This document shows positions 1 through 64,000 of a stretch of DNA of 64,000 nucleotides, in pieces. The notes below the pieces were generated by a model. The model ran no database searches, was not told where the DNA came from, and saw nothing but the letters and a program-made list of their open reading frames with translations. The DNA comes from Chthonomonadaceae bacterium. Its GTDB lineage: Bacteria > Armatimonadota > Chthonomonadetes > Chthonomonadales > Chthonomonadaceae. Location of the stretch: the NCBI GenBank assembly GCA_027450145.1, contig DAIDKH010000002.1, positions 26,256 through 90,255 of the forward strand, written 5' to 3'. The position numbers and the translations under genes are program-made. Positions within the stretch are counted from its first letter, which is position 1, and every line of letters starts with the position of its first letter.

Positions 1-475
1 CTAGGACCGCGAACACCATCAATAATCCTATTTGCATCAAGTCACTATACCGTTTAACTTTCTTGCATTGCAGTAACGCCACTGGTCCCATTGTCGAACA
101 TTCTTCATGTTGCGCAACTCCAATTCCGTCGCTGGCACAAACACCGGCTCGGTGCCTATGCAGATAAACTGCCGTATCGATAATCGGTCCTAGCAGTTCA
201 ATGCAGTACAAGCCGACCCACGTCGGTGATTGAAGCAAATCCTTGTGGCATTGCACTCTGACAAACAATGCCATTAAAACCGTCACTAGCACAATTCCCT
301 TGCTAATTCGTGATTTACCCCAGAGCTTGTAACCGCCTACAAGCACAAGAAATGTTAAAATATCGTAGATACCATGCCACGTAATTATGGGACTCGAGCG
401 GATAATACCGCCAAAATTGTTCATTACACGGACTTCCTTGCTTACCTCAGCGGTAACGTTGCCAAAAGGAAACAT
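1..475 (-). CDS. Membrane protein, C-terminus cut by window edge
   Basis: The minus-strand frame is open from an ATG at 475 (alternative ATG at 490, same frame) to base 1, about 158 codons, so the gene continues past the left edge. I do not recognise a family. The translation has at least three or four hydrophobic stretches, including GIYDILTFLVLVGG, GIVLVTVLMALFV and LMQIGLLMVFAVL, so it should sit in the inner membrane. Neither candidate start has a good Shine-Dalgarno. It begins about 40 bases after the stop of the Rhs fragment at 529-1207, in the slot where an immunity gene would sit in an orphan Rhs cassette. That role is inferred from position only. Confidence 0.5.
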   Translation of the reverse strand, partial: MFPFGNVTAEVSKEVRVMNNFGGIIRSSPIITWHGIYDILTFLVLVGGYKLWGKSRISKGIVLVTVLMALFVRVQCHKDLLQSPTWVGLYCIELLGPIIDTAVYLHRHRAGVCASDGIGVAQHEECSTMGPVALLQCKKVKRYSDLMQIGLLMVFAVL

Positions 476-528
476 CGCGATTTTGCACATTATTGCTGGT
501 TCAGCATGGGGGAGTACTACAGGTAATT

Positions 529-1207
529 TCAACCTGCAGCACACCCCTCCAATTCCTGAATTACCACCAATTCATCAAATGACCAAGTCCCACAATACCA
601 ACAACTATGCAGATCTCTATCACCACCAGGCCGCCAACAATAGCCACCGTCCCAATATCCACAGCAACAACGCCACCACCCAACATCGGTATACCGCCGG
701 CTACCAATCCTCCGCCTGATGTAATGACCAACGCCGGAGACAATACGCCGCCCACTATATTTGCACCGGCAAATCCACCAGGGCCCGGGGTGCGAAACAT
801 ATTCTAAATTACCGCCGACGGAAGCAACGCCACCTACTACGCCGTTAAACATCCCACCGGAGGTCTCAGGCGTGTTAAATTCCCTTACTTCTTGAAGGAA
901 CTTGGTCCAGGCGTCCAACCCCGTCGGGTCAACGCGTACAAGCGGGTTGTCGCAGTAGGCGTACCAGTTGCTGCCTGCCTGCGCCGGGTCGCTGCTAAGG
1001 AAGCGCCCCACGCTCGCGTCGTAGTACCGGTGGCCAATCAGCATCAGCCCCGTGGTCGCATCCGCCTGGTAGCCGCTGGTGCCCGCAAACTGAACGGGCG
1101 TTGCCGTGCTGCCGCTGCGCGTTAACGTCTCGCCAAACGCATCGTAGACCAGCGAGTCAGTCGCTGCGCCGGTATACGCTGACCAATGTAGGGCGGCACC
1201 GGCGGAA
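529..1207 (-). pseudogene. Rhs core 3' fragment with frameshifted tail (cassette C)
   Basis: The minus strand encodes the hallmark end of an Rhs core: TDSLVYDAFGETLTRSG, then GHRYYDASVGRFLSSDP, SNWYAYCDNPL and VRVDPTG. There is no start codon: similarity begins around 1170-1190, straight after the TAG of the zincin gene at 1212. One residue is missing from the usual DNNPL (a 3-base deletion). After the core the tail reads in one frame to about 785, then a glycine-rich hydrophobic sequence continues in another frame (561-800: NIVGGVLSPALVI, GGGLVAGGIPMLGGG). The switch falls at a CCCCGGGCCC run, suggesting an indel. Core DNA is clearly homologous (by eye about 90%) to the copies near 3.4 and 8.1 kb. 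In known systems this point joins the conserved core to a variable toxin. Confidence 0.75.
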
Positions 1208-1211
1208 TTCG

Positions 1212-1721
1212 CTAGCTGAATTTACAGAATCTACGGGCATATTCGTCGGCAAACGACTCATTTGCCGCCATTGAAGGAGTACACCATGATTTCCTAGCAA
1301 TTTGAGTGTCAAATACATGGTGACCAACCTCATGGGACAATATGAATTCGAGCATATGACGTTTCAATTGGTCGAAGTGCCATTTGCAGTACAACCAACC
1401 TCGCTCGCGTTCAAGTAGCATACCATGCCGTATCGCCACTGCAAGGTGCCGCTGAGACTTTCCGAATTGGCAATAACGCGGTAGACGTTCGCATAATGTG
1501 GCGGGGTAAGCCTTCAGTTCAATCAAGGGTCGGGGCCCGCGTTCATAAAAACCCATTAACGTTCTCTCGGAATGGCACCGTGGGCCCAAGCCAACTGCAT
1601 AAAGACCCGCTACGTCTTTAGTTGGGTACATTTGCAGCTGTTGCTCAATATCCTCAATTGTACATGGGTAAACATATGCAGGCGAATTTAGCGGTTTCTC
1701 ATATATCCTCACATTATCCAT
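1212..1721 (-). CDS. Small zincin-like metallopeptidase
   Basis: A 169-residue protein with a zinc-peptidase signature near its C-terminus: H130-E131-V-G-H134, followed about 20 residues later by NESFADEYAR, where E155 or E160 could be the third zinc ligand. This layout (HExxH plus a downstream acidic residue in an ExxADxxA-like helix) is seen in ImmA/IrrE-type and other compact zincins. I cannot assign a named family. No signal peptide or membrane segment is visible, so it should be cytoplasmic. It is flanked by the TPR gene upstream (stop 1833) and Rhs fragment C immediately downstream, so it is part of the Rhs island. It could be an effector, a regulator protease or cargo. Confidence 0.6.
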   Translation of the reverse strand: MDNVRIYEKPLNSPAYVYPCTIEDIEQQLQMYPTKDVAGLYAVGLGPRCHSERTLMGFYERGPRPLIELKAYPATLCERLPRYCQFGKSQRHLAVAIRHGMLLERERGWLYCKWHFDQLKRHMLEFILSHEVGHHVFDTQIARKSWCTPSMAANESFADEYARRFCKFS

Positions 1722-1832
1722 ACATGTTTGACCTGGCTAATGTTAATTTGAAGTGGTCGCGAGCAGGCTAAACCAAAAACCCGCCCGCAAGCTATTTGGT
1801 GCTTTAAGGAGTGCCTATAGCGAGGCGATCGG

Positions 1833-2966
1833 CTAGGCTTTCATAGAATCTGTCTCGGAAGGTTGCGTTTGCTGAATCATCGTCTTTAGGCCCTTTCGCA
1901 AGTCAGCCGGTGGGTGGATGGAATAACCAGCGTTACGAGACCTATGGAACATCGATAACGCATCATCCTTTCGACCAAGCTTATAATAGCACCAGGCAAC
2001 GATGTTCATCGCCTCACCGTCCGTGGAGACTGGACCGACCAATGGCTTGAATACTCGAATTGCCGTAGCATATCGCTCTGTAATACTCAGCCACCTGGCA
2101 TAATTGTATCGAATAATGTCATAGTCGGGATCTAGTTGGTAAGCCTTTGTGATTGCGACTGTTGCTGTTTTAGTCAAATCTAATGCCGCGGCAACATAGT
2201 ACTTTTGCAGCCAATAGTCGGCACTTGTCGCATCGAATTTCAAGGCGTTTTCTATCGCACCTAAAGCCTCATGCAGGTCATCCTTGTCCTCGAGGAGACG
2301 CGAAAACCCATACCAGAGAATCGAATTGGATGGGTACTCTTTTAGCAATTTTTCATAAATTCGAACGGACCTCCTCCGCGGCCGGTCTTGACGCAACGAA
2401 ATGTTAAGATTAAAAGCCGCATTAACGTAGGTGGCATCTTTCTGAAGCACCGGCAAAAGATATTTCTGGGCTTCACGATACCGACCAAGGTCGTTCAAGG
2501 TTAAAGCAAGGTTATTGTAACTCTCGGCACTAAAAGCTGGGTCAGTCTCGATATCCATTAGATAGGACCAGACGGCCTCCTGGAGCCGGTTCAGTCGTCT
2601 CAGTACGTTGCCGCGGTAGTAGTACACGTACCCCATGCAATACACCCCATATGCAAAGGAACCGATCGTGAGAGCACGATCAAACATCTTAAGGGCCGAT
2701 GAATGCCAGCCCCTGCGCATGTAATACCTACCGTAGTAATAAAGTAGTGAGGACTCTCGCGGATTTTTACGATTTAACGGTAAGAGATAGCGACGCGACT
2801 TTCGCAACAACTGTTGGTCTTCCAGGCATCCTGTTAATAAAAGTGCCAATTCAACATCATTCTTATTGTTCATTACTAGACGCGCGCAATACCGTTGCGC
2901 GCGTCTGGAAGAGCCGGATTTACACCAGCGATTCACCTTTTGTTCGTTGGTTCCGTTTGTTATCAT
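1833..2966 (-). CDS. TPR-repeat protein behind an Rhs fragment
   Basis: A 377-residue protein built largely of tetratricopeptide repeats, with recurring patterns such as AESYNNLALTLNDLGRYREA, EALGAIENALKFDATSADYW and EAMNIVAWCYYKLGRKDDAL. There is no signal peptide, so it is probably a cytoplasmic scaffold. The first 60 residues are basic and Asn/Arg-rich. It starts only 11 bases after the stop of the broken Rhs fragment B (2978), the usual place of the immunity gene in an Rhs cassette. The start lacks a convincing Shine-Dalgarno, which would fit translational coupling to the Rhs frame. Immunity function is an inference from position. Confidence 0.65.
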   Translation of the reverse strand: MITNGTNEQKVNRWCKSGSSRRAQRYCARLVMNNKNDVELALLLTGCLEDQQLLRKSRRYLLPLNRKNPRESSLLYYYGRYYMRRGWHSSALKMFDRALTIGSFAYGVYCMGYVYYYRGNVLRRLNRLQEAVWSYLMDIETDPAFSAESYNNLALTLNDLGRYREAQKYLLPVLQKDATYVNAAFNLNISLRQDRPRRRSVRIYEKLLKEYPSNSILWYGFSRLLEDKDDLHEALGAIENALKFDATSADYWLQKYYVAAALDLTKTATVAITKAYQLDPDYDIIRYNYARWLSITERYATAIRVFKPLVGPVSTDGEAMNIVAWCYYKLGRKDDALSMFHRSRNAGYSIHPPADLRKGLKTMIQQTQPSETDSMKA

Positions 2967-2977
2967 TGGTGGTCGAT

Positions 2978-3899
2978 CTAGGGCTTCGGCTTGTGTATCA
3001 TAGGAGGTTTTGAAGGTTTAGAGCGTTTTGAACCTGGCGATCGACCACCGCCCGCCCGTTTAGGTCGGTCGTCAGGGCGCCTTTTGTCACCGTTCTCGCC
3101 TCCTGCGTCCCGCTTTCTTGTTGTCTCGGCCTTCTGGTGCTTTTCTTCCGTCGACGGCCGCGCACCTTTTCGATGTTCGGCGTTTTTGATGACTATCCAG
3201 ATTATACTTCCGGCACCAACTATTGTTCTGCCTATAGCGAATCCATCGCTAACCGGATACTCGGGACCACCACCGGCGACCTCACCCACTACGTCATCGC
3301 GAAGTGTCTTTTCGGCAACTTCCTCAATATCACCGAATACTTCCCCATCCCGCAAAAGTCCCGTGGGGCACCCAACCAAGCGGGTTGTTGTCGCAGTAAG
3401 CGTACCAGTTGCTGCCCGCCTGCGCCGCGTCACTAGAAAGGAACCTCCCCAGGCTCGCGTCGTAGTACCGGTGGCCCAGCAGCATCAGCCCCGTGGCCGC
3501 ATCCGCCTGGTAACCGCTGGCGCCCGCAAACTGAACGGGCGTCGCCGTGCTGCCGCTGCCGTGCTGGCTGACGCCTGGCGTGTACGTGCCCTCGCCATTT
3601 TGCAGTAGCGGACTGCCTGCCGATGTCCCTGCGTACAGCTCACCGGTAAGTGCGCCGCCGATGCGTTGCCCCACGCGCTGGTCATCACCGTTTTACGCGT
3701 AGTTTACCACCGAACCGCCGGGTTGAACGATGGACGTTACGCGGTTTAACACGTCATAGTTGAGCGTGGACGTGCCACAAGAGCTTGGTGTTCCCAGAAT
3801 ACCCCGAGCAACATCACCAGGCACCTGCGAGTACAAAAAAACAACCTTCAGCAGGCTCGCACTTGGTACGAGCGTAAACCCTGTGATGTGGTACAGTGC
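2978..3899 (-). pseudogene. Rhs core 3' fragment, broken in three ways (cassette B)
   Basis: The minus strand encodes TSTLNYDVLNRVTSIVQPGG, then VVNYA and a stop (TAA where copy A has TAC in NYAYNGDDQRVG), then GGALTGELYAGTSAGSPLL, GHRYYDASLGRFLSSD and NWYAYCDNNPLGW. Near 3363 the frame must shift to continue as PTGLLRDGEVFGDIEEVAEK and a basic, Gly/Lys/Arg/Pro-rich tail ending at 2978 (STEEKHQKAETTRKRD, GGENGDKRR, PPMIHKPKP). Compared with copy A about 43 residues are missing between GVSQHGSG and GSTATPVQFAG. The deletion lies at a short GGCAGCGGC-type repeat and keeps the frame. The nonsense codon plus frameshift make this a pseudogene, but the tail still reads like a discrete C-terminal domain. 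Confidence 0.75.
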
Positions 3900-3941
3900 T
3901 TACGACCAGTGAACGTATTAGGTGACAATACGCCAGCAGCT

Positions 3942-6311
3942 TCATCGAGATGCGTTCATCCAGAGCAGTACAGCCTCTGCACCAGCGCGTGCCTCCTCAT
4001 CCTGCTCATGGAGAACCTCCTGGCAAAGCTTGCGGTTATCTGGGAAGCGATATCCTCGGACACGCCGTAGGGCGTTGAGGATTTCCAACTTTTCCTCCAA
4101 AGTGATGAGAGATTCTGGCGTGGAAAGGATCTTACGTGGCAGCGTTGTGGCATCTCCAATCCCCTTCAGTGCCAAAGCGGCATCCGATCGAACACCACTG
4201 TCTTGATCCTTCAGGACTCGGGTGATGGCAGATACTGCTGTAACAGCGCCTATCTTGCCCAGTGCAATTACCGCTTCCGACCGAACATACTCATCGCCAC
4301 TTTGCAGCGCATCAATGAGAGCGGGAACTGCAGCACCGTCGCCGATCTTACCTAAAGCGATGGCAGCCTCAATCTGAACGTTTTCGTCCCTATCCATTAA
4401 GGCACCAACGAGGGCGGACACTGCAGCAGGTTCGCCAGTCTCCCCTAAAGCCGAGGACGCACATATTCGAACTATTGCTCGCTTGTCATCTAATGCCCGA
4501 ATGAGATCGGGCACCGCATCTACACCGATCTTGCTCAATGCTGAAATCCCGGCCCCACGTACATCCGAATCTTCTTTACCCAGCAGTTGTATAAGTGCTG
4601 GAATAGCGGAGGCGTCGCCAATCGCTCCTAACGCACCTGCTGCGTTTAAGCGTACGTCTATGTCTTCATCATTTAAACACTCGATAAGTGCTGGAACAGC
4701 GGAGGTACCGCCAATCTTCCCTAGGGCTCCAGCGGCTTGAGAACGTACAACCTCGTCTTCATCCTTCAGCGCACCGATGAGCGCTGAAACAGAGGAGGCG
4801 TCGCCAATCTTTCCTAGCGCTCCAGCGGCTTGTGATCGTACAACCTCGTCTTCATCCTTCAGCGCACCGATGAGCGCTGGAACAGAAGAGGTGTCGCCAA
4901 TATCCCCTAAGGCTCCGGCAGCTTCGGAGCGCACTCTCGCGTCTGCGTCATTCAATGCCTGCCCAAGAGAACGAGAAAGTGTCGTCTCACCCATCTCCCT
5001 CATCGCAACTATAGCACCAACTCGGACGTTCGCATCCCCATCATCCAAGGCTTTCACCAGTACGGGAAGTGCGGCAGTACCAATCTTCCCCAAAGCAGAT
5101 GCCGCCTCAGAGCGAACATGACTCACTTCATCCTTCAGGACCGCAAATAGGTGTGGAACAACGGTGACATCTCCTATGTCTCCCAATAAGGCGGCCGTAC
5201 GGGAGCGTACATTATCTGCCTCATCCTGCAACGTACCAATAAGATACGGAACAACTGAAGCATCGCGTATCCTTCCTAATGCAATGATCACTGCACAGCG
5301 AACCGATGAGTTCCTATCCTTCAGCCGCGCCAGAAGATTTGGGATGGCGGTAGTTCCGCCAATCTCACCTAAAGCTATTGCCGTAACAATTCGAATTGCA
5401 GCATCTGGATCGTTCAATTGCTCTAACAGCACAGGTACAACCTCAGCCTCTCCCAGCGCTCCCAAAGCAGAAATGGCGGTGATGCGATCTGAGTGATCCT
5501 TAGCTTTCAGGCGCGCAATATACTTTCTCGTGAGTGGCTTATAGTTCGAGGTAACATTAGCAGCGCTGTTCACGTCGCCTGAACCAGCGCTGTATACCGA
5601 TCTCCCGTCTTCGGCCTCCTCTTGTGGGGGGATGGCCGGCTGGTATAGAACAACATTACCGATCTTCCCTAATGCGGTGGCCGAATTACAAAGCACCAAC
5701 CAATTGTCGTCTTTCAATGCCTGGAAGAGAGCGGGAACCGCAGACGCAGCACCTATTTCACCCAACGCGGTGGCCGCACACTCTCGCACGTTATGGTCAT
5801 CATCCTCCAGGGCCTCGATAAGCGGGAAGACAGCAGACTGATCCCCGATCGCTCCTAACGCACTCGCAGATCTAGATCGAATAAAACCATAGTCATCATC
5901 CAACGCTTCGATAAGGGCTGGAACGCCTCGGGCGTCCCTGATCTGACCTATTGCGGTGACTACAACTGAGCGAACGGAGTGGTTAGTGTCATGCAATGAC
6001 TCGATAAGCGCTGGGACTGCAGATGCATGTTTGAGTTTTCCTAACGCACAGGCTGCCCCAGCGCGAACAGTGGGATTCTTAGCCTTTAAAGACCTAATGA
6101 GAGGGGCTACTGCAGCAAAATCATTAATCTCACCGAGTGCAAATGCGGCGCCAATAACTACGGAAGGAATCTCGTCTTCTAATGCCTGGATGAGCGCATG
6201 TACCGAAGAAGCATCTTTCACCTCTCCTAATGCGAAAGCCGTACTCATCCGGATGAACGGGTTACGATCCTTTAAACAGTCAATGTTTGGCTTTGTGTAG
6301 GTTTTCGACAT
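3942..6311 (-). CDS. Large PBS-lyase/HEAT-repeat protein
   Basis: A 789-residue protein made almost entirely of about 31-residue HEAT (PBS-lyase-like) repeats, roughly two dozen, with the recurring core ALGxIGDxxxVPxLIxALxDxD. Residues 230-265 form a non-repeat linker ([19 protein letters not shown]), splitting the array into N- and C-terminal blocks. No signal peptide or membrane helix is visible. Such proteins are scaffolds or lyase-like phycobilin enzymes; nothing here points to phycobilins, so scaffold is more likely. The start is preceded by GGAAGAGAG about 10 bases away. It lies between cassette A and Rhs fragment B. Two units near 4.8 kb are almost identical at DNA level, which shows recent growth of the array. 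Confidence 0.85.
4744..4929 (-). repeat. Two tandem 93-bp HEAT units
   Basis: The block starting CGTACAACCTCGTCTTCATC recurs exactly 93 bases later (4744 and 4837). The first about 45 bases of each unit are identical, and the preceding GCTCCAGCGGCTTG also recurs at this spacing. Each unit encodes one 31-residue HEAT repeat ([20 protein letters not shown]). The rest of the array is more diverged, so this is a recent duplication inside the gene. Confidence 0.8.
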
Positions 6312-6882
6312 ACTAATTAATCTCTCTTCCGTGCCTTGGGTTAGGGTGAATGATTGCTCACAGCCAGAGAATTGGTGCGCCCACTGCTTCGGCTATGACA
6401 AAGTTTGTAAACGAACGCTTAGACTTGTACACTGTCCCTAGATTCCATGCCAAAAACTATCCAAGCCCTTCCGCCGCGCCTACCGAAATTGTTTTACCCG
6501 TCCGTTTGATTCTTGCTTCCACGCTCTTCTACAGATGCGAACGGAGTGTTTATCCCTTAAGAGGCACTGGTAGTTAGGCTACGATCATCTTTGCTTTCCA
6601 TCGTCGGCTGATCAGGAAATTGTCGCATCGTGATCCAGGAAATGGTATTTGGGCCTTCTGCCGCAGCTTCTTTGTCTTGAACACTCACGGAATCACCCGG
6701 GTAAGAGAGTCATCGGCACAGAAGGCAGGCCAGTTGGATCTCGCCTATTGCGAGGCGCGGCCCGCGAAGTGTCCCACGGTCTGGCCGCGGTACCAATCTC
6801 CCGGCAAAGCCGTTCTATGTTTTCTACCGAGAATGAGCGACCTTCATCGGTAGAGGCAACTCATGGCCGAGCAGCTGCACAT
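6312..6882. other. 571-base stretch without a convincing gene
   Basis: Short frames on both strands overlap one another without a ribosome site or recognisable residues. A weak CGCCT...AGGCG hairpin lies near 6743-6758. The stretch separates the DUF3841-like gene from the HEAT gene and may be decayed cassette DNA. Confidence 0.5.
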
Positions 6883-7572
6883 TCAGAGCAGGAAAAAGGT
6901 GGTAAAGTCTGCCACACTGGGCTTGGCGGGGTCAAAATATTCACCAGGCCATCTTAGAACACCGGGAAACAAGTAGTCGCTCTTTCGCACTTTCTCTGCC
7001 CGCGATACCTTATTCAGAGCTATGCTACAGGAGGCCAGATAGACGTTATGTTCACTATCATATTCCAGATTACAATCTTGGTGAAAGATATTGTCCCAGC
7101 TACCGGTGATCTCGCTCTGGATCTCCTTGGGGTAGTTAAGTGACGATTCCGGATAGCCTTTGTCCTCCAATGCGATCTGATATTCAACACTTTGATCTGT
7201 AGATAGAGCAACATACATGTTTCGCTGCAGCCATAAATACATGGAGTCGGAGAGGGCAAGTACCTCACTTCGGTCGATTTTATATTCCACTACAACCAGC
7301 TCGGATGTTCCTGTTGTTTCGAAATAGCGTTCGAGAATTGAGTGGCCCTGTTTGGAGAAACGACTGGGCTTGTGGACGCTCATCACAGGCAGCCCGCCGT
7401 AAAATTGGCTGCATCTCTGCTGTAGCTGTTCCATAATCCACCCATCACCCGGCAACGGGGAGCGACGCTTGTCCGCAGAGGTAAGCTGCTCATTAGTCTT
7501 CATTAGCTCCCACTCCCCCAGTGTAAGCATACTCCAGGCAGTGATTTTTTTGTGGTTTAATAGCGGCTCCAT
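6883..7572 (-). CDS. DUF3841-like protein, candidate immunity gene of cassette A
   Basis: A 229-residue soluble protein with a good ribosome site (AGGGAG shortly before ATG at 7572). The layout, ITAWSMLTLGEWELM near the start, then ELVVVEYKIDRSEVLALSDSMYLW in the middle and EIQSEITGSWDNIF later, resembles the DUF3841 family (small proteins with conserved W, a mid-domain 'LSD' motif and a late SW motif). The resemblance is by eye only. It follows the intact Rhs fragment A by 121 bases that contain a strong hairpin, and is the first gene after that toxin-like tail, so it is the best candidate for a cognate immunity protein. An independent function cannot be excluded. Confidence 0.5.
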   Translation of the reverse strand: MEPLLNHKKITAWSMLTLGEWELMKTNEQLTSADKRRSPLPGDGWIMEQLQQRCSQFYGGLPVMSVHKPSRFSKQGHSILERYFETTGTSELVVVEYKIDRSEVLALSDSMYLWLQRNMYVALSTDQSVEYQIALEDKGYPESSLNYPKEIQSEITGSWDNIFHQDCNLEYDSEHNVYLASCSIALNKVSRAEKVRKSDYLFPGVLRWPGEYFDPAKPSVADFTTFFLL

Positions 7573-7593
7573 TGTTGCTCCCTACTGATATAG

Positions 7594-7630
7594 CGCCTTC
7601 TCACCGATTCAGTAATTCGGTGAGAAGGCG
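7594..7630. terminator. 14-bp hairpin between Rhs-CT and downstream gene
   Basis: CGCCTTCTCACCGA pairs perfectly with TCGGTGAGAAGGCG around a 9-base loop. There is no T-run after it on the minus strand, so it may be a partial terminator, an RNA processing site or an attenuator between the Rhs fragment and the next gene. Confidence 0.55.
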
Positions 7631-7693
7631 AATTGGTGCGTCAGAAAGCGGGTGCAGCACCCAAACTCATCCCCCCTGTTTCGGGAGCTGCAA

Positions 7694-8515
7694 TTACAGC
7701 GCCCCCCACTTAACGACTTCCCATATGCCGATGCCGATTCCAATTACCACCCCACCTCGTGCATCCTTGTCAGGCAAAGAAGCTCGTTGGCCTGGCGGAT
7801 AACTGTGGTGAACACCATCATTCACACCGTCCCCTCGGTGGTAGTGCGGCCACCCAATCTCTGAGTGACGATGGTGCACGGGTTCGGTATTATTACCGTC
7901 CTTTTTTGCCCGCTCATAGGCCTGTTTCTTGCCGTCATACTTTGGTAAGAAACGGCGTGCTTTGTCGCCGCCGCCCTTACCTCGGTTATGCCTCTTACAC
8001 CCCGTCGAGTCAACGCGCACAAGCGGGTCGTTGTCGCAGTAGGCGTACCAGTTGCTGCCTGTCTGCACCGGGTCGCTAGAAAGGAAGCGCCCTATACTGG
8101 CGTCGTAGTACCGGTGCCCCAGCAGCATCAGCCCCGTGGCCGCATCCGCCTGGTAGCCGCTGGCGCCCGCAAACTGAACGGGTGTTGCCGTGCTGCCGCT
8201 GCGCGTTAACGTCTCGCCAAACGCATCGTAAACCAGCGAGTCGGTCGCTGCGCCGGTGCTTCCAGTTATGCCTCGTGTGCTGCCCAGCGCATCCGCAGCG
8301 AAGAAGGCACTGCCGCCGCTGCCGTGCTGGCTGACGCCTGGCGTGTACGTGCCCTCGCCGTTTTGCAGCAACGGACTGCCTGCCGAAGCCCCTGCGTACA
8401 GCTCACCAGTTAGTGCGCCGCCGCTGTCTTGCCCCACGCGCTGGTCATCACCGTTGTACGCGTAGTTTACCACCGAACCGCCGGGTTGAACGATGGACGT
8501 TACCCAGCGGAGGGG
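7694..8515 (-). CDS. Rhs core 3' fragment with intact C-terminal toxin-like tail (cassette A)
   Basis: The open frame runs from just after a TGA to the stop at 7694 (about 273 codons) and has no good start of its own. A GTG at 8473 (VVNYAYNGDDQ) is possible. The core part has VVNYAYNGDDQRVGQ, ADALGSTRGITGSTG, YDAFGETLT, GHRYYDASIGRFLSSDP and SNWYAYCDNDPLVRVD. After the core a new tail begins at CKRHNRGKGGGDKARRFL and carries KKQAYERAKKDG, PVHHRHSEIGWPHYHRGD and VHHSYPPG, a His-rich pattern that looks like a small nuclease-type toxin domain, then a hydrophobic end (GVVIGIGIGIWEVV). This is the only one of the three copies whose tail is uninterrupted. The fragment begins 8 bases after the stop of the gene at 8524. 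Confidence 0.75.
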   Translation of the reverse strand, partial: PLRWVTSIVQPGGSVVNYAYNGDDQRVGQDSGGALTGELYAGASAGSPLLQNGEGTYTPGVSQHGSGGSAFFAADALGSTRGITGSTGAATDSLVYDAFGETLTRSGSTATPVQFAGASGYQADAATGLMLLGHRYYDASIGRFLSSDPVQTGSNWYAYCDNDPLVRVDSTGCKRHNRGKGGGDKARRFLPKYDGKKQAYERAKKDGNNTEPVHHRHSEIGWPHYHRGDGVNDGVHHSYPPGQRASLPDKDARGGVVIGIGIGIWEVVKWGAL

Positions 8516-8523
8516 TCATCAGT

Positions 8524-9777
8524 TTATTTGTGCTTGGCTGACTGCTCCTGTTTCACGAGATCATCCTCGAGTTTTTCATGCCGAAGCAGATTAACCGTTT
8601 GCTGCCATGATTTTATCTGCGACTCCAAATACGCTATCGTGTGGGGTGTATCGTAGTTTACTTTGATACCCAATGAAACCTTGTAGGCTGCAATGGCATT
8701 CCGCGCGTATTGGATCATGGTCAAGAAGGTTAGCGACGTAGAGTTGGGTTCGACTTGAAGGATCTGGTCAATAGCCTCATACGTGCCACCGATTTCATCC
8801 CAATATTTCGCGTTGTTGGGATCGAATCTCGCTGCCTGCCTGTAGTACGTAATAGCCGAGAGCAGATCACGAACTGTTGCCTCGTTGAATAAAAACCCAC
8901 GGCCGTAAACAGTTCCAAGCATATTCCATACCTCAGGGTTGCGTGGATCTATTTTTAGCGCGGCATTCAGCCTGCGCACTGTTAAGTGACTTCCAATGAC
9001 GTCGAATCCACACGAGGAAAGCGCTATTGCGTAATATCGATCGGCATCACTTACAAGTTTGGCCCGCTTCGCTGGCAGATTCCAGACATGAGAAGCGTTT
9101 AACTTTTGGTAGACTGCAATCTTCTCGGCGTCGGGGCTCAGGTTAACCGCTGCGAGGCATGCCATTCCGTAATTGCCCAGGCGGTAGTAACAGATTGCTG
9201 CCTCTGTGGAAACGATTGGTATATGCGTCCCAGATACTACGCTTTCATACCGGCCAGGCGAAAAGGGAGGCTTGCGATTGATCAGCCTCAAAGTTTGTGC
9301 TGAATCAACAGAAAAATCCAAGGGTAACTCACCCGTTTTGCCGTAAAACCAACGCGCACAATAGAACATAAGCGCATGAACGTAATCACGCTCGTACTCG
9401 TAAAGTTGGCCGAGGTCATCGCACGCAAAGAACAACTGCGTCCGCGCCATATTTTTCAACGCGTGACCACGGTGAGACAACTCCTGCAGCGAACGCAGAT
9501 CCACCTGAATGCGCTTTAAAGCGTCCTTCATCGCTAAGGGAATATTGTTCGCGCGAATATCGACTTGCACACGCGATTCAATGCCGCTGTCACGTAATAA
9601 ATAGGGCTCAAATTCATCCAGTATCCTACCCTCAGCAGGTGGTAACGGCATCCCGTGCTGGCTATATCCATCAGCACCACTCTGCAACGGTGCCATTCCA
9701 AGTGCAAGCACAAGACAAGTCATACAAACGAACTGAACTATATTCACGTTCGTCCGGTGTTTCGGTGTAAGTAACAT
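8524..9777 (-). CDS. Secreted TPR-like protein
   Basis: I chose the ATG at 9777 (MLLTPKHRTNVN, 417 residues) because GAGGAG sits 7 bases upstream; a longer frame opens at 9822 without one. A signal-peptide-like hydrophobic segment follows (IVQFVCMTCLVLALGMAPL) and the mature part starts near SGADGYSQ. The C-terminal half has TPR-like helices (LNAALKIDPRNPEVWNMLG, ITYYRQAARFDPNNAKYWDE). It is probably exported and acts in protein-protein contacts. It is immediately upstream of Rhs fragment A, mirroring how the HEAT and zincin genes precede fragments B and C. Confidence 0.65.
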   Translation of the reverse strand: MLLTPKHRTNVNIVQFVCMTCLVLALGMAPLQSGADGYSQHGMPLPPAEGRILDEFEPYLLRDSGIESRVQVDIRANNIPLAMKDALKRIQVDLRSLQELSHRGHALKNMARTQLFFACDDLGQLYEYERDYVHALMFYCARWFYGKTGELPLDFSVDSAQTLRLINRKPPFSPGRYESVVSGTHIPIVSTEAAICYYRLGNYGMACLAAVNLSPDAEKIAVYQKLNASHVWNLPAKRAKLVSDADRYYAIALSSCGFDVIGSHLTVRRLNAALKIDPRNPEVWNMLGTVYGRGFLFNEATVRDLLSAITYYRQAARFDPNNAKYWDEIGGTYEAIDQILQVEPNSTSLTFLTMIQYARNAIAAYKVSLGIKVNYDTPHTIAYLESQIKSWQQTVNLLRHEKLEDDLVKQEQSAKHK

Positions 9778-9890
9778 TACAAAGCTCCTCATCGTTAGTG
9801 ATTCCGTGCTGCAGTGGTCCATTAGGGGAAGTCTGCATGGTGCTTTTCATCGTGTTCCTTCAATTGGAAACGAATCCTCTATTACTGGTT

Positions 9891-10733
9891 TTAGGAATTC
9901 TGGAAAGCTGAGCTCCAGACCGGAAAAGGATCCGTATAGGGTTTGTCCTCTGAAGCAGATATATAATGTGGCCCACCGAAGCTCCAAATTCCCATCTGGT
10001 AATCTACAGTGGCACGCCACTTCCACTTTGCTTCGTCCACTGGCACATAATCGCTGCCGGCGCCAGGCGGTTGGTACATTACATAGGTTTGAAAGCTGTC
10101 ACCGATACCGATGTATTGCGAGATACCGGCTGGCGGTGGGTTGGCCAGCGTGAGGAAAGGCCCATCTGCAAAGGTTCCTTCTGTTCCGTCGGCGTAGAAC
10201 GGTGGGTTGGCAGGCAAACAGTAGGTGTATGGACACCAGTTATCCAACCCGAAGCTTTTCGAACTATTACCTGGCCGATTTGGGTCGATTAGCTGTACGA
10301 ACATCCACAAGCCTTCAGGATAGGTTTGTTTTGGTAGCACGAAGGCCGCCGGGGTTGTTACCGTGTATTTCCAGACGATTCCAACCAAGTCACACGCTTT
10401 ATTTGGGCTCCGCATGGTTGTCGACCCTAATAACTTTCCTCTCAAAACAACACCACCCTTCTGCAAACCGTCGTCCTTGAACACCACGGGGTTAATATCA
10501 ATCGGAACACACTGCAAAACGGTCACATTGGGGAAACGTGGCTGCTGCAACGTGACGATATTAGTCGTTTGCAGCGCGTTAAACGTTACAACGTCGGTGC
10601 ATTTCACCACCCCGGTCATATCGGGACGGGCAACGTAAACGGCATAGTTCGGGGGATTCTTAGGAGTTTTCGACAAATCGATAGATAAGTACCGCAAGCA
10701 TTGCCGTAGTAGTGGCGTTAAGAAAGTCCCCAT
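9891..10733 (-). CDS. Uncharacterised 280-residue protein, possibly 5' truncated
   Basis: I do not recognise this protein. It looks like a beta-rich soluble or exported protein, with TTNIVTLQQPRFPNVTVLQC, a Cys-containing DNWCPYTYCLP segment and a C-terminal stretch GDSFQTYVMYQPPG...VPVDEAKWKWRA. No signal peptide or membrane helix is seen. The frame is open about 45 bases upstream of the ATG to a TAG near 10775, and the ATG has no Shine-Dalgarno, so the true start may differ or the gene may be a fragment. It is the last minus-strand gene before the tRNA-Sec and may mark the edge of the Rhs island. Confidence 0.5.
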   Translation of the reverse strand: MGTFLTPLLRQCLRYLSIDLSKTPKNPPNYAVYVARPDMTGVVKCTDVVTFNALQTTNIVTLQQPRFPNVTVLQCVPIDINPVVFKDDGLQKGGVVLRGKLLGSTTMRSPNKACDLVGIVWKYTVTTPAAFVLPKQTYPEGLWMFVQLIDPNRPGNSSKSFGLDNWCPYTYCLPANPPFYADGTEGTFADGPFLTLANPPPAGISQYIGIGDSFQTYVMYQPPGAGSDYVPVDEAKWKWRATVDYQMGIWSFGGPHYISASEDKPYTDPFPVWSSAFQNS

Positions 10734-10852
10734 ATCGAGGACTAATATGGAGGGTGCAAATTGACCTTGAAATACAGGCTATCCCGTACTTTGCGCCACG
10801 ATGCTCATAAAATAACTCAATCGGGATGGCTTACGGTGAACATGTCAAAGGT

Positions 10853-10952
10853 TGGCGGGAGCGAGTGAGAATCGAACTCACCAGAGATAAGACGCGCTTA
10901 CCTCCCGAGCGGTTTTGAAGACCGTGGAGGTCACCAGACCCCAGGCGCCCCC
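10853..10952 (-). tRNA. selC: Selenocysteine tRNA (anticodon UCA)
   Basis: The minus strand folds as tRNA-Sec. The acceptor strand begins GGGGGCG and ends CGCTCCCG-CCA. The D-stem is 6 bp (GGGGTC with GACCTC), which is typical of tRNA-Sec. The anticodon stem CGGT/ACCG holds a 7-base loop CTTCAAA with TCA as anticodon. A long variable arm follows, and the T-arm is GTGAG/CTCAC around TTCGATT. CCA is encoded. At 100 nt it has the usual size for this RNA. It is charged with serine and converted by SelA, encoded 3 kb away, using selenophosphate from SelD. It lies just downstream of the selD-linked membrane gene on the same strand. Confidence 0.95.
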
Positions 10953-10977
10953 ATATTTGTAAGCAGCACATTAAGGC

Positions 10978-11412
10978 TTAATCGCGAAGGATGCTGTGTA
11001 ACTTCAGTCCTTGTAGTACGCCGGCCCAGGTTTCACATGCTAAAACGATAACCGAAGCAAATAGGACACCCAAAGCCACCAATGGATTAAATATAAACCA
11101 GGCTATTATTGTAGAGATGCGCACAATGACCATTGGCACAAATATGGTTAGCAGACTCGCCCATAATAGCGGGCGCCGACGAGTACCAGGACCTACATAA
11201 AGCCCTACAGATAAACTCCAGGAGAATTGTACCACCATAGAAATAATTACTAACAGGGCTATGAACGTAGCACTAACTTGTACGCCATGCCGAGCTTGTG
11301 CGAAAAGCACAAGGATTGCGACCAAGAAGACAATGTGCATAGCCATCAGGCATTTTGCGACTAGCACCGGGCGCTGGGCATAGGGGGGTCTTCTATCGTT
11401 GGTCAATTGCAC
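10978..11412 (-). CDS. Four-helix membrane protein overlapping selD
   Basis: A 144-residue protein with about four transmembrane helices (VFLVAILVLFAQA, FIALLVIISMVVQF, LLWASLLTIFVPMVIV, VALGVLFASVIVLACE). I know no family for it. It starts 10 bases inside the end of selD, so it is almost surely cotranslated with it, and it ends 26 bases before the tRNA-Sec. The position suggests a link with selenium metabolism, for example transport of a selenium compound, but nothing in the sequence proves this. Confidence 0.7.
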   Translation of the reverse strand: MQLTNDRRPPYAQRPVLVAKCLMAMHIVFLVAILVLFAQARHGVQVSATFIALLVIISMVVQFSWSLSVGLYVGPGTRRRPLLWASLLTIFVPMVIVRISTIIAWFIFNPLVALGVLFASVIVLACETWAGVLQGLKLHSILRD

Positions 11413-12479
11413 ACCTCAATTTCTACTTCCCCAGGTTCCAAGACTTCACCAATAACATCGGCGACGAGTGCTCCGTGAGCCAACAATTCAGTGCGCAACC
11501 GATCGACGCTGTCCGGGGCAACCACAATAGCGATGCCGCCGGAGGTTTGTGGATCCGCCACCAATTCCACGTAGTTGGTGTGTACATCACTTGCAAAAGC
11601 AACACTGTTAGCAGAGTAATCTCTGTTCGCCACCGAACCACCTGTCAACAATCCCGCTTCAATCAGCGTATCGACGCCGGCGATAGTGGGCAAGCTGCTT
11701 CCCCATAGTCGTAGCGAAACGTGGCTCCCTCTTGCAACGTTTAACAGATGTCCCAAAACTCCAAAGCCAGTAATATCGGTGGCAGCGTGTACAGGTAAGT
11801 TATCACCAATTCCCAGCAGAGCCATTACCGCCCCCGCAGGTGCGTTAAGTGATTTCATGCACTCTACCGCGCTCTGGTATACAACGGGATTACAGGCATC
11901 CGCACGGGCCGCTGTGGCAATAATTCCGACACCCAGAGGTTTCGTTAATACGATGAGGTCACCCGGTTTAGCGCCAGCGTTGGACGCAACATGTTCTGGA
12001 TCTATTAGACCCGTTACAGACATTCCAAATTTAGGCTCGGAGTCCTGAACACTGTGTCCACCCACCAGAACTGCTCCTGCTTCCTGGACCTTACTTGCAC
12101 CGCCAGCAATTATTTCAGCCGCTTCCTCGGGGCCACGGTCGTCAATTGGAAAGCACAGGATATTCATAGCCGTGACCGGCCGTCCACCCATCGCGTACAC
12201 GTCACTCAATGCATTCGCTGCGGCAATTTGGCCATACGTATATGCGTCATCCACAATAGGCGTAAAAAAGTCGACCGTCTGTACGAGGGCGCAATTAGCA
12301 CTTAGACGATAGACTCCGGCGTCATCGGTCGTCTGCAGTCCAACGATTAAATTGTTATCTGTTGGTAGATTTAACCGGCGCAGTACCTGCGACAGCCGGG
12401 CTGGCCCGATTTTTCCCGCTCAACCAGCGCAGTGCGCAAGATGCGTAAGTCTTGTGCGAATATCGATTGGTTCGGTCAC
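11403..12479 (-). CDS. selD: Selenophosphate synthetase (SelD), selenocysteine-containing
   Basis: SelD makes selenophosphate from selenide and ATP for SelA. Reading starts at GTG 12479, with AGGTGA about 5 bases upstream and a TGA two codons before it that excludes a longer frame. The N-terminus reads VTEPIDIRTRLTHLAHCAG, then UGA (12420-12422, residue 20), then AGKIGPARL. This aligns with the catalytic loop GAGC-GCKISP of E. coli SelD, so UGA takes the place of the active Cys and K23 is the conserved Lys. Beyond it the frame is clean: VGLQTTDDAGVYRL, TVDFFTPIVDDAYTYG, AAANALSDVYAMGG, TGFGVLGHL, DPQTSGG. Length 358 residues is normal for SelD. Ending the gene at an internal GTG (12254) would remove the catalytic loop. 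Confidence 0.95.
12375..12399 (-). promoter_or_regulatory. Candidate bacterial SECIS hairpin in selD
   Basis: Twenty bases after the UGA the minus-strand mRNA can form CCGGC/GCCGG and, inside it, GCAG/CTGC closed by a GUA loop, with an unpaired UGUC on one side. A G and U in the apical loop and a bulged U are features of bacterial SECIS elements. The loop G lies about 34 bases from the UGA, near the far end of the distances seen in known cases. SelB binding is inferred. Confidence 0.6.
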
Positions 12480-12517
12480 GTTTCACCTGCCTTCCACTCT
12501 TCGATTGCTGATGGATT

Positions 12518-12531
12518 ATATCCTAGGATAT
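12518..12531. promoter_or_regulatory. 14-bp palindrome upstream of selD
   Basis: ATATCCTAGGATAT is a perfect palindrome about 39 bases upstream of the selD start, in an otherwise gene-free 311-base gap (12480-12790). It is a candidate operator or part of the promoter. No regulator is identified. Confidence 0.35.
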
Positions 12532-12790
12532 TACCCCTATTGGCCTCCGTTAGTGACAGATGGATTGCGGGGTTAGCCGTGACACCCGGTCTGCCCGTAT
12601 TGGGTTTAAACATCCCGGGCGCGAGCAGAAATACCTAGCTGAGGTGACCTGTTGATTACACATGAGAGCTCTAATGGGATGGTCTCTCATAGGTGACTTG
12701 CCCACATTTCTATTAACGGCAAACACTAGATCACGTAACGAGGATAGGCGCATTCGGGACATGGAACTAGCTGAATTCTACCAAATGCTA

Positions 12791-14032
12791 CTACCACTGC
12801 ATCGTCGGTGTGGCCTCGTTCAGTTCCTTGACGGATTGGGCATGTGCAAGCAGGTTTTGGGCTGCGGTTCTCGTCTCGACGCTAGCATCTGGCATAGTGG
12901 ATAGCTTTTTAAGAAACTCGATTGCTTCTGGTGTTCCCTTCTTGGCGAGATCTTCTAGAATATTTAGCGTGAGGTTTGAACTGGTGGGCTCACCACTGTT
13001 TATTGGCCTAATCAACGTCTCGTTCCCGTGGGTTAAAGTCGACGCCGCAGCCCGCAGAAGTCCGTCCTCACGGCTAATAGGAGTTGCAGATGCACGTAAC
13101 AGTTGTCGAGGTTCTTTAGTTCGCTGGCTCCTGGCAATTATTGCTTCGTGGGCAGCGGCGGCAGCATCTTCCAATCCACCATTTTTCCCAAACGACAGCC
13201 AACCCGCCATGAGCATGTTGATGGTCCCCAGACACGACTCATCGCCGATGTGTACCATTGCCCCCAATATCGCGCGAACTAATGCGCGGTCTCCGCTCCG
13301 AAGCAGACGAGTTAGATTAGACACCGTTGTGCGAGTAACAAGACCAAAGTGACTTGCGTTAACACAGGCGAGTGGCCGTTGGAGCGACGCAATGGCAACT
13401 TGACGGACTCGCTTAGAAGGTGAATTACAAGCCTGTTCAGCCAGTTCATCCAGTACGTGGAAGGATCCCACTCGGCCCATGGCGCGAATAGCTTCGAGTC
13501 GAACCGCTAGTCGTGTACGCTTGCGCCATGAGCGCCGCTTCAGGCCCACCACCAATATCAGCAGAAGCAATGGCCCGCTTAAATACGGTAACGACGAACT
13601 CTGAAGGCCGAAAACCACTGCGGCTATGAGCAAAGCTACTACAGGCAGTTTCAAGCCCTTCGTCGATGACTTATCCTCGGCAACATTGTACACCGACGAC
13701 CTGTACCTGACCAATGCAGTTAACTCTGCCGCCACCTGTGATTGCTGGGCTTCATTCAATCTGGCGCGCCCTAGCGCCCATATGGCCGATATTTTCTGCT
13801 GCCAGGGGCGACGGCCGCGTGGGTGCAGCGCAGCAATGCAATCCTGAAAGGCATCGTCGGCGAGGTTTTGTCCCATGGCTACTGCCGTTGCGGCATCGCG
13901 CACCGGATCGTTAGACGGTAGCTTATCCAGCCATGTCCACACGATTTGAAGTTCCTCGGGATCTAGCCTGCTACCCATTTTCGACTCGTTATTTGCGGGG
14001 CCAAAGCCTTGTTCGTCCACACACTCCTCCAT
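12791..14032 (-). CDS. Membrane-anchored HEAT-like protein in the selenium locus
   Basis: A 413-residue protein of unknown function. Residues about 1-120 are soluble and helical (WTWLDKLPSNDPVRDAATA, ISAIWALGRARLNEAQ). Two transmembrane helices follow (LPVVALLIAAVVFGL and LSGPLLLLILVVGL). The C-terminal half is again HEAT-like (RLEAIRAMGRVGSFHVLDEL, RVRQVAIASLQR, ALVRAILGAMVHIGDESCL) and faces the same side as the N-terminus. It follows selA by 33 bases and precedes selD by 311 bases, all on one strand, so it is probably cotranscribed with selA. A direct role in selenium use is only suggested by location. Confidence 0.75.
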   Translation of the reverse strand: MEECVDEQGFGPANNESKMGSRLDPEELQIVWTWLDKLPSNDPVRDAATAVAMGQNLADDAFQDCIAALHPRGRRPWQQKISAIWALGRARLNEAQQSQVAAELTALVRYRSSVYNVAEDKSSTKGLKLPVVALLIAAVVFGLQSSSLPYLSGPLLLLILVVGLKRRSWRKRTRLAVRLEAIRAMGRVGSFHVLDELAEQACNSPSKRVRQVAIASLQRPLACVNASHFGLVTRTTVSNLTRLLRSGDRALVRAILGAMVHIGDESCLGTINMLMAGWLSFGKNGGLEDAAAAAHEAIIARSQRTKEPRQLLRASATPISREDGLLRAAASTLTHGNETLIRPINSGEPTSSNLTLNILEDLAKKGTPEAIEFLKKLSTMPDASVETRTAAQNLLAHAQSVKELNEATPTMQW

Positions 14033-14065
14033 ACCACATACGGCACTGTTGAACGCCCTCAGAAT

Positions 14066-15478
14066 TTAACATTCGCCGCCCGGTACCATAAGCGCTCTGC
14101 GAACTGCTTCCACAGCTGTTATAATTTCATGCCGCTCCATGGTCCGTGGGTCCAACCACAGGCAGTCATCGCGAATTCTCGCGATGACTGCAGGTCGCTG
14201 CTGCCTGAGCGAAGCCGCGAAATTCTCAACAGACACAGACACCGGCTTAACAACCACACACCAAGTAGGAAGCTGGTAGTGTGGCATTGAGCCTCCCCCA
14301 ACTTCCGACATAGATATTCGCAGGTCGAGTTCCGCGACGGTCTGAGGTACCGCTCGAGCAATCATATTGCACATCCTACGCGCCGCTCTCTTCAGTCCCT
14401 CAACGTCACGGTTCATATAATGAAGCGCAGGAACAGTAACACCGGCTTCACCGCTAAGATGCAGCACAAGCGTCGCTCGCAACCCGGCCAACGATAACTT
14501 GTCGATACGCATGGCACGTGCCAAAGGATGGCCAGAGAGCTGGTGCACCAACACCGCGCTACCTGCAACTACACCGCACTGCGGCCCACCCATCAACTTG
14601 TCCCCACTAAACGTCACCAGCCCAGCGCCAGCCTGCACACTCGCTCGAACAGTGCTGTCTGCCCATGGAGCGCGATGGAGGTTTCCGTTACCCTGGTCAT
14701 CCATCACGATCACACCTGCCCTGCGTCCCAGAACCGATAATTCCGCGATACTGGTCTCCTCTACGAATCCTGTCATTGCAAAATTCGACGGATGACAACG
14801 CAAGATCATCGCGGTATCGTTATTTATAGCTGCAGCATAGTCACCAATTCTGGTTTTATTCGTAGTACCGACTTCTCGGAGTCGCGCGCCAGCGGCCTCA
14901 ATGATCTCGGGCAGGCGAAACCCACCGCCGATCTCAACCATCTGGCCCCGCGAAATTATTACTTCGCGCCCGTGGGCCAGAGCTGAGATCGCCAGGAACA
15001 CCGCCGCTGCACAATTGTTTACAGCAAGCGTCTCCTCAGCCCCCGTTAATGCACGCAGGAGCTCCGCTACATGATCTTGACGGTTGCCGCGTTTTCCGGT
15101 TTCATCGTCGAGTTCAACCAGCGAGTGGTTCAAGGCCGTTTTGTATACAGCCTTAGCGGCCGCAGGTGCCATTCGTGCTCTTCCCAAGGCAGTGTGCAAA
15201 ATGACACCGGATGCATTTATCGCTTCAGGAAGCTCCAACGCACACATTGCTTCCACCTCATGGCACACAGAGGAAACTAGTTGATCAATCGTTGGTACTG
15301 GCGCGATTGTTGCCGTAAGGTCTTTACGCGCCTCATCGACTACCCGACGTACTGCGGCACTTACAATCGCTGGGCCGTGATTACTGGTACATGCTTTGAC
15401 CGCGGGCTGCTCTAGAAGTAAAGTTACGGACGGCAGTTGGCGCAAGATGTTGGATAAATTGTTCTCATTTTTATTCAC
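14066..15478 (-). CDS. selA: L-seryl-tRNA(Sec) selenium transferase (SelA)
   Basis: This PLP enzyme converts seryl-tRNA-Sec to selenocysteyl-tRNA-Sec with selenophosphate. Diagnostic stretches are LRQLPSVTLLLEQPAV at the N-terminus, EAINASGVILHTALGRA, ELLRALTGAEETLAVNNCAAAV, REVIISRGQMVEIGGGFRLPE, VGTTNKT, the lysine-bearing FSGDKLMGGPQCG that binds PLP, and NRDVEGLKRAA. I chose GTG 15478 (VNKNENNLSNILRQLPS, 470 residues) because family members start about ten residues before LPSV; a frame to 15526 exists. With tRNA-Sec and selD the window holds three of the four decoding parts; selB is not present here. Confidence 0.95.
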   Translation of the reverse strand: MNKNENNLSNILRQLPSVTLLLEQPAVKACTSNHGPAIVSAAVRRVVDEARKDLTATIAPVPTIDQLVSSVCHEVEAMCALELPEAINASGVILHTALGRARMAPAAAKAVYKTALNHSLVELDDETGKRGNRQDHVAELLRALTGAEETLAVNNCAAAVFLAISALAHGREVIISRGQMVEIGGGFRLPEIIEAAGARLREVGTTNKTRIGDYAAAINNDTAMILRCHPSNFAMTGFVEETSIAELSVLGRRAGVIVMDDQGNGNLHRAPWADSTVRASVQAGAGLVTFSGDKLMGGPQCGVVAGSAVLVHQLSGHPLARAMRIDKLSLAGLRATLVLHLSGEAGVTVPALHYMNRDVEGLKRAARRMCNMIARAVPQTVAELDLRISMSEVGGGSMPHYQLPTWCVVVKPVSVSVENFAASLRQQRPAVIARIRDDCLWLDPRTMERHEIITAVEAVRRALMVPGGEC

Positions 15479-15616
15479 GCTTTCATTATAGCAACTGAAT
15501 GCCATTCCTAAGACCCGCGTCACCATAGAACACCATGAGGATGCTCTGATGCATGTAGGAGAATTAGGTTCCTAGACAGAATATGCTTAGAAATCAGAAC
15601 TACTGGAGGTTATGCA

Positions 15617-16387
15617 ATGAATACGGCGGATGATATTCTAGATCAGCTCACCGCATTATCACACTGGTTAGGTGATCCGGAAAACGACCTTGCCATCCTG
15701 GGCGAGGGAAACTCTTCTGGCAGGTACACGAATGAGACGTTTTTCGTAAAGGCCAGCGGCCGCCACCTTGGCACCATCACTCCAAGTGGATTTTGCGAAG
15801 TAAACTTCTCACGTGCGTTGGCTGCACTAGATGGCCCAGCCCTTACCGACGAAATGGTTAAGGGTGCATTAAAGGATTGTGTAGCCAATCCAGAATCAGG
15901 AGTTATGCCATCAGTTGAAACATTCTTTCACGCGTTCTTTTTAACTCTGCCAGATGTCAATTTTGTAGGTCACACACACCCCACTGCAGTAAACGCCATC
16001 CTATGTTCAAAAGGTGCCCGCGAGGCCGTAAGCGGCCGCCTGTTTCCGGATGAAATTGTGTGCTGCGGGCCGGCGGTCTGCTTTGTGGAATACACGGACC
16101 CAGGAATTCCGCTTGCCAAAATGATCAAACAGAGAGTAGTTGAATTCCACGACGAGCACGGCGAATGGCCTAAAACGGTCCTCATGCAAAACCACGGGTT
16201 AATCGCTCTGGGCAAAACCGTGCGCGATGTTCAAACAGTGACCTCCATGTACGTAAAAACAGCGCGGGTGCTGCTGGGAACATTCGCAATGGGTGGCCCA
16301 AATTTCCTGTCAGAGGAGAACGTCCGCCGCATCCATACGAGGCCAGATGAACACTATCGTCAGCGGCAACTGGAAAAAGGCACTTAG
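15617..16387 (+). CDS. Class II aldolase/adducin family protein
   Basis: A 256-residue cytosolic zinc-dependent aldolase-fold protein. Seen are GEGNSSGRYTNETFFVKASG near the N-terminus, the zinc-ligand motif GHTHP at about residue 117 and QNHGLIALG with the third His near residue 193. The family cleaves sugar phosphates such as fuculose- or rhamnulose-1-phosphate, or epimerises ribulose-5-phosphate; the exact substrate cannot be read here. GGAGG lies 9 bases before the ATG. It leads a plus-strand cluster with a SorE-like dehydrogenase and a sorbitol-6-phosphate dehydrogenase, so it most likely acts on a phosphorylated ketose or acid of the same route. Confidence 0.85.
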   Translation: MNTADDILDQLTALSHWLGDPENDLAILGEGNSSGRYTNETFFVKASGRHLGTITPSGFCEVNFSRALAALDGPALTDEMVKGALKDCVANPESGVMPSVETFFHAFFLTLPDVNFVGHTHPTAVNAILCSKGAREAVSGRLFPDEIVCCGPAVCFVEYTDPGIPLAKMIKQRVVEFHDEHGEWPKTVLMQNHGLIALGKTVRDVQTVTSMYVKTARVLLGTFAMGGPNFLSEENVRRIHTRPDEHYRQRQLEKGT

Positions 16388-16458
16388 CAAACAAAGGCGT
16401 TACCGCGATATACATGTAGCGGTGTACCTGCATCGCAAACCGAAAGGAGGTACGGCCC

Positions 16459-16503
16459 ATGAATGTGACAATGTCGTGCCTCACCCCGGCACTAGCCGGC
16501 TGA
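16459..16503 (+). CDS. Possible 14-residue leader peptide
   Basis: A very strong ribosome site (AAAGGAGG, 8 bases before ATG) precedes MNVTMSCLTPALAG and a stop. It lies between the aldolase gene and a perfect hairpin at 16511. The short length means it could be chance, but the ribosome site is better than that of many real genes nearby. It may be a leader peptide for the downstream dehydrogenase. Confidence 0.3.
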   Translation: MNVTMSCLTPALAG

Positions 16504-16510
16504 GACACCT

Positions 16511-16547
16511 AAGCGCAGTGACTGCGTGCGCAGCAGTCACTGCGCTT
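16511..16547. terminator. 15-bp perfect hairpin, likely terminator
   Basis: AAGCGCAGTGACTGC pairs fully with GCAGTCACTGCGCTT around a 7-base loop, followed by ATTTATT. It should end aldolase transcription or attenuate read-through into the dehydrogenase at 16653. Confidence 0.7.
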
Positions 16548-16652
16548 ATTTATTGCGTCCACGCGCCTCTTGGAAGGATTCGTACTCTCTAAGGACTAAA
16601 ATGTAAATGCATGAAATATTATTGCGCTAGGCCATGAGAGGAACCAAAACTG

Positions 16653-18401
16653 ATGGTGAGAGAGACACTCAATGATTTTCGCAAAGGAGCCGAGCCAATA
16701 CCGCAAAGAATGCTGCGATGGCATCTTTACGGCGCTGGCTTGGAAAATTTTGGAACCGACGGAAAGCCGGAGGTGGTTGAGGTCCCGGCGTATGGCGAAG
16801 ATGAGCTACTAATTCGCCAGGATGCTTGCGGACTGTGCTTTTCGGACACTAAAGTAATTGCCCTGGGTAATCAACATCCTCGCATGAGTGGAAGGGATTT
16901 ACAATCTGATCCTGTCACCCTTGGTCATGAGGTTGCATGTACAGTAGTTGGTGTGGGTAAAACGCTGCAGGATAGGTTTCAGGTAGGCGACAGGTTTGTC
17001 ATTCAAGCAGATGTTTTTTACAAGGGCACCAGCATGGCATATGGCTACGCCATTCGAGGTGGTCTGGCAGAATATAGCGTGATTGGCGCGCCAATTATAA
17101 ATGGCGATGAGGGCTGTTACCTTCTGCCACTGAATGAAACCACGGGATATGTGGAGAGTGCCCTTACAGAGCCATGGGCTTGCGTTGTGTCGGCTTATGC
17201 ACAGCAACACCGAACCTGTTTTAAGGCTGGTGGTTCCCTGCTGGTACTATTGGGAGCTGGGGCTCAACTTGAGGATATCGAGTGGATGATCGACGCGAAC
17301 CAACCACCCGCGTCCCTAATTGCGGTAGCGCTTCATGCAAACAAGGTTACACCACTACACGCCATTACAGGTCTGCAGACCAGTGTCCCGAGTATGGATG
17401 ACCTCGCACCTGTGCGAAATGCGGAGGCGCCAGCCGGTTTCGACGATATCATTGTAGTTGGCAAGGTGGACGAGTCCATACTTGAGGCCGCTGCAAGCCA
17501 CTTAGCAGACCACGGAATATTTAACCTTAAAGGCGCTGGTACTCTCGTTCGTCCGCTCATCCTGGATATCGGCCGCATTCATTATAATTGGCACCACTAT
17601 CTTGCTGATACCGGTAGCACACCGCAGAACCTATACAGCGAGTCCCGCTCAGCGGAACTGCACGCTGGAGGGAAAACGTGGCTAGTTGGGGCTGGTGGTC
17701 CCATGGGACAGATGCATGTCCAGCGCGCTATCCAACTTACCAACCCTCCGTCAGTTATTGTAGCTACCGACCTTGACGGTGTTAGGTTACAAAGTGTAGT
17801 GGACCGCTTTGGAGAGATGGCTGCACGCAAAGGCATCAATCTGATTGCAATTAACCCCGGCCTCATTACGCCTGATGAATTCGACACGCAGCTGCGGAGT
17901 ATCACCGGCGGCAAAGGATTTGACGATATTGTTTCGCTTGTGCCCGTCGCTAAAGTAATCGAGCACGCTGCAAATTTCCTCGCTTCAGGGGGCTGGTTCA
18001 ACATTTTTGCCGGTGTGGCCCGCGGTACGATGGCAGCATTGGATGCCAACCTGATCTCACAACGTGGCTGCCGCTTCCTGGGTAGCAGCGGATCATCGCT
18101 CGCGGATATGCGGGCGACACTAGAACGCGTTCAAAGCGGCGCACTATCCACCAACACCTCATTGGCTGCAATTGGCGGAATGGAGGCAGCCCGTGAAGGG
18201 CTTGCAGCTGTTAAGGACGGAAGGTTCACTGGCAAAACGCTGATTTTCCCGCTGATACATGACCTGCCTCTTACCTCGCTTGATCAACTTAAGACTACTC
18301 TTCCAACTGTCGCTGCCAAATTACGAGATGGTATGTTCTGGACAAAAGAAGCTGAAGATGAACTGCTTAAACTTAAACTGGGAGCTGCGCAAAATGCATA
18401 G
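16653..18401 (+). CDS. SorE-like zinc dehydrogenase with a large insert
   Basis: A 582-residue medium-chain dehydrogenase. The N-terminal GroES-like part has the catalytic-zinc Cys in DACGLCFSDTK and VTLGHEV. ALTEPWACV is the family's glutamate region. The late Rossmann motif WLVGAGGPMGQMHVQ, then GGKGFDDIVSLVP, GGWFNIFAG and the ending FWTKEAEDELL match the layout of L-sorbose-1-phosphate reductase SorE (about 410 residues). Here about 150 extra residues (roughly 195-345, including LLVLLGAGAQLEDIEWM and GFDDIIVVGKVDESILEAA) lie between, like a second nucleotide-binding-type segment. The gene overlaps the next one by 8 bases. SorE reduces sorbose-1-phosphate to glucitol-6-phosphate; the partner gene would oxidise that to fructose-6-phosphate. 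Confidence 0.75.
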   Translation: MVRETLNDFRKGAEPIPQRMLRWHLYGAGLENFGTDGKPEVVEVPAYGEDELLIRQDACGLCFSDTKVIALGNQHPRMSGRDLQSDPVTLGHEVACTVVGVGKTLQDRFQVGDRFVIQADVFYKGTSMAYGYAIRGGLAEYSVIGAPIINGDEGCYLLPLNETTGYVESALTEPWACVVSAYAQQHRTCFKAGGSLLVLLGAGAQLEDIEWMIDANQPPASLIAVALHANKVTPLHAITGLQTSVPSMDDLAPVRNAEAPAGFDDIIVVGKVDESILEAAASHLADHGIFNLKGAGTLVRPLILDIGRIHYNWHHYLADTGSTPQNLYSESRSAELHAGGKTWLVGAGGPMGQMHVQRAIQLTNPPSVIVATDLDGVRLQSVVDRFGEMAARKGINLIAINPGLITPDEFDTQLRSITGGKGFDDIVSLVPVAKVIEHAANFLASGGWFNIFAGVARGTMAALDANLISQRGCRFLGSSGSSLADMRATLERVQSGALSTNTSLAAIGGMEAAREGLAAVKDGRFTGKTLIFPLIHDLPLTSLDQLKTTLPTVAAKLRDGMFWTKEAEDELLKLKLGAAQNA

Positions 18402-19185
18402 ATTGCAGGATCAAATTGCAGTCGTGACAGGTGCCGCCCAGGGTCTGGGTGAAGCTATTGCAAGGAGGTTAGCTGCCGAAGGCTGCCGTGGAATCGTGCT
18501 GTCCGACCTTAACTTTCATAAGGCTGAAAATTTGGCAGCCGAACTGAGTTCCACTGCTGATATTTCCGCTGTGCCTATACGCGCAAATGTTGCGGACGCG
18601 GCGGATGCCACAGCTATGATGCAATGCGCAGTGGATAACTTTGGTAGACTAGATCTACTGGTAGCCAACGCGGGCATCCTTAAAGCAGGCGACATAACCG
18701 AAATCGGCGCAAGCGACTGGAAGGCCGTCATTGATGTAAACCTTTATGGCTATTTTCTTTGTGCACAAGCGGCAGCAAGAGTAATGAAGGAGCGTCGCGC
18801 GGGTAATATTATACAAATCAACAGCAAGAGCGGTAAAAAAGGCTCATTTCGCAATAGCGCCTATGCAGCTTCTAAATTTGGTGGAATTGGCCTAACCCAA
18901 TCGATAGCGTTAGACCTTGCGCCTTACAACATTCGCGTTAATGCTGTTTGTCCTGGAAATCTGCTAGATGGCACTTTGTGGCAGGAGAGCCTCTATGAAC
19001 AGTACGCAAAAACACAGGGTCTAACAACAGAGGAAGTTCGTCGAAAATATGAGTCGCAGGTACCATTAGGACGTGGATGCACGTATGAAGATGTATGTAA
19101 TGTCGTTGTTTTTCTCGCTTCCAGTGAGTCGAATTATATGACGGGCCAGGCACTAAATGTTACCGGTGGCCAGGAGATGCGCTAA
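18394..19185 (+). CDS. srlD: Sorbitol-6-phosphate 2-dehydrogenase (SDR family)
   Basis: A 263-residue short-chain dehydrogenase. The NAD-binding TGAAQGLGEAIARRL and NAG (VANAGIL) motifs are present, and the catalytic Y-A-A-S-K lies in NSAYAASKFGGIGL. IIQINSKSGKKGS, LTQSIALDLAPY, CPGNLLDG, VPLGRGCTYEDV and TGQALNVTGGQ follow E. coli SrlD closely, so oxidation of sorbitol-6-phosphate to fructose-6-phosphate is the best guess. I start at ATG 18394 (MHRLQDQIAVVTG), inside the end of the previous gene with GGGAGC upstream; the long N-terminal extension upstream of it is the previous gene in another frame. Confidence 0.85.
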   Translation: MHRLQDQIAVVTGAAQGLGEAIARRLAAEGCRGIVLSDLNFHKAENLAAELSSTADISAVPIRANVADAADATAMMQCAVDNFGRLDLLVANAGILKAGDITEIGASDWKAVIDVNLYGYFLCAQAAARVMKERRAGNIIQINSKSGKKGSFRNSAYAASKFGGIGLTQSIALDLAPYNIRVNAVCPGNLLDGTLWQESLYEQYAKTQGLTTEEVRRKYESQVPLGRGCTYEDVCNVVVFLASSESNYMTGQALNVTGGQEMR

Positions 19186-19273
19186 CACGACATCGTCATC
19201 TGTTCGCAATATAACGATTAGCGGTGCGATGGTTTCTGTACCATAAGTATTCCCTTCGGTAGAAATACAAATC

Positions 19274-20272
19274 ATGTTCCAAAACCGGATTAGCAAACGA
19301 TGGATCGGTACCTTACGCACAGTTGGACTTCCGCTGGGCACAGGATTTGTACTGTCTCAAGTTCTATCGGGGGTATGGGGACCAGCTTCCCCTGCCAGTT
19401 TTGGAATACTGGTAATCGGCTCTGCCATGCTCGTACCGCTCATGCTACCTCGGTATGGTCGAAATGACAGAAATATAAAGCCTTCGCAAGCACGAAATGT
19501 CAAACCGACACGTGCGGCGGTAATGTTACATCGGGGCAGTATTGGATTGGCAATTACCCTCACGTGCGTTATAGTTTTGGCGGGTCTTGTTCGAATCAAT
19601 CGAGAAGTTAGCTTATGGAAGCTTGGCAGGGTAGCACGTGGGCAAATAATCAACAACGAGCCCACGTCACCCGTACCAATTGCTGGTGGCAACGTCCTAT
19701 ACTCGTTCTCCTATCAAGGCACCGCATTTACAGGGTGGGCCCACGTAAACCGCGAGCGGTATCAGCAATTACGACTGGGCACATTTGTTCCTGTCACGTA
19801 CATTCCAAGCGATCCCTCAGCCAGCCACTTTGGACTCATTTCTCCAGTGAAAACAAAATGGCGTATTGCAAATACCGCATTGCTTACTCTGCTTTCTGCG
19901 GTGCTTGCCGGCTATCTGTCGCTCGGTTTTGAGCGCCATTTCCGCCGAGAGCTCAGCCTTGCACAGAAGGGCACCGAGGTTATCGGCACGATCACCCACT
20001 GTCGAGCGATCCACAAGCGCGGCCAGCCTTACAGTTACAGGGTACATTACCGCGTTGGATTAGAAAATAATAACGTCACGGAGGGTTCGGCGACTGTTCG
20101 TCCAGTGTGTGGCGAACCAACCCTCGTGGGGTTCCCTGTTGCTGTACTGCTTGACAGCAGTAATCCGGAATTTCACCGGCCAGTTAGTTCACTATCGACC
20201 GTCCAGATTACATCGCCAACACTACTTTCCAAGCGAACCAACGCTCCGCTCACTCCCAATCTACTGGAATAA
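19274..20272 (+). CDS. DUF3592-like membrane protein
   Basis: A 332-residue protein with about four transmembrane helices (GLPLGTGFVLSQVL, GILVIGSAMLVPLML, IGLAITLTCVIVLAGLV, TALLTLLSAVLAGYL). Two soluble beta-rich stretches resemble DUF3592: GQIINNEPTSPVPIAGG...LYSFSYQGTAFTGWAHV with VPVTYIPSDPSASHF, and a second EVIGTITHCRAIHKRG...YRVHYRVG with FPVAVLLDSSNPE. The module is thus doubled. Function of the family is unknown. It stands alone between the sugar cluster and a convergent gene. Confidence 0.65.
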   Translation: MFQNRISKRWIGTLRTVGLPLGTGFVLSQVLSGVWGPASPASFGILVIGSAMLVPLMLPRYGRNDRNIKPSQARNVKPTRAAVMLHRGSIGLAITLTCVIVLAGLVRINREVSLWKLGRVARGQIINNEPTSPVPIAGGNVLYSFSYQGTAFTGWAHVNRERYQQLRLGTFVPVTYIPSDPSASHFGLISPVKTKWRIANTALLTLLSAVLAGYLSLGFERHFRRELSLAQKGTEVIGTITHCRAIHKRGQPYSYRVHYRVGLENNNVTEGSATVRPVCGEPTLVGFPVAVLLDSSNPEFHRPVSSLSTVQITSPTLLSKRTNAPLTPNLLE

Positions 20273-20413
20273 TGCTTCTCTTAAGGCATCAGGTTGACCA
20301 GTAAAAATATCCAGCGCGACTTCCGACAACTGCCGAGCAAGGCATGACTGCCGGTAAACCGCACAAGATAACTGCCTCACTATGAACGTCCAGTGCGATC
20401 TCCATTGACGTTC

Positions 20414-21313
20414 TTACCGGATCAGATTCGCTGCACCTGAGCCAGTGGTAATGCTGAATTCCTTGGTTAGATGGTACTGACTACATACGGCACTAAGATC
20501 GGCATCTGCCTGAGCAGCGCTGGTATCTGCCTGTGAGGACGACCCCATCATCGATGTGAGCGCTTTTATGGCTCCGTTGGGGTCGGATTGGGCCTGCTGG
20601 AGGGATGAGTGGACTTCGGTAAACATGCCCTCTATTAGATTTAAGTGGGTGTCATAATCTTTGGCGAGTTGAGTACAGGCCGGAGGCGGCTCTACACTCT
20701 CAAACTTAGAAATAAGCCGCAGCCATAGCTGCGTGATGTTTTGGCTATCCTGATTAATCTTTGGCAAAAACTGCTTTGCCTTTGCGGAGCTACTCTCGGC
20801 TTTCACCTCGTTGGGCGTAAGGTTACCATAGGTAGAGATTGCGCTCCCTAGTTCCTCCGATATGATTTGTTGCTTTGTGGCCTCAATATTCTGAAGGAAC
20901 GCCAAATAATTCGTGATTGCACTGGTGTCTGGACCGGCTGCAGCCGGCTGCTGAACAACCGGAGCAGGATTATTCTGAGCAGGTGCCTGCACTAACGTTC
21001 CTGTATTCGATTGCGCGGGCGCCTGTACAAGCGGCGCAGGCGGTGCCGGCGTCGAAGCCTTCTGGGTCAGCCGCGAGGAAAGCCCCCATACTCCCACGCC
21101 CACTAGCAAGAGTAGGCCGAGAACCGTTGGCAGAATCCATTTCTTACCCGTGCCAGACTGCGGAGTCGGTTCAGGATAGCGTGTGGTTGTAGGAACAGAG
21201 CGCTGAATTTGAGGCTGCCTGATGGATGTATCACCGTGAGGAATCGGCGCACCGCACTTAAGGCAGAACCGCGACTGTGCGGGAATTTCAGAATTACACC
21301 TGGTACATTTCAC
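20414..21313 (-). CDS. Zinc-ribbon membrane protein
   Basis: I start at GTG 21313 (VKCTRCNSEIPAQ, 299 residues), which has AGGAGC 8 bases upstream; the frame is open to 21388. The N-terminus is a zinc ribbon with CTRC and CLKC pairs. A Pro/Gln-rich linker leads to one transmembrane helix (ILPTVLGLLLLVGVGVWGL), then a low-complexity Pro/Ala/Gln linker with repeats LVQAPAQ, and a helical outer domain of about 170 residues with no known match. The topology puts the ribbon in the cytoplasm and the helical domain outside. Function is unknown. Confidence 0.75.
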   Translation of the reverse strand: MKCTRCNSEIPAQSRFCLKCGAPIPHGDTSIRQPQIQRSVPTTTRYPEPTPQSGTGKKWILPTVLGLLLLVGVGVWGLSSRLTQKASTPAPPAPLVQAPAQSNTGTLVQAPAQNNPAPVVQQPAAAGPDTSAITNYLAFLQNIEATKQQIISEELGSAISTYGNLTPNEVKAESSSAKAKQFLPKINQDSQNITQLWLRLISKFESVEPPPACTQLAKDYDTHLNLIEGMFTEVHSSLQQAQSDPNGAIKALTSMMGSSSQADTSAAQADADLSAVCSQYHLTKEFSITTGSGAANLIR

Positions 21314-21440
21314 GACGTAGCTCCTAAGGTAAACAGATCTAGTCTTTAATGCTATACGGATCACTGGCGTCCTTAATCGCCATAACAATCCGCTGGCGTG
21401 TCTAAAGGACCTCCGCTTCCAGTAACTGTACCGATCAGCG

Positions 21441-23444
21441 TCACGGATCGGCTTTTTTCACGAGGATAACATCACCAGACGCCTTAAGTAACCCGCTCCA
21501 GAACGCTTGAACGGTGTGGTAGGACGATGCAGGCGCAGTGCCAGCATTTTGAATGTACTCATCCGTTACTACGATTGACGTGCCGTTGTTTATCGGCGTG
21601 ATCGCTCGACTATAACGCTGTAATGGATCCGCAAAATTGACAGTAGCCGGGATATCTGCTACCCTCCACGACTGCGGAAGACGTACTAGCGTTTTCGTTG
21701 TAAGGTGCGACGCATTCAGCGAAACAATGGGCCATATTCTCGTCGGACTAGTATATGGATTGTGTTGTGCAGTTCCGCTCATTGCAGAATAGACCGGCAG
21801 CATTACCATGTTTCCTATCGTCTTGCCGAATGTAGACTGGTCCATATTTATAACCAGTAGGAGCGGTCCGCCCTTGTCCTCGTCCATTACATGGAAACTG
21901 TTGACACCAGATTGCAAACCCAAGGACTGAGCAATCGAATTCACTTCATCTTTCTGTTTAACCGATGGCACACGCTGCAGGATACCGCGCAATGACTGCG
22001 CAACAATCCCTCGTAAAGTCAGTGTACAGGTCACATTAGCAACCGTGGGACCAGTCATTTGCACATTGAATACGATATCCGAGCCATTGTCCGACGTCGT
22101 GTAAGGCGGAACGGTTTCGAACTCACCTTTTTGTCCGGTCACCACAAGTGCTTGAGCCCCCCTATCAGCCGCAGGAATATCGCCGTACGGACAGTTTGTG
22201 GCTGTGGGGTCGAGCCAGATCCATTTCCCGCCAACGAGCGCTCGCACAATACAATGGTTGAAGGCGCTTAGCGTTGGAAGCTGATTCTCCACGGGCAGAG
22301 GATCATTCGCGTGGAGCAATGCAGGATAAGCTAGGATATGCTCAATGGAGAGAAGTGAAATGAGTAGATTAGCTTTATCTTTGCAGTCACCGTAAAGATT
22401 ATCGCAAACTTCTCCGGCCGGATGGGGCCGGTATGCGGATAAGCCCAGTTCCAGACCAACATACCGTACCTTTTGCGCCGTCCAATTATATAACTTCTCG
22501 GCTCGATCTTCGTTCGAGGTACATCCTTGCGTTAGGTTGGCGGCGAGTTTGCGAAGTGTTTGATTGGGCACGCTTTGAGGGGCCTGCAGCCGGTGGAACC
22601 ACGCCGCGATCGTGTTCCACGAGGGAATGCTGGAGATCTGCATCCAGCTGCGAACCAGCGGAGCCATAGGCATTGCTGGCTCAAGCTTTACTGGCGCGAT
22701 ATTTCGAAGCGTCCAAGTGAAATTCTTAACCCTACCACCGTCAGTGGTCGTGATTTTCGGTTTGAGTGACGGATCATTGTAGACCGAGTATTGAGGTACG
22801 TGATCTGCAGGCGTGTGCAAGCTGTAAGAGCTTATGACCACTGGTTCGCTGTCTGAAAAACCCCAGTACATTGAATAGGTACCAGGTATCACGAACGGTT
22901 TCGTAACCACTTTGTACTGGTAATCTATAATGCAATTATCCACAATCCCAGGCATAGAGAAGAGCAACGCCGCAGCATCATCGTACATGGCGTATTGTGC
23001 GGCGGGACTACCGTGTCGTACATCTCCACTAGAAACTCTCAGTACTGCCCCACTAGGTTGAACGGTTTCTGCGCTGAGAAGTGTCACCTGTTGATAGGCA
23101 CTGTCGTATGGCAGTTGTACCTCCGCCAAAGATCTCGCATTACGGTTGAACAGTTTATACGTTTCACGATATATGGCTATCTGGGTGCCGTCAGGCTTCA
23201 CTGTTACGTCAGCTAAATCAAGTAGTTTGACATAATTTTGGTCGGGCCACGTGCTCGCCGACGGCGCACTCTTAATGGCTGCTTTAAGTTGGCCATCAAC
23301 TGGTTTAGCCAACGGTTGGGCGAGTGGTGCAGCCGGGTAAAGGAGTGTTACAGCGAAAAGCAGAAAACCATATAGACTTTTGAGATTGGTGGCACAGGGC
23401 AACATTGACCTGCGGTCGATCTCCTCACCTCGGTTATCCACCAT
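21441..23444 (-). CDS. Exported DUF3857 and transglutaminase-like protein
   Basis: A 667-residue protein with GAGGAG 7 bases before ATG 23444. A signal-like helix (LYGFLLFAVTLLYPAAPLA) is followed by a DUF3857 region (LADVTVKPDGTQIAIYRETYKLFN, DNCIIDYQYKV) and, near residues 320-430, a transglutaminase core with the catalytic triad visible as YGDCKDKA (Cys), FNHCIV (His) and WLDPTAT (Asp). The C-terminal third is a beta-rich DUF3858-like region. It probably acts in the periplasm on cell-wall or surface peptides, but the substrate is unknown. The upstream 222 bases are AT-rich and shared with the divergent HDOD gene. Confidence 0.85.
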   Translation of the reverse strand: MVDNRGEEIDRRSMLPCATNLKSLYGFLLFAVTLLYPAAPLAQPLAKPVDGQLKAAIKSAPSASTWPDQNYVKLLDLADVTVKPDGTQIAIYRETYKLFNRNARSLAEVQLPYDSAYQQVTLLSAETVQPSGAVLRVSSGDVRHGSPAAQYAMYDDAAALLFSMPGIVDNCIIDYQYKVVTKPFVIPGTYSMYWGFSDSEPVVISSYSLHTPADHVPQYSVYNDPSLKPKITTTDGGRVKNFTWTLRNIAPVKLEPAMPMAPLVRSWMQISSIPSWNTIAAWFHRLQAPQSVPNQTLRKLAANLTQGCTSNEDRAEKLYNWTAQKVRYVGLELGLSAYRPHPAGEVCDNLYGDCKDKANLLISLLSIEHILAYPALLHANDPLPVENQLPTLSAFNHCIVRALVGGKWIWLDPTATNCPYGDIPAADRGAQALVVTGQKGEFETVPPYTTSDNGSDIVFNVQMTGPTVANVTCTLTLRGIVAQSLRGILQRVPSVKQKDEVNSIAQSLGLQSGVNSFHVMDEDKGGPLLLVINMDQSTFGKTIGNMVMLPVYSAMSGTAQHNPYTSPTRIWPIVSLNASHLTTKTLVRLPQSWRVADIPATVNFADPLQRYSRAITPINNGTSIVVTDEYIQNAGTAPASSYHTVQAFWSGLLKASGDVILVKKADP

Positions 23445-23666
23445 TAACGCTCCTCAACGATTCGCTGTTCGAAATAGCGCAAACATAAAAGTATGCATTT
23501 AAACAACCTCGGGATTGGTTCTATGACTATGTTTGAAAATAAACAAAATTTGCATACCTAAATCACCAAGATTTAACCAACGAAAGTATACAGATTGGCA
23601 TAATTATACTCTAATTGCACGTTACGAATTGTCCGAAAATTAGCGTCGGAGGATTGCACGTATCTC

Positions 23667-24527
23667 ATGGAACTACATCATCTCGACATAAAACTCGCAC
23701 GCGCTACAACGCTGCCTATTCTACCAACCGTTGTGTCTCAGGTTATAGCCCTGGCAGACAATCCTGCTGCAGGCCCACGCGATTTTGAACGGGTAATTGC
23801 TCGGGATGCCGGCCTGTCTGCCAAAATACTTCGAACAGCGAATTCGTCCTATTACGGCGGTGATGGTAAAATTGTAAATCTGCAAAAGGCACTAAGCAAA
23901 CTTGGATGTAACACCATTCGATCCATCTGCATCACCGTGGCGTTTCAGTCCTCGATTAGCGGCAAATCACTAAACAAGACCTTTAACCTTCCAGAATTTT
24001 GGCAGCACAGCCTAGCCGTGGGTTGCGCGGCAAAAGTACTGGCTATGGTAGCCCACGATCCTCATGCTGAGGAGGCGTTTATTGCCGGCCTTCTTCACGA
24101 TATTGGTAAGTTAGCGATGGCTATGTTTCTTTCGGATGAAGCCACCATGGTTTACAAGCTGATGAAGGACCGCGATATTCCACAATACGACGCGGAACTG
24201 GATTGCCTTGGCGCCACGCATCAAGAGATTGGTGCCATGGTTGCGCACCACTGGAACCTACCACAACTATACGTACCATCAATTGCACACCACCATGATC
24301 CTGTTCGAGAGGATGGGACATTCGATAAGTTAAGTCTTTATGTTCATGTTGGAAATGTCTTGGCTCATTTGGCTGGACTTGGGTATTCTCCAATGGGTAC
24401 GTCGTACGAGGCAGATCCTGCAGTCCTCGATGAACTACACATTCCGACCGCCCAGTTAGAAGCTGTTGAGTCAGCAGTTGCCGTCGAAGTGAGTAAGCTA
24501 TCCCAACACATGGGACTGGTGGCATAG
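23667..24527 (+). CDS. HDOD-domain signalling protein
   Basis: A 286-residue protein that is essentially one HDOD domain: TLPILPTVVSQVIALADNP, VIARDAGLSAKILRTANSSYYG, LSKLGCNTIRSICITVAF, AFIAGLLHDIGKLAM, LGATHQEIGAMVAHHWNLP. HDOD proteins are catalytically inactive HD relatives used as regulatory scaffolds in signalling, motility or cell-cycle control. The HD pair survives here in LLHDIGK. GGAGG lies 13 bases before the ATG. It is monocistronic and divergent from the transglutaminase gene. Confidence 0.9.
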   Translation: MELHHLDIKLARATTLPILPTVVSQVIALADNPAAGPRDFERVIARDAGLSAKILRTANSSYYGGDGKIVNLQKALSKLGCNTIRSICITVAFQSSISGKSLNKTFNLPEFWQHSLAVGCAAKVLAMVAHDPHAEEAFIAGLLHDIGKLAMAMFLSDEATMVYKLMKDRDIPQYDAELDCLGATHQEIGAMVAHHWNLPQLYVPSIAHHHDPVREDGTFDKLSLYVHVGNVLAHLAGLGYSPMGTSYEADPAVLDELHIPTAQLEAVESAVAVEVSKLSQHMGLVA

Positions 24528-24925
24528 TTCCCAGGCACGCCAAGGATGAATACTCGGGGCAATGGGTTGTTACAATTCGTTGTAAACTACTGTTTCCGAC
24601 GCCTGCAACCTAAATGGCGGCTCTAAACAATACCGCAGGGATCGACCGACGGCACTCATTCTAGCTGCCACTGGTCACCGTGCGACCAGATCAAGCTTAA
24701 TAATCACACTGTTTCAATATTATATAAAGATTGTGAAACACCGTGTGCTTCACACAAGAACGTGCGAGGCGTAAGTTGCCTGTTGGTGGGGCACAACTGA
24801 ATGTGGTTTAACCGGACTATTTTATTCTGCGCGTCCACACTACGACCACACAACGCCAAGTAATCGTTTTACGGCGTGTGAAGTACTATGTACTGCAGGA
24901 ATTGCCCACCATTGGCCAAGGCGGT
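24528..24925. other. 398-base intergenic stretch
   Basis: There is no gene here that I can support. An imperfect inverted repeat around 24704-24744 (CACTGTTTCA ... TGAAACACCGTG) encloses an AT-rich centre and may act as a terminator between the convergent HDOD and SufR-like genes. Confidence 0.4.
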
Positions 24926-25564
24926 TTATTGCGGTAACTTCACCCGAACTGTGCAAGAAGCGCCACCGTCCACTCTTGAAGAATGGTGCTTTACGTTATC
25001 TTCGCCTACTATTTGGCCGAGCAGCTGGGCATGTCCCGCACAGCAGATGTTTGGATGCTTTTGGGCAACGGAACAGGCTGCACAATTTCGGTAGACCAAC
25101 TCCGCCGTTCCCCTATCGCTCATGCACACTTCCGTCATAAAACCACGCTCATTCAAGTCCGAAGCGAGGGATGACAGTACATTGGAAACATCGGCGCTAT
25201 CTCCCGCAGCCGCCGTAATTCGTTGAAGGATTCGCTCGCTCTGCCGCTGGAACAAGGTGGTAACGGCTTCCTCGCCCTGCCAATCCTGTAATTCGTTCAG
25301 TAAGTCTAAGGAAATGCGGTCATAACACCGTGGAAACTGCTCATCCCCCTGCGCAGTAATGGCAAACTTGTGCTGCGGCCTACCTGGTCGACTTCGGATA
25401 GGTTCCATGTCTACCAGGTTCTCTTCCAGTAGAATCGTCACGTGCTGTCGTACAGCCACCTGAGAGATGTTCAGTATCTCGGCGATTTCTTTTACCGTAG
25501 TGGCCTCTTCACTCTTGATGAGAGCTAGAATTTTCGACCTGGTGGCACCCTTGGCAATATTCAT
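24926..25564 (-). CDS. SufR-like Fe-S-sensing transcriptional regulator
   Basis: A 212-residue regulator. A winged helix-turn-helix occupies residues 1-70 (EIAEILNISQVAVRQHVTILLEENLV, then the wing RPGRPQHKFAITAQG). The C-terminal half carries Cys residues in the pattern NCAACSVAQKHPNICCAGHAQLLGQIVG and a last one in GASCTVRV. This is the layout of SufR-type repressors, where Cys ligands hold an Fe-S cluster that controls DNA binding. A perfect palindrome lies 36 bases upstream. No suf genes are next to it, so its targets are unknown. Confidence 0.8.
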   Translation of the reverse strand: MNIAKGATRSKILALIKSEEATTVKEIAEILNISQVAVRQHVTILLEENLVDMEPIRSRPGRPQHKFAITAQGDEQFPRCYDRISLDLLNELQDWQGEEAVTTLFQRQSERILQRITAAAGDSADVSNVLSSLASDLNERGFMTEVCMSDRGTAELVYRNCAACSVAQKHPNICCAGHAQLLGQIVGEDNVKHHSSRVDGGASCTVRVKLPQ

Positions 25565-25599
25565 CTGATTCCGTAACTCCTGAGTGTTGGATTAGGCTA

Positions 25600-25614
25600 A
25601 TTTATCGGATAAAT
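25600..25614. promoter_or_regulatory. Palindromic operator candidate of the SufR-like gene
   Basis: ATTTATCGGATAAAT is a perfect 7+1+7 palindrome 36-50 bases upstream of the regulator's start, in an AT-rich promoter-like region. The position fits autoregulation by the winged-helix protein. Confidence 0.45.
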
Positions 25615-25735
25615 CAAACTATACTATCATTATACACTGATACTAAACCAAAAACACCAATAATTAAGAAATAAAAAAACCGTTTAACATCTTTTTTATG
25701 CTAACCGGCTTTAAGTAGAACACAAAACCCCTAAT

Positions 25736-26797
25736 TCACGAGATTTGAGGCGGATGGAACGACCGTAATTCGGCCAGGCTGGCTGGCGGAACAACCTTGC
25801 CTGATATTATCATGGATTTTAGTGCCTCGAGCTGTTTAAAAACGTCAGCCGGAACATCCTGCTTTGTATACTTCATTGGCGACAAACCTACAGCACCATC
25901 TTTTAAGCCATAAACGTGCGTGCCCGCGTCAAACGTACCATCTTTCACCCGCTTTATTGTGTCTAGCACAGCTGTATCTACATGCTTAACCATGCTGGTT
26001 AGTACACGTCCAGGAGCAAGGTAATCCTGATCCATGTCTACACCAATCGCATAGTATCCACTTCCGCGCGCTTTCGCGGCCTCGATAACACCTAAGCCAG
26101 CTTTTCCGGCTGCTTGATATATGATGTCGTCGCCAGCACTAAATTGCTGCTCTGCCTGACTTCTACCCTTACTCTCATCGTTCCAATCACCGGTGTACGT
26201 GGACGTTACAACAATCTTTGGATCTGCCGTCTCTGCTCCAGCCCGATACCCGGCTTCAAAGCGCTCGATTAGCGGTATACGCTGTCCGCCCACGAACCCG
26301 ATGTGCTTAGTTTTGCTCACTTTCCCTGCCAGATAGCCTGCTAGAAACGATCCTTCTTGTTCCTTGAATACCAACCCCTCACAGTTTGGAAATGGCGGCG
26401 CAGTGTCGTCTACAATGGCAAACTTGACTTTAGGGAAACGCGGAGCAACTTGGTTGAGCGCACCTTCCATGGCATAGCCAACTGCAAATATAATCTTGAA
26501 ATCTTGAGATGCCAATGTTGTCAAGTTGGTCTGATAGTCGCCACTGTTACGCGATTCTACGTACTTGGTAGCACCTGCGGGGAGGCCGAGTTGTTGCTGG
26601 GCCTCATTTAGGCCCTTCACTGCGCCAGCATTGAACGAGTGATCGTCTGGTCCACCGATATCGAGCACCAATGCGGCAAAGCCCCGTTGGGAAGCCGGCG
26701 GGGCACAGCCGGGCAGAACCACAGCAGACACCAAACCTCCGCATGCAGCTAATACAATTTGCCGGCGTGATACTGCGACATCGTTGGACCTGGACAA
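25736..26797 (-). CDS. BMP-family (PnrA-like) substrate-binding lipoprotein
   Basis: A 353-residue exported protein. The N-terminus has a twin-Arg-like SRRQIVLAACGG stretch and a lipobox ending in LPGC. The mature part matches the BMP/PnrA family of ABC transporter binding proteins: ALVLDIGGPDDHSFNAGAVKGL, TKHIGFVGGQRIPLIERFEAGY, DDIIYQAAGKAGLGVIEAAK, GVDMDQDYLAPGRVLTSMVK. Characterised members bind purine nucleosides. No ATPase or permease gene is nearby, so the transporter must be elsewhere. The start is 3 bases after the lipoamide dehydrogenase stop, suggesting cotranscription, an odd pairing. Confidence 0.85.
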   Translation of the reverse strand: MSRSNDVAVSRRQIVLAACGGLVSAVVLPGCAPPASQRGFAALVLDIGGPDDHSFNAGAVKGLNEAQQQLGLPAGATKYVESRNSGDYQTNLTTLASQDFKIIFAVGYAMEGALNQVAPRFPKVKFAIVDDTAPPFPNCEGLVFKEQEGSFLAGYLAGKVSKTKHIGFVGGQRIPLIERFEAGYRAGAETADPKIVVTSTYTGDWNDESKGRSQAEQQFSAGDDIIYQAAGKAGLGVIEAAKARGSGYYAIGVDMDQDYLAPGRVLTSMVKHVDTAVLDTIKRVKDGTFDAGTHVYGLKDGAVGLSPMKYTKQDVPADVFKQLEALKSMIISGKVVPPASLAELRSFHPPQIS

Positions 26798-26800
26798 TCT

Positions 26801-28513
26801 TTATTTCCTTAACTTATGTATCGCATTGCCGTATACATCAAGAGCAGCCTCACCCATCGCTTCTGATAAGGTTGGATGTGCATGGATAGCCGACATTAGC
26901 TCCTCGACTGTGCTCTCCAGTTTAATGGCAATTACTGCCTCATGAATCATCTCAGTCGCCCAGGGGCCACAAATATGCACTCCAAGTACCTCGCCATACT
27001 TGCTTTCAGCCACGATTTTAACGAGGCCGTCCTGCTCGCCCAGGGCCATTGCACGGCCTAGGGGCCGAAACGGGAACCTGCCAGTGATTACGTCGTAACC
27101 CTGTTCACGGGCCTCCGCCTCCGTAAGCCCAACAGACGCAACTTCCGGAGACGTGTAGATCGGGGCAGGAACTGCGCGATAGTCCATTTCCACTTTATGC
27201 CCCATTGCATTCTCTGCCGCAACAATGCCCATGTGCGAACTAAGGTGTGCAAGCAACATTTTGCCTGTTACATCACCAATCGCATATATACCTGGAGCAG
27301 TGGTCTGAAGGTAGTCGTCTACTACAACTCCCCGTCGCGACAGTGGACCGTCGGTAACAGTTTTGACGCCAACAACCTCGAGGCCGAGCCCGTCATGGAA
27401 TGGCTTTCGACCCGCACCGCACAGCACGACATCCACCTCAATTTTATTCACCTTGCCATCGCTGTGCTCCACATGAACAGTTTTGCCAGTGGCGCCATGT
27501 TCCACCTTGGTAACCTTTGCAGAAGTAAGGATATTGATACCTTGCTTCTTAAGCGCCTTCCGGAGTTCTGCCGCAACCTCGGCATCACAGTTGGGAAGTA
27601 TTTCCGGCGCGATTTCAACTACAGTAACCTCACTGCCCAGACCGCGGAACGTGAACCCGAACTCCAGGCCTACGGCACCGGCTCCCATTACCAGCATTCT
27701 GCCCGGGCAGGTCTTGGCTGACACCGCATCATCGCTCGTCCAGATACCGTTGCTACTTGCGCCGCGAGCATCGCCGGCAGCCTGCTCGAGACCGGGAACC
27801 GGAGGAACAATCGGCACGGACCCGGTGGCAATAATGATGTTCTTAGTGGTGATCTCCTCTTTCGAGCCGTCCTCGTGTGTCACTTCAACGCAATTAGGTT
27901 TGGAGATCTTTGCCACACCCACCACGGATCGCACATGGTTACTCTTTAACAGGGCGGAAACACCACCACGAAGGGTTGTTACCACCTTCTGTTTGCGCTC
28001 CATGATTTTGCCAAAGTCGTACCCAACCTCGCCATGCACAAGGACACCTAGAGCATCGGCAGTTTTCACGTGATGCAGCCGCTCCACACTGGATATGAGG
28101 GTTTTAGTCGGAATACAACCCCAGTTTAGGCAGGTGCCACCCCATTCTGTTGCGCTTTTCTCTATGCAAACAACTCGACCGCCGAGCTGAGCGGCACGAA
28201 TTGCACATACGTACCCACCAGGCCCCGAGCCGATCACAACGATGTCGGCATCGAATTCGCCATTAGTAGCCATTTCACTCATTTCCTCAGGTTGGGTGCC
28301 AAGCAGGCGTTCAACAACCATGTCTATTTCGGGATTTGTTAATATAACAGGTTCTTCAGGTGCGAGATCTAGAGCAGGCATCACCGGGCCTGCCGTATTC
28401 GCCTGCAATGACCGGTCATGCTCCAGGGCAGAACTACCGCCCCCAACAGCTGCATCTAGAGACGAAGGAGGAATTACAGGCAGATCACCAGCATTACTTT
28501 TAACTTGTTCCAC
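26801..28513 (-). CDS. lpdA: Dihydrolipoyl dehydrogenase with N-terminal extension
   Basis: The E3 flavoenzyme reoxidises dihydrolipoamide of 2-oxo-acid dehydrogenase or glycine cleavage complexes. FAD-binding DADIVVIGSGPGGYVCAI, the redox disulfide GGTCLNWGCIPTK, a second Rossmann MLVMGAGAVGLEFG, YAIGDVTGKMLLAH and the C-terminal HAHPTLSEAMGEA with the active His are all present. At 570 residues it is about 100 longer than usual. The first 85 residues are acidic and Pro/Ala-rich without a lipoyl Lys motif. GTG 28513 has GGGGAG upstream, so the extension looks genuine, though an internal start at MATNGEFDADIV (about residue 81) is possible. No E1/E2 genes are adjacent. Confidence 0.92.
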   Translation of the reverse strand: MEQVKSNAGDLPVIPPSSLDAAVGGGSSALEHDRSLQANTAGPVMPALDLAPEEPVILTNPEIDMVVERLLGTQPEEMSEMATNGEFDADIVVIGSGPGGYVCAIRAAQLGGRVVCIEKSATEWGGTCLNWGCIPTKTLISSVERLHHVKTADALGVLVHGEVGYDFGKIMERKQKVVTTLRGGVSALLKSNHVRSVVGVAKISKPNCVEVTHEDGSKEEITTKNIIIATGSVPIVPPVPGLEQAAGDARGASSNGIWTSDDAVSAKTCPGRMLVMGAGAVGLEFGFTFRGLGSEVTVVEIAPEILPNCDAEVAAELRKALKKQGINILTSAKVTKVEHGATGKTVHVEHSDGKVNKIEVDVVLCGAGRKPFHDGLGLEVVGVKTVTDGPLSRRGVVVDDYLQTTAPGIYAIGDVTGKMLLAHLSSHMGIVAAENAMGHKVEMDYRAVPAPIYTSPEVASVGLTEAEAREQGYDVITGRFPFRPLGRAMALGEQDGLVKIVAESKYGEVLGVHICGPWATEMIHEAVIAIKLESTVEELMSAIHAHPTLSEAMGEAALDVYGNAIHKLRK

Positions 28514-28765
28514 CGTGACTCCCCATAAAGATTTAACCGGTCGGGAAATTCCGTATGTATACTTGAGTATAGCATAAGCAATTTCGTACGGTCAACGAAG
28601 GAGCTCACAGCACATGCCTGAAGCTCGGCCACCCCTTTGTTCATGCACAGAATGTAGTCGCAGATCGATCGACTTAGCCGTGCTTTCAGCTTAGCAGAAA
28701 TAGACTTTCATGACGGCTTCATCTACGGCCCGATGTTGCTCAGCGATTGGCCCGCGGTTCAGTGG

Positions 28766-28796
28766 AAACGCCTGAACATATTGTGTTCAGGCGTTT
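28766..28796. terminator. 13-bp perfect hairpin
   Basis: AAACGCCTGAACA pairs with TGTTCAGGCGTTT around TATTG. It is A-rich before and T-rich after, so it can end transcription in either direction. It lies downstream of the small membrane gene at 28865 on the minus strand. The rest of the gap 28514-28864 shows no supported gene. Confidence 0.7.
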
Positions 28797-28864
28797 CAAT
28801 CGGTACCAATGCACACTTGTCACAATGCCACTTACGATAGGGTATTTTTGCAGCCTGGGCTGTG

Positions 28865-29098
28865 TTATCGATGCAGCAATGCGAGAGCAAGTATTCTGTA
28901 GATTGCGAGACCAACTACAGTGAAAAGGTAGACGCGCAGTACAAAAAGTGTGCATTTCATACTTTTGCTCATTTTCATAAGTCCGAGGCCATCGCCATTA
29001 CGTTTGTGTTCAGGCAGGTCATCAAGTGGGTGAATAACCACCACGCCGGCTACTTCACAACCATTAGATTCTGTAGAGATAGGTTTCAATTTCTCCAT
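28865..29098 (-). CDS. Small single-pass membrane protein behind the Mg transporter
   Basis: A 77-residue protein with a polar N-terminal half and one C-terminal helix (CTLFVLRVYLFTVVGLAIYRILALAL). GGAGATG lies shortly before ATG 29098. It begins 30 bases after the transporter stop on the same strand, so it is likely in the same magnesium-controlled transcript. No family is recognised; an accessory or regulatory subunit of the transporter is possible. Confidence 0.55.
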   Translation of the reverse strand: MEKLKPISTESNGCEVAGVVVIHPLDDLPEHKRNGDGLGLMKMSKSMKCTLFVLRVYLFTVVGLAIYRILALALLHR

Positions 29099-29128
29099 TA
29101 TTTCATCTCCATTACACTTGACAGGGTA

Positions 29129-30451
29129 TTAAGCCGTGTGCAAAACGGATGGCACGAGTTGTTGGACCGCAAGAACCAAAGACAACAGGAACAGCACTCC
29201 TATAACAACCCAGTTTATGACATTGTTCCACGGTCGGTTAACCAAATCGTCACCAAGAAGTTCGCGATCGTTCAGCAAGAGTTGTAGAAACACGATGGCA
29301 GATGGAAGCATCAAACCAGCGAGTACCTGTACACCAATAATCACCATTTGCAATGGTGCTCGAGGGATCAACACGACGACTGCTGCAGCGAACGTTCCAA
29401 CACCATAAACAACATAGAAACCCTTCGCTTCGCGAAATGGCATTTGCAGACTGTGCGGCCAATGTCGGACCTCCGCGACGGCCCAGGAACTTGCAAGCGA
29501 TATCGCGGTGCCGCCCAGTACGGATGCATTCACCATAAACAGGAGCACGCCAACTTGAACCCAGTACCCGCAAATTGGGCCAAGTAAACCGGCCATTTGG
29601 GCAGGATCGGTGAACGGCAGGTGGCGCACATAGAGTACATTGCCAACGCAAATCATTCCACCCGCCACAGCAACGGTGAACACTGAACCTATAAAGGTAT
29701 CAATACGCGCGTTCTTGAGATCCGAAAACCTTAGGCGCTTGTCTGCAACAGCGCTCTGCTGAAAAAACAGCTGCCACGGCGCAATTGTCGTACCAACGAT
29801 GGCAACAATCATCATGACAAGGCTCGGCGTCCACCCGTGGGGCCCCGCATTGGGAACAATCAAGTTGTATGCAACTTGGCGCGGCGATGGTCGGGTGGCT
29901 GCGGCCATTAACAACCAGAAAGCATCAAGAACACACAGACCAATTGTGAATCGCTCCCACCTTCGGTAGCTGCCGGTAAGCACGATTAATATCAGCCCAA
30001 GGGCGGAGAGTGGCACCGTTAATATCGGTGATAAACCCATCTGCCGTGCCGCAAGGGCTATGCCTGCAAACTCTGTCACCAGTGTCAGAAAATTGACAAC
30101 AAGCAAATCGAGAAGTGAGAACACGCCCCACCAAGGACCAAACCGCCTGTAGATCATGGCCGCGTGCCCCTCACCGGTTGCTATTCCTAAGCGCGCTACC
30201 ATCTCCTGCATGAAGTAGCACACTGGCAGCAGCAGCAACATCAGCCAGAGCAAGTGCAAGCCATATTGGGCACCAGCCTGTGTATATGTAGAAACTGCGC
30301 CCGCGTCATTGTCTGCCTCCATCACAATTAATCCGGGACCAACCACCATGAGCAGCAGCATAACGCGTTGATGCCATTTTGACTTTGCTACGGCGTGCTG
30401 CTTCGGCAGCATTTCCGGCGCTGAGGTTACCGGTGGCAGTGAATTGTTCAT
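29129..30451 (-). CDS. Nramp-related transporter, likely Mg2+ (NRMT type)
   Basis: A 440-residue Nramp-fold protein with about 11 transmembrane helices. I start at ATG 30451 because AGGAGG lies 5 bases upstream; an upstream in-frame start at 30481 lacks this. Helix 1 has GPGLIVMEADNDAGAVSTY, where classical Nramp has DPGN. Helix 6 reads VGTTIAPWQLFFQQS, where classical Nramp has an MPH motif: the Met that selects transition metals is Ala here. These changes, and QEMVARLGIATGEGHA, fit the NRMT clade shown to carry Mg2+. The M-box riboswitch upstream on the same strand independently points to magnesium. Mn2+ or Fe2+ transport remains the alternative. Confidence 0.85.
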   Translation of the reverse strand: MNNSLPPVTSAPEMLPKQHAVAKSKWHQRVMLLLMVVGPGLIVMEADNDAGAVSTYTQAGAQYGLHLLWLMLLLLPVCYFMQEMVARLGIATGEGHAAMIYRRFGPWWGVFSLLDLLVVNFLTLVTEFAGIALAARQMGLSPILTVPLSALGLILIVLTGSYRRWERFTIGLCVLDAFWLLMAAATRPSPRQVAYNLIVPNAGPHGWTPSLVMMIVAIVGTTIAPWQLFFQQSAVADKRLRFSDLKNARIDTFIGSVFTVAVAGGMICVGNVLYVRHLPFTDPAQMAGLLGPICGYWVQVGVLLFMVNASVLGGTAISLASSWAVAEVRHWPHSLQMPFREAKGFYVVYGVGTFAAAVVVLIPRAPLQMVIIGVQVLAGLMLPSAIVFLQLLLNDRELLGDDLVNRPWNNVINWVVIGVLFLLSLVLAVQQLVPSVLHTA

Positions 30452-30735
30452 GACACCCTCCTGCAAAGGATGCCGCGGCACGGTATTCCGCTCTCGAGAT
30501 TGCGTTCTTTAGCGATCACGGCGAGGGATTCAAAAGGGCGCGTAGCGCCGTATTGCGTACCTAATCCTTGCAGTTGAGAGTCATGACAGCGCATAAAGCT
30601 GGCAATCTCAGGATTGGGGAAGAACTCGGCAGATCCATTAGCACAAACGGCATCGCCCCTATCCACATGGTCGTCACACCGCCACTTCGCACCTAGCAGC
30701 CCGGAAGCACCAACCGTCCAAACTAGTCTTAACAT
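30448..30735 (-). CDS. 95-residue protein overlapping the Mg transporter
   Basis: This frame has AGGGGG 7 bases before ATG 30735 and ends in TGA that overlaps the transporter's ATG (ATGA), a typical translational-coupling joint. It has four Cys and two His (KWRCDDHVDRGDAVC, SFMRCHDSQ), possibly metal-binding, and no membrane helix beyond a weak N-terminal one (WTVGASGLLG). No family is recognised. It lies between the M-box and the transporter, so it would be expressed under magnesium control. It could be a chance frame, but the ribosome site and the overlap argue for a gene. Confidence 0.45.
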   Translation of the reverse strand: MLRLVWTVGASGLLGAKWRCDDHVDRGDAVCANGSAEFFPNPEIASFMRCHDSQLQGLGTQYGATRPFESLAVIAKERNLESGIPCRGILCRRVS

Positions 30736-31078
30736 GATAGGCCCCCTAAACGTCTAATCACCGACGCTAATCAGTGATACACTTGGCAAAAGCTGAAGTA
30801 ATCACACCGTAACTTAATTAGCGGATGGCAGCTACAGGCATGATTTTTGAAGGGTGGCTACCTGGAGGATATCGAGTTGATGATGAAGATAATTACAGGC
30901 CCCACGCCTCAGTGTCGACGCCGTGACATGAGAACGCAGGACGATTGTCAAATGGAGGGACTATCGCTAACAAACTTTCTGTCACGGCAATTTTGAAATG
31001 CCTCCGCAACTAGGAGGCTCGGTACTCTGATCCATCATTTTCTCCTTAACTGGCGAGTTCTAGCGGGCACGCAAATAG

Positions 31079-31115
31079 AAATGCCCAACCCCTACAAGTA
31101 AAGGATTGGGCATTT
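31079..31115 (-). terminator. Intrinsic terminator of the M-box leader
   Basis: On the minus strand AAATGCCCAA pairs with TTGGGCATTT (10 bp, 17-base loop), followed by TTTCTATTTG. It is about 40 bases past the M-box, the right place for the riboswitch expression platform. Confidence 0.75.
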
Positions 31116-31156
31116 AAAGACAAAGCAGCCTCAGAAGGTGCAGATCTAAACGCTTT

Positions 31157-31330
31157 CCTCACTCGTCTGAGCTTAAGCACCACGCACCGTAAGAGGCATA
31201 AGCCTCAGCCACATTAGGTTGACCCTTATGTCGGGAAGACCTGCTTCACCAGTAACACGCGTCTCTAGACGGTGCACGGCAGTGGCATGTGTGAACGTGG
31301 TAACCTCGCCTACCGAGGAACGAATTATTA
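31157..31330 (-). promoter_or_regulatory. M-box (ykoK leader) magnesium riboswitch
   Basis: The minus-strand RNA carries the conserved blocks of the M-box in order: AATTCGTT with GGTAGGCGAGG at the 5' side, CCACTGCCG, AGAGACGC, GACATAAGGG, TAATGTGGCTGAGGCTTATG, and GTGCTTAAGCTCAGACGA at the 3' end. These correspond to the B. subtilis ykoK leader blocks GTTAGGTGAGG, GCTGCTGCC, AAAGACGC, GACATAAGG, TAATGCAGCTGGATGCTT and GTGCTAAAGCTC. M-boxes fold when Mg2+ is high and switch off downstream transport genes. Here a terminator follows, then the 95-residue frame and the Nramp-related transporter. The alignment was made by eye. Confidence 0.85.
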
Positions 31331-31436
31331 AGTTATGTAGCGCAATTAGTGCGTCAACCTGAGTATTATACCATCAGTTGAACTTAAACACAAGGCTGTC
31401 GAGGATCCAACTCACTAGGGAATAGGTAAAAGTGTT

Positions 31437-32453
31437 ATGAAAGCGGTATCCATAAATTCAGTAAGAGACGCGCAGATAATCGAACTGCCTATGCCCATTT
31501 GTAGAGGAAACTACGCGCTTATTCAAATACTTGCCGCACCAATGTGCACTGAAGTTAGCGAGTGGATAAATGGCATGCCCACGACGGTGCTGGGGCATGA
31601 AGCAGCCGGCGAAATTGTCGAAGCACCGGCTTTCTCGCGTTTCCGCAAAGGCGACCGCGTCGTAGTGATGCCACAAAACGGGTGTGGATCCTGTGACCTT
31701 TGCCTTGCAGGTGAGCATATTCGTTGCCAATCACAGCGTGATCCGCTAAAGGAGACTGGCTCTTTAACCGGTAGGGCAACGTTCGCGCAGTATTGTATTC
31801 AGCAAGACTGGTTGTTATTTCCCGTTCCACAGGATATCCCAGTTATTCACGCATCAATGGCGTGCTGTGGTTTAGGTCCAACATTCAATGCGGTGAGGCA
31901 GATGAATGTGATGCCTGGTGACTGGCTATTAATTTCGGGCCTGGGTGCAGTGGGGTTAGGCGGTGTTATTAACGGTGTACTGAATGGAGCTAGAGTTATT
32001 GGCTTGGAGACGAATCCATGGCGGGCAAATCTTGCAATGAAACTTGGTGCGGAAGCCGTCATTGATCCTAAATCCCCCACTGCCTTGGAGGAAGTATTAT
32101 CACTAACTGATGGCCGTGGAGCCGACAAGGCCATAGAGGCCAGCAGTGCAAGTATGGCTCCAGCCTTCCTACTGGAGACGACGCGCATCAATGGCCAGAT
32201 CACGACTGTCGGCTGGGGCGGTCCGGTAAACGCTGGCGATGTTCTCCGACGAGGAATCACCTTGCGAGGGGCTTGGCACTGGAACCACCTTAGAGATGGG
32301 GGCGCGATGCGTTCCACACTGCGAAGAGCTGCGGATTTACTCGATACATTCATCACGCACACATTTGCCCTGACGGACGTTGAGGAGGCCTGGGCGCTTC
32401 AGGAAAGTGCACAATGTGGGAAAGTCGTGCTGCTTCCTTGGGACGATGCGTAA
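31437..32453 (+). CDS. Zinc-dependent alcohol/polyol dehydrogenase (MDR family)
   Basis: A 338-residue medium-chain dehydrogenase. The catalytic-zinc residues lie in APMCTEVSEW and TVLGHEAAG, and the structural zinc in GCGSCDLCLAGEHIRC. The NAD-binding segment reads LLISGLGAVGLGG, and GLETNPWRANLAMKLGAEAVID follows as usual. Substrate cannot be told; sugar alcohols or threonine-type substrates are common in the family. It is divergent from the M-box with about 100 bases between, and is monocistronic. Confidence 0.85.
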   Translation: MKAVSINSVRDAQIIELPMPICRGNYALIQILAAPMCTEVSEWINGMPTTVLGHEAAGEIVEAPAFSRFRKGDRVVVMPQNGCGSCDLCLAGEHIRCQSQRDPLKETGSLTGRATFAQYCIQQDWLLFPVPQDIPVIHASMACCGLGPTFNAVRQMNVMPGDWLLISGLGAVGLGGVINGVLNGARVIGLETNPWRANLAMKLGAEAVIDPKSPTALEEVLSLTDGRGADKAIEASSASMAPAFLLETTRINGQITTVGWGGPVNAGDVLRRGITLRGAWHWNHLRDGGAMRSTLRRAADLLDTFITHTFALTDVEEAWALQESAQCGKVVLLPWDDA

Positions 32454-32665
32454 ATGGTAGATTGTAAAATAAGTGCGATCTCCGTTGGTGAAGTGTCACT
32501 TGCCAGTCACCTGTTCGTATTACCGTTCGGTGAGTGCAAGCAACCTAAAAAGCAAGCGGCTCTAGCTGTAGGTCCTATGGGGAAAGCCCCTGGGCATCAT
32601 GGAATTCGTTGCGATACAGTGAACGGCGTCTAAGGGCGAGGTAATTCAATGGCTCAGCGGAAGCA

Positions 32666-33799
32666 ATGGTGAACTTTTATCGACTACAGAAACTGTTACT
32701 GCGCCCGATCAGGGCTGGATTGATCGCGGCGCTTTCTGCGCTTGCAGTGATTGCCTCGCCTCAAGTAACGATTGCACAGGCAATTATTCCTGAATCAAAG
32801 CTCAGTCTAAATATAGTGAGCCAAGCGCAGAGCAGGATTGGTAAACTCGTCCGTGACGGTTCAGACGTCGGTTTCATCGACGCAGTCCTAAATGCAGCAG
32901 GCGCTCAAACGGGATTTAAAGATTATCCAACGGTTGGTGACCACGTTTGGGGTGTCTATTTAGGTAAAATGACACACAAGGGGCACGGCGTGCTAACAAC
33001 TCTGGAAGCTCCAGCTTACGACTGGCGTCCTGGTCGTGGGCTGTTGTGTCATCCTGGCGATATACTGCAATTTGCAAATGTTCACGTTCAGTCGGCCACT
33101 CGCGAGGTTAACTACCTTCTCAGCAATATCGCTGCCGTAGTGACCGCGGTAAGCCCGCACGGACGATATTGCCGATTCGTAACACAAGTCTCTTCCTCTA
33201 CGCCCCGAGCAGCGCAACTTGGAATATATATGCCCAGCCTGAAGGCCGGGACTATACGCGCATTTCGACCCGTAAACTCGCGTACTGCAAAAATCACGAG
33301 AGAGAGCAACCTGAATGGTAAGCTGCTGCAGTTTTGCATTCATCATTTAGGATCTCAGGTGAATGATGGACAGTGCGCTATGTTGGTTGAGACTGGGTTG
33401 GAAAAGATCGGTGCGGCCACAGGTTTTAGAGATTATCCCACACGCGGCGATTACGTTTGGGGTGCACTCATTGCCACGATTTCTGCACACCACGGCAAGA
33501 TCACCATCAGCGTGCCTGCCTCGCGCGCTTCGCTAGTGAAAAATCTTAGCGAGGTCTTTGAGCCAGGGAATATACTCCAGCTGCACGGCGTGCACATCGC
33601 GGCTACTACTGCAGACGAATTAGTGGGTGAAGACGCAGACCACCACACGGCAGTTGTTTCGGGCTTCTCAGACCAGGATGATGTGGTACATGTGCTGGAG
33701 CAGAATTCTAACGGCAAGTTATATGTTACTCGTGGAACGTACAATATTTCAGGAATGATAACCGGAACAATTCGGGTGTACCAACCACTGCCTAAGTAA
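32666..33799 (+). CDS. Exported tandem-domain putative cysteine peptidase
   Basis: A 377-residue protein with a signal peptide (LIAALSALAVIASPQVTIAQA). Two related modules of about 165 residues follow. Each has a GxxTGFxDYPTxGDxVWG motif, a PGxILQxxxVHI/V motif and an end xTGTIRVYQPL or AGTIRAFRPV. The second module has DGQCAMLVE with a Cys and EDADHHTAVVSGF with a His, the order of a CHAP/NlpC-like papain fold, plus VLEQNSNGKLYV. In the first module the Cys site is DGSDVGFID and the His site is NYLLSNIAAVV, so it lacks both residues. It looks like an active domain behind an inactive copy that may bind substrate. Confidence 0.65.
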   Translation: MVNFYRLQKLLLRPIRAGLIAALSALAVIASPQVTIAQAIIPESKLSLNIVSQAQSRIGKLVRDGSDVGFIDAVLNAAGAQTGFKDYPTVGDHVWGVYLGKMTHKGHGVLTTLEAPAYDWRPGRGLLCHPGDILQFANVHVQSATREVNYLLSNIAAVVTAVSPHGRYCRFVTQVSSSTPRAAQLGIYMPSLKAGTIRAFRPVNSRTAKITRESNLNGKLLQFCIHHLGSQVNDGQCAMLVETGLEKIGAATGFRDYPTRGDYVWGALIATISAHHGKITISVPASRASLVKNLSEVFEPGNILQLHGVHIAATTADELVGEDADHHTAVVSGFSDQDDVVHVLEQNSNGKLYVTRGTYNISGMITGTIRVYQPLPK

Positions 33800-34014
33800 C
33801 TGCCCCAGGGTATTAAGGCGGCTTAAAGGCACCTAACAAGCAAGCAAGTTAGCACTATTGTCGTATCAGCACAGAAACGCAACCGCAAATCGTGAAGCGC
33901 AATCTATTTGGGTCCGTCCCACATTTCATTCACCAAATCAGATTTCGCTACGTGGCAATTCATCCTCCATCGTGCTGATTTTGTGGCACTAGTCGCATAG
34001 CATGCGAATGTTTG

Positions 34015-34044
34015 TTGACCTTAAGCGTCGCATAGTGCTAGAAT
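34015..34044 (+). promoter_or_regulatory. Sigma-70-type promoter of gap
   Basis: TTGACC and TAGAAT are separated by 18 bases, about 70 bases before the gap start. This is the clearest -35/-10 pair seen in the window and would serve the glycolytic run. The remainder of 33800-34113 shows no gene. Confidence 0.65.
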
Positions 34045-34113
34045 GCAGTGGATGTAAGAGAAAGAATACAATGCACCTGCATTTTATTGAATTTCCAATG
34101 GAGGATACCTGTC

Positions 34114-35127
34114 ATGACAGTTAGAGTTGGAATTAACGGTTTTGGTCGAATAGGCCGCCTTGCCCTGCGTACCATCCTTGAGCGCAGCGGTGGCGCCCTC
34201 GAGGTTGTAGCTATTAATGACCTAACAGATACCGCTACTAACGCACACATGTTTCGCTATGACTCTACATATGGTCCATTTAACGGCGAAGTAACGGCAG
34301 ACGAGGGAACGTTCGCGGTAAATGGCAAACCCATCACAGTTTTTGCAGAGCGTAACCCTGGCGACATCGCATGGGACAAAGCTGGCGTTGATATTGTCAT
34401 TGAATCAACCGGCCTTTTCACCGATGCAACCAAGGCTGTCGCACACAGAGAACATGGCGTCAAAAAGGTTATTATCTCTGCACCCGCTAAAAATGAAGAT
34501 ATAACAATTGTTCTCGGCGTGAACCAGGACAAGTACGACCCTGCGCAGCACCATGTTATTTCCAACGCCTCCTGCACAACCAACGGTCTCGCTCCGGTCG
34601 CGAAATTCCTCAACGACAAGTTTGGCATAGAGAAGGGCTTACTTACGACCGTTCACGCATACACCAACTCCCAGCGGCTGCAGGATACCGCCAGCAAAGA
34701 CCTGCGTGATGCGCGGGCCGCCGCACAGAACATAGTTCCTGCAGGTACAGGCGCCGCTCGTGCAGTCGGTCTGGTTATCCCAGAGCTTAAGGGTAAGTTC
34801 CACGGTATGGCTTTCCGCGTACCTACGCCAACCGTGTCAGTAGTCGACTTCACCGCGCTTCTTGCGCGAGATGCTTCGGTAGACGAAATAAATGCCGTGG
34901 CGAAAGAATATGCAGACGGGCCAATGAAGGGTATTTTGCAGTACTGTGAACTTCCTCTCGTCAGCACTGACCTAAAGGGCAGCACATTCTCGTCGATTTA
35001 CTCGTCCATCGACACCGTAGCGGTTGGCGGTAACCTCGTTAAAGTAGTTGCATGGTACGACAACGAGTGGGGCTATGCCAGCAGGATCGCAGATATCACC
35101 AAGTTTATTGCGAGCCGAGGTCTCTAA
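34114..35127 (+). CDS. gap: Glyceraldehyde-3-phosphate dehydrogenase
   Basis: The central glycolytic enzyme oxidises glyceraldehyde-3-phosphate to 1,3-bisphosphoglycerate. NAD-binding INGFGRIGRL begins the protein. Asp36 in AINDLTD indicates NAD rather than NADP use. The catalytic Cys154 is in SNASCTTNGLAP, and TVHAYTNSQ and WYDNEWGY are present. Length 337 residues is normal. I start at ATG 34114 (MTVRVGING) with GGAGG 9 bases upstream; the frame is open further but the family starts here. A terminator follows before pgk, so gap may be expressed more strongly than the other two. Confidence 0.98.
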   Translation: MTVRVGINGFGRIGRLALRTILERSGGALEVVAINDLTDTATNAHMFRYDSTYGPFNGEVTADEGTFAVNGKPITVFAERNPGDIAWDKAGVDIVIESTGLFTDATKAVAHREHGVKKVIISAPAKNEDITIVLGVNQDKYDPAQHHVISNASCTTNGLAPVAKFLNDKFGIEKGLLTTVHAYTNSQRLQDTASKDLRDARAAAQNIVPAGTGAARAVGLVIPELKGKFHGMAFRVPTPTVSVVDFTALLARDASVDEINAVAKEYADGPMKGILQYCELPLVSTDLKGSTFSSIYSSIDTVAVGGNLVKVVAWYDNEWGYASRIADITKFIASRGL

Positions 35128-35140
35128 TAGTGCGGTTTTA

Positions 35141-35175
35141 GAGAGTGGCGCCCTCATTGAGGGCGCTGCTCTTTT
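35141..35175 (+). terminator. Terminator between gap and pgk
   Basis: GCGCCCTC pairs with GAGGGCGC around ATT, extended outward by AGAG/CTCT past a two-base mismatch, and is followed by TTTTATTTT. It is a classic intrinsic terminator placed 14 bases after gap, probably partial because pgk follows at once. Confidence 0.85.
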
Positions 35176-35211
35176 ATTTTGGTTTCGTTAATAAGACTGG
35201 ACAATATACTA

Positions 35212-36402
35212 ATGAATAAAAAGACCATTCGTGACATTGATGTTCGTGGCAAGAGAGTACTGTGTCGTGTAGATTTCAATGTACCGCAGGATGAAAATGG
35301 TGACATTACCGATGATACACGAATTACCGCGGCCCTCCCAACAATTCAGTACCTCCTGCAAAACGGAGCTCGGTTAATACTGGTGAGCCACCTTGGTCGT
35401 CCCAAGGGCGTTACGCCCAAGTATACGCTGGCACCAGTTGCGAAGAGACTTGCTGAACTGCTTGGCCAATCTGTTGTGCTTCAACCGGACTGTATTGGAC
35501 CCCATGTTGAAGCCGCAGCGAAGGCTCTTAAGGACGGAGAAGTCATCCTTCTTGAAAACGTGCGGTTCTACCCGGAGGAAGAAAAAAACGAACCAGCCTT
35601 CGCCTCGAGCCTAGCGTCGCTAGCAGAGCTTTACGTTAACGATGCCTTTGGTACTGCTCACCGCGCTCATGCTTCCACCGAGGGAGTCGCTCATCACCTA
35701 CCAGCAGTCGGCGGCTTTCTAATGCAGAAGGAGCTTGATTACTTGGGTTCTGCGCTTGACGCCCCGACTCGACCGTTTGTTGCCATACTCGGTGGCGCCA
35801 AGGTCAAAGACAAAATTGGTGTCATTAAGCAGCTACTTACCAAAGTAGACACCCTCATCATCGGTGGTGGGATGGCTTACACATTCTTGAAGGCACAGGG
35901 CTACGAGATTGGAGACTCTCTTCTTGATGCGGCAAACCTTGACTTTTGCAAGGAGGTGCTTGCAACCTCGGCATCCAAGATACTGCTCCCCAAGGATATA
36001 GTGATCACAGACCACAATCCCTTTCAGGACGGTGAAGCGGCGTGTAACACGCGAGTTGTTCCTGCAACCGAGATTCCATCCGGTTGGGAAGGGGCTGATA
36101 TAGGACCGGCTACAGTAGAGACGTTTTCTGCAGCGGTTACTTCCGCGGGTACAGTAGTGTGGAACGGCCCTATGGGTATTTTCGAGTTTGAAAAGTTCGC
36201 TTCAGGAACGAGAGCCGTGGCTCAGGCACTAGCGTCATCAAAGGCCGTTTCGATTATCGGCGGGGGCGATTCTGCTGCTGCGGTTCAACAAATGGGCTTT
36301 GGCGACAAAATGAACCACATCTCGACCGGCGGTGGCGCATCGCTGGAGTTTCTGGAAGGTAAACCGCTACCTGGCGTGGCCGCGCTTCAGGATAAGGAGT
36401 AA
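35212..36402 (+). CDS. pgk: Phosphoglycerate kinase
   Basis: This enzyme transfers phosphate from 1,3-bisphosphoglycerate to ADP. Signature parts are [90 protein letters not shown] and [11 protein letters not shown]. Start ATG 35212 ([11 protein letters not shown], 396 residues) matches the family; an earlier in-frame start at 35179 would add a tail inside the terminator region. It sits six bases before tpiA, forming the usual pgk-tpiA pair. Confidence 0.97.
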
Positions 36403-36407
36403 ATAAC

Positions 36408-37208
36408 ATGCGAAAACCCATCATCGCGGGTAACTGGAAGCTTAATGGCACGATCGCTGAAGCTCAGGCTCTCATTGCAGAACTTAAGGCATTGGTTCGG
36501 GACTCCAACAACGTGGATATCGTAGTCTGTCCGCCATTTACTGCGCTGTCAACCGTTGCTAGTGCGGTAACCTCCTCATCAATCCAGCTTGGCGCTCAAG
36601 ACATTTTCTTCCGCCAGAAAGGAGCCTACACGGGCCAAATCTCTGGGCCAATGCTTTTGGACTGCGGCTGCAAATATGCCATTATGGGCCATTCTGAACG
36701 ACGCGGACGATTTGGCGTTCCGGAACCCGATCTTACAGAAGAGATTCTCCAGGTTTTTGGTGACAACGACAAAACAGTAAATCTCAAACTTCGTGCCGCA
36801 CTCTTCAATGGACTAACTCCCATCTGTTGTGTAGGTGAGGTTCTTGCCGAACGCGAATCCGGCAAGACTGATGCCATAGTACAAGCCCAAGTGACAGGTG
36901 CGCTAGACGGCGTTTCTGCCGATGAGGCAGCCACGATTGTATTTGCATACGAGCCCGTGTGGGCCATTGGTACGGGTAAGGTATGTGCTGCGGATGAAGC
37001 AGACCGCGTATGTGGTATTATCCGTGCAACGGTAGCCGGCCTAGCCGGAGATACAGCTGCTCAGGCTGTACGAATTCAGTATGGCGGAAGCGTAAAGCCG
37101 GACAACGCTGCCGATCTCCTTGGTAGGCCCAACATAGATGGTGCTCTCGTTGGCGGAGCAAGTCTCAAAGCATCCGATTTCGCTGCAATAGTCAAAGCCG
37201 CAGAATAA
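36408..37208 (+). CDS. tpiA: Triosephosphate isomerase
   Basis: This enzyme interconverts dihydroxyacetone phosphate and glyceraldehyde-3-phosphate. The catalytic Lys is in AGNWKLNG, His in IMGHSERR, Glu in FAYEPVWAIGTGK, and the phosphate loop in IQYGGSVKPDNAADLL. It has 266 residues, about 15 more than usual. The extra part follows SERR (GRFGVPEPDLTEEILQVFGDND) where most have a shorter loop. It directly follows pgk. Confidence 0.97.
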   Translation: MRKPIIAGNWKLNGTIAEAQALIAELKALVRDSNNVDIVVCPPFTALSTVASAVTSSSIQLGAQDIFFRQKGAYTGQISGPMLLDCGCKYAIMGHSERRGRFGVPEPDLTEEILQVFGDNDKTVNLKLRAALFNGLTPICCVGEVLAERESGKTDAIVQAQVTGALDGVSADEAATIVFAYEPVWAIGTGKVCAADEADRVCGIIRATVAGLAGDTAAQAVRIQYGGSVKPDNAADLLGRPNIDGALVGGASLKASDFAAIVKAAE

Positions 37209-37278
37209 AGTCGGTATATTATCATTGTGGCTAATATTTAGCCCGCTGGCTCGCAGCCAGTAAGGAGGTTACCAGAAA

Positions 37279-38385
37279 ATGGAAAGCCGTTCCGTTAGAA
37301 TCGGTATCATTGGCTGCGGCCAGATTGCTCAGCAGCATCTCAAGAACTACGCAACCATACCCGAAGCAGAGGTAGTAGCGTGTGCGGATATCCTCCATTC
37401 AGCTGCGGATAACACCGCAGAACGATTTGGCATACCCAATGTATACTACACCGCTGCAGAGATGCTTGCGCGCGATGATCTTGATGCGGTGGATGTATGC
37501 TTACACAACAATCTTCACGTAAGTGGTACTAGGGCAGTGCTGGAGCGTGGACTACACTGCTATTGCGAAAAGCCAATGGCAGGGTCATATCGCGACGCCG
37601 AAACAATGCTCCAATTATCACGCGATACCGGCAAAATGCTGCACATTCAGCTTGGTATGATCTATTTCGACGAGGCGCGGGCCGCACGGGAACTTATTGA
37701 CGCCGGAGAACTTGGCGAGATATACCACGCCCGGTCCACTGGTTTTCGACGACGCGGACGCCCCTACGTCGATGGTTACGGAAAACCTGCCTTTGTCCAG
37801 AAGCAGAATTCTGGTGGTGGTGCACTCTACGATATGGGCGTTTACCACATATCTCAGTTGCTTTACCTCCTGGGCAACCCCAAGATAGCCAGGATTTCGG
37901 GAAATACCTACCAAAAGCTGCCAATGAACGAAGCGCGAAGGAAAGATGCTGGTTACAGCGTGGAGGAACTAGCTACAGGCTACATTCGATTCGAGGGTGA
38001 CTTGACCCTGGATGTCATTGAGGCTTGGGCAGTAAACCTGGGTAACTTTTCTGGATCTTGTATTCTTGGCACTAAAGGCGGCGTGTCGCTTGACCCATTC
38101 AGCTTCCACAAAACAGTGGGTGAGGTTGATCTCGACGCCAATGCAAATCTAGACTCCTCCCGGTACCGCTGGAATACGGTGCATGGTGAAAAGGAGCTAT
38201 ATACCAGTTCACAGGCCCATTGGGTTGCTGCGCTACTTGGCAAGGTACAGTTGTTGCCCACCGCGGAGATAGCACTAAATACTATGTTGATTTCCACGGG
38301 CATCTACCTTTCGGCTGAGCGCGGTTGTGAAGTGTCAGCCGAAGAGGTAAAATCTCACTCGGTTTCGCTCGCTATTCCGCTGTAA
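37279..38385 (+). CDS. Gfo/Idh/MocA-family oxidoreductase
   Basis: A 368-residue NAD(P)-dependent sugar oxidoreductase with AAGGAGG 10 bases before ATG. The Rossmann motif is IGIIGCGQIAQQHLKNY. HNNLHVSGTRAVLERGLHCYCEKPMA carries the EKP motif with the catalytic Lys, and a C-terminal domain includes GGALYDMGVYHISQLLYLLG with an active-site Asp/His pair. Substrates are usually inositols or sugars and cannot be fixed here. It lies 70 bases after tpiA and may be read from the same promoter. Confidence 0.9.
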   Translation: MESRSVRIGIIGCGQIAQQHLKNYATIPEAEVVACADILHSAADNTAERFGIPNVYYTAAEMLARDDLDAVDVCLHNNLHVSGTRAVLERGLHCYCEKPMAGSYRDAETMLQLSRDTGKMLHIQLGMIYFDEARAARELIDAGELGEIYHARSTGFRRRGRPYVDGYGKPAFVQKQNSGGGALYDMGVYHISQLLYLLGNPKIARISGNTYQKLPMNEARRKDAGYSVEELATGYIRFEGDLTLDVIEAWAVNLGNFSGSCILGTKGGVSLDPFSFHKTVGEVDLDANANLDSSRYRWNTVHGEKELYTSSQAHWVAALLGKVQLLPTAEIALNTMLISTGIYLSAERGCEVSAEEVKSHSVSLAIPL

Positions 38386-38454
38386 CATGCGTTTGATCTT
38401 AGCGTGAGCGCGTTAAGAATATCACCACATACACCACGAAATGGGGTTATATCT

Positions 38455-38715
38455 ATGGACGATGAACTAAAAAAGCTAGCAGAGGATGCTGTTACACAGA
38501 AATTTGGCGGTACTGCTGGGGAAGCCGTCACTGATGTGCTAGCAGGCAATGCGCAAGGCGCCGTTGCAAAAATTGGCTCGGCATTTGGCCTAGGCGGTGG
38601 CAACTCAAACAGCAGTGACGATAGTAACGCCGATGACAATGACGATGACAGCAATTCGGACAGTAGCGAAGACGATAATAGCGGCTCCGATGATAGCGAC
38701 GACGACAGTAACTAA
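38455..38715 (+). CDS. Small protein with a very acidic Asp/Ser tail
   Basis: An 86-residue protein from ATG 38455 (MDDELKKLAEDAVTQKFGG). The first half is a short amphipathic, Gly-rich segment (TAGEAVTDVLAGNAQGAVAKIGSAFGLGGG). The second half is almost only Asp, Ser, Asn and Glu, strongly negative and surely disordered. This composition is known for Ca2+-binding or DNA-mimic-like proteins, but no family is recognised. GGGG lies upstream at weak spacing. It ends just before a bidirectional terminator. Confidence 0.6.
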   Translation: MDDELKKLAEDAVTQKFGGTAGEAVTDVLAGNAQGAVAKIGSAFGLGGGNSNSSDDSNADDNDDDSNSDSSEDDNSGSDDSDDDSN

Positions 38716-38750
38716 AGCTTCATTTCCGCAGTGAAACGTACCTAGGTATA

Positions 38751-38782
38751 GCTTTGGCCGATCTATATGGATCGGCCAGAGC
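38751..38782. terminator. Bidirectional terminator between convergent genes
   Basis: GCTTTGGCCGATC pairs with GATCGGCCAGAGC (one wobble) around a 6-base loop, followed by TAAATATT. It ends both the acidic-protein gene and the long his transcript from the other strand. Confidence 0.75.
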
Positions 38783-38822
38783 TAAATATTCACTATTGAA
38801 GGATCTGTAGATTACAGTGTTG

Positions 38823-40694
38823 TCACTTTAAGCCGACAGGTCGATAATAGACCCACCACTCGAGGCACAGCAATCCAAGGACCAGCAGCACAGCAAACCT
38901 CCAAACGGGCCGGTGAACGACGTTTACCTTTCCTGGTTTCGCCTTGACCTCCTCGTGCCCGACGCCAGGAACTCGATGCGCCCCCAACGAAGCAATGTCG
39001 GAGTATTTTGGGTTGATCGCCCACGTCCAATGGTAATTTGCAGCCGAGGCCGTGTAAAACCCGGCCTCATTACAGACAACTGATACTCCCACCGAATTGG
39101 CATTCACATTTTCAACACGCCTATCGGGGTAAGTAACCTGGACCACGCCTTTTGCCGGTGCATTTGGCAAGACTATTGCTTTGCCGGCTTCGTAATTGGC
39201 TATTGCAACATCAATACAGTCCTTCGTCAGCCACCGCACGGCGTTAGACACGAAAATTGGAAACCCAACAGAAACGACAAATGCTCCGCTGTTTACCGAG
39301 AAACCACAAAACAGCTGCCTATGGCGTATGCCACGCCTAGCCACGATGAGATCGCCATCGACCGTTTTTGCCAGATCCGTAGCAGAATTCACCGGTATAC
39401 CCAGTATAGAGTTAGGAAAAACGAAACCATGAGCATTAACGTAACGCATGGCAGGATGTCTACGTTCCCAGCTCTCAACAGCTGTTCTTGTTACCTTGTG
39501 AGTTGACCGGACGGGACTTTGATTACTTGTGCAATGGATGAACAGGTAGTTACCTCGCGGAAGGCTTGCGGGTGCGGTATTGCAAAACACTATCAGGTCA
39601 AACCCTTGACTGGCAGCCTTACCGGGGTATTGCGGCGCGGACCAAAGTCGAACAGTAGGATCGCTTAACAGAGCGGCCCGAAGGTACTCCGTTCCAGTTC
39701 CCACAAGCAGTACTTTGCGAGTTGGAGGTGGTTGAACTATAAGCCGTGCCCGAGATGCTACAGGCAGGTCGCCCGAGGGATTCAGTGTGATCTCCAGCTT
39801 GTGTCGTGCACGGACTATAGGGAGCTGATATACCTGTGTGCTGTTTCCGTTGCCATTTACCCTAATGGATCTCGCATCAATAAGCACGCCATCAAGCCTC
39901 AAGCTCTCGACAGCGTTCATCGGCATCGTGCCGGCGTTGTGCACCGATGCAAAAACCTGCAATCCGTTTCCTTGTGGCGTATAGGCATAGTTGCACGCGG
40001 AAAGCATGAGTGCGCCCGAGTGCCTGTTACCCACCGTGATAACACGAACCGGTACTTGGGCCTTCGCGGCACCACGAAGCGCTTGAGGGAAACGTGCTGC
40101 CCAACACCCGTCAGTTACCAGCTCAATGGTGGGATTATCATTCCTCTCTGTGGTAGCGAGATCGGTCGCGAGATTAATTGCTCCTGCAATGTCGGGAAAA
40201 CCGTCGTCACAGCGAAGGGTTTGTAAGGCGGCCATGATACGCGATGTATGGTGAACTAGTGGGGTTACAATTGTTGCCTGGCTGCCCGCCGAAATAAGCT
40301 CTATCGTGCGAGGGTGCATAGAATATAGTGACCTCTCGGTCGCTTGTATTGCCTCTTGGAGCCGCGTCTCACCACGATCGCTCGTCTCCATGGTGAGGCC
40401 CGTGTCCACAATGAGATAAACCATACCGCTTGACTGCGAGGTGCTGAGGAACGAGGGTTGAGCCGCTGCAATCACTATGGCTGCTATTAGCAGGCATTGA
40501 ATTAGAAATAAAAGATTGCTACGCAGCCGTTGAAGGGGAGTATTTGCAGTTTCATCTTGTACAATCCTACTCCAGAATAAAAGTGAAGGAACCACGACCT
40601 TGTCGCGGCGAAGCTTTAGCATATAGAGCGCGATAAGTACTGCAATAGCAAATGGAGCAAACCAAAAATACCCTGGCCTCAAGAAAAACATCAC
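38823..40694 (-). CDS. BatA/VWA-type membrane protein at the end of the his run
   Basis: A 623-residue protein. Residues 1-90 are a BatA-type N-terminal domain with two helices (FAIAVLIALYMLKLRRDKVVVPSLLFW and LLFLIQCLLIAAIVIAAAQP). A von Willebrand A-like domain follows (VYLIVDTGLTMETSDRGETR, IELVTDGCWAARFPQ); its metal site is weak, with DTGLTMETS where DxSxS is usual. After a beta-rich middle there is a last helix near the C-terminus (FAVLLVLGLLCLEWWVYY). Such proteins sit in the inner membrane with MoxR ATPases in aerotolerance-type systems; no MoxR gene is near. It begins 3 bases after a small coiled-coil gene. Confidence 0.8.
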   Translation of the reverse strand: MMFFLRPGYFWFAPFAIAVLIALYMLKLRRDKVVVPSLLFWSRIVQDETANTPLQRLRSNLLFLIQCLLIAAIVIAAAQPSFLSTSQSSGMVYLIVDTGLTMETSDRGETRLQEAIQATERSLYSMHPRTIELISAGSQATIVTPLVHHTSRIMAALQTLRCDDGFPDIAGAINLATDLATTERNDNPTIELVTDGCWAARFPQALRGAAKAQVPVRVITVGNRHSGALMLSACNYAYTPQGNGLQVFASVHNAGTMPMNAVESLRLDGVLIDARSIRVNGNGNSTQVYQLPIVRARHKLEITLNPSGDLPVASRARLIVQPPPTRKVLLVGTGTEYLRAALLSDPTVRLWSAPQYPGKAASQGFDLIVFCNTAPASLPRGNYLFIHCTSNQSPVRSTHKVTRTAVESWERRHPAMRYVNAHGFVFPNSILGIPVNSATDLAKTVDGDLIVARRGIRHRQLFCGFSVNSGAFVVSVGFPIFVSNAVRWLTKDCIDVAIANYEAGKAIVLPNAPAKGVVQVTYPDRRVENVNANSVGVSVVCNEAGFYTASAANYHWTWAINPKYSDIASLGAHRVPGVGHEEVKAKPGKVNVVHRPVWRFAVLLVLGLLCLEWWVYYRPVGLK

Positions 40695-40696
40695 AC

Positions 40697-41002
40697 CTAC
40701 ATGTTCCGCGATATCACCTGTTGCGCTTCGGTCTTGGCAGCACGGTTTGTTAATTCTAAGGAGGTGACCCGGCTATCTAAGGTTTGAAGCGTATGGTCTA
40801 TCGACATATCGTACTGTGTAGTTGTATCCCGTAATGCTCGTAACTCCTCGCGCAGGCGTTCTACCTCAGCTCGAAGGTTGCCTTCATTCTGGCCGTTGAG
40901 AAGTTGCATTTCAAGTATCTCTTTACGGTGGCTGGTAACTATTGCCATGATCGGTACCATAAAGATCATCACAACTGCTACAAGACCAATAAGATCACCC
41001 AT
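40697..41002 (-). CDS. Small membrane-anchored coiled-coil protein
   Basis: A 101-residue protein with one N-terminal helix (LVAVVMIFMVPIMAIV), then a coiled coil rich in Glu, Arg and Leu (EVERLREELRALRD, TLQTLDSRVTSLELTN). GGGAGG just before ATG 41002 overlaps the end of hisA. It lies between hisA and the BatA-like gene, so it is probably a partner of the latter. No named family is recognised. Confidence 0.7.
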   Translation of the reverse strand: MGDLIGLVAVVMIFMVPIMAIVTSHRKEILEMQLLNGQNEGNLRAEVERLREELRALRDTTTQYDMSIDHTLQTLDSRVTSLELTNRAAKTEAQQVISRNM

Positions 41003-41004
41003 TC

Positions 41005-41748
41005 CTAGCCTCCCTGAGCAAGGTCAAGAGCATTTCTAAGTGTAAGCGCTCCTGCGTAAAGAGCCTTGCCCACTATAACACCTTCTATATTTGCACTTTT
41101 ATCGGCCAAGGCTTTTAGGGTGGTTATATCATCGGGACCCGCTACTCCTCCCGAGGCAATTACCGGGAGGTTACCCGCACAACGTGCAATATCTGCAAGT
41201 GCCACCTGATTAACACCTTGCAGCATACCATCGCGAGCCACATCCGTAAAGATAAACCGCCGGGCCCCTAGTGCTGCCATTTTCGTAACAAATGCACCAG
41301 CAGGTTCACCCGTTGTCTGCTGCCAGCCATGAATTGCGACCAAACCTTCCTTGGCATCCACTCCAACAGCGACTTTGTCACCATACAACGTAAAAAGTCC
41401 CTGGGCTAGTTGATCATTTTGGGCGACCGCGGTGCCAACTACGACACGACTAACGCCTACATTAAGCATACGCTCCACAACCTCACCACTGCGCACACCG
41501 CCACCAAACTGCACCGGCAGCCCCACCTGTCGCACAATATGTCGAACGACCTGAAGATTTACTGCCTGTGGTGAACCCATGCGGGCTCCGTCTAGATCAA
41601 CGACGTGAAGCCACTGCGCTCCGTCCTCTTTAAACCGACGGGCAATCTTAAGCGGGTCTTCAGAATACGTCGTAACACTGTCAAATTTGCCCTGGCTCAA
41701 ACGAACACATTTGCCGTCCTTAAGATCGATGGCAGGAAAAATAATCAT
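41005..41748 (-). CDS. hisA: Phosphoribosylformimino-5-aminoimidazole carboxamide ribotide isomerase
   Basis: HisA isomerises ProFAR to PRFAR in histidine synthesis. MIIFPAIDLKDGKCVRLSQG carries the first catalytic Asp. DLDGARMGSPQAVNLQVV, QFGGGVRSGEVVERML, FTDVARDGMLQGVN with the second Asp, and VIASGGVAGPDDI mark the half-barrel phosphate sites. I start at ATG 41748, which overlaps the hisH stop (ATGA); a TTG three codons earlier is possible. It has 247 residues, the normal size. Confidence 0.95.
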   Translation of the reverse strand: MIIFPAIDLKDGKCVRLSQGKFDSVTTYSEDPLKIARRFKEDGAQWLHVVDLDGARMGSPQAVNLQVVRHIVRQVGLPVQFGGGVRSGEVVERMLNVGVSRVVVGTAVAQNDQLAQGLFTLYGDKVAVGVDAKEGLVAIHGWQQTTGEPAGAFVTKMAALGARRFIFTDVARDGMLQGVNQVALADIARCAGNLPVIASGGVAGPDDITTLKALADKSANIEGVIVGKALYAGALTLRNALDLAQGG

Positions 41749-42368
41749 GGTTTCCAATCCACAAAGTTTCTTAGCATTACCTTACCCACTTCACCACTTT
41801 TTTCGGGATGAAATTGTACGGCCATCACATTATCCATTTCTATTGCGCAACAGAACTCGATACCGTGGGTTGCAACTGCAGAAATGATAGCTTTATCGAA
41901 GGGTACAGGAAAGTACGAATGTACAAAGTAGACGCAGGCACCTTCTTCTACGTTTCGAAAAAACCGTGAGGGGTGTGTGAAGTGCAAGTTATTCCAACCG
42001 ATGTGCGGAATTTTGATACCCTCTGGGGCAGGAGTACCTGCGTAGAATCGCTCTACGTTGCCCGCGCAAATACCCAGCCCATTCGATGTGCCAAGCTCCG
42101 TGCTGCTGTCAAATAGTAGCTGTAAGCCGAGACAAATACCCAGAAAAGGCTTCCCGGATTTGGCCGCGGCACGGACAGATTCCACTAAACCACGGTCGGT
42201 AAGGTTATTCATTGCAGCACAAAACGCGCCAACTCCGGGTAGAACAACCTTGTCTGCCGCGATTATTTCATCGGGATCGCCCGTGATGAACGGGTCACCA
42301 CCGGCGTTCTGCAGCGCGCGCTCCACACTGTGCAGGTTAGCCATACCATAATCTACAATCGCAATCAT
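41745..42368 (-). CDS. hisH: Imidazole glycerol phosphate synthase, glutaminase subunit
   Basis: HisH provides ammonia from glutamine to HisF. IAIVDYGMANLHSVERAL starts the protein. The nucleophile Cys is in FLGICLGLQLLFDSS, and the His-Glu pair in MAVQFHPEKSGEVG. KIPHIGWNNLHF is the usual middle motif. It has 207 residues. hisF is not in this window, so the partner must be elsewhere. It overlaps hisA by four bases. Confidence 0.95.
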   Translation of the reverse strand: MIAIVDYGMANLHSVERALQNAGGDPFITGDPDEIIAADKVVLPGVGAFCAAMNNLTDRGLVESVRAAAKSGKPFLGICLGLQLLFDSSTELGTSNGLGICAGNVERFYAGTPAPEGIKIPHIGWNNLHFTHPSRFFRNVEEGACVYFVHSYFPVPFDKAIISAVATHGIEFCCAIEMDNVMAVQFHPEKSGEVGKVMLRNFVDWKP

Positions 42369-42415
42369 TCGTTAGCGGCTCCGCAGTGTATTACGCGGCT
42401 GCCACTAGCGAGCGG

Positions 42416-42682
42416 CTACCGGCCAGACACTGCCTGTGTGTCGATCTGCGGTCCCGGGTTGTTGGAATTCACGACCGAGCCAGCAGATCCGTCGTCTATG
42501 TGCTTTTCTATTGAGGTCAAATTGGACGATATTTGTCGGGCATTTGCGTCGGTTACACTCATCGCCCAGTGTAATGTTCCTAGTAGAACCACACTGAGCA
42601 TAATGACAAGTACTACCCTAACATAGACCGGACGATCTCCACCAATGTCCTCTAGTTCGTTGTCGTTTAATTCGTCGTTCAA
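42416..42682 (-). CDS. Small single-pass membrane protein within the his operon
   Basis: An 88-residue protein starting at TTG 42682 with GAGGAG 8 bases upstream. It has an acidic N-terminus (DELNDNELEDIGGD), one helix (VVLVIMLSVVLLGTLHWAM) and a polar tail of about 45 residues. No family is recognised. It lies between hisB and hisH. Together with the coiled-coil protein downstream it shows that envelope proteins of unknown role are built into this his operon. Confidence 0.6.
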   Translation of the reverse strand: MNDELNDNELEDIGGDRPVYVRVVLVIMLSVVLLGTLHWAMSVTDANARQISSNLTSIEKHIDDGSAGSVVNSNNPGPQIDTQAVSGR

Positions 42683-42735
42683 AAAGGGATCTCCTCAGGT
42701 GGTCTTCGAGTTCACCCTGTAGATCCTTTTAGCCT

Positions 42736-43332
42736 TTACAGCACCCCTTTTGTAGAGGGTATTCCCGTCACTCTCGCGCTTCGGCTGGCAGCCATCGCTA
42801 AAGCTCGAGCAAATGCCTTAAATGCAGATTCTATGATATGGTGCGAGTTATTGCCGCGCAGTTGCATAAAATGCAGTGTGATGCCCGCATTCATTGCAAC
42901 TGCTCGAAAGAATTCCGTTGTCAGTTCTGTGGTATAGTCGCCCAACTTGGGCGTGTTAAGTACGAAGTCCTCGGCTAAAAATCCCCTGCCACTGATATCG
43001 AGAGCACAAGCCACAAGGGCCTCATCCATCGGCATGGTGCACTGACCAGCCCTTACAATGCCCGCTTTGTCGCCCAGCGCCTGCGCAATCGCCTGCCCAA
43101 TAGCTATACCGACATCCTCCACCGTGTGGTGATCATCAATATGCAGGTCACCCTCGCAGGTTACAGTCAGATCCATATTGGCATGCCGCGCGATATGCGT
43201 GAGCATATGGTCGAAGAAACCAATACCAGAGCTAACCGTAGCCACCCCTTGGCCATCAAGGTTGACTTCTATATGTATATCGGTTTCATTTGTCTTGCGG
43301 TTTACCGCTGCAATTCGTGTTACCGCGGTCAT
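42736..43332 (-). CDS. hisB: Imidazoleglycerol-phosphate dehydratase
   Basis: This enzyme dehydrates imidazole glycerol phosphate with Mn2+. FFDHMLTHIARHANMDL, GDLHIDDHHTVEDVGIAIGQA and GNNSHHIIESAFKAFARAL carry the metal-binding His/Glu sites. The protein is monofunctional with 198 residues and lacks a phosphatase domain. Its ATG overlaps the hisD stop. Confidence 0.96.
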   Translation of the reverse strand: MTAVTRIAAVNRKTNETDIHIEVNLDGQGVATVSSGIGFFDHMLTHIARHANMDLTVTCEGDLHIDDHHTVEDVGIAIGQAIAQALGDKAGIVRAGQCTMPMDEALVACALDISGRGFLAEDFVLNTPKLGDYTTELTTEFFRAVAMNAGITLHFMQLRGNNSHHIIESAFKAFARALAMAASRSARVTGIPSTKGVL

Positions 43333-44615
43333 TGCTGATCCTTCGCGATTGTATTAGACCTCGCCTCTACCGCCTGGGCATGAGCTTCAAAGCCTTCAGC
43401 GCGCGCCAAGGTGGTGAGATCCGAACTGCAACGGCTCAACTCCGACTCGCTGTAATAGATAAAACTCGACTTTTTGATGAACGTACCAGTGTGTAACGGG
43501 CTGGAAAAGCGGGCAGTGCCGCTGGTAGGAAGCGTGTGACTTGGTCCCGCCCAATAATCACCTAACGTTTGAGGTGAATAGTTCCCCATAAGTATCGCGC
43601 CAGCATTGGTGATATCACCCAGGACGGCGAACGGATCACGCACCATCAGCGCAAGATGCTCTGGTGAGCACGCGTTCGCGAGGTCGCACGACTCCTTCAG
43701 GTCTCGAGTAACGAAAATCATGCCATGTGCATTTAGAGCACTTTCAAGTATCGATTTACGAGGAAGGTTACTCAGACGCCTGCCTACTGCCTCCAAAACT
43801 CTTTGAGCGAACTCCGGCGAGTTAGTAATAAGATAACCAGCACACTCCACATCATGTTCTACCTGGGTTAATAGGTCCATTGCAGCGCATTCTGGGTCTG
43901 CGTCGCCATCAGCAACGACGCACACTTCACTGGGCCCCGCGAGCATATCCATGTCTACCACACCCCACAGCATCTTCTTGGCAATATTCACATACACGTT
44001 GCCAGGGCCTACTATTTTGTCTACCACCGGCACAGTCTCGGTGCCCAGAGCCATTGCTGCAATCGCCTGCGCACCGCCGACGAGGAACATTCGATCAACG
44101 CCAGCAATGTGAGCTGCGGCCAGTACCGCCGAATGAGCAGATGGAGAACACATGATGACCTCCTCAACACCTGCCGCTCGGGCGGGTATGGCCGTCATCA
44201 GCACCGTGGAAGGGTAGGATGCCGTACCTCCTGGAATGTACAAACCCGCACGCCGAAGTGGTCGGATAACCTGCCCCACCACACGTCCCGGTTTCACATC
44301 CATCCAACTTTCAGATCGTTGGGCACTGTGGAAAGCACGGATGTTCGCCGCGGCTTTCTCAAGTGCTGAGCGCAATTCAGTATCAAGGGCATTGTACGCC
44401 GCCACAAATTCGGTTTTGTCCAGTTCCAGGTTAACCAGCTTGGCATCATCGAACTTGCGACCAAGATCGAGCAGCGCACTATCGCCCTCAGCTTTTACTC
44501 GCGAAATGATGGCGCGAACCGTCGCCTCTACCTCAGGATTGTCCTGAAGGAGCTCACGTCGAACCATTCGTTTGCAATGTTCCAGGCCCATTTCGCTTAC
44601 ATAAGTAACCTGCAA
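43329..44615 (-). CDS. hisD: Histidinol dehydrogenase
   Basis: This enzyme oxidises histidinol to histidine in two steps with NAD and zinc. VGQVIRPLRRAGLYIPGGTASYPSTVLM, DKIVGPGNVYVNIAKKML, DMLAGPSEVCVVAD, DLLTQVEHDVEC (zinc Gln/His) and TNAGAILMGNYSPQTLGDYWAGPSHTLP are diagnostic. It has 428 residues. The start is TTG 44615 with GGAGG 7 bases upstream. It leads a minus-strand operon hisD-hisB-small protein-hisH-hisA and is divergent from trpB. Confidence 0.96.
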   Translation of the reverse strand: MQVTYVSEMGLEHCKRMVRRELLQDNPEVEATVRAIISRVKAEGDSALLDLGRKFDDAKLVNLELDKTEFVAAYNALDTELRSALEKAAANIRAFHSAQRSESWMDVKPGRVVGQVIRPLRRAGLYIPGGTASYPSTVLMTAIPARAAGVEEVIMCSPSAHSAVLAAAHIAGVDRMFLVGGAQAIAAMALGTETVPVVDKIVGPGNVYVNIAKKMLWGVVDMDMLAGPSEVCVVADGDADPECAAMDLLTQVEHDVECAGYLITNSPEFAQRVLEAVGRRLSNLPRKSILESALNAHGMIFVTRDLKESCDLANACSPEHLALMVRDPFAVLGDITNAGAILMGNYSPQTLGDYWAGPSHTLPTSGTARFSSPLHTGTFIKKSSFIYYSESELSRCSSDLTTLARAEGFEAHAQAVEARSNTIAKDQQ

Positions 44616-44725
44616 CCCTTTTCCTCCAATTACGGCAGACCGTGCATTTCGAGAAGATTATACCCTGCCCCTCTGTGTTGGCTCATGAACCCTCCATATT
44701 GGTGCGGTAACCACGTGTTGTACAG

Positions 44726-44731
44726 TATAAT
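44726..44731 (+). promoter_or_regulatory. -10 box of the trp promoter
   Basis: TATAAT lies 44 bases before trpB in the 159-base gap to hisD. A matching -35 at 17-base spacing is poor. No T-box, TRAP or leader-peptide attenuator is visible in the gap. Confidence 0.4.
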
Positions 44732-44774
44732 ATGTAGGAATTTGCCCCATACTTTTAAAGGAGTTTAATTTCAC

Positions 44775-45989
44775 GTGGCACAGGTTTTTACCTCCGCGGC
44801 TTCTGCACTTCCCGATACGCAGGGGCATTTTGGGCCCTACGGCGGCCGCTATGTTCCTGAAACGTTGGTACCGGCGCTCGATCAGCTCGCCGCGGAATAC
44901 GATGCCGCGCGAAATGACGCCACATTTGCGGCCACGTACAACAACCTCCTCAAAAACTATGTTGGTCGTGCGACCCCCCTATTCCACGCTGAGAGGCTTA
45001 GTCAAGAATTCGGCGGCCGCATTTACTTAAAACGTGAAGATCTGTGCCACACGGGGGCGCACAAAATTAACAATGCGCTCGGCCAGATTTTGCTTGCTGT
45101 GAGGATGGGCAAGCAGCGTATCATTGCCGAGACGGGTGCTGGCCAACATGGGGTTGCGACAGCCACCGTTTGCGCTCGGTTTGGTCTCTCCTGTGACATT
45201 TACATGGGTGAGGAGGACGTGGAGCGCCAGGCGTTGAATGTGGCGCGAATGCGGCTTATGGGAGCGCGAGTTATTCCTGTCAGTTCCGGCACGCGCACCC
45301 TGAAGGACGCTACAAACGAAGCTATGCGTGACTGGGTGACCAACGTTCGTACTACGCACTACATCATAGGCTCCGTGGTTGGCCCACATCCATATCCAAT
45401 GATGGTGCGGGATTTTCAATCGGTGATTGGCCGAGAGGCCCGCGAACAGGTACTCGCTCAAGAGGGTCGATTACCCGATATGCTCGTGGCCTGCGTTGGA
45501 GGAGGGTCGAACTCGATGGGCCTGTTCTACCCATTCATGCAGGATTCTACGGTCCAATTGGTAGGGGTTGAGGCGGCAGGATTGGGAATAAGTACTGGTA
45601 GGCACTGCGCTCCGCTTACGGCAGGCTCGCCCGGGGTTTTTCAGGGCTCGGCGAGTTATTTAATTCAGGACGATGACGGGCAGGTTGCTCCGTCGCATTC
45701 CATATCTGCCGGGCTCGATTATCCCGGCGTTGGACCAGAGCACTCGTGGCTGAAGGACAGTGGGCGAGCAGAGTACGGTGCCGTAACGGATGCCGAAGCT
45801 CTTCAGGCGCTAAAGCTCACGGCCGAGCGAGAAGGTATCATCGTGGCACTCGAAACAGCCCATGCTGTTGCGTACCTGGACAAGCTCAAACAATCTGGGC
45901 GGATTAATGACCGAACACTTATCATTGTCAATTGCTCGGGCAGAGGTGATAAGGACATGAACACAGTAGTTCGCGAACTTAATCTCTAA
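44775..45989 (+). CDS. trpB: Tryptophan synthase beta chain
   Basis: TrpB joins indole and serine with [23 protein letters not shown] opens the protein, the PLP Lys is in [14 protein letters not shown], the phosphate loop is [14 protein letters not shown], and [14 protein letters not shown] is present. It has 404 residues. The start is GTG 44775 with AAAGGAG upstream. trpA follows after 62 bases that hold a small CCTCG/CGAGG hairpin near the trpA ribosome site. Confidence 0.97.
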
Positions 45990-46051
45990 AACAACATAAC
46001 TTACGAAGGCACTCACCCATTCCCCTCGCGTTATACGAGGGTATTAAACTT

Positions 46052-46873
46052 ATGAACCGAATAACGCAAAATTTCAACACTCTAAAAGCTCGAGGCGAGC
46101 ACGCTCTGATCTGCTTCATGACTGCAGGTGACCCTGACATTGACAAGACCGTGGAGTTGGCGAGCAGTCTGTATGACGCAGGGGTAGACGCTCTCGAACT
46201 GGGTATACCATTTAGCGACCCGTTAGCGGATGGGCCTTCGATACAAGCGTCATCGCAACGTTCCCTTGATTCCGGCATGACTGCTCATAAGGCGCTTCAA
46301 TGTGCGGCTCGCATCCATGAGCGCGTACCACTACTTCCTCTCGTTCTAATGACGTATTACAACCCAGTGTTAAGGTACGGCATGACCGAGTTTGCCCGCG
46401 ACGCTGCAGCAAGTGGAGTTGATGGAGTAATCATTACTGACTTAACACCTGAGGAATCGGCGGAATGGCAGCATCATGCTCAGGTTAACCAACTTGCGAC
46501 CATCTACCTGCTGGCTCCAACATCCACCGACGACCGCGTTTCCTCTGTCTGCAAGATCTGCTCAGGATTTGTATATTGTGTCTCACGCACTGGCGTAACT
46601 GGAGCCAGGCAGGATGTGCCTCAGGATTTAAAAGACACAATTTCTCGGATACGTCGGTACACTGATCTTCCTATTGCAGTGGGGTTCGGCGTTTCTTCGC
46701 CCGAGCATGTCAAAGCGATTAGCGCCTTTGCCGACGGAGTGGTTGTTGGAAGCTCATTAGTAGATTTGATACACAATAACCGTGACAACCGGGACCTTCA
46801 TAACGTTGCCTATGAGTATTGCGCCTCGTTAAAAGCCGGCACTCGCACAGTTACCGCAGGATCCCAACAATGA
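46052..46873 (+). CDS. trpA: Tryptophan synthase alpha chain
   Basis: TrpA cleaves indole-glycerol phosphate and passes indole to TrpB. The catalytic Glu is in DALELGIPFSDPLADGPSIQ, the Asp in GVIITDLTPEESAEW, and the glycine loop in VGFGVSSPEHVKAI with VGSSLVDLI. CFMTAGDPD is typical. It has 273 residues. Its stop overlaps the next start (ATGA). Confidence 0.97.
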   Translation: MNRITQNFNTLKARGEHALICFMTAGDPDIDKTVELASSLYDAGVDALELGIPFSDPLADGPSIQASSQRSLDSGMTAHKALQCAARIHERVPLLPLVLMTYYNPVLRYGMTEFARDAAASGVDGVIITDLTPEESAEWQHHAQVNQLATIYLLAPTSTDDRVSSVCKICSGFVYCVSRTGVTGARQDVPQDLKDTISRIRRYTDLPIAVGFGVSSPEHVKAISAFADGVVVGSSLVDLIHNNRDNRDLHNVAYEYCASLKAGTRTVTAGSQQ

Positions 46874-47256
46874 CGTCACCAAACGACAGCGCATCCAGCA
46901 GTATGGTGCGCGCTGGGGCTATTTTCGGTTGCCTGTCGGTAATCATTGGCGCATTCGGGGCGCATGCACTAAAAGCCATACTAGCTGCGCACAATATGGC
47001 TCAAGTGTATGAAACAGGCGTACAGTATCACGCTGTACACGCAATAGCTATGATTGCATGCGGATTAATGCTGGCAATTAAACCCGAGGCAAAAAAGTTT
47101 CGCACCGCAGGGCAACTGTTTGGCCTAGGTATTGTTCTTTTCTCGGGCAGCCTTTATGTGCTTGCCGTGACTAATATTCGCCTTTTAGGCGTGATCACAC
47201 CGTTTGGAGGCTTATGCTTCATCGCCGGTTGGGTTTACATGGCACTCGCGGCTTAG
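46870..47256 (+). CDS. DUF423 membrane protein
   Basis: A 128-residue protein with four helices and the family's signature GAIFGCLSVIIGAFGAHALKAIL, YETGVQYHAVHAIAMIACG, LFSGSLYVLAVTN and ITPFGGLCFIAGW. The function of DUF423 (YgdD-like) is unknown. The ATG at 46870 overlaps the trpA stop, so it is coupled to the trp genes; the frame is open further upstream inside trpA, but the coupled ATG is the better start. Confidence 0.85.
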   Translation: MTSPNDSASSSMVRAGAIFGCLSVIIGAFGAHALKAILAAHNMAQVYETGVQYHAVHAIAMIACGLMLAIKPEAKKFRTAGQLFGLGIVLFSGSLYVLAVTNIRLLGVITPFGGLCFIAGWVYMALAA

Positions 47257-48009
47257 AGTCCCATCATAAGTATTTTACAGGTCGTCTAGCGTCCAGCTGA
47301 CCATTTTCCAAACACCGTAGTTTCGTTGCCATGAACCTGGCAGCGGAAGTTGGCATCCCTACTTGTCACTCGCTACCTTTAACCTTGCAGTGTGGCAACA
47401 TGCCCAGTGCAAGTCTGCAGACTCCTGAAGTAATTTTGGGGCGAGGAAATCACCGTCTCTCATTGTGGCCCGCTAGTCATCCCCGGTTTTCGCTGTGCCC
47501 CAAAAGCGGCCGTCTCCCAAAAAGGATGCCACATCGAGCAAGTAGACTCCTATCAAAGCGTTGTTACCCCGTTTAGTACAAGTCTCATCGGTAGTAGCTT
47601 AGGCGCGATACACAGTCGTGCCACACTGTTATTTTCGAGTGACGGCTCAATGTCCAGGGAATCAAATTCTGCAGACCCGGTTGGAGATTCCCGACATACA
47701 CAATATTATGTCGTATAAGCCAGAGTAGTTTTAATGAACAGCTTCGCCTTTAGGTCTCGGTCACAAAGTTGCATTCACTAACGTACCAGAGTCTTGTAAG
47801 CAGTCAGAGATTTTCTAACCTTATCACATCGTCCGATTACTGTTAATGAGGCGGCTGTTGCAGGCAGCTTTCTGTAGAAAAGTACGCGCTTAACCTATTG
47901 TTGTGCGTAGCCAACACCATAAAAATGGGTGGAAATATCTCGCAGCACTTATATCGTCTTTATGTTAGGTACACCTGCCGCTTTGGTGCACGCAGAGAGG
48001 AGCAGTCAA
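47257..48009. other. 753-base stretch without a convincing gene
   Basis: I find no frame with both a ribosome site and recognisable residues. No tRNA, clear hairpin with T-run or riboswitch core was seen. It may hold the prkA promoter near its right end and otherwise decayed sequence. Confidence 0.5.
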
Positions 48010-49959
48010 ATGTCCGAATTCAATGCAAAAGATTTTCTCCGCCAGGTAGAGGAACAACGATCGCAGGAAGTTGCATTAGCCTGGGAAGGAACGTTTGGGG
48101 AATATCTGGAAATGGTTGCTAAACAGCCCTCCATCGCTTCTTTGGCACATGCTCGACTCTACAACATGATTGTGGCTTCAGGAGTTGATGACGTTGACGG
48201 AAGTTCCAAAACGTACCGGTTTTTTGCTGATGATCTGTACGGTCTTGAACATACTATGCAGCAACTGGTTGAAGAGTATCTTAATCCTGCTGCTCGTAGA
48301 CTGGATATTCGCAAACGGATTTTGATGCTTGTTGGTCCGGTTGGCGGCGGAAAGTCGACGCTTGTCACACTAATCAAACGTGGCATCGAAAAGCATAGCC
48401 GTACAGATGCCGGAGCGATCTATGCAATAAAAGGCTGTCCCATGCATGAGGAACCTCTGCACCTTATACCTGACGAACTGCGAGTGCAATTTAAACAGAG
48501 TCTCGGTGTTCACATCGAAGGTGACCTTTGCCCGGTTTGCCGGTACAGGCTAGATCATGAGTGGGGAAATAACATTCACAACGTGCCTGTCCAGCGAATT
48601 CTATTGAGCGAGCGCACGCGCGTGGGAGTTGGAACTTTCAAGCCGGCGGATCCTAAAAGTCAGGATGTTGCTGAGCTAACAGGCAGTGTAAACATTCAGG
48701 CTCTTACGGAGTATGGTCAGGAATCTGATCCACGCGCCTATAACTTTGATGGTGAATTAAACATTGCGAATCGCGGCGTAATGGAGTTCATTGAGATGTT
48801 GAAGGCAGAGAAGCGCTTTCTCTATGAACTCAACACTGTTGCCGGTGAGCAAACCATTAAAGCGAGCCGATTTGCACTCATCTACTGCGACGTCGCGGTT
48901 ATCGCGCACACCAACGAGTACGAATATAACTCGTACTTCTCAAACAAAGAGAACGAGGCGATGATAGATCGCATTTTCGTAGTGAAGGTGCCATACAACC
49001 TTAGGGTAAGCGAAGAGGTACGCATCTACGAAAAGCTCATTGGTCAAAGTGATGTGCATGAGGGCATGCCTGGCGTCGAGATGAATCTCTCACGAGTACA
49101 CATCGCACCGTACACGCTTAGAGTGGCTGCAATGTTCGCCATCCTAACGAGGCTGAAGCCGTCGCGCAAGGCCGGCTTAAGCCTTATGGCGAAGATGAAA
49201 TTGTACGATGGTGAAAAGCAGGTCGGTGATTGGGATCAGCGACAAGTACGGGAGTTGCACGATGAGTTCCTGGACGAGGGGATGAACGGAGTGTCACCTC
49301 GCCTCATAATCAACCGTATTTCCGCTGCGCTTGTGAAGGGTGGCAAGTCTTATGTCACCCCTATCGACATGCTGCGAGCACTTCGAGATGGCGTGACCGA
49401 GTACACCAACAATGAAGAAGAGCGCCGCAAGTTATTAGGCTTCATCGATGAGGTTCGTAAAGAGTTTGACGAAGCAGCTAAGAAGGAAGTACAACGGGCA
49501 TTCGTCTATTCCTATGAGGAGTCCGCACATACCATGATGAACAATTTCATCGATAATGTGGAGGCATACTGCAATCGCGAAAAAGTAAAGCACCCCGTTA
49601 CCGGTGAGGATGTTGAGCCAGATGAGAGGTTGATGCGATCTATAGAGGAACAGATTGGTATAACAGAAAACCAAAAACGCGAGTTTCGGGAAGGTATTAT
49701 GCGCTCCGTAGCCTCACTGATGCGCCGCGGCCAATCGTTCACAGTCACCTCTGATGAGAGGCTTAAGGAAGCAATTGAGAAAAAGCTGTTTTCGGATCTT
49801 AAGGATGTTGTTAAGATCACTACCAGCTCAAAAACACCCGACGCCGAGCAACTCAAAAAGGTAAATGAAGTGGTCGATCGTATGTGCCGGGAACAGGGCT
49901 ATACTCCCCAATCGGCTAATGAGTTGCTACGTTATGTAGGAACGCTGCTAAACAGGTAG
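48010..49959 (+). CDS. prkA: PrkA-family serine protein kinase / AAA ATPase
   Basis: A 649-residue protein. An AAA-type ATPase domain carries the Walker A motif GPVGGGKST at residues 109-117; the PrkA domain follows with CPVCRYRLD, IPDELR, LIYCDVAVIAHTNEYEYNSYF and IDRIFVVKVPYNLRVSEEVRIYEKLI. PrkA works with YeaH and often SpoVR in stress or starvation responses. I start at ATG 48010 (MSEFNAKDFL) with GAGAGGAG upstream; a longer frame from 47929 has no such site. yeaH follows after 14 bases. Confidence 0.92.
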   Translation: MSEFNAKDFLRQVEEQRSQEVALAWEGTFGEYLEMVAKQPSIASLAHARLYNMIVASGVDDVDGSSKTYRFFADDLYGLEHTMQQLVEEYLNPAARRLDIRKRILMLVGPVGGGKSTLVTLIKRGIEKHSRTDAGAIYAIKGCPMHEEPLHLIPDELRVQFKQSLGVHIEGDLCPVCRYRLDHEWGNNIHNVPVQRILLSERTRVGVGTFKPADPKSQDVAELTGSVNIQALTEYGQESDPRAYNFDGELNIANRGVMEFIEMLKAEKRFLYELNTVAGEQTIKASRFALIYCDVAVIAHTNEYEYNSYFSNKENEAMIDRIFVVKVPYNLRVSEEVRIYEKLIGQSDVHEGMPGVEMNLSRVHIAPYTLRVAAMFAILTRLKPSRKAGLSLMAKMKLYDGEKQVGDWDQRQVRELHDEFLDEGMNGVSPRLIINRISAALVKGGKSYVTPIDMLRALRDGVTEYTNNEEERRKLLGFIDEVRKEFDEAAKKEVQRAFVYSYEESAHTMMNNFIDNVEAYCNREKVKHPVTGEDVEPDERLMRSIEEQIGITENQKREFREGIMRSVASLMRRGQSFTVTSDERLKEAIEKKLFSDLKDVVKITTSSKTPDAEQLKKVNEVVDRMCREQGYTPQSANELLRYVGTLLNR

Positions 49960-49973
49960 CGGGGAGGCATGAT

Positions 49974-51137
49974 ATGTCGAATACGCTTAATGCTGACAGC
50001 TGGGATCTCCATCGGCGAGCTGAGCGCGATCGCGAGCGGCATAACGAGAAGGTGAAGGAGATCATCAAAAAGAACCTTGGCGGCATCATAAGTCAGCAGG
50101 ATATTATTACCGCGGACAATGGTAAGATCGTTAAAGTGCCGATACGCGGATTGGAGTTGCCACGAATCCGATTCGATAATGGTGAACGCGAACGCGTTGG
50201 ACAAGGTGGTGGCGGTACGCAGCCTGGCGATGTACTTGGCAAGGCCGGCGAGCCTTCGCCTGGCACGGGCCGAGAACCCGGGCAGGAACCAGGAGTAGAT
50301 TTCTACGACGCCGAGCTTACGATTGAAGAGCTCACAAAGCTGGTGTTTGAGGACCTTCATCTCCCTAACCTTGAGGAACGTGGCGTTAAGCAGATACTGG
50401 CTGAGAGCGCGGAGTTCAACACCATTAGTAAACGCGGGCTTGCCGGTAATTTAGATCGAAAACGGACACTTCTGGAGGCTTACCGACGTAATGCGCGCCA
50501 GGGATCTCCAGGATGGACTGTACGTAACGAAGATATGCGATACAAGACATGGGAACTCGTTACAGAGCCTCAGCGAAATGCGGTCATTATTGCAATGCGC
50601 GACGTTTCGGGCTCTATGGGCGAGTTTGAGGCCTACGTTTGCAGGTCGTTCTACTTCTGGATGCTCCGATTCCTGAAGAAAAAATACACGAGTGCGGAGA
50701 TCGTGTTCATTACATGCCACACGGAAGCCAAGGAGGTGGACGAACATACGTTCTTCTCCCTTGGCGATAGCGGTGGCACGAAAATGAGTGAAGCCTACAA
50801 ATTAGCCATGGATATTATCGACCGAAGATACAACCCCCGTGAGTGGAACATATACCCGTTCCTGTTCTCTGATGGATACAACTGGGGCGATCAAGATTGC
50901 GTCGACCTCGTGGGCAAAATGGTTGAGTACTGTAACCAGATAGGCTATGGTGAAATCGCTAATGATGTGTGGACAAAAGCTGAAGCTTTTGCACCATTGG
51001 GGCAGGCGTATGAGGAGGCATTTGCTAATGAACCTAGGGTTACATTGGTCAAGATCACAAGTAAAGAGGATGTGTGGCCAGCACTGCAGAAATTCTTTAC
51101 TAAGTACCCGGAGGTTCGGCAGGCAAACCCTGTCTAG
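49974..51137 (+). CDS. yeaH: YeaH/YhbH (DUF444) protein
   Basis: A 387-residue partner of PrkA. SADSWDLHRRAERDRERHNEKVKEIIKKNL, DIITADNGKIVKVPIRGLELPR, a Gly-rich linker (GQGGGGTQPGDVLG), and a C-terminal VWA-like part with the metal-site sequence MRDVSGSMGEFE, FITCHTEAKEVDEHTFFSLGDSGGTKMSEA and YPFLFSDGYNWGDQ are all typical. It completes the two-gene module; the usual third member spoVR is not next to it, since the next gene is convergent. Confidence 0.93.
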   Translation: MSNTLNADSWDLHRRAERDRERHNEKVKEIIKKNLGGIISQQDIITADNGKIVKVPIRGLELPRIRFDNGERERVGQGGGGTQPGDVLGKAGEPSPGTGREPGQEPGVDFYDAELTIEELTKLVFEDLHLPNLEERGVKQILAESAEFNTISKRGLAGNLDRKRTLLEAYRRNARQGSPGWTVRNEDMRYKTWELVTEPQRNAVIIAMRDVSGSMGEFEAYVCRSFYFWMLRFLKKKYTSAEIVFITCHTEAKEVDEHTFFSLGDSGGTKMSEAYKLAMDIIDRRYNPREWNIYPFLFSDGYNWGDQDCVDLVGKMVEYCNQIGYGEIANDVWTKAEAFAPLGQAYEEAFANEPRVTLVKITSKEDVWPALQKFFTKYPEVRQANPV

Positions 51138-51164
51138 GTACACCGGAGGATGTAGCTAAGCCTT

Positions 51165-52919
51165 TCAGGCGTTTAACTTGCTCCGGTTAAACGCCTGTCG
51201 GTTGGTTATGCCACGGCCTTCAGTAAGCGTGTAAATGGCGCCTGCATTAATGTCAAGCAACGTCTCCTTAACGCCTGACGGCCATTCAATAACAACGGTT
51301 TCCACCAAGGTTGCACGCCCCAACCCAAAATAGACTCGCGAGTCTGAGGCAGACAGGTAACTTGAACTGCTGTGTACGGTGCTAAATAGAGTAACCGCAC
51401 CCACCGTCAGCCTTAATTTCGCGTGAAAGCCATTGCGGTTACTCTTGGTCCCTACTGTCTTAAATATGACCGCATTGTTACCATTGTCAACCTCATTGTG
51501 GTATAGGTGCACGGGGCCGTTCTGGTTTACGACAATGAAATCCAGTCTTCCGTCATTGTCATAGTCGCCCACAGCCAAACCTCGAGAAACCATGGGTACA
51601 GATAACGCTCCCAGTCTATCCTTAACCACACTAAAGGTTCCGTCACCGTTATTGTGAAACAGCTGTCGCGGCTCTTCATAAGTGATGCCCGGTGACGTTT
51701 CGGCAATGTACATCGTAACGTGACCGTTCGCCGTAATTATGTCGAGCCAGCCATCCGCATCGTAATCTATAAAATCAGCTCCAAAAGTAACATAGTGCAT
51801 GTGAGGTATGGCCACATTGGCCTGATTGCTCACATCCAGGAACTGACCGTTCCCGAGATTCTTGAACAGCGTGTTCGGCTGCATTGAAAAATTTCCAACA
51901 AACAGGCTCTCTTCGCCAGAATGGTCGTAATCACCAATACCAATGCCCATTCCACTCATTTCCTGGCCGGCATTATTGTAAGCGCAGCCAGCCCTTTCAG
52001 AAACGTTGGTAAATGTGCCGTCGCCGTTGTTGTGCCAGAGGAAAGTGATGTTCAAATCATTCGCTACAAAGATATCCAATTTGCCATCGTTGTCGTAATC
52101 GAGAAAAACGACACCCAACCCATGTCCCTTGTGTTTGCTAATGCCGCTTTCACTTGTAACATCCTCAAATGTTCCATCGCCCCTGTTACGGTACAAACGG
52201 TGTGTTGCAGGCGGCATAACGTCTGGAGTGCAGTAATCCTCTCGACCATCTGGCGTCTTGCAGGTCTTGTTAGTAGCAACTGACCAGGGACAGTAATAGC
52301 AGACGTACAGGTCTAACCAGCCATCATTGTTGTAGTCGCCAAACGCCGCACTGGTGCCATATCGTGCGAGGTGTGCTTCACCTCCTAGGCCCGCTTTTTG
52401 GGTAACGTTCACGAACCTACCGGTGCCCTGTTCATTGTGAAAGAGGTGATTAGTACCAAATGCAGTGATAAACAGGTCATCGTATCCATCATTGTCGTAG
52501 TCGCCGACTGTTACTCCCTGGCAGTAGCCTAGGTAGGTATCTAGTCCGCTCCCCGCAGTCACGTCAGTAAACGTACCGTCTCCATTGTTTCTGTAGAGCG
52601 TGCAATGCGGCTCTGGCCCTTGGCCGGGTACATATGGATAGGGCCCACACTGTACAATAAGCAGATCCAGTCGACCATCATTGTCGTAATCGAACCAGGC
52701 ACAACCAGAGCCAGTTTCTTCGATAAAGTAAAACTTGCCGGTTGCGCCGTTAGTCTGAAGAAAGTGGACACCGGCCTGTTGTGCCAGTTCCTGAAACAGC
52801 GGGCTCTCCGGGGCTACACCTCTATTGGGTGATTGTTTACATGATGTGGACGCCGCCGCTAAAATGATGGCGCTGGTACCTAGGAACTGTCGTCGTGAAA
52901 TATGATTAAATTTACTCAT
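51165..52919 (-). CDS. CRTAC1-like exported FG-GAP/VCBS protein with UnbV domain
   Basis: A 584-residue protein with a Tat-type signal (SRRQFLGTSAIILAAASTSC, ending in a lipobox-like Cys). At least seven FG-GAP/VCBS blades follow, each with the calcium motif DYDNDGxxDLxI (YDNDGRLDLLI, DYDNDGYDDLFI, DYNNDGWLDLYV, DYDNDGKLDIFV, DYDADGWLDIIT, DYDNDGRLDFIV) and NNGDGTFTDV. The C-terminal ASPIC/UnbV end has YFGLGRATLVETVVIEWPSG. It is probably a secreted calcium-stabilised beta propeller. It pairs with the TPR gene just upstream, a combination common in Planctomycetes, Acidobacteria and Armatimonadota. Confidence 0.9.
   Translation of the reverse strand: MSKFNHISRRQFLGTSAIILAAASTSCKQSPNRGVAPESPLFQELAQQAGVHFLQTNGATGKFYFIEETGSGCAWFDYDNDGRLDLLIVQCGPYPYVPGQGPEPHCTLYRNNGDGTFTDVTAGSGLDTYLGYCQGVTVGDYDNDGYDDLFITAFGTNHLFHNEQGTGRFVNVTQKAGLGGEAHLARYGTSAAFGDYNNDGWLDLYVCYYCPWSVATNKTCKTPDGREDYCTPDVMPPATHRLYRNRGDGTFEDVTSESGISKHKGHGLGVVFLDYDNDGKLDIFVANDLNITFLWHNNGDGTFTNVSERAGCAYNNAGQEMSGMGIGIGDYDHSGEESLFVGNFSMQPNTLFKNLGNGQFLDVSNQANVAIPHMHYVTFGADFIDYDADGWLDIITANGHVTMYIAETSPGITYEEPRQLFHNNGDGTFSVVKDRLGALSVPMVSRGLAVGDYDNDGRLDFIVVNQNGPVHLYHNEVDNGNNAVIFKTVGTKSNRNGFHAKLRLTVGAVTLFSTVHSSSSYLSASDSRVYFGLGRATLVETVVIEWPSGVKETLLDINAGAIYTLTEGRGITNRQAFNRSKLNA
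51166..51197. terminator. 12-bp hairpin between convergent genes
   Basis: CAGGCGTTTAAC pairs perfectly with GTTAAACGCCTG around an 8-base loop. It lies 28 bases after yeaH and overlaps the last codons of the convergent CRTAC1-like gene. Confidence 0.65.
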
Positions 52920-52923
52920 GGAA

Positions 52924-54138
52924 TTACTGTAGAAAGTTGTTCCCCGCTACTGGCCTCAATCCCTTGCGAAGCTTACTAACTATGGAGAGCAGGAGCCGAT
53001 TGTTCGGTAAAAGCCTGCTTGCCATACCTAGATAGTAACTCGCCTTGTTATACTCGCCCATAGTTAGATAGAGTGTCCCTAATTCACGAGGATACTTTGC
53101 AACGTTTGGGTATAGGCTACACTTTACGGCCAGGGTCCGTTCGGTACCGGCAGCACGCTCAAGTACCGTCACATCGTCGCGCACCTTCGATGCCGTAGAA
53201 AGCTGGCCGTTCAATAGATAGGCACGCGAAAGCGTTTGTAATATTCTGATTTGATGAGGTATTAGTTTGGACGCCTCGACTAAAGCCTGAACTGCGGGCT
53301 TTGGTCGATCTAGGTGCAGATAAGCGCGTCCAAGACCGAAGTAAGCACCGCCGTTTATTGGCGCCAATTTTATTGAGGTTCGAAAATCTGCAAGTGCTGC
53401 AACGGCTCCGCCAGGTTGATTGGCACTCGCAAGGTCTGTGTAGCCCTTGAGGTTATAGGCCTCCGCATCATCGGGATCAATGGCAAGAATGTGATCCAGT
53501 TCTGGCCGCAGCTCGGTATAAAAGTAGCGGTTTGCTAACGCCTCCGCGTACATGTGCTGCGCCATTAGGTCATTAGGCTGCAGGCGTGCGAAGCGTTTCA
53601 AGTAGACAAGCAGTTTATCCTGGTCAATGCCGCTCTGCCGCGTCATAACGGTCGTTACTATGCCAAGTGCTGTAACGCAATCCTTGTCACGCTTAAGTTC
53701 ATTTTGGGCCTGTAAAAAGGCGTCCTTCTGGTCACCTAAACGAAAAAGACAGGCGGCTAGCCGGCAGTCTATATGAGGGCGCATTGGGGCATGGGCCTGA
53801 AGAAAGCGGAACTGCTCAGCCCCCTTACTCCACTGGTGAGTGTCGAGGTAGTACTCTCCCAGCATATCATGCACACCTGCGTTCATGGGAGATAACTGAA
53901 GTGCAGAGCGCCATTGCTGCTCTGCTGCAGGCCCGTTACCCACCGCAATGTCCTGGTAGGCTGCATCCAGATGTGCTTGCAGTGCCTCCCCGCGCCGCCA
54001 CGACCCATAAACGTGCACAATAACTGCTCCAGCAGCAATCAGGCAGGCAGCTGCAATGATTAGCCGCAGCCTGAAAGTATCGTGGCCCGGCCTTCCCACG
54101 CTCACCGGCGTTCTAGATGGTACCGAGGACTCTCCCAT
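52924..54138 (-). CDS. Membrane-anchored TPR protein
   Basis: A TPR protein of about 404 residues. One helix near the N-terminus (LIIAACLIAAGAVIVHVYG) anchors it. TPR units follow (AEQQWRSALQLSPMNAGVHDMLG, HILAIDPDDAEAYNLKGYTDLA, NGGAYFGLGRAYLHLDRPKPAV, LGTLYLTMGEYNKASYYLGMA). I used ATG 54138, 8 bases after the stop of the small upstream gene; a GTG at 54162 overlaps that gene by 17 bases and is also possible. It lies five bases before the CRTAC1-like gene, so the two are cotranscribed and probably work together outside or at the membrane. Confidence 0.8.
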   Translation of the reverse strand: MGESSVPSRTPVSVGRPGHDTFRLRLIIAAACLIAAGAVIVHVYGSWRRGEALQAHLDAAYQDIAVGNGPAAEQQWRSALQLSPMNAGVHDMLGEYYLDTHQWSKGAEQFRFLQAHAPMRPHIDCRLAACLFRLGDQKDAFLQAQNELKRDKDCVTALGIVTTVMTRQSGIDQDKLLVYLKRFARLQPNDLMAQHMYAEALANRYFYTELRPELDHILAIDPDDAEAYNLKGYTDLASANQPGGAVAALADFRTSIKLAPINGGAYFGLGRAYLHLDRPKPAVQALVEASKLIPHQIRILQTLSRAYLLNGQLSTASKVRDDVTVLERAAGTERTLAVKCSLYPNVAKYPRELGTLYLTMGEYNKASYYLGMASRLLPNNRLLLSIVSKLRKGLRPVAGNNFLQ

Positions 54139-54145
54139 AGCGTCT

Positions 54146-54355
54146 CTACTTACCACCGCCACCAGCCATTTGCTGCATCTGTTGTGGCGTAAATGGTGCT
54201 TGGCCAGGCTTTTGCTGCTTCAAATAAGCGTGCATCTGGTCCGTGAGATCAGCACCGGTGGCATGGCGAACATGAAGAATACCGGCCGTAATTGCCGCGA
54301 TTATCACTACAATCAACACCGAAATAACAACTGGTTGAGGCAATTTAGATAACAC
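54146..54355 (-). CDS. Small single-pass membrane protein
   Basis: A 69-residue protein from GTG 54355 with GGAGG 10 bases upstream. One helix (VVISVLIVVIIAAITAGIL) is followed by a short outer part rich in Gln, Pro and Gly (QQKPGQAPFTPQQMQQMAGG). It is the first of three genes (small protein, TPR, CRTAC1-like) on this strand. No function is known. Confidence 0.65.
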   Translation of the reverse strand: MLSKLPQPVVISVLIVVIIAAITAGILHVRHATGADLTDQMHAYLKQQKPGQAPFTPQQMQQMAGGGGK

Positions 54356-54380
54356 CTTTGTATGACCTCCAGTGATTTGG

Positions 54381-54415
54381 AGGGTTCAACCACACTACCC
54401 GGTTGGTCGAACCCT
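54381..54415. terminator. Hairpin after the prepilin gene
   Basis: AGGGTTCAACCA pairs with TTGGTCGAACCCT with one bulged C. It lies 12 bases after the prepilin stop on the minus strand. There is no clear T-run, so termination is probably partial. Confidence 0.55.
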
Positions 54416-54426
54416 CATGTTTAGGA

Positions 54427-55311
54427 TTAGTTGGCCTCTGGCGAGAAGTTTTGCGGATAGCCGTTCCAGAAACCGGTTGAGTCCTGGCACTCCCCGCTCG
54501 GATCGCTGAAAGTAGTCTCACCAGGAATTGGGTCTGTGGTTTGCCACTCGTTATGATCGATGGGCAAAATAGTTTGCGCCCAGGTCTGTGCTTTCACGTG
54601 ACCGTCGAAGAAAAGAAAGTTGCCCTTACCACCGGGTCCCGGCCATTTTACGTGGGTGAATATACCTGCCCGGTCGTAGGGATTGGACGAATTGGGATTA
54701 GAGTAGCCGTTCCACATCCACTGCGCATTTATGTCAGAGTCACCGCGTGTACCCTCAGCCACCATAATCGTACTGGCTGGCCGGGCAAGTTCTGCATCGT
54801 TCTCACTCAGTTGGCCGTCACTCGTTGCCCAGCTCACATTGGCAGGTGCCCAGGTGGATGCACAGCTGCTAAAGCCATAGCTCATGGGCATCTCACGATT
54901 TGGAGTAAATTGCCAACCTTCCGCATTTAGGGTTGTTAAGTCATTCCAACCCGTGCCTGCGGTGCCCGGCCCTGTCGGCTTTCCGTTCGGGTTTGAAGGA
55001 CATGAGAAGACGTCAAAGCTCTTAATGTAGGGTTGAACGACATTTCGCCACGTCATGACCGAGTTCGCCTCACCATGAAGCCCGTTCTCGAGAGCTACAC
55101 GAATAGGAGAAAACTGCTCGTCGTAGTCCTGAGTGTACATAAGCAGGGCTGTGCCTATCTGCTGCATGTTTGAAACACAAACAGTTTGGCGCGCCTTTTC
55201 TCTCGCCTGCGCAAAAACAGGGAAGAGAATCGCAGCAAGAATTGCAATGATTGCGATTACAACCAACAACTCGATAAGAGTAAAACCTTCGCGCCCATAG
55301 CCTGATTTCAT
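54427..55311 (-). CDS. DUF1559 prepilin-like protein
   Basis: A 294-residue protein with a type IV prepilin N-terminus: a short basic leader, then [20 protein letters not shown], cut before F with Glu5 present. [40 protein letters not shown] and, near the end, FLFFDGHVK are the DUF1559 H-X9-DG hallmark of the type expanded in Planctomycetes and Armatimonadota. TAGGAGGTCAC precedes the ATG. It lies 42 bases after the LacI-type regulator, on the same strand, so it may share its control. Role: pseudopilin or secreted fibre-like protein. Confidence 0.93.
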
Positions 55312-55353
55312 GTGACCTCCTAATTACCTCAATGGGAGAACACCCCCATTATT

Positions 55354-56403
55354 TTAGCGGGAACAAACCTTGCCCGTAGACTCGCGCACAATGAGTGCTG
55401 GTGAAAACAACCGTGGGGTTGCGGGGTAAACCTCGCCAGCAATTCTGCCCAAAAGCATTTGTGTTGCTTCTGCACCAATCATTTGCAGAGGTTGACGAAC
55501 GGTAGTAAGCGACGGTGTGACCATAGATGCAGTTGGTACATCGTCAAATCCTACTAGGGATAGCTCGTCAGGTATGGCAGCCCCTATACTTCTTGCGGCA
55601 CGGGCCACACCTGCTGCTATGGCGTCATTGCACGCAAAGATTGCAGTTGGCCGATCTTGCATGTTCCATAACGAGAGAAATGCACGTTCAGCCCCCTCGC
55701 CTGAATAATTACAACGAGCATATAACTGCCTGTCGGGCTGCAGACCAGCATCTCGCATCGCCGAGGTAAATGCATCAGTACGCAAGGCTGTACTGCTCAT
55801 ATCCGCTTCTCCAGTAATGAGAGCAATTCGTGAGTGACCCAGATGTATCAGATGCCGTACAACAAGTTCAACGCCGGCGCGGTTATCCACATCGGCGGAG
55901 GGAATATTAAGGACTTCAGCTTCACAGGCGACCGCCGCAAGTGGTATTCCCAATGCGCTAAGGCCACTTAAGATATCTGCGGTCGCAGGTGGTGCAATCA
56001 CCAGAACTCCATCGGTGCGACCGTCACGAAACAGTGGTGCGCTAACCTTTGCACTAACCCACCCCTGAGTGTAGATGGTGACGCAGTGCCCAGCATCGCC
56101 TGCTGCCTCTAATACACCTTGTAAGATTCCCGTCATATAGGGGTTAGTGACGTAATCGGTGGAACCGGCGGCGACACCAAAAAGGATACCAATGGCCTGC
56201 GTTCGCTTCTGCGCCAAACCCCGCGCCATGGCGTTTGGAACATAACTAAGATTAGCAGCGGCGCGAATTACCCTCTCGCGCGTTGCCTCGGACACTCGCG
56301 TATTAGAGCGGCTGCCGTTCAGCACCACGGAAGCCGTGTTACAGCTTACACCTGCATCGCGTGCGACATCTTGCAGAGTTGGTGGTTTGTTGTGACTGGT
56401 CAT
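55354..56403 (-). CDS. LacI-family transcriptional regulator
   Basis: A 349-residue regulator. The helix-turn-helix TLQDVARDAGVSCNTASVVLNG and hinge helix YVPNAMARGLAQKRTQAIGILFG are followed by a periplasmic-binding-type sugar-sensing domain (HLIHLGHSRIALITGEADMS, PTAIFACNDAIAAGVARAARSIG, LSLVGFDDVPTASMVTPSLTTVRQP). The start has no clear Shine-Dalgarno. A perfect 18-bp palindrome of LacI type lies 28 bases upstream, pointing to autoregulation. The ligand is probably a sugar. Confidence 0.95.
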   Translation of the reverse strand: MTSHNKPPTLQDVARDAGVSCNTASVVLNGSRSNTRVSEATRERVIRAAANLSYVPNAMARGLAQKRTQAIGILFGVAAGSTDYVTNPYMTGILQGVLEAAGDAGHCVTIYTQGWVSAKVSAPLFRDGRTDGVLVIAPPATADILSGLSALGIPLAAVACEAEVLNIPSADVDNRAGVELVVRHLIHLGHSRIALITGEADMSSTALRTDAFTSAMRDAGLQPDRQLYARCNYSGEGAERAFLSLWNMQDRPTAIFACNDAIAAGVARAARSIGAAIPDELSLVGFDDVPTASMVTPSLTTVRQPLQMIGAEATQMLLGRIAGEVYPATPRLFSPALIVRESTGKVCSR

Positions 56404-56430
56404 TTGAATATAAACGGCTTAACTGTGGCG

Positions 56431-56448
56431 TGACTAAGCGCTTAGTCA
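56431..56448. promoter_or_regulatory. LacI-type operator, 18-bp perfect palindrome
   Basis: TGACTAAGCGCTTAGTCA is a perfect palindrome with the central CpG typical of LacI-family operators. It lies 28 bases upstream of the LacI-type gene. The rest of the gap to 56714 shows no gene. Confidence 0.75.
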
Positions 56449-56714
56449 TGTAATTGTTAGGATTATATCGCAATTTTTCTTGCTTGTCAAGCAAAAAAAC
56501 ACGATCGATGTTGCAACTTCCACTGTTTTTAAGTCAGGTAGTTGCATACACGGCACGCTGTACACTTTGCAACCGTGGTTTTAATGTAACCGCTTGCAAT
56601 AGGCAACCGTAGTCTTACTATCAGTCTCTAGGCAATCGGCTTGGAGATACGGGCTGTGAAGGTGCAATGTTGTGACAACGTAACCTTCCTACTCACCCTA
56701 TTAAGGAGTTTTAA

Positions 56715-57359
56715 ATGACGAAAATGTCAAGGAGCAAGATAAGTGCTGTTTCAGTGGCCGCTGGCGTATGCCTTGTAGTTGCATTGCTATGGATCCCTGC
56801 CATTCTTGTGTATTGGAATAGTGGCAGGAACGCTTTCGGTACCGATAATACACAACCAATTCTCGTGTCAATGCAGAAGTTGGGTGACCTTCACACTGCG
56901 CGCGTTTCGCTTAAGCAGGAAGTAGATCAAAACACATACAAGGAGGCGAGAGGATGGATGCGCGCAGTACCAGGTGTTAACTGGCTGGTTGAATCCGCAA
57001 CACGAAACCAGGCGATAGTGATTGCTGATGCCTCGGTGGAGGCAGGAGTAAACCTGGCCCAACTGACGGCTTCCGACGTAAACAGCAGCGTGATCAACGG
57101 TGTAAAAACCATAACAGTTCATCTACCACCTGTACAGATTTATCGGCCTAATGTTACGCTCCACGTGGTCAGTCAATCCGGTTCTTTTTTCTACAACGAC
57201 GAAAACATCGTTCCTCAGGCGCAGGCTCATGCCATGGCTCTCTTTAGAAGTGAGGCAGAGCAGATGCACTTAAGACAAATAGCCCGCACTCAGGCAATAA
57301 AACAGCTTATGGGCCTAACGTCTAAGTTTGGAGTTAAGAACGTCAATTTCGTGTTCTAG
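56715..57359 (+). CDS. DUF4230-like membrane-anchored protein
   Basis: A 214-residue protein with one N-terminal helix (AVSVAAGVCLVVALLWIPAILVYW) and an outer domain that resembles DUF4230: LVSMQKLGDLHTARVSLKQEV, VIADASVEAGVNLAQL, TITVHLPPVQIYRPNV, AQAHAMALFRSEAEQMHLRQIARTQAIKQLMGL. The family function is unknown. AAGGAG lies 7 bases before the ATG. It is divergent from the LacI gene. Confidence 0.7.
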   Translation: MTKMSRSKISAVSVAAGVCLVVALLWIPAILVYWNSGRNAFGTDNTQPILVSMQKLGDLHTARVSLKQEVDQNTYKEARGWMRAVPGVNWLVESATRNQAIVIADASVEAGVNLAQLTASDVNSSVINGVKTITVHLPPVQIYRPNVTLHVVSQSGSFFYNDENIVPQAQAHAMALFRSEAEQMHLRQIARTQAIKQLMGLTSKFGVKNVNFVF

Positions 57360-57585
57360 AGGAATCAAACATAACAACCTTTCCCGTTACGATCACCGAC
57401 AACACATGGTAAGTTACCCGGTAAATCATGGAATAACCCCGTATAACTGTTGGTTTGTCCCTTAATCTACCGATTTTAGATAGTAACCACCACCGTTTTA
57501 AGAACATCAGGCGATTCAGTTCGTCAAGTAGAACAAGGGTGATTGTAAATTGATTGCTGCTCACAGCAACGCACGGAGAGGACGA

Positions 57586-58152
57586 ATGAAAATTGCTAAG
57601 GAAAGCTGGATCCTAATTGGGATCGGAATTGCAGACTTGGTGAGTACCATCGTGTTTATTCAACACCACGGTGCCCAGGAAGCGAACCCACTGTTCAGAC
57701 ACTATTGGAATATGGGAGTTCCGGCATTTGTAGTGGCCAAACTTGTATGCCTACTCGGCCCAGTTCTGGTGATGGAGTGGGCCAGACAGCGCAATCCAGG
57801 TTTTGTGAGGTTTGCTTTACGAACTGCCATTGCCAGCTACATATTTGTATACGGCGTTGGGTTTATGCGCCTTAACAGTCATGCAAATGACGCGCAGGCA
57901 GCAACCAACATTACTCCAATCACTGCTGCTCAGCAGATGAATGTGGAACTCGCCGCTATGAGATGGAAGTCACACCTGCGCCACATCACAGACGGCGGGA
58001 CATCACTTGCCTGGCAATCAATCGCACTCACTGCGTCTGCCTTTCACTCGGGGCGGCTCGTCACCGAACACTCGAACGCAAAGGCTGAGCACGAAAGCGC
58101 ATTGGCAGACCCAGTCCAATTGGCATACCAGCCCGACCAATCGACACGGTGA
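57586..58152 (+). CDS. DUF5658-like membrane protein
   Basis: A 188-residue protein from ATG 57586 with GGAGAGGACGA upstream. Helices are WILIGIGIADLVSTIVFI (with the D..ST and QEANPLFRHYW pattern seen in DUF5658 proteins), VVAKLVCLLGPVLVMEW and TAIASYIFVYGVGF. The C-terminal 90 residues are polar. Function is unknown. Confidence 0.65.
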   Translation: MKIAKESWILIGIGIADLVSTIVFIQHHGAQEANPLFRHYWNMGVPAFVVAKLVCLLGPVLVMEWARQRNPGFVRFALRTAIASYIFVYGVGFMRLNSHANDAQAATNITPITAAQQMNVELAAMRWKSHLRHITDGGTSLAWQSIALTASAFHSGRLVTEHSNAKAEHESALADPVQLAYQPDQSTR

Positions 58153-58180
58153 ATTTGGTTATCCTGCAGCCGTTTAACTT

Positions 58181-58210
58181 GAGGGCTTACCAACTGATTG
58201 GTATGCCCTC
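58181..58210. terminator. Hairpin between convergent genes
   Basis: GAGGGCTTACCAA pairs with TTGGTATGCCCTC with one mismatch around CTGA. It lies between the DUF5658-like gene and the convergent cold-shock gene, without a T-run. Confidence 0.55.
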
Positions 58211-58216
58211 TGCAGG

Positions 58217-58423
58217 CTAGTGGCTTTCTAGGTAGACGTTTTTTGCCTGGCGCCCCTTCGGTGTCTCTATGTCATCGTATTTGACCTGCTGGCCCTCGCG
58301 CAAAGTTTTGAAACCATCGCTCATTATTACAGAGTAATGTACAAATACGTCAGCGCCATCCTCGGCTGTTATAAAGCCATACCCCTTGGCGTCATTGAAC
58401 CACTTTACTTTGCCAGTAGACAT
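58217..58423 (-). CDS. Cold-shock protein (CspA family)
   Basis: A 68-residue single cold-shock domain that binds RNA and single-stranded [34 protein letters not shown] has both RNP motifs (KGYGFI and DVFVHY, the Ser-Ala often seen after H being YS here), and [17 protein letters not shown] ends it. ATG 58423 is used; a GTG two codons earlier has AGGAG at better spacing. Confidence 0.93.
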
Positions 58424-58826
58424 TATCACGATACTTCTCCTAACGCGCGTTTTGGATTGCCAACGCCGCCAACATTTGAACCGTATGCGGCAGTTTAGTT
58501 GCACCACAGGAGAAAATGCACAAGCCATGCCATTTTTTGACAACAGTTGCTCTCTTATGCGTAATATAGTGACAATACTGGGTTTTAAAATGAAAAACTA
58601 GTGCTTATACTTGCACAGTGACCCACGGGCTACATTTGCTATTAGTACTTAAACACGTTAAAGAATCTAGCGGAATTTCAGGAAAATGAAAAGACATACC
58701 CGCGGCTTTTGTTATTCTGTGTAGTAATATGTAATTAGGAAGTAGACATGGTATAAGTAGACGTACATATGACTATAACACCATGATTTTGGCATTACTG
58801 CACTTTTGGTAAGGAGTTAACGGACT
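58424..58826. other. 403-base intergenic stretch between divergent genes
   Basis: This AT-rich gap must hold promoters for the cold-shock gene and the Fe-S carrier gene. I could not find a -35/-10 pair I would defend. No small gene is supported. Confidence 0.5.
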
Positions 58827-59237
58827 ATGGCGGCTTTAGATTCGGTAGTTTCGACTGGCGGTATTGAATTGTCGGAGCGCGCGGCTCAGGAGATTGTGTC
58901 TCTTCTAGAACAGCAGGGCAAGCAGAATTCTGCGCTTCGCGTATTTGTTCAGGGTGGCGGTTGCAGCGGCCTCAACTACGGCATGGCTATCGACGATGAG
59001 GTAGAAGAGGATGATTTTACATTTGAGTGCCATGGGGTAAAGGTTGTTGTCGACCCTGTAAGCCTTGAGTATGTAAAGGGCTCCTCGGTAGATTATGTAG
59101 AGGACGTAATGGGCGGCGGATTTAAGATTGACAACCCGAATGCCGTTAGATCTTGTGGCTGTGGCAGTTCGTTCTCAACCGATGACAGCCCAGAAGCATC
59201 CTCCGGTGGCTGTGGTTCCGGATGTGGTTGTCACTAG
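58827..59237 (+). CDS. A-type Fe-S carrier (IscA/ErpA/HesB family) with Cys-rich tail
   Basis: A 136-residue protein that carries Fe-S clusters to target enzymes. LSERAAQEIVSLLEQQ, LRVFVQGGGCSGLNYGMA with Cys46, VVVDPVSLEYVKGSSVDYV, and AVRSCGCGSSF with Cys110 and Cys112 give the three cluster ligands. The family ends soon after; here about 20 residues follow with Cys129, Cys133 and Cys135 and a final His in GGCGSGCGCH. AAGGAG lies before the ATG. A clear terminator follows, so it is monocistronic. Confidence 0.93.
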   Translation: MAALDSVVSTGGIELSERAAQEIVSLLEQQGKQNSALRVFVQGGGCSGLNYGMAIDDEVEEDDFTFECHGVKVVVDPVSLEYVKGSSVDYVEDVMGGGFKIDNPNAVRSCGCGSSFSTDDSPEASSGGCGSGCGCH

Positions 59238-59267
59238 ATTCTAGCTCTTAGGTTTTAAGTTCAAAGT

Positions 59268-59312
59268 GCCGGTGTAAGGATTATCGAGAGTCCTTACACC
59301 GGCTGTCTTTTT
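59268..59312 (+). terminator. Intrinsic terminator after the Fe-S carrier gene
   Basis: GCCGGTGTAAGGA pairs perfectly with TCCTTACACCGGC around a 10-base loop, followed by TGTCTTTTT. Confidence 0.9.
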
Positions 59313-59450
59313 GCTTACCCATCTCATGTATCAGTATTTCAGTGTGCAGGGGGCCGAGCACTGCAGAGTTAAGCAGGACAAATGTCGATCAATCTTTAAT
59401 CGATAGGTACAGACTGTAAACATTGTGGAGTCGATTGAAGGACGTTTAAA

Positions 59451-60269
59451 ATGCGCGTGATGATATGGTGCGATATGGAAGGCGTTGCAGGAGTAACCGT
59501 GTGGGCGCAAGTAGATGGCGGCGCTGCGCTGTACGAAGAGGGTCGCCGGTTATACACTCAAGAAATTAACGCCGCCGTTCGGGGATGTAAGCGAGCCGGT
59601 GCTGACGAAATCGTAGTTGTTGATGGCCACGGTGCAGGAGGCGCTTGGCAATTCAAGAGCCTGATCCCTGCGGATCTGGAGAGTGGCGCGGAATACGTGC
59701 TAGGGTATCCTTGGGCGCGATATATAGAACCGCTTCAACAGGGGTGCGATGCCGTGTTGTTTGTAGGCGCTCACGCAATGGCAGGAACCTCCGACGGAAT
59801 ACTTTGTCACACTGTGTCCAATCAGGCCTGGTATAACGCGAGAATCAACGGAACACTGGTCGGCGAGTCTGGAATTATCAGTGCAATCTGTGGTGACTTT
59901 GAGGCCCCTGTAGTCTTTGCTTCAGGCGATGCGGCAACGTGTCGCGAGGTCAATGAGCTTATAGGAGACAAATGCGTTACCGCAGCCGTGAAGACGGCCC
60001 TGGGTCGCTACAGCGCTCGTCATTTACCAGCAGTAGACGCATGTGCAATGATTGAAGGTCGAGTTTACTCGGCGCTTGCCAATCACAATTGGCCCGCACC
60101 CCTCAAGTTTACCAATCCTGTAACCTTCGAGGTCGAACTCGCTACGCCAGATCGCGCTAATGACTTCCGTGGGCGAAACGGCGTTACCATCGCCGGTCCC
60201 CGGCTGATTAGGTCCACTGCGGATTCGTTTTGGCATGCATGGGATCAATTTTGGCCGTACGGTGGCTGA
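59451..60269 (+). CDS. M55-family D-aminopeptidase (DppA-like)
   Basis: A 272-residue zinc aminopeptidase. The metal-site residues appear as WCDMEGVAG, VVDGHGAGG and FVGAHAMAG; EINAAVRGCKRAGADEI and NGTLVGESGIISAICGDFEAPVVFASGD follow the DppA pattern. The family releases N-terminal D-amino acids from short peptides such as those of the cell wall. GAAGGACG lies before the ATG. It starts a plus-strand run with two sugar-acid dehydratase-like genes and a large peptidase, suggesting uptake and breakdown of wall-derived or mixed sugar-peptide material. Confidence 0.9.
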   Translation: MRVMIWCDMEGVAGVTVWAQVDGGAALYEEGRRLYTQEINAAVRGCKRAGADEIVVVDGHGAGGAWQFKSLIPADLESGAEYVLGYPWARYIEPLQQGCDAVLFVGAHAMAGTSDGILCHTVSNQAWYNARINGTLVGESGIISAICGDFEAPVVFASGDAATCREVNELIGDKCVTAAVKTALGRYSARHLPAVDACAMIEGRVYSALANHNWPAPLKFTNPVTFEVELATPDRANDFRGRNGVTIAGPRLIRSTADSFWHAWDQFWPYGG

Positions 60270-60355
60270 TTTCTCCTCGTCGTCTACGCTATTCTAACTA
60301 CAATTTCATTCGGACGTGAGTGTCATCCCAACGATGTGCAGAAAGTGGTACTACC

Positions 60356-61534
60356 ATGAAAATCACTGCTATTGAGACCCATGTATGCAATGCTCGTATG
60401 CGCAACTGGGTATTCGTCAAGGTGTTAACCGATCAACCCGGTCTTTGGGGTTGGGGCGAAGCGACACTCGAGTGGCACACTCGGTCGGTTGTTGGCGCAA
60501 TTGAGGACCTTACCCCACTGCTAATAGGTGAAGATCCACGGCGAGTCGAGTACCTGTGGCAAAAGATGTACAGGCAGCACTTCTGGCACGGAAACGGAAT
60601 TGTGCGAGGAACTGCAATTTCGGGTATAGACATCGCGCTTTGGGATATCCTGGGAAAGGTACACAATGTCCCCGTCCATCAACTCTGGGGTGGACCTGTT
60701 CGAGACACAATAAGGTTATATTGTCATTTAGGGGGCGGTCGGATGGAGGATTTTTACGAGACCAATCCGGCGGATGCAGGTCGCTTTGCAGATCTCGCAC
60801 TAGCGGCGGTACAGGAAGGATTTACCGCCTTCAAGACCATGGCTGTACCGTGGACGATGCCCATAGAAGGCCGCAGACCAGTGGAATACGCTACGAGATG
60901 CGTGCGTGCGATGCGAGAGGCTGTTGGCGATGGCATTGACATTATGGTGGACTGCCATGCTCGCCCCTCCCCGAGGATGGGTCTGCTGTTTGCCCGGGCG
61001 CTAGAGGAGTTTGGCCTATACTGGTTTGAAGAGCCTTGCTGGCCGGAGACTGTAGATGCGATTGCGGACGTACAGCGGGCGGTATCCACGCCTATAGCGT
61101 CCGGAGAACGACTGGTGAGCCAATACTCTGTTCGTGAGTACCTGGAAAAGCGTGCCGTAAGCATTCTGCAATGCGACATAACTCATGTTGGTGGACTAAC
61201 TGAAATGCGCAGAATCTCTGCCATGGCCGACGCCTACAGAGTAGCGCTGGCGCCTCATAATCCACAAGGCCCTGTAAGTACCGCCGCATCACTGGAGTTT
61301 GGATTTAGTGCCCCATCCTACATCATTTGCGAGTCAGTGCATAACGACGTGCCGTGGCGGCAGGACGTTGTGCAGGAAGGTTTCACCGTTGAGACCCAAG
61401 GGAGATTAGTACGTCCTTCCAATCGACCGGGATTGGGTATTGAAATCAATGAGGCAGCGGTGAGGGCGCATCCATTCCAACAAGAAATTCCTCAGACCGT
61501 GAAGTACACCGACGGTAGTGTTGGAGATTGGTAG
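60356..61534 (+). CDS. Enolase-superfamily (mandelate racemase/DgoD-like) dehydratase
   Basis: A 392-residue enzyme from ATG 60356 ([12 protein letters not shown]). The N-terminal lid has [30 protein letters not shown] and [26 protein letters not shown]. In the barrel, metal ligands lie in IMVDCHAR (Asp), [10 protein letters not shown] (Glu) and ASGERLVSQ (Glu), and [11 protein letters not shown] carries the catalytic His. The ending [12 protein letters not shown] is DgoD-like. Sugar-acid dehydration is likely, but CHARPS replaces FHGRVS of true galactonate dehydratase, so the substrate may differ from that of the gene at 63213. Confidence 0.85.
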
Positions 61535-61593
61535 ACAATGCAACTCTATCATCCAATAACGGTTAAAATTAAATTTGTAGAAGGCTGAAGAAT

Positions 61594-63216
61594 ATGTACG
61601 ACGCAGAAGCCTCATCGGCTTTAACAGAGAGTTTTATAAACGACCATGAGCGGATTATAGAACCTCTTGCAAAACAGGCCGCTCTCGCCCATTGGCAGAT
61701 GCAACTACAAGGTAGCGAAGAAAACCAGCAGGCATCGGCGGCGGCGGCGGCACGAATTCGCATGGTCTATGCCGACAGAGACAATTGGCTGCACCTACAA
61801 AAAATTCACGCTGATACGCTAAATAACAAGCTGCTGAAACGGCAGTATAAGCTGCTCTTTACTACCTTTAAAACTAATCAGCTTGAACTGCAGGACATCA
61901 GCCAGATGGAAAACCTGCGCGCGTCTCTATCGGCCAAGTACAACCAACATAGGGCAAAATTGAACGGGGTGGAGTGCAGCGACAATAAATTGGACGAACT
62001 ACTTGCCAACTCGGTGGACAGCACTGAGCGTCGCAACGCATGGGAGGCGAGCAAAACAGTGGGTGCGGTTGCGGTTGGTCCATTGCTTGAACTTGTTCGG
62101 TTACGGAACCGTTCTGCGGTGAAGCTTGGCTATCGTAACTACTACGAGATGGCACTGGAAGGACAGGAGATAGAGCAAGACGAACTGACGCATCTTCTAA
62201 ACGAGCTTCATTTAGGATGTCGCCCATTGTGGGAGCGGTTCCGCACGGCTTTGGATGAAAACCTTGCCAGCCGTTTTGGTATTCGCCCTAAAGAGGTCAT
62301 GCCTTGGCACCACTCCAATCGATTCTTTCAGACAGTCAAACAGCCCGAAATAAACCTCGACGAAGTTTATGCAAGTACAGATGCGGTCGAGACCACCCGC
62401 ATGGTTTTTTCGTCGATGAGTCTACCAGTGGATGATCTCATCCAACGCGCTGACCTTTATGAGAGACCAGGCAAGTGCCAGCATGCATTTTGCTTGAATG
62501 TCGATCGCAAGGGCGACATTCGTGTATTGTGCAACATCGTTCCTGGTGAACGGTGGCTCACAACAACATTGCATGAGGTTGGCCACGCTGCATATGATAA
62601 ATACATCAACTCTCAGCTACCATACTTGCTTCGCCGACCGTCGCATACAATGACGACGGAAGCAGTAGCCCTGTTCATGGGCAGACTTCCAACTACCTTA
62701 AGCTTCTTGCAACGGTTTAGCGGTGAGAGTAAGGAAGCCTGTGAGAAACTGGCGCGACAGGCTACGCGCGCCCAGCTCACTCATCAACTGGTATTCCTGC
62801 ATTGGTGTTTAGTGATGAGCCATTTCGAGCGTGAATTGTACTCTAATCCCGACCAGGATTTGAATACGCTGTGGTGGGATCTTGTAGAACATTACCAGAG
62901 GGTCAAACGGCCTCCAAATCGCAACCAGCCAGACTGGGCTGCAAAAATCCATTTTGCCTCGTCGCCAGTGTATTATCACAGCTACCTTTTGGGTGATATG
63001 ATGGCATCACAGATTACACGTGCATTAGTCGAGCGTACCTCCTCGTCTGTACACAACCTGGAAACCTCGCCCGCAACGGGAGAATACCTACGCCAGGAAC
63101 TATTTTTTAGCGGTGGTACTATGCGCTGGGACGAATGGGTGCTATCAGCAACAAGCAGTCCACTGAATGCCGGTGCTTTCCTCAATGATCTTTACTCGCT
63201 GGAGGCGATGGGATGA
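61594..63216 (+). CDS. M2/M3-type zinc peptidase
   Basis: A 540-residue metallopeptidase without a signal peptide. The zinc motif is H327-E-V-G-H331 in TTTLHEVGHAAYDKYINSQL, with Glu356 in MTTEAVALFMGRL as third ligand. RNAWEASKTVG, LVRLRNRSAVKLGYRNYYEMAL and the helical build resemble the M2/M3 (ACE or oligopeptidase-F-like) clan MA group. It should cleave peptides in the cytoplasm. The stop overlaps the next start (ATGA). Its place with the M55 aminopeptidase suggests joint peptide breakdown. Confidence 0.8.
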   Translation: MYDAEASSALTESFINDHERIIEPLAKQAALAHWQMQLQGSEENQQASAAAAARIRMVYADRDNWLHLQKIHADTLNNKLLKRQYKLLFTTFKTNQLELQDISQMENLRASLSAKYNQHRAKLNGVECSDNKLDELLANSVDSTERRNAWEASKTVGAVAVGPLLELVRLRNRSAVKLGYRNYYEMALEGQEIEQDELTHLLNELHLGCRPLWERFRTALDENLASRFGIRPKEVMPWHHSNRFFQTVKQPEINLDEVYASTDAVETTRMVFSSMSLPVDDLIQRADLYERPGKCQHAFCLNVDRKGDIRVLCNIVPGERWLTTTLHEVGHAAYDKYINSQLPYLLRRPSHTMTTEAVALFMGRLPTTLSFLQRFSGESKEACEKLARQATRAQLTHQLVFLHWCLVMSHFERELYSNPDQDLNTLWWDLVEHYQRVKRPPNRNQPDWAAKIHFASSPVYYHSYLLGDMMASQITRALVERTSSSVHNLETSPATGEYLRQELFFSGGTMRWDEWVLSATSSPLNAGAFLNDLYSLEAMG

Positions 63217-64000
63217 AAATAACCGGTGTACACACTTATATTGTCAAGCCTCGATGGGTGCTTGTAAAAATTACGACAGATTCCGGCATTGAAGGTTGGG
63301 GTGAATGCCTTGGTGATAAGGCACTGGTAGTGGTGACTGCGGTGAACAGTTTCCAGGACGCACTCATTGGGGAAGATCCTCGCAGAATCACACATCACTG
63401 GCAAGTTCTCTACAGGGGCGCATTTTGGCGCGGCGGTCCTATTCTCTGTGCGGCTATTTCGGGTGTTGAAATGGCCATGTGGGACATTCTTGGTAAATCG
63501 TTAAATGTACCTGTTTGGCAGCTTCTTGGTGGGGCCGTTAGGGACAGAATACGGATGTACACACGGGCTAACGGTTCCAGTCCCCAGGAGCTTGCCTCCA
63601 GCGCAATGGCAGCAGTGGCACGCGGATTCACCGCACTAAAGTTCTGTCCATTTGAGCAAGTACAAGTTATTGATCACTATTGCGTAGTTGAAGAGGCGGC
63701 CAGGAGGGTTGCTGCAGTGCGCGATGCTGTTGGCAGCGGCGTCGACATACTGCTAGACTTCCACGGCAGGGTCAGCCCAACGATGGCGATCTGGATGGAG
63801 CAGGCAATGCGCGAATTTCACCCAATGTTTATTGAAGAACCCGTGCTGCCTGAAAACTCTGATGCATTGGCAGATATTGCCCGTATTTTTGTTACACCTA
63901 TCGCCACAGGTGAACGCCTTTTTACAAAATGGGGTTTTCGCGAGATCCTGAAAGAACGTTCGGCAGCGGTACTGCAGCCTGATCCGTGCATCTGCGGTGG
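63213..64000 (+). CDS. D-galactonate-dehydratase-like enzyme, cut by window edge
   Basis: The first 262 residues of an enolase-superfamily enzyme; the end lies outside the window. [64 protein letters not shown] and MWDILGKSLNVPVWQLLGG match E. coli DgoD closely. LLDFHGRVSP (metal Asp), FIEEPVLPEN (Glu), ATGERLFTKW (Glu) and VLQPDPCICGG are present. The reaction would be D-galactonate to 2-keto-3-deoxygalactonate. The start overlaps the peptidase stop, so this run is one transcript. Confidence 0.88.
   Translation, partial: MKITGVHTYIVKPRWVLVKITTDSGIEGWGECLGDKALVVVTAVNSFQDALIGEDPRRITHHWQVLYRGAFWRGGPILCAAISGVEMAMWDILGKSLNVPVWQLLGGAVRDRIRMYTRANGSSPQELASSAMAAVARGFTALKFCPFEQVQVIDHYCVVEEAARRVAAVRDAVGSGVDILLDFHGRVSPTMAIWMEQAMREFHPMFIEEPVLPENSDALADIARIFVTPIATGERLFTKWGFREILKERSAAVLQPDPCICG

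Follow-up and report, generated by a model that had tools for sequence, protein, structure and literature searches.

A putative selenocysteine-containing selenophosphate synthetase encoded by a selD gene with an in-frame UGA in a Chthonomonadaceae bacterium

Selenophosphate synthetase (SPS, SelD) is the one protein of selenocysteine (Sec) biosynthesis that is often a selenoprotein itself, and Sec forms made up 19% of the prokaryotic SelD genes in a 2015 reference set, with the position of Sec always the same (PMC4561486). In the E. coli enzyme the selenide-binding residue is Cys17, and a Ser mutant of this residue is catalytically inactive (PMC3956282). An earlier survey found Sec-SelD in all Sec-decoding organisms without FdhA (PMC1794560), a pattern that fits the genome analysed here, whose FdhA (formate dehydrogenase) homologues contain no in-frame TGA.

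The present analysis concerns the window, a stretch of 64,000 nucleotides of this genome, for which a first-pass annotation had proposed that selD is a selenoprotein gene with UGA at its catalytic position, noting correctly that Sec-containing SelD is known in some bacteria (PMC4561486, PMC1794560). A conserved UGA, a single selD, the presence of selA, selB and selC and a covarying hairpin all speak for this proposal, and selD can almost certainly be taken to encode a Sec-containing selenophosphate synthetase with SelB-dependent Sec at codon 20.

The selD gene and its in-frame UGA

11403..12479, minus strand: selD (selenophosphate synthetase), 358 residues with predicted Sec at residue 20 (translation, TIGR00476, AIRS and AIRS_C)
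12483..12488, minus strand: ribosome-binding site AGGTGA, 3 nt before GTG 12479 (sequence)
12420..12422, minus strand: in-frame UGA, putatively read as Sec (U20), at the catalytic Cys17 site of E. coli SelD (3u0o alignment; TGA/TGC/TGT column of 44 sequences)
11403..11405, minus strand: selD terminator UGA, the true stop of the same gene (sequence)

The minus-strand frame opening at GTG 12479 reads VTEPIDIRTRLTHLAHCAG, then UGA (12422-12420), then AGKIGPARLSQVLRR, the immediate surroundings being VTEPIDIRTRLTHLAHCAG-UGA-AGKIGP; it contains one in-frame UGA before the terminator, and its start position is kept in close relatives in the alignment. Start, ribosome site and UGA all lie where the first-pass annotation had placed them, while the interval it gave (12360-12479) belongs to selD but covers only the 5' part of a gene that runs to 11403. 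Its expectation that a standard gene call would start at 12254 and lose the active site was borne out by an ordinary ORF caller, which returned 283 aa only; the annotation corrected here thus concerns a gene that standard calls cut off at its active site.

The read-through product scores 362.5 bits against TIGR00476 (cut-off 125) and carries both the AIRS and the AIRS_C domain, and its AlphaFold model (pLDDT 91.2) has a PurM/AIRS-type two-domain fold, with the Aquifex and E. coli SelD enzymes as nearest structures (TM of the predicted model to 2yye_A 0.88/0.93). By family and predicted fold it is very likely a selenophosphate synthetase, and formation of selenophosphate is predicted. When aligned with E. 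coli SelD (3u0o), the UGA falls, as had been claimed, on the first Cys of GAGCGCKISP, that is on Cys17, and the catalytic Cys/Sec is followed by Lys at +3 in both (G-U-A-G-K here, E. coli GCGCK); these two columns are invariant in alignment A2, in which U was read as C.

The 283-aa ORF beginning at 12254 allows for another reading, in which translation terminates at the UGA and restarts at GTG 12254, yielding a shorter protein that resembles SelD and has a role other than selenophosphate synthesis. This is very improbable: K23, D52-D53-D70 and the catalytic residue itself, all invariant and all located in the read-through part, would be missing from the restart product, the codons from the UGA to 12254 encode protein conserved in relatives, and there is no other selD in the genome to support its Sec system.

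Conservation of the UGA argues for its being read as Sec. Among 44 aligned SelD sequences, the window's own included, the codon-20 column holds TGA in 32 and TGC or TGT in 12; TGA persists down to about 43% identity, and every UGA form aligned has it at this very codon. Of 201 sampled genomes of the phylum, 98 had a SelD match, and together they gave 99 SelD places covering the N-terminal region and two further places without it; one in-frame TGA was present in 82 of the 99 covered places (about 83%, counted from the table), its exact position having been checked in the 44-sequence alignment and not at all 82 places. In the SelD tree, sequences named Fimbriimonadaceae and Chthonomonas fall inside a clade of same-phylum rows. 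Judged from these genes, Sec is the predominant form of SelD in this little-studied phylum (Armatimonadota), which is therefore one where the selenium-activating enzyme is usually a selenoprotein itself. One genome of the sample (G164) has one TGA-containing and one TGA-free SelD copy, possibly a duplication with a Sec/Cys split, or else contamination.

The genome is a draft (4.14 Mb, 168 contigs, 96.65% complete), and a TGA in such an assembly might stem from faulty sequencing or assembly, or selD might be a pseudogene. However, the selD of a congener (a separate genome, 77% identity) has the same TGA at the same codon, as do most relatives in the phylum, and the TGA is therefore not a sequencing error; moreover, the frame 3' of the TGA is intact, as first described, with the invariant SelD residues kept. 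We consider this explanation exceedingly improbable. A second complete Cys-type selD, which would have spoken against a Sec form, was not found in this 96.7%-complete genome, whose single selD is that of the window.

The predicted bSECIS hairpin

12375..12395, minus strand: predicted bSECIS hairpin, 33 nt downstream of the UGA; GUA apical loop at 12386-12384, closed by a core stem that pairs 12391-12387 and 12383-12379

The bSECIS that the first-pass annotation had suggested looking for 3' of the UGA was found as a predicted hairpin backed by covariation. It consists of the core CGCAG-GUA-CUGCG, with an uninterrupted stem of 5 bp, and an outer extension, and has an energy of -8.2 kcal/mol. Published bSECIS rules (PMC13188914, Fig. 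2) give a loop of 3-9 nt, a stem of 4-16 bp, G in the first two loop positions, a distance of 16-37 nt from the UGA and an energy of -7.5 kcal/mol or lower, and the window hairpin agrees with all of these in its GUA loop, its stem, its distance and its energy.

In single-sequence folding of 40-101 nt around the UGA, stability was no greater than that of shuffles (z near 0), and the bSECIS therefore rests on comparison. Alignment A1 comprised 28 UGA forms, L028, L037, L043 and L046 being left out as having a shifted or unseen hairpin; in it the hairpin helix (helix 2) is 89.7% paired, with changes on both sides in five of nine pairs. For the whole tested structure the covariation score was 0.282 as against 0.04-0.10 in slid-partner controls, a difference from which shared ancestry is not fully removed, and RNAalifold, unprompted, finds the same hairpin.

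Because the stem encodes the conserved residues QVLR, a comparison with synonymous recoding was run, which used each gene's own codon usage and took in the four sequences left out of A1. The mean stem score of the UGA forms was 16.9, compared with 5.2 expected from recoding, and 21 of the 32 were singly significant (P < 0.05), whereas Cys-type selD scored 2.25 vs 2.33 expected; the hairpin was not found in Cys-type selD (12 Cys forms of the 44 sequences). For the window selD alone P was 0.049, and the weight of support for the predicted hairpin is carried by the sequence set. The stem of L013 has only 3 bp, while L028, L037, L042, L043 and L046 have the hairpin in a shifted position or do not clearly show one there.

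An earlier hairpin (positions 14-18 with 23-27 after the UGA) was considered as part of the bSECIS and rejected, being often present yet just 65.7% paired. With about 30 UGA forms, their natural Cys counterparts and a covarying bSECIS, these genes are a good set on which to test bSECIS prediction and to ask why SelD keeps Sec.

Decoding machinery and other uses of Sec

10853..10952, minus strand: selC, tRNA-Sec with anticodon TCA (ARAGORN; Rfam RF01852, 61.4 bits)
14066..15526, minus strand: selA, Sec synthase (TIGR00474, 477 bits)
10978..11412, minus strand: gene for a hydrophobic protein of 144 aa, located between selD and tRNA-Sec, with an ORF that overlaps the selD end
12791..14032, minus strand: gene for a HEAT-repeat protein between selA and selD (Pfam HEAT_2)

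The tRNA-Sec and selA do lie in the selD locus, as the first-pass annotation had it, and in many relatives selA and/or tRNA-Sec is likewise near selD (tRNA-Sec in loci L010-L012, L017-L021, L025, L029, L030, L034 and L048). A genome without selB, which that annotation had named as grounds for refutation, is not what was found: a full-length selB (638 aa) with the SelB-specific winged-helix domains SelB-wing_2 and SelB-wing_3 is located on another contig, so that selA, selB and selC are all present. The 144-aa hydrophobic protein, for which no Pfam or NCBIfam family match was obtained, has counterparts in the corresponding position in L010, L030, L011, L012 and L026 (40-64% identity) and could be a selenium-linked membrane protein. 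The HEAT-repeat gene sits between selA and selD only within the same genus, and its product is probably a bystander. Elsewhere in the window, an ORF at 3942-6311 (minus strand) encodes a product that, by eye, is built of HEAT-like repeats, and an M-box (ykoK) magnesium riboswitch (116.8 bits) is located at 31151-31324 (minus strand).

Two further candidate selenoprotein genes were identified in the genome.

L061 1568-2149 (genome contig C4:75567-76148): AhpD-like selenoprotein gene (TIGR01926, 118.9 bits; HCFYUTESH)
L060 1384-1944 (genome contig C18:45883-46443): gene for a ResA/redoxin-like selenoprotein, active site UxxC (FYUGTC)

At 17 nt past its UGA the AhpD-like gene has a strong bSECIS-like hairpin of 8 bp with a GUU loop, of the same GU-loop kind as that of selD. 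Both genes are of selenoprotein kinds already catalogued (PMC13188914, PMC9312934). The selenoproteome survey of the genome was made by families and is partial; in it, thioredoxins showed no in-frame TGA and selenouridine synthase was not found, while the control of a UGSC search gave no signal. A scan of the window for more UGA genes with bSECIS-like hairpins left SelD as the sole believable case. The TGA-free Fdh homologues, together with the missing selenouridine synthase, had made it seem possible that SelD was the only selenoprotein, serving itself alone; this idea was dropped when the AhpD-like and ResA-like UGA genes were found, and the genome has at least two predicted selenoprotein genes besides selD.

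In the mechanism that we propose, SelB-GTP-Sec-tRNA(Sec) would bind the G-U apical loop of the hairpin that closely follows codon 20 and deliver Sec to the UGA, after which the ribosome would complete the 358-residue enzyme. U20, in a flexible N-terminal loop, would be the selenide-binding nucleophile; SelD would convert selenide and ATP to selenophosphate, SelA would use this to form Sec-tRNA(Sec), and Sec-tRNA(Sec) would in turn be needed to make further SelD along with two or more other selenoproteins. As a logical consequence of this scheme, the supply of Sec would depend on its own product, as the first-pass annotation claimed, but SelD is not the only selenoprotein of the genome.

An in-frame UGA does not by itself reveal which residue is inserted, and decoding as an amino acid other than Sec, through code reassignment or leaky read-through, would also give a full-length product. 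Against this, UGA also terminates the same gene, and as both Sec codon and stop in selD it has not simply been reassigned; the gene instead depends on context for the distinction between Sec and stop. The complete Sec machinery in the genome, the alternation of the codon-20 column solely between TGA and Cys codons, and the hairpin accompanying the UGA forms likewise argue against non-Sec decoding, to which we assign hardly any probability. As far as the sequences can tell, Sec insertion at codon 20, the role of Sec as nucleophile and the reliance of SelD on what it produces are all very likely; actual insertion and catalysis are what we infer from them, as is a possible C17-U20 selenenylsulfide.

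The active-site motif and comparison with known SelD systems

The active-site loop, C-A-G-U-A-S/G-K, has Cys17 at -3 of U20 and, in the window SelD, Gly at +2, and so differs from the E. coli-type loop (C/U-x-C-K). Among the 44 sequences Cys occurs at -3 only in 28, at +2 only in 11, at neither position in five and at both in none, a distribution whose statistic is inflated by shared ancestry. Two Cys-type enzymes, L035 and L050, also have Cys at -3, and the C-x-x-U/C pair is therefore not tied to Sec. One review gives the SelD motif as UxxK (PMC13188914), and CxxU is not mentioned for SelD in the consulted passages of two reviews (PMC13188914, PMC9312934), though it may be described elsewhere. 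The predicted C-x-x-U motif without Cys at U+2 is slightly unusual for SelD. We tentatively suggest, as a possibility that is rather less than even, that in Armatimonadota SelD the partner thiol has changed place, from U-x-C (+2) to C-x-x-U (-3), so as to form a CxxU pair like that of thioredoxins, and that Sec may be ancestral in the phylum. If so, the pair could form a selenenylsulfide, which would protect U20 or aid selenium hand-over; whatever its redox meaning may be, the motif poses a testable question, namely how active-site Sec stays reduced.

The AhpD-like CxxU selenoproteins (TIGR01926, NF041238; PMC13188914) resemble this case in that a gene of this kind in the present genome also combines an in-frame UGA with a GU-loop hairpin, but they are a different protein, relevant just as a use of Sec elsewhere in the genome. 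E. coli SelD (3u0o) shares fold, family, catalytic-loop alignment and the Lys three residues past the catalytic residue, but has Cys17 in place of Sec and its second Cys at +2, where that of the window SelD is at -3. The nearest solved fold, Aquifex aeolicus SelD (2yye), has no Cys at +2 either (SSGCAAKVGP); in contrast with the window enzyme, it has Cys at the catalytic site and no partner Cys at -3. The closest counterparts are the bacterial Sec-SelD proteins (PMC4561486, PMC1794560), which likewise have one UGA at the catalytic position, a bSECIS within the coding region and Sec machinery in the genome. They differ in frequency, the 19% of the PMC4561486 survey comparing with about 83% of the covered places in this phylum, and in the motif, which here is C-x-x-U-A-S/G-K and not of the type with Cys at +2. 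Sec-containing SelD has long been known, and what is less usual here is the Sec majority in a phylum and the C-x-x-U motif.
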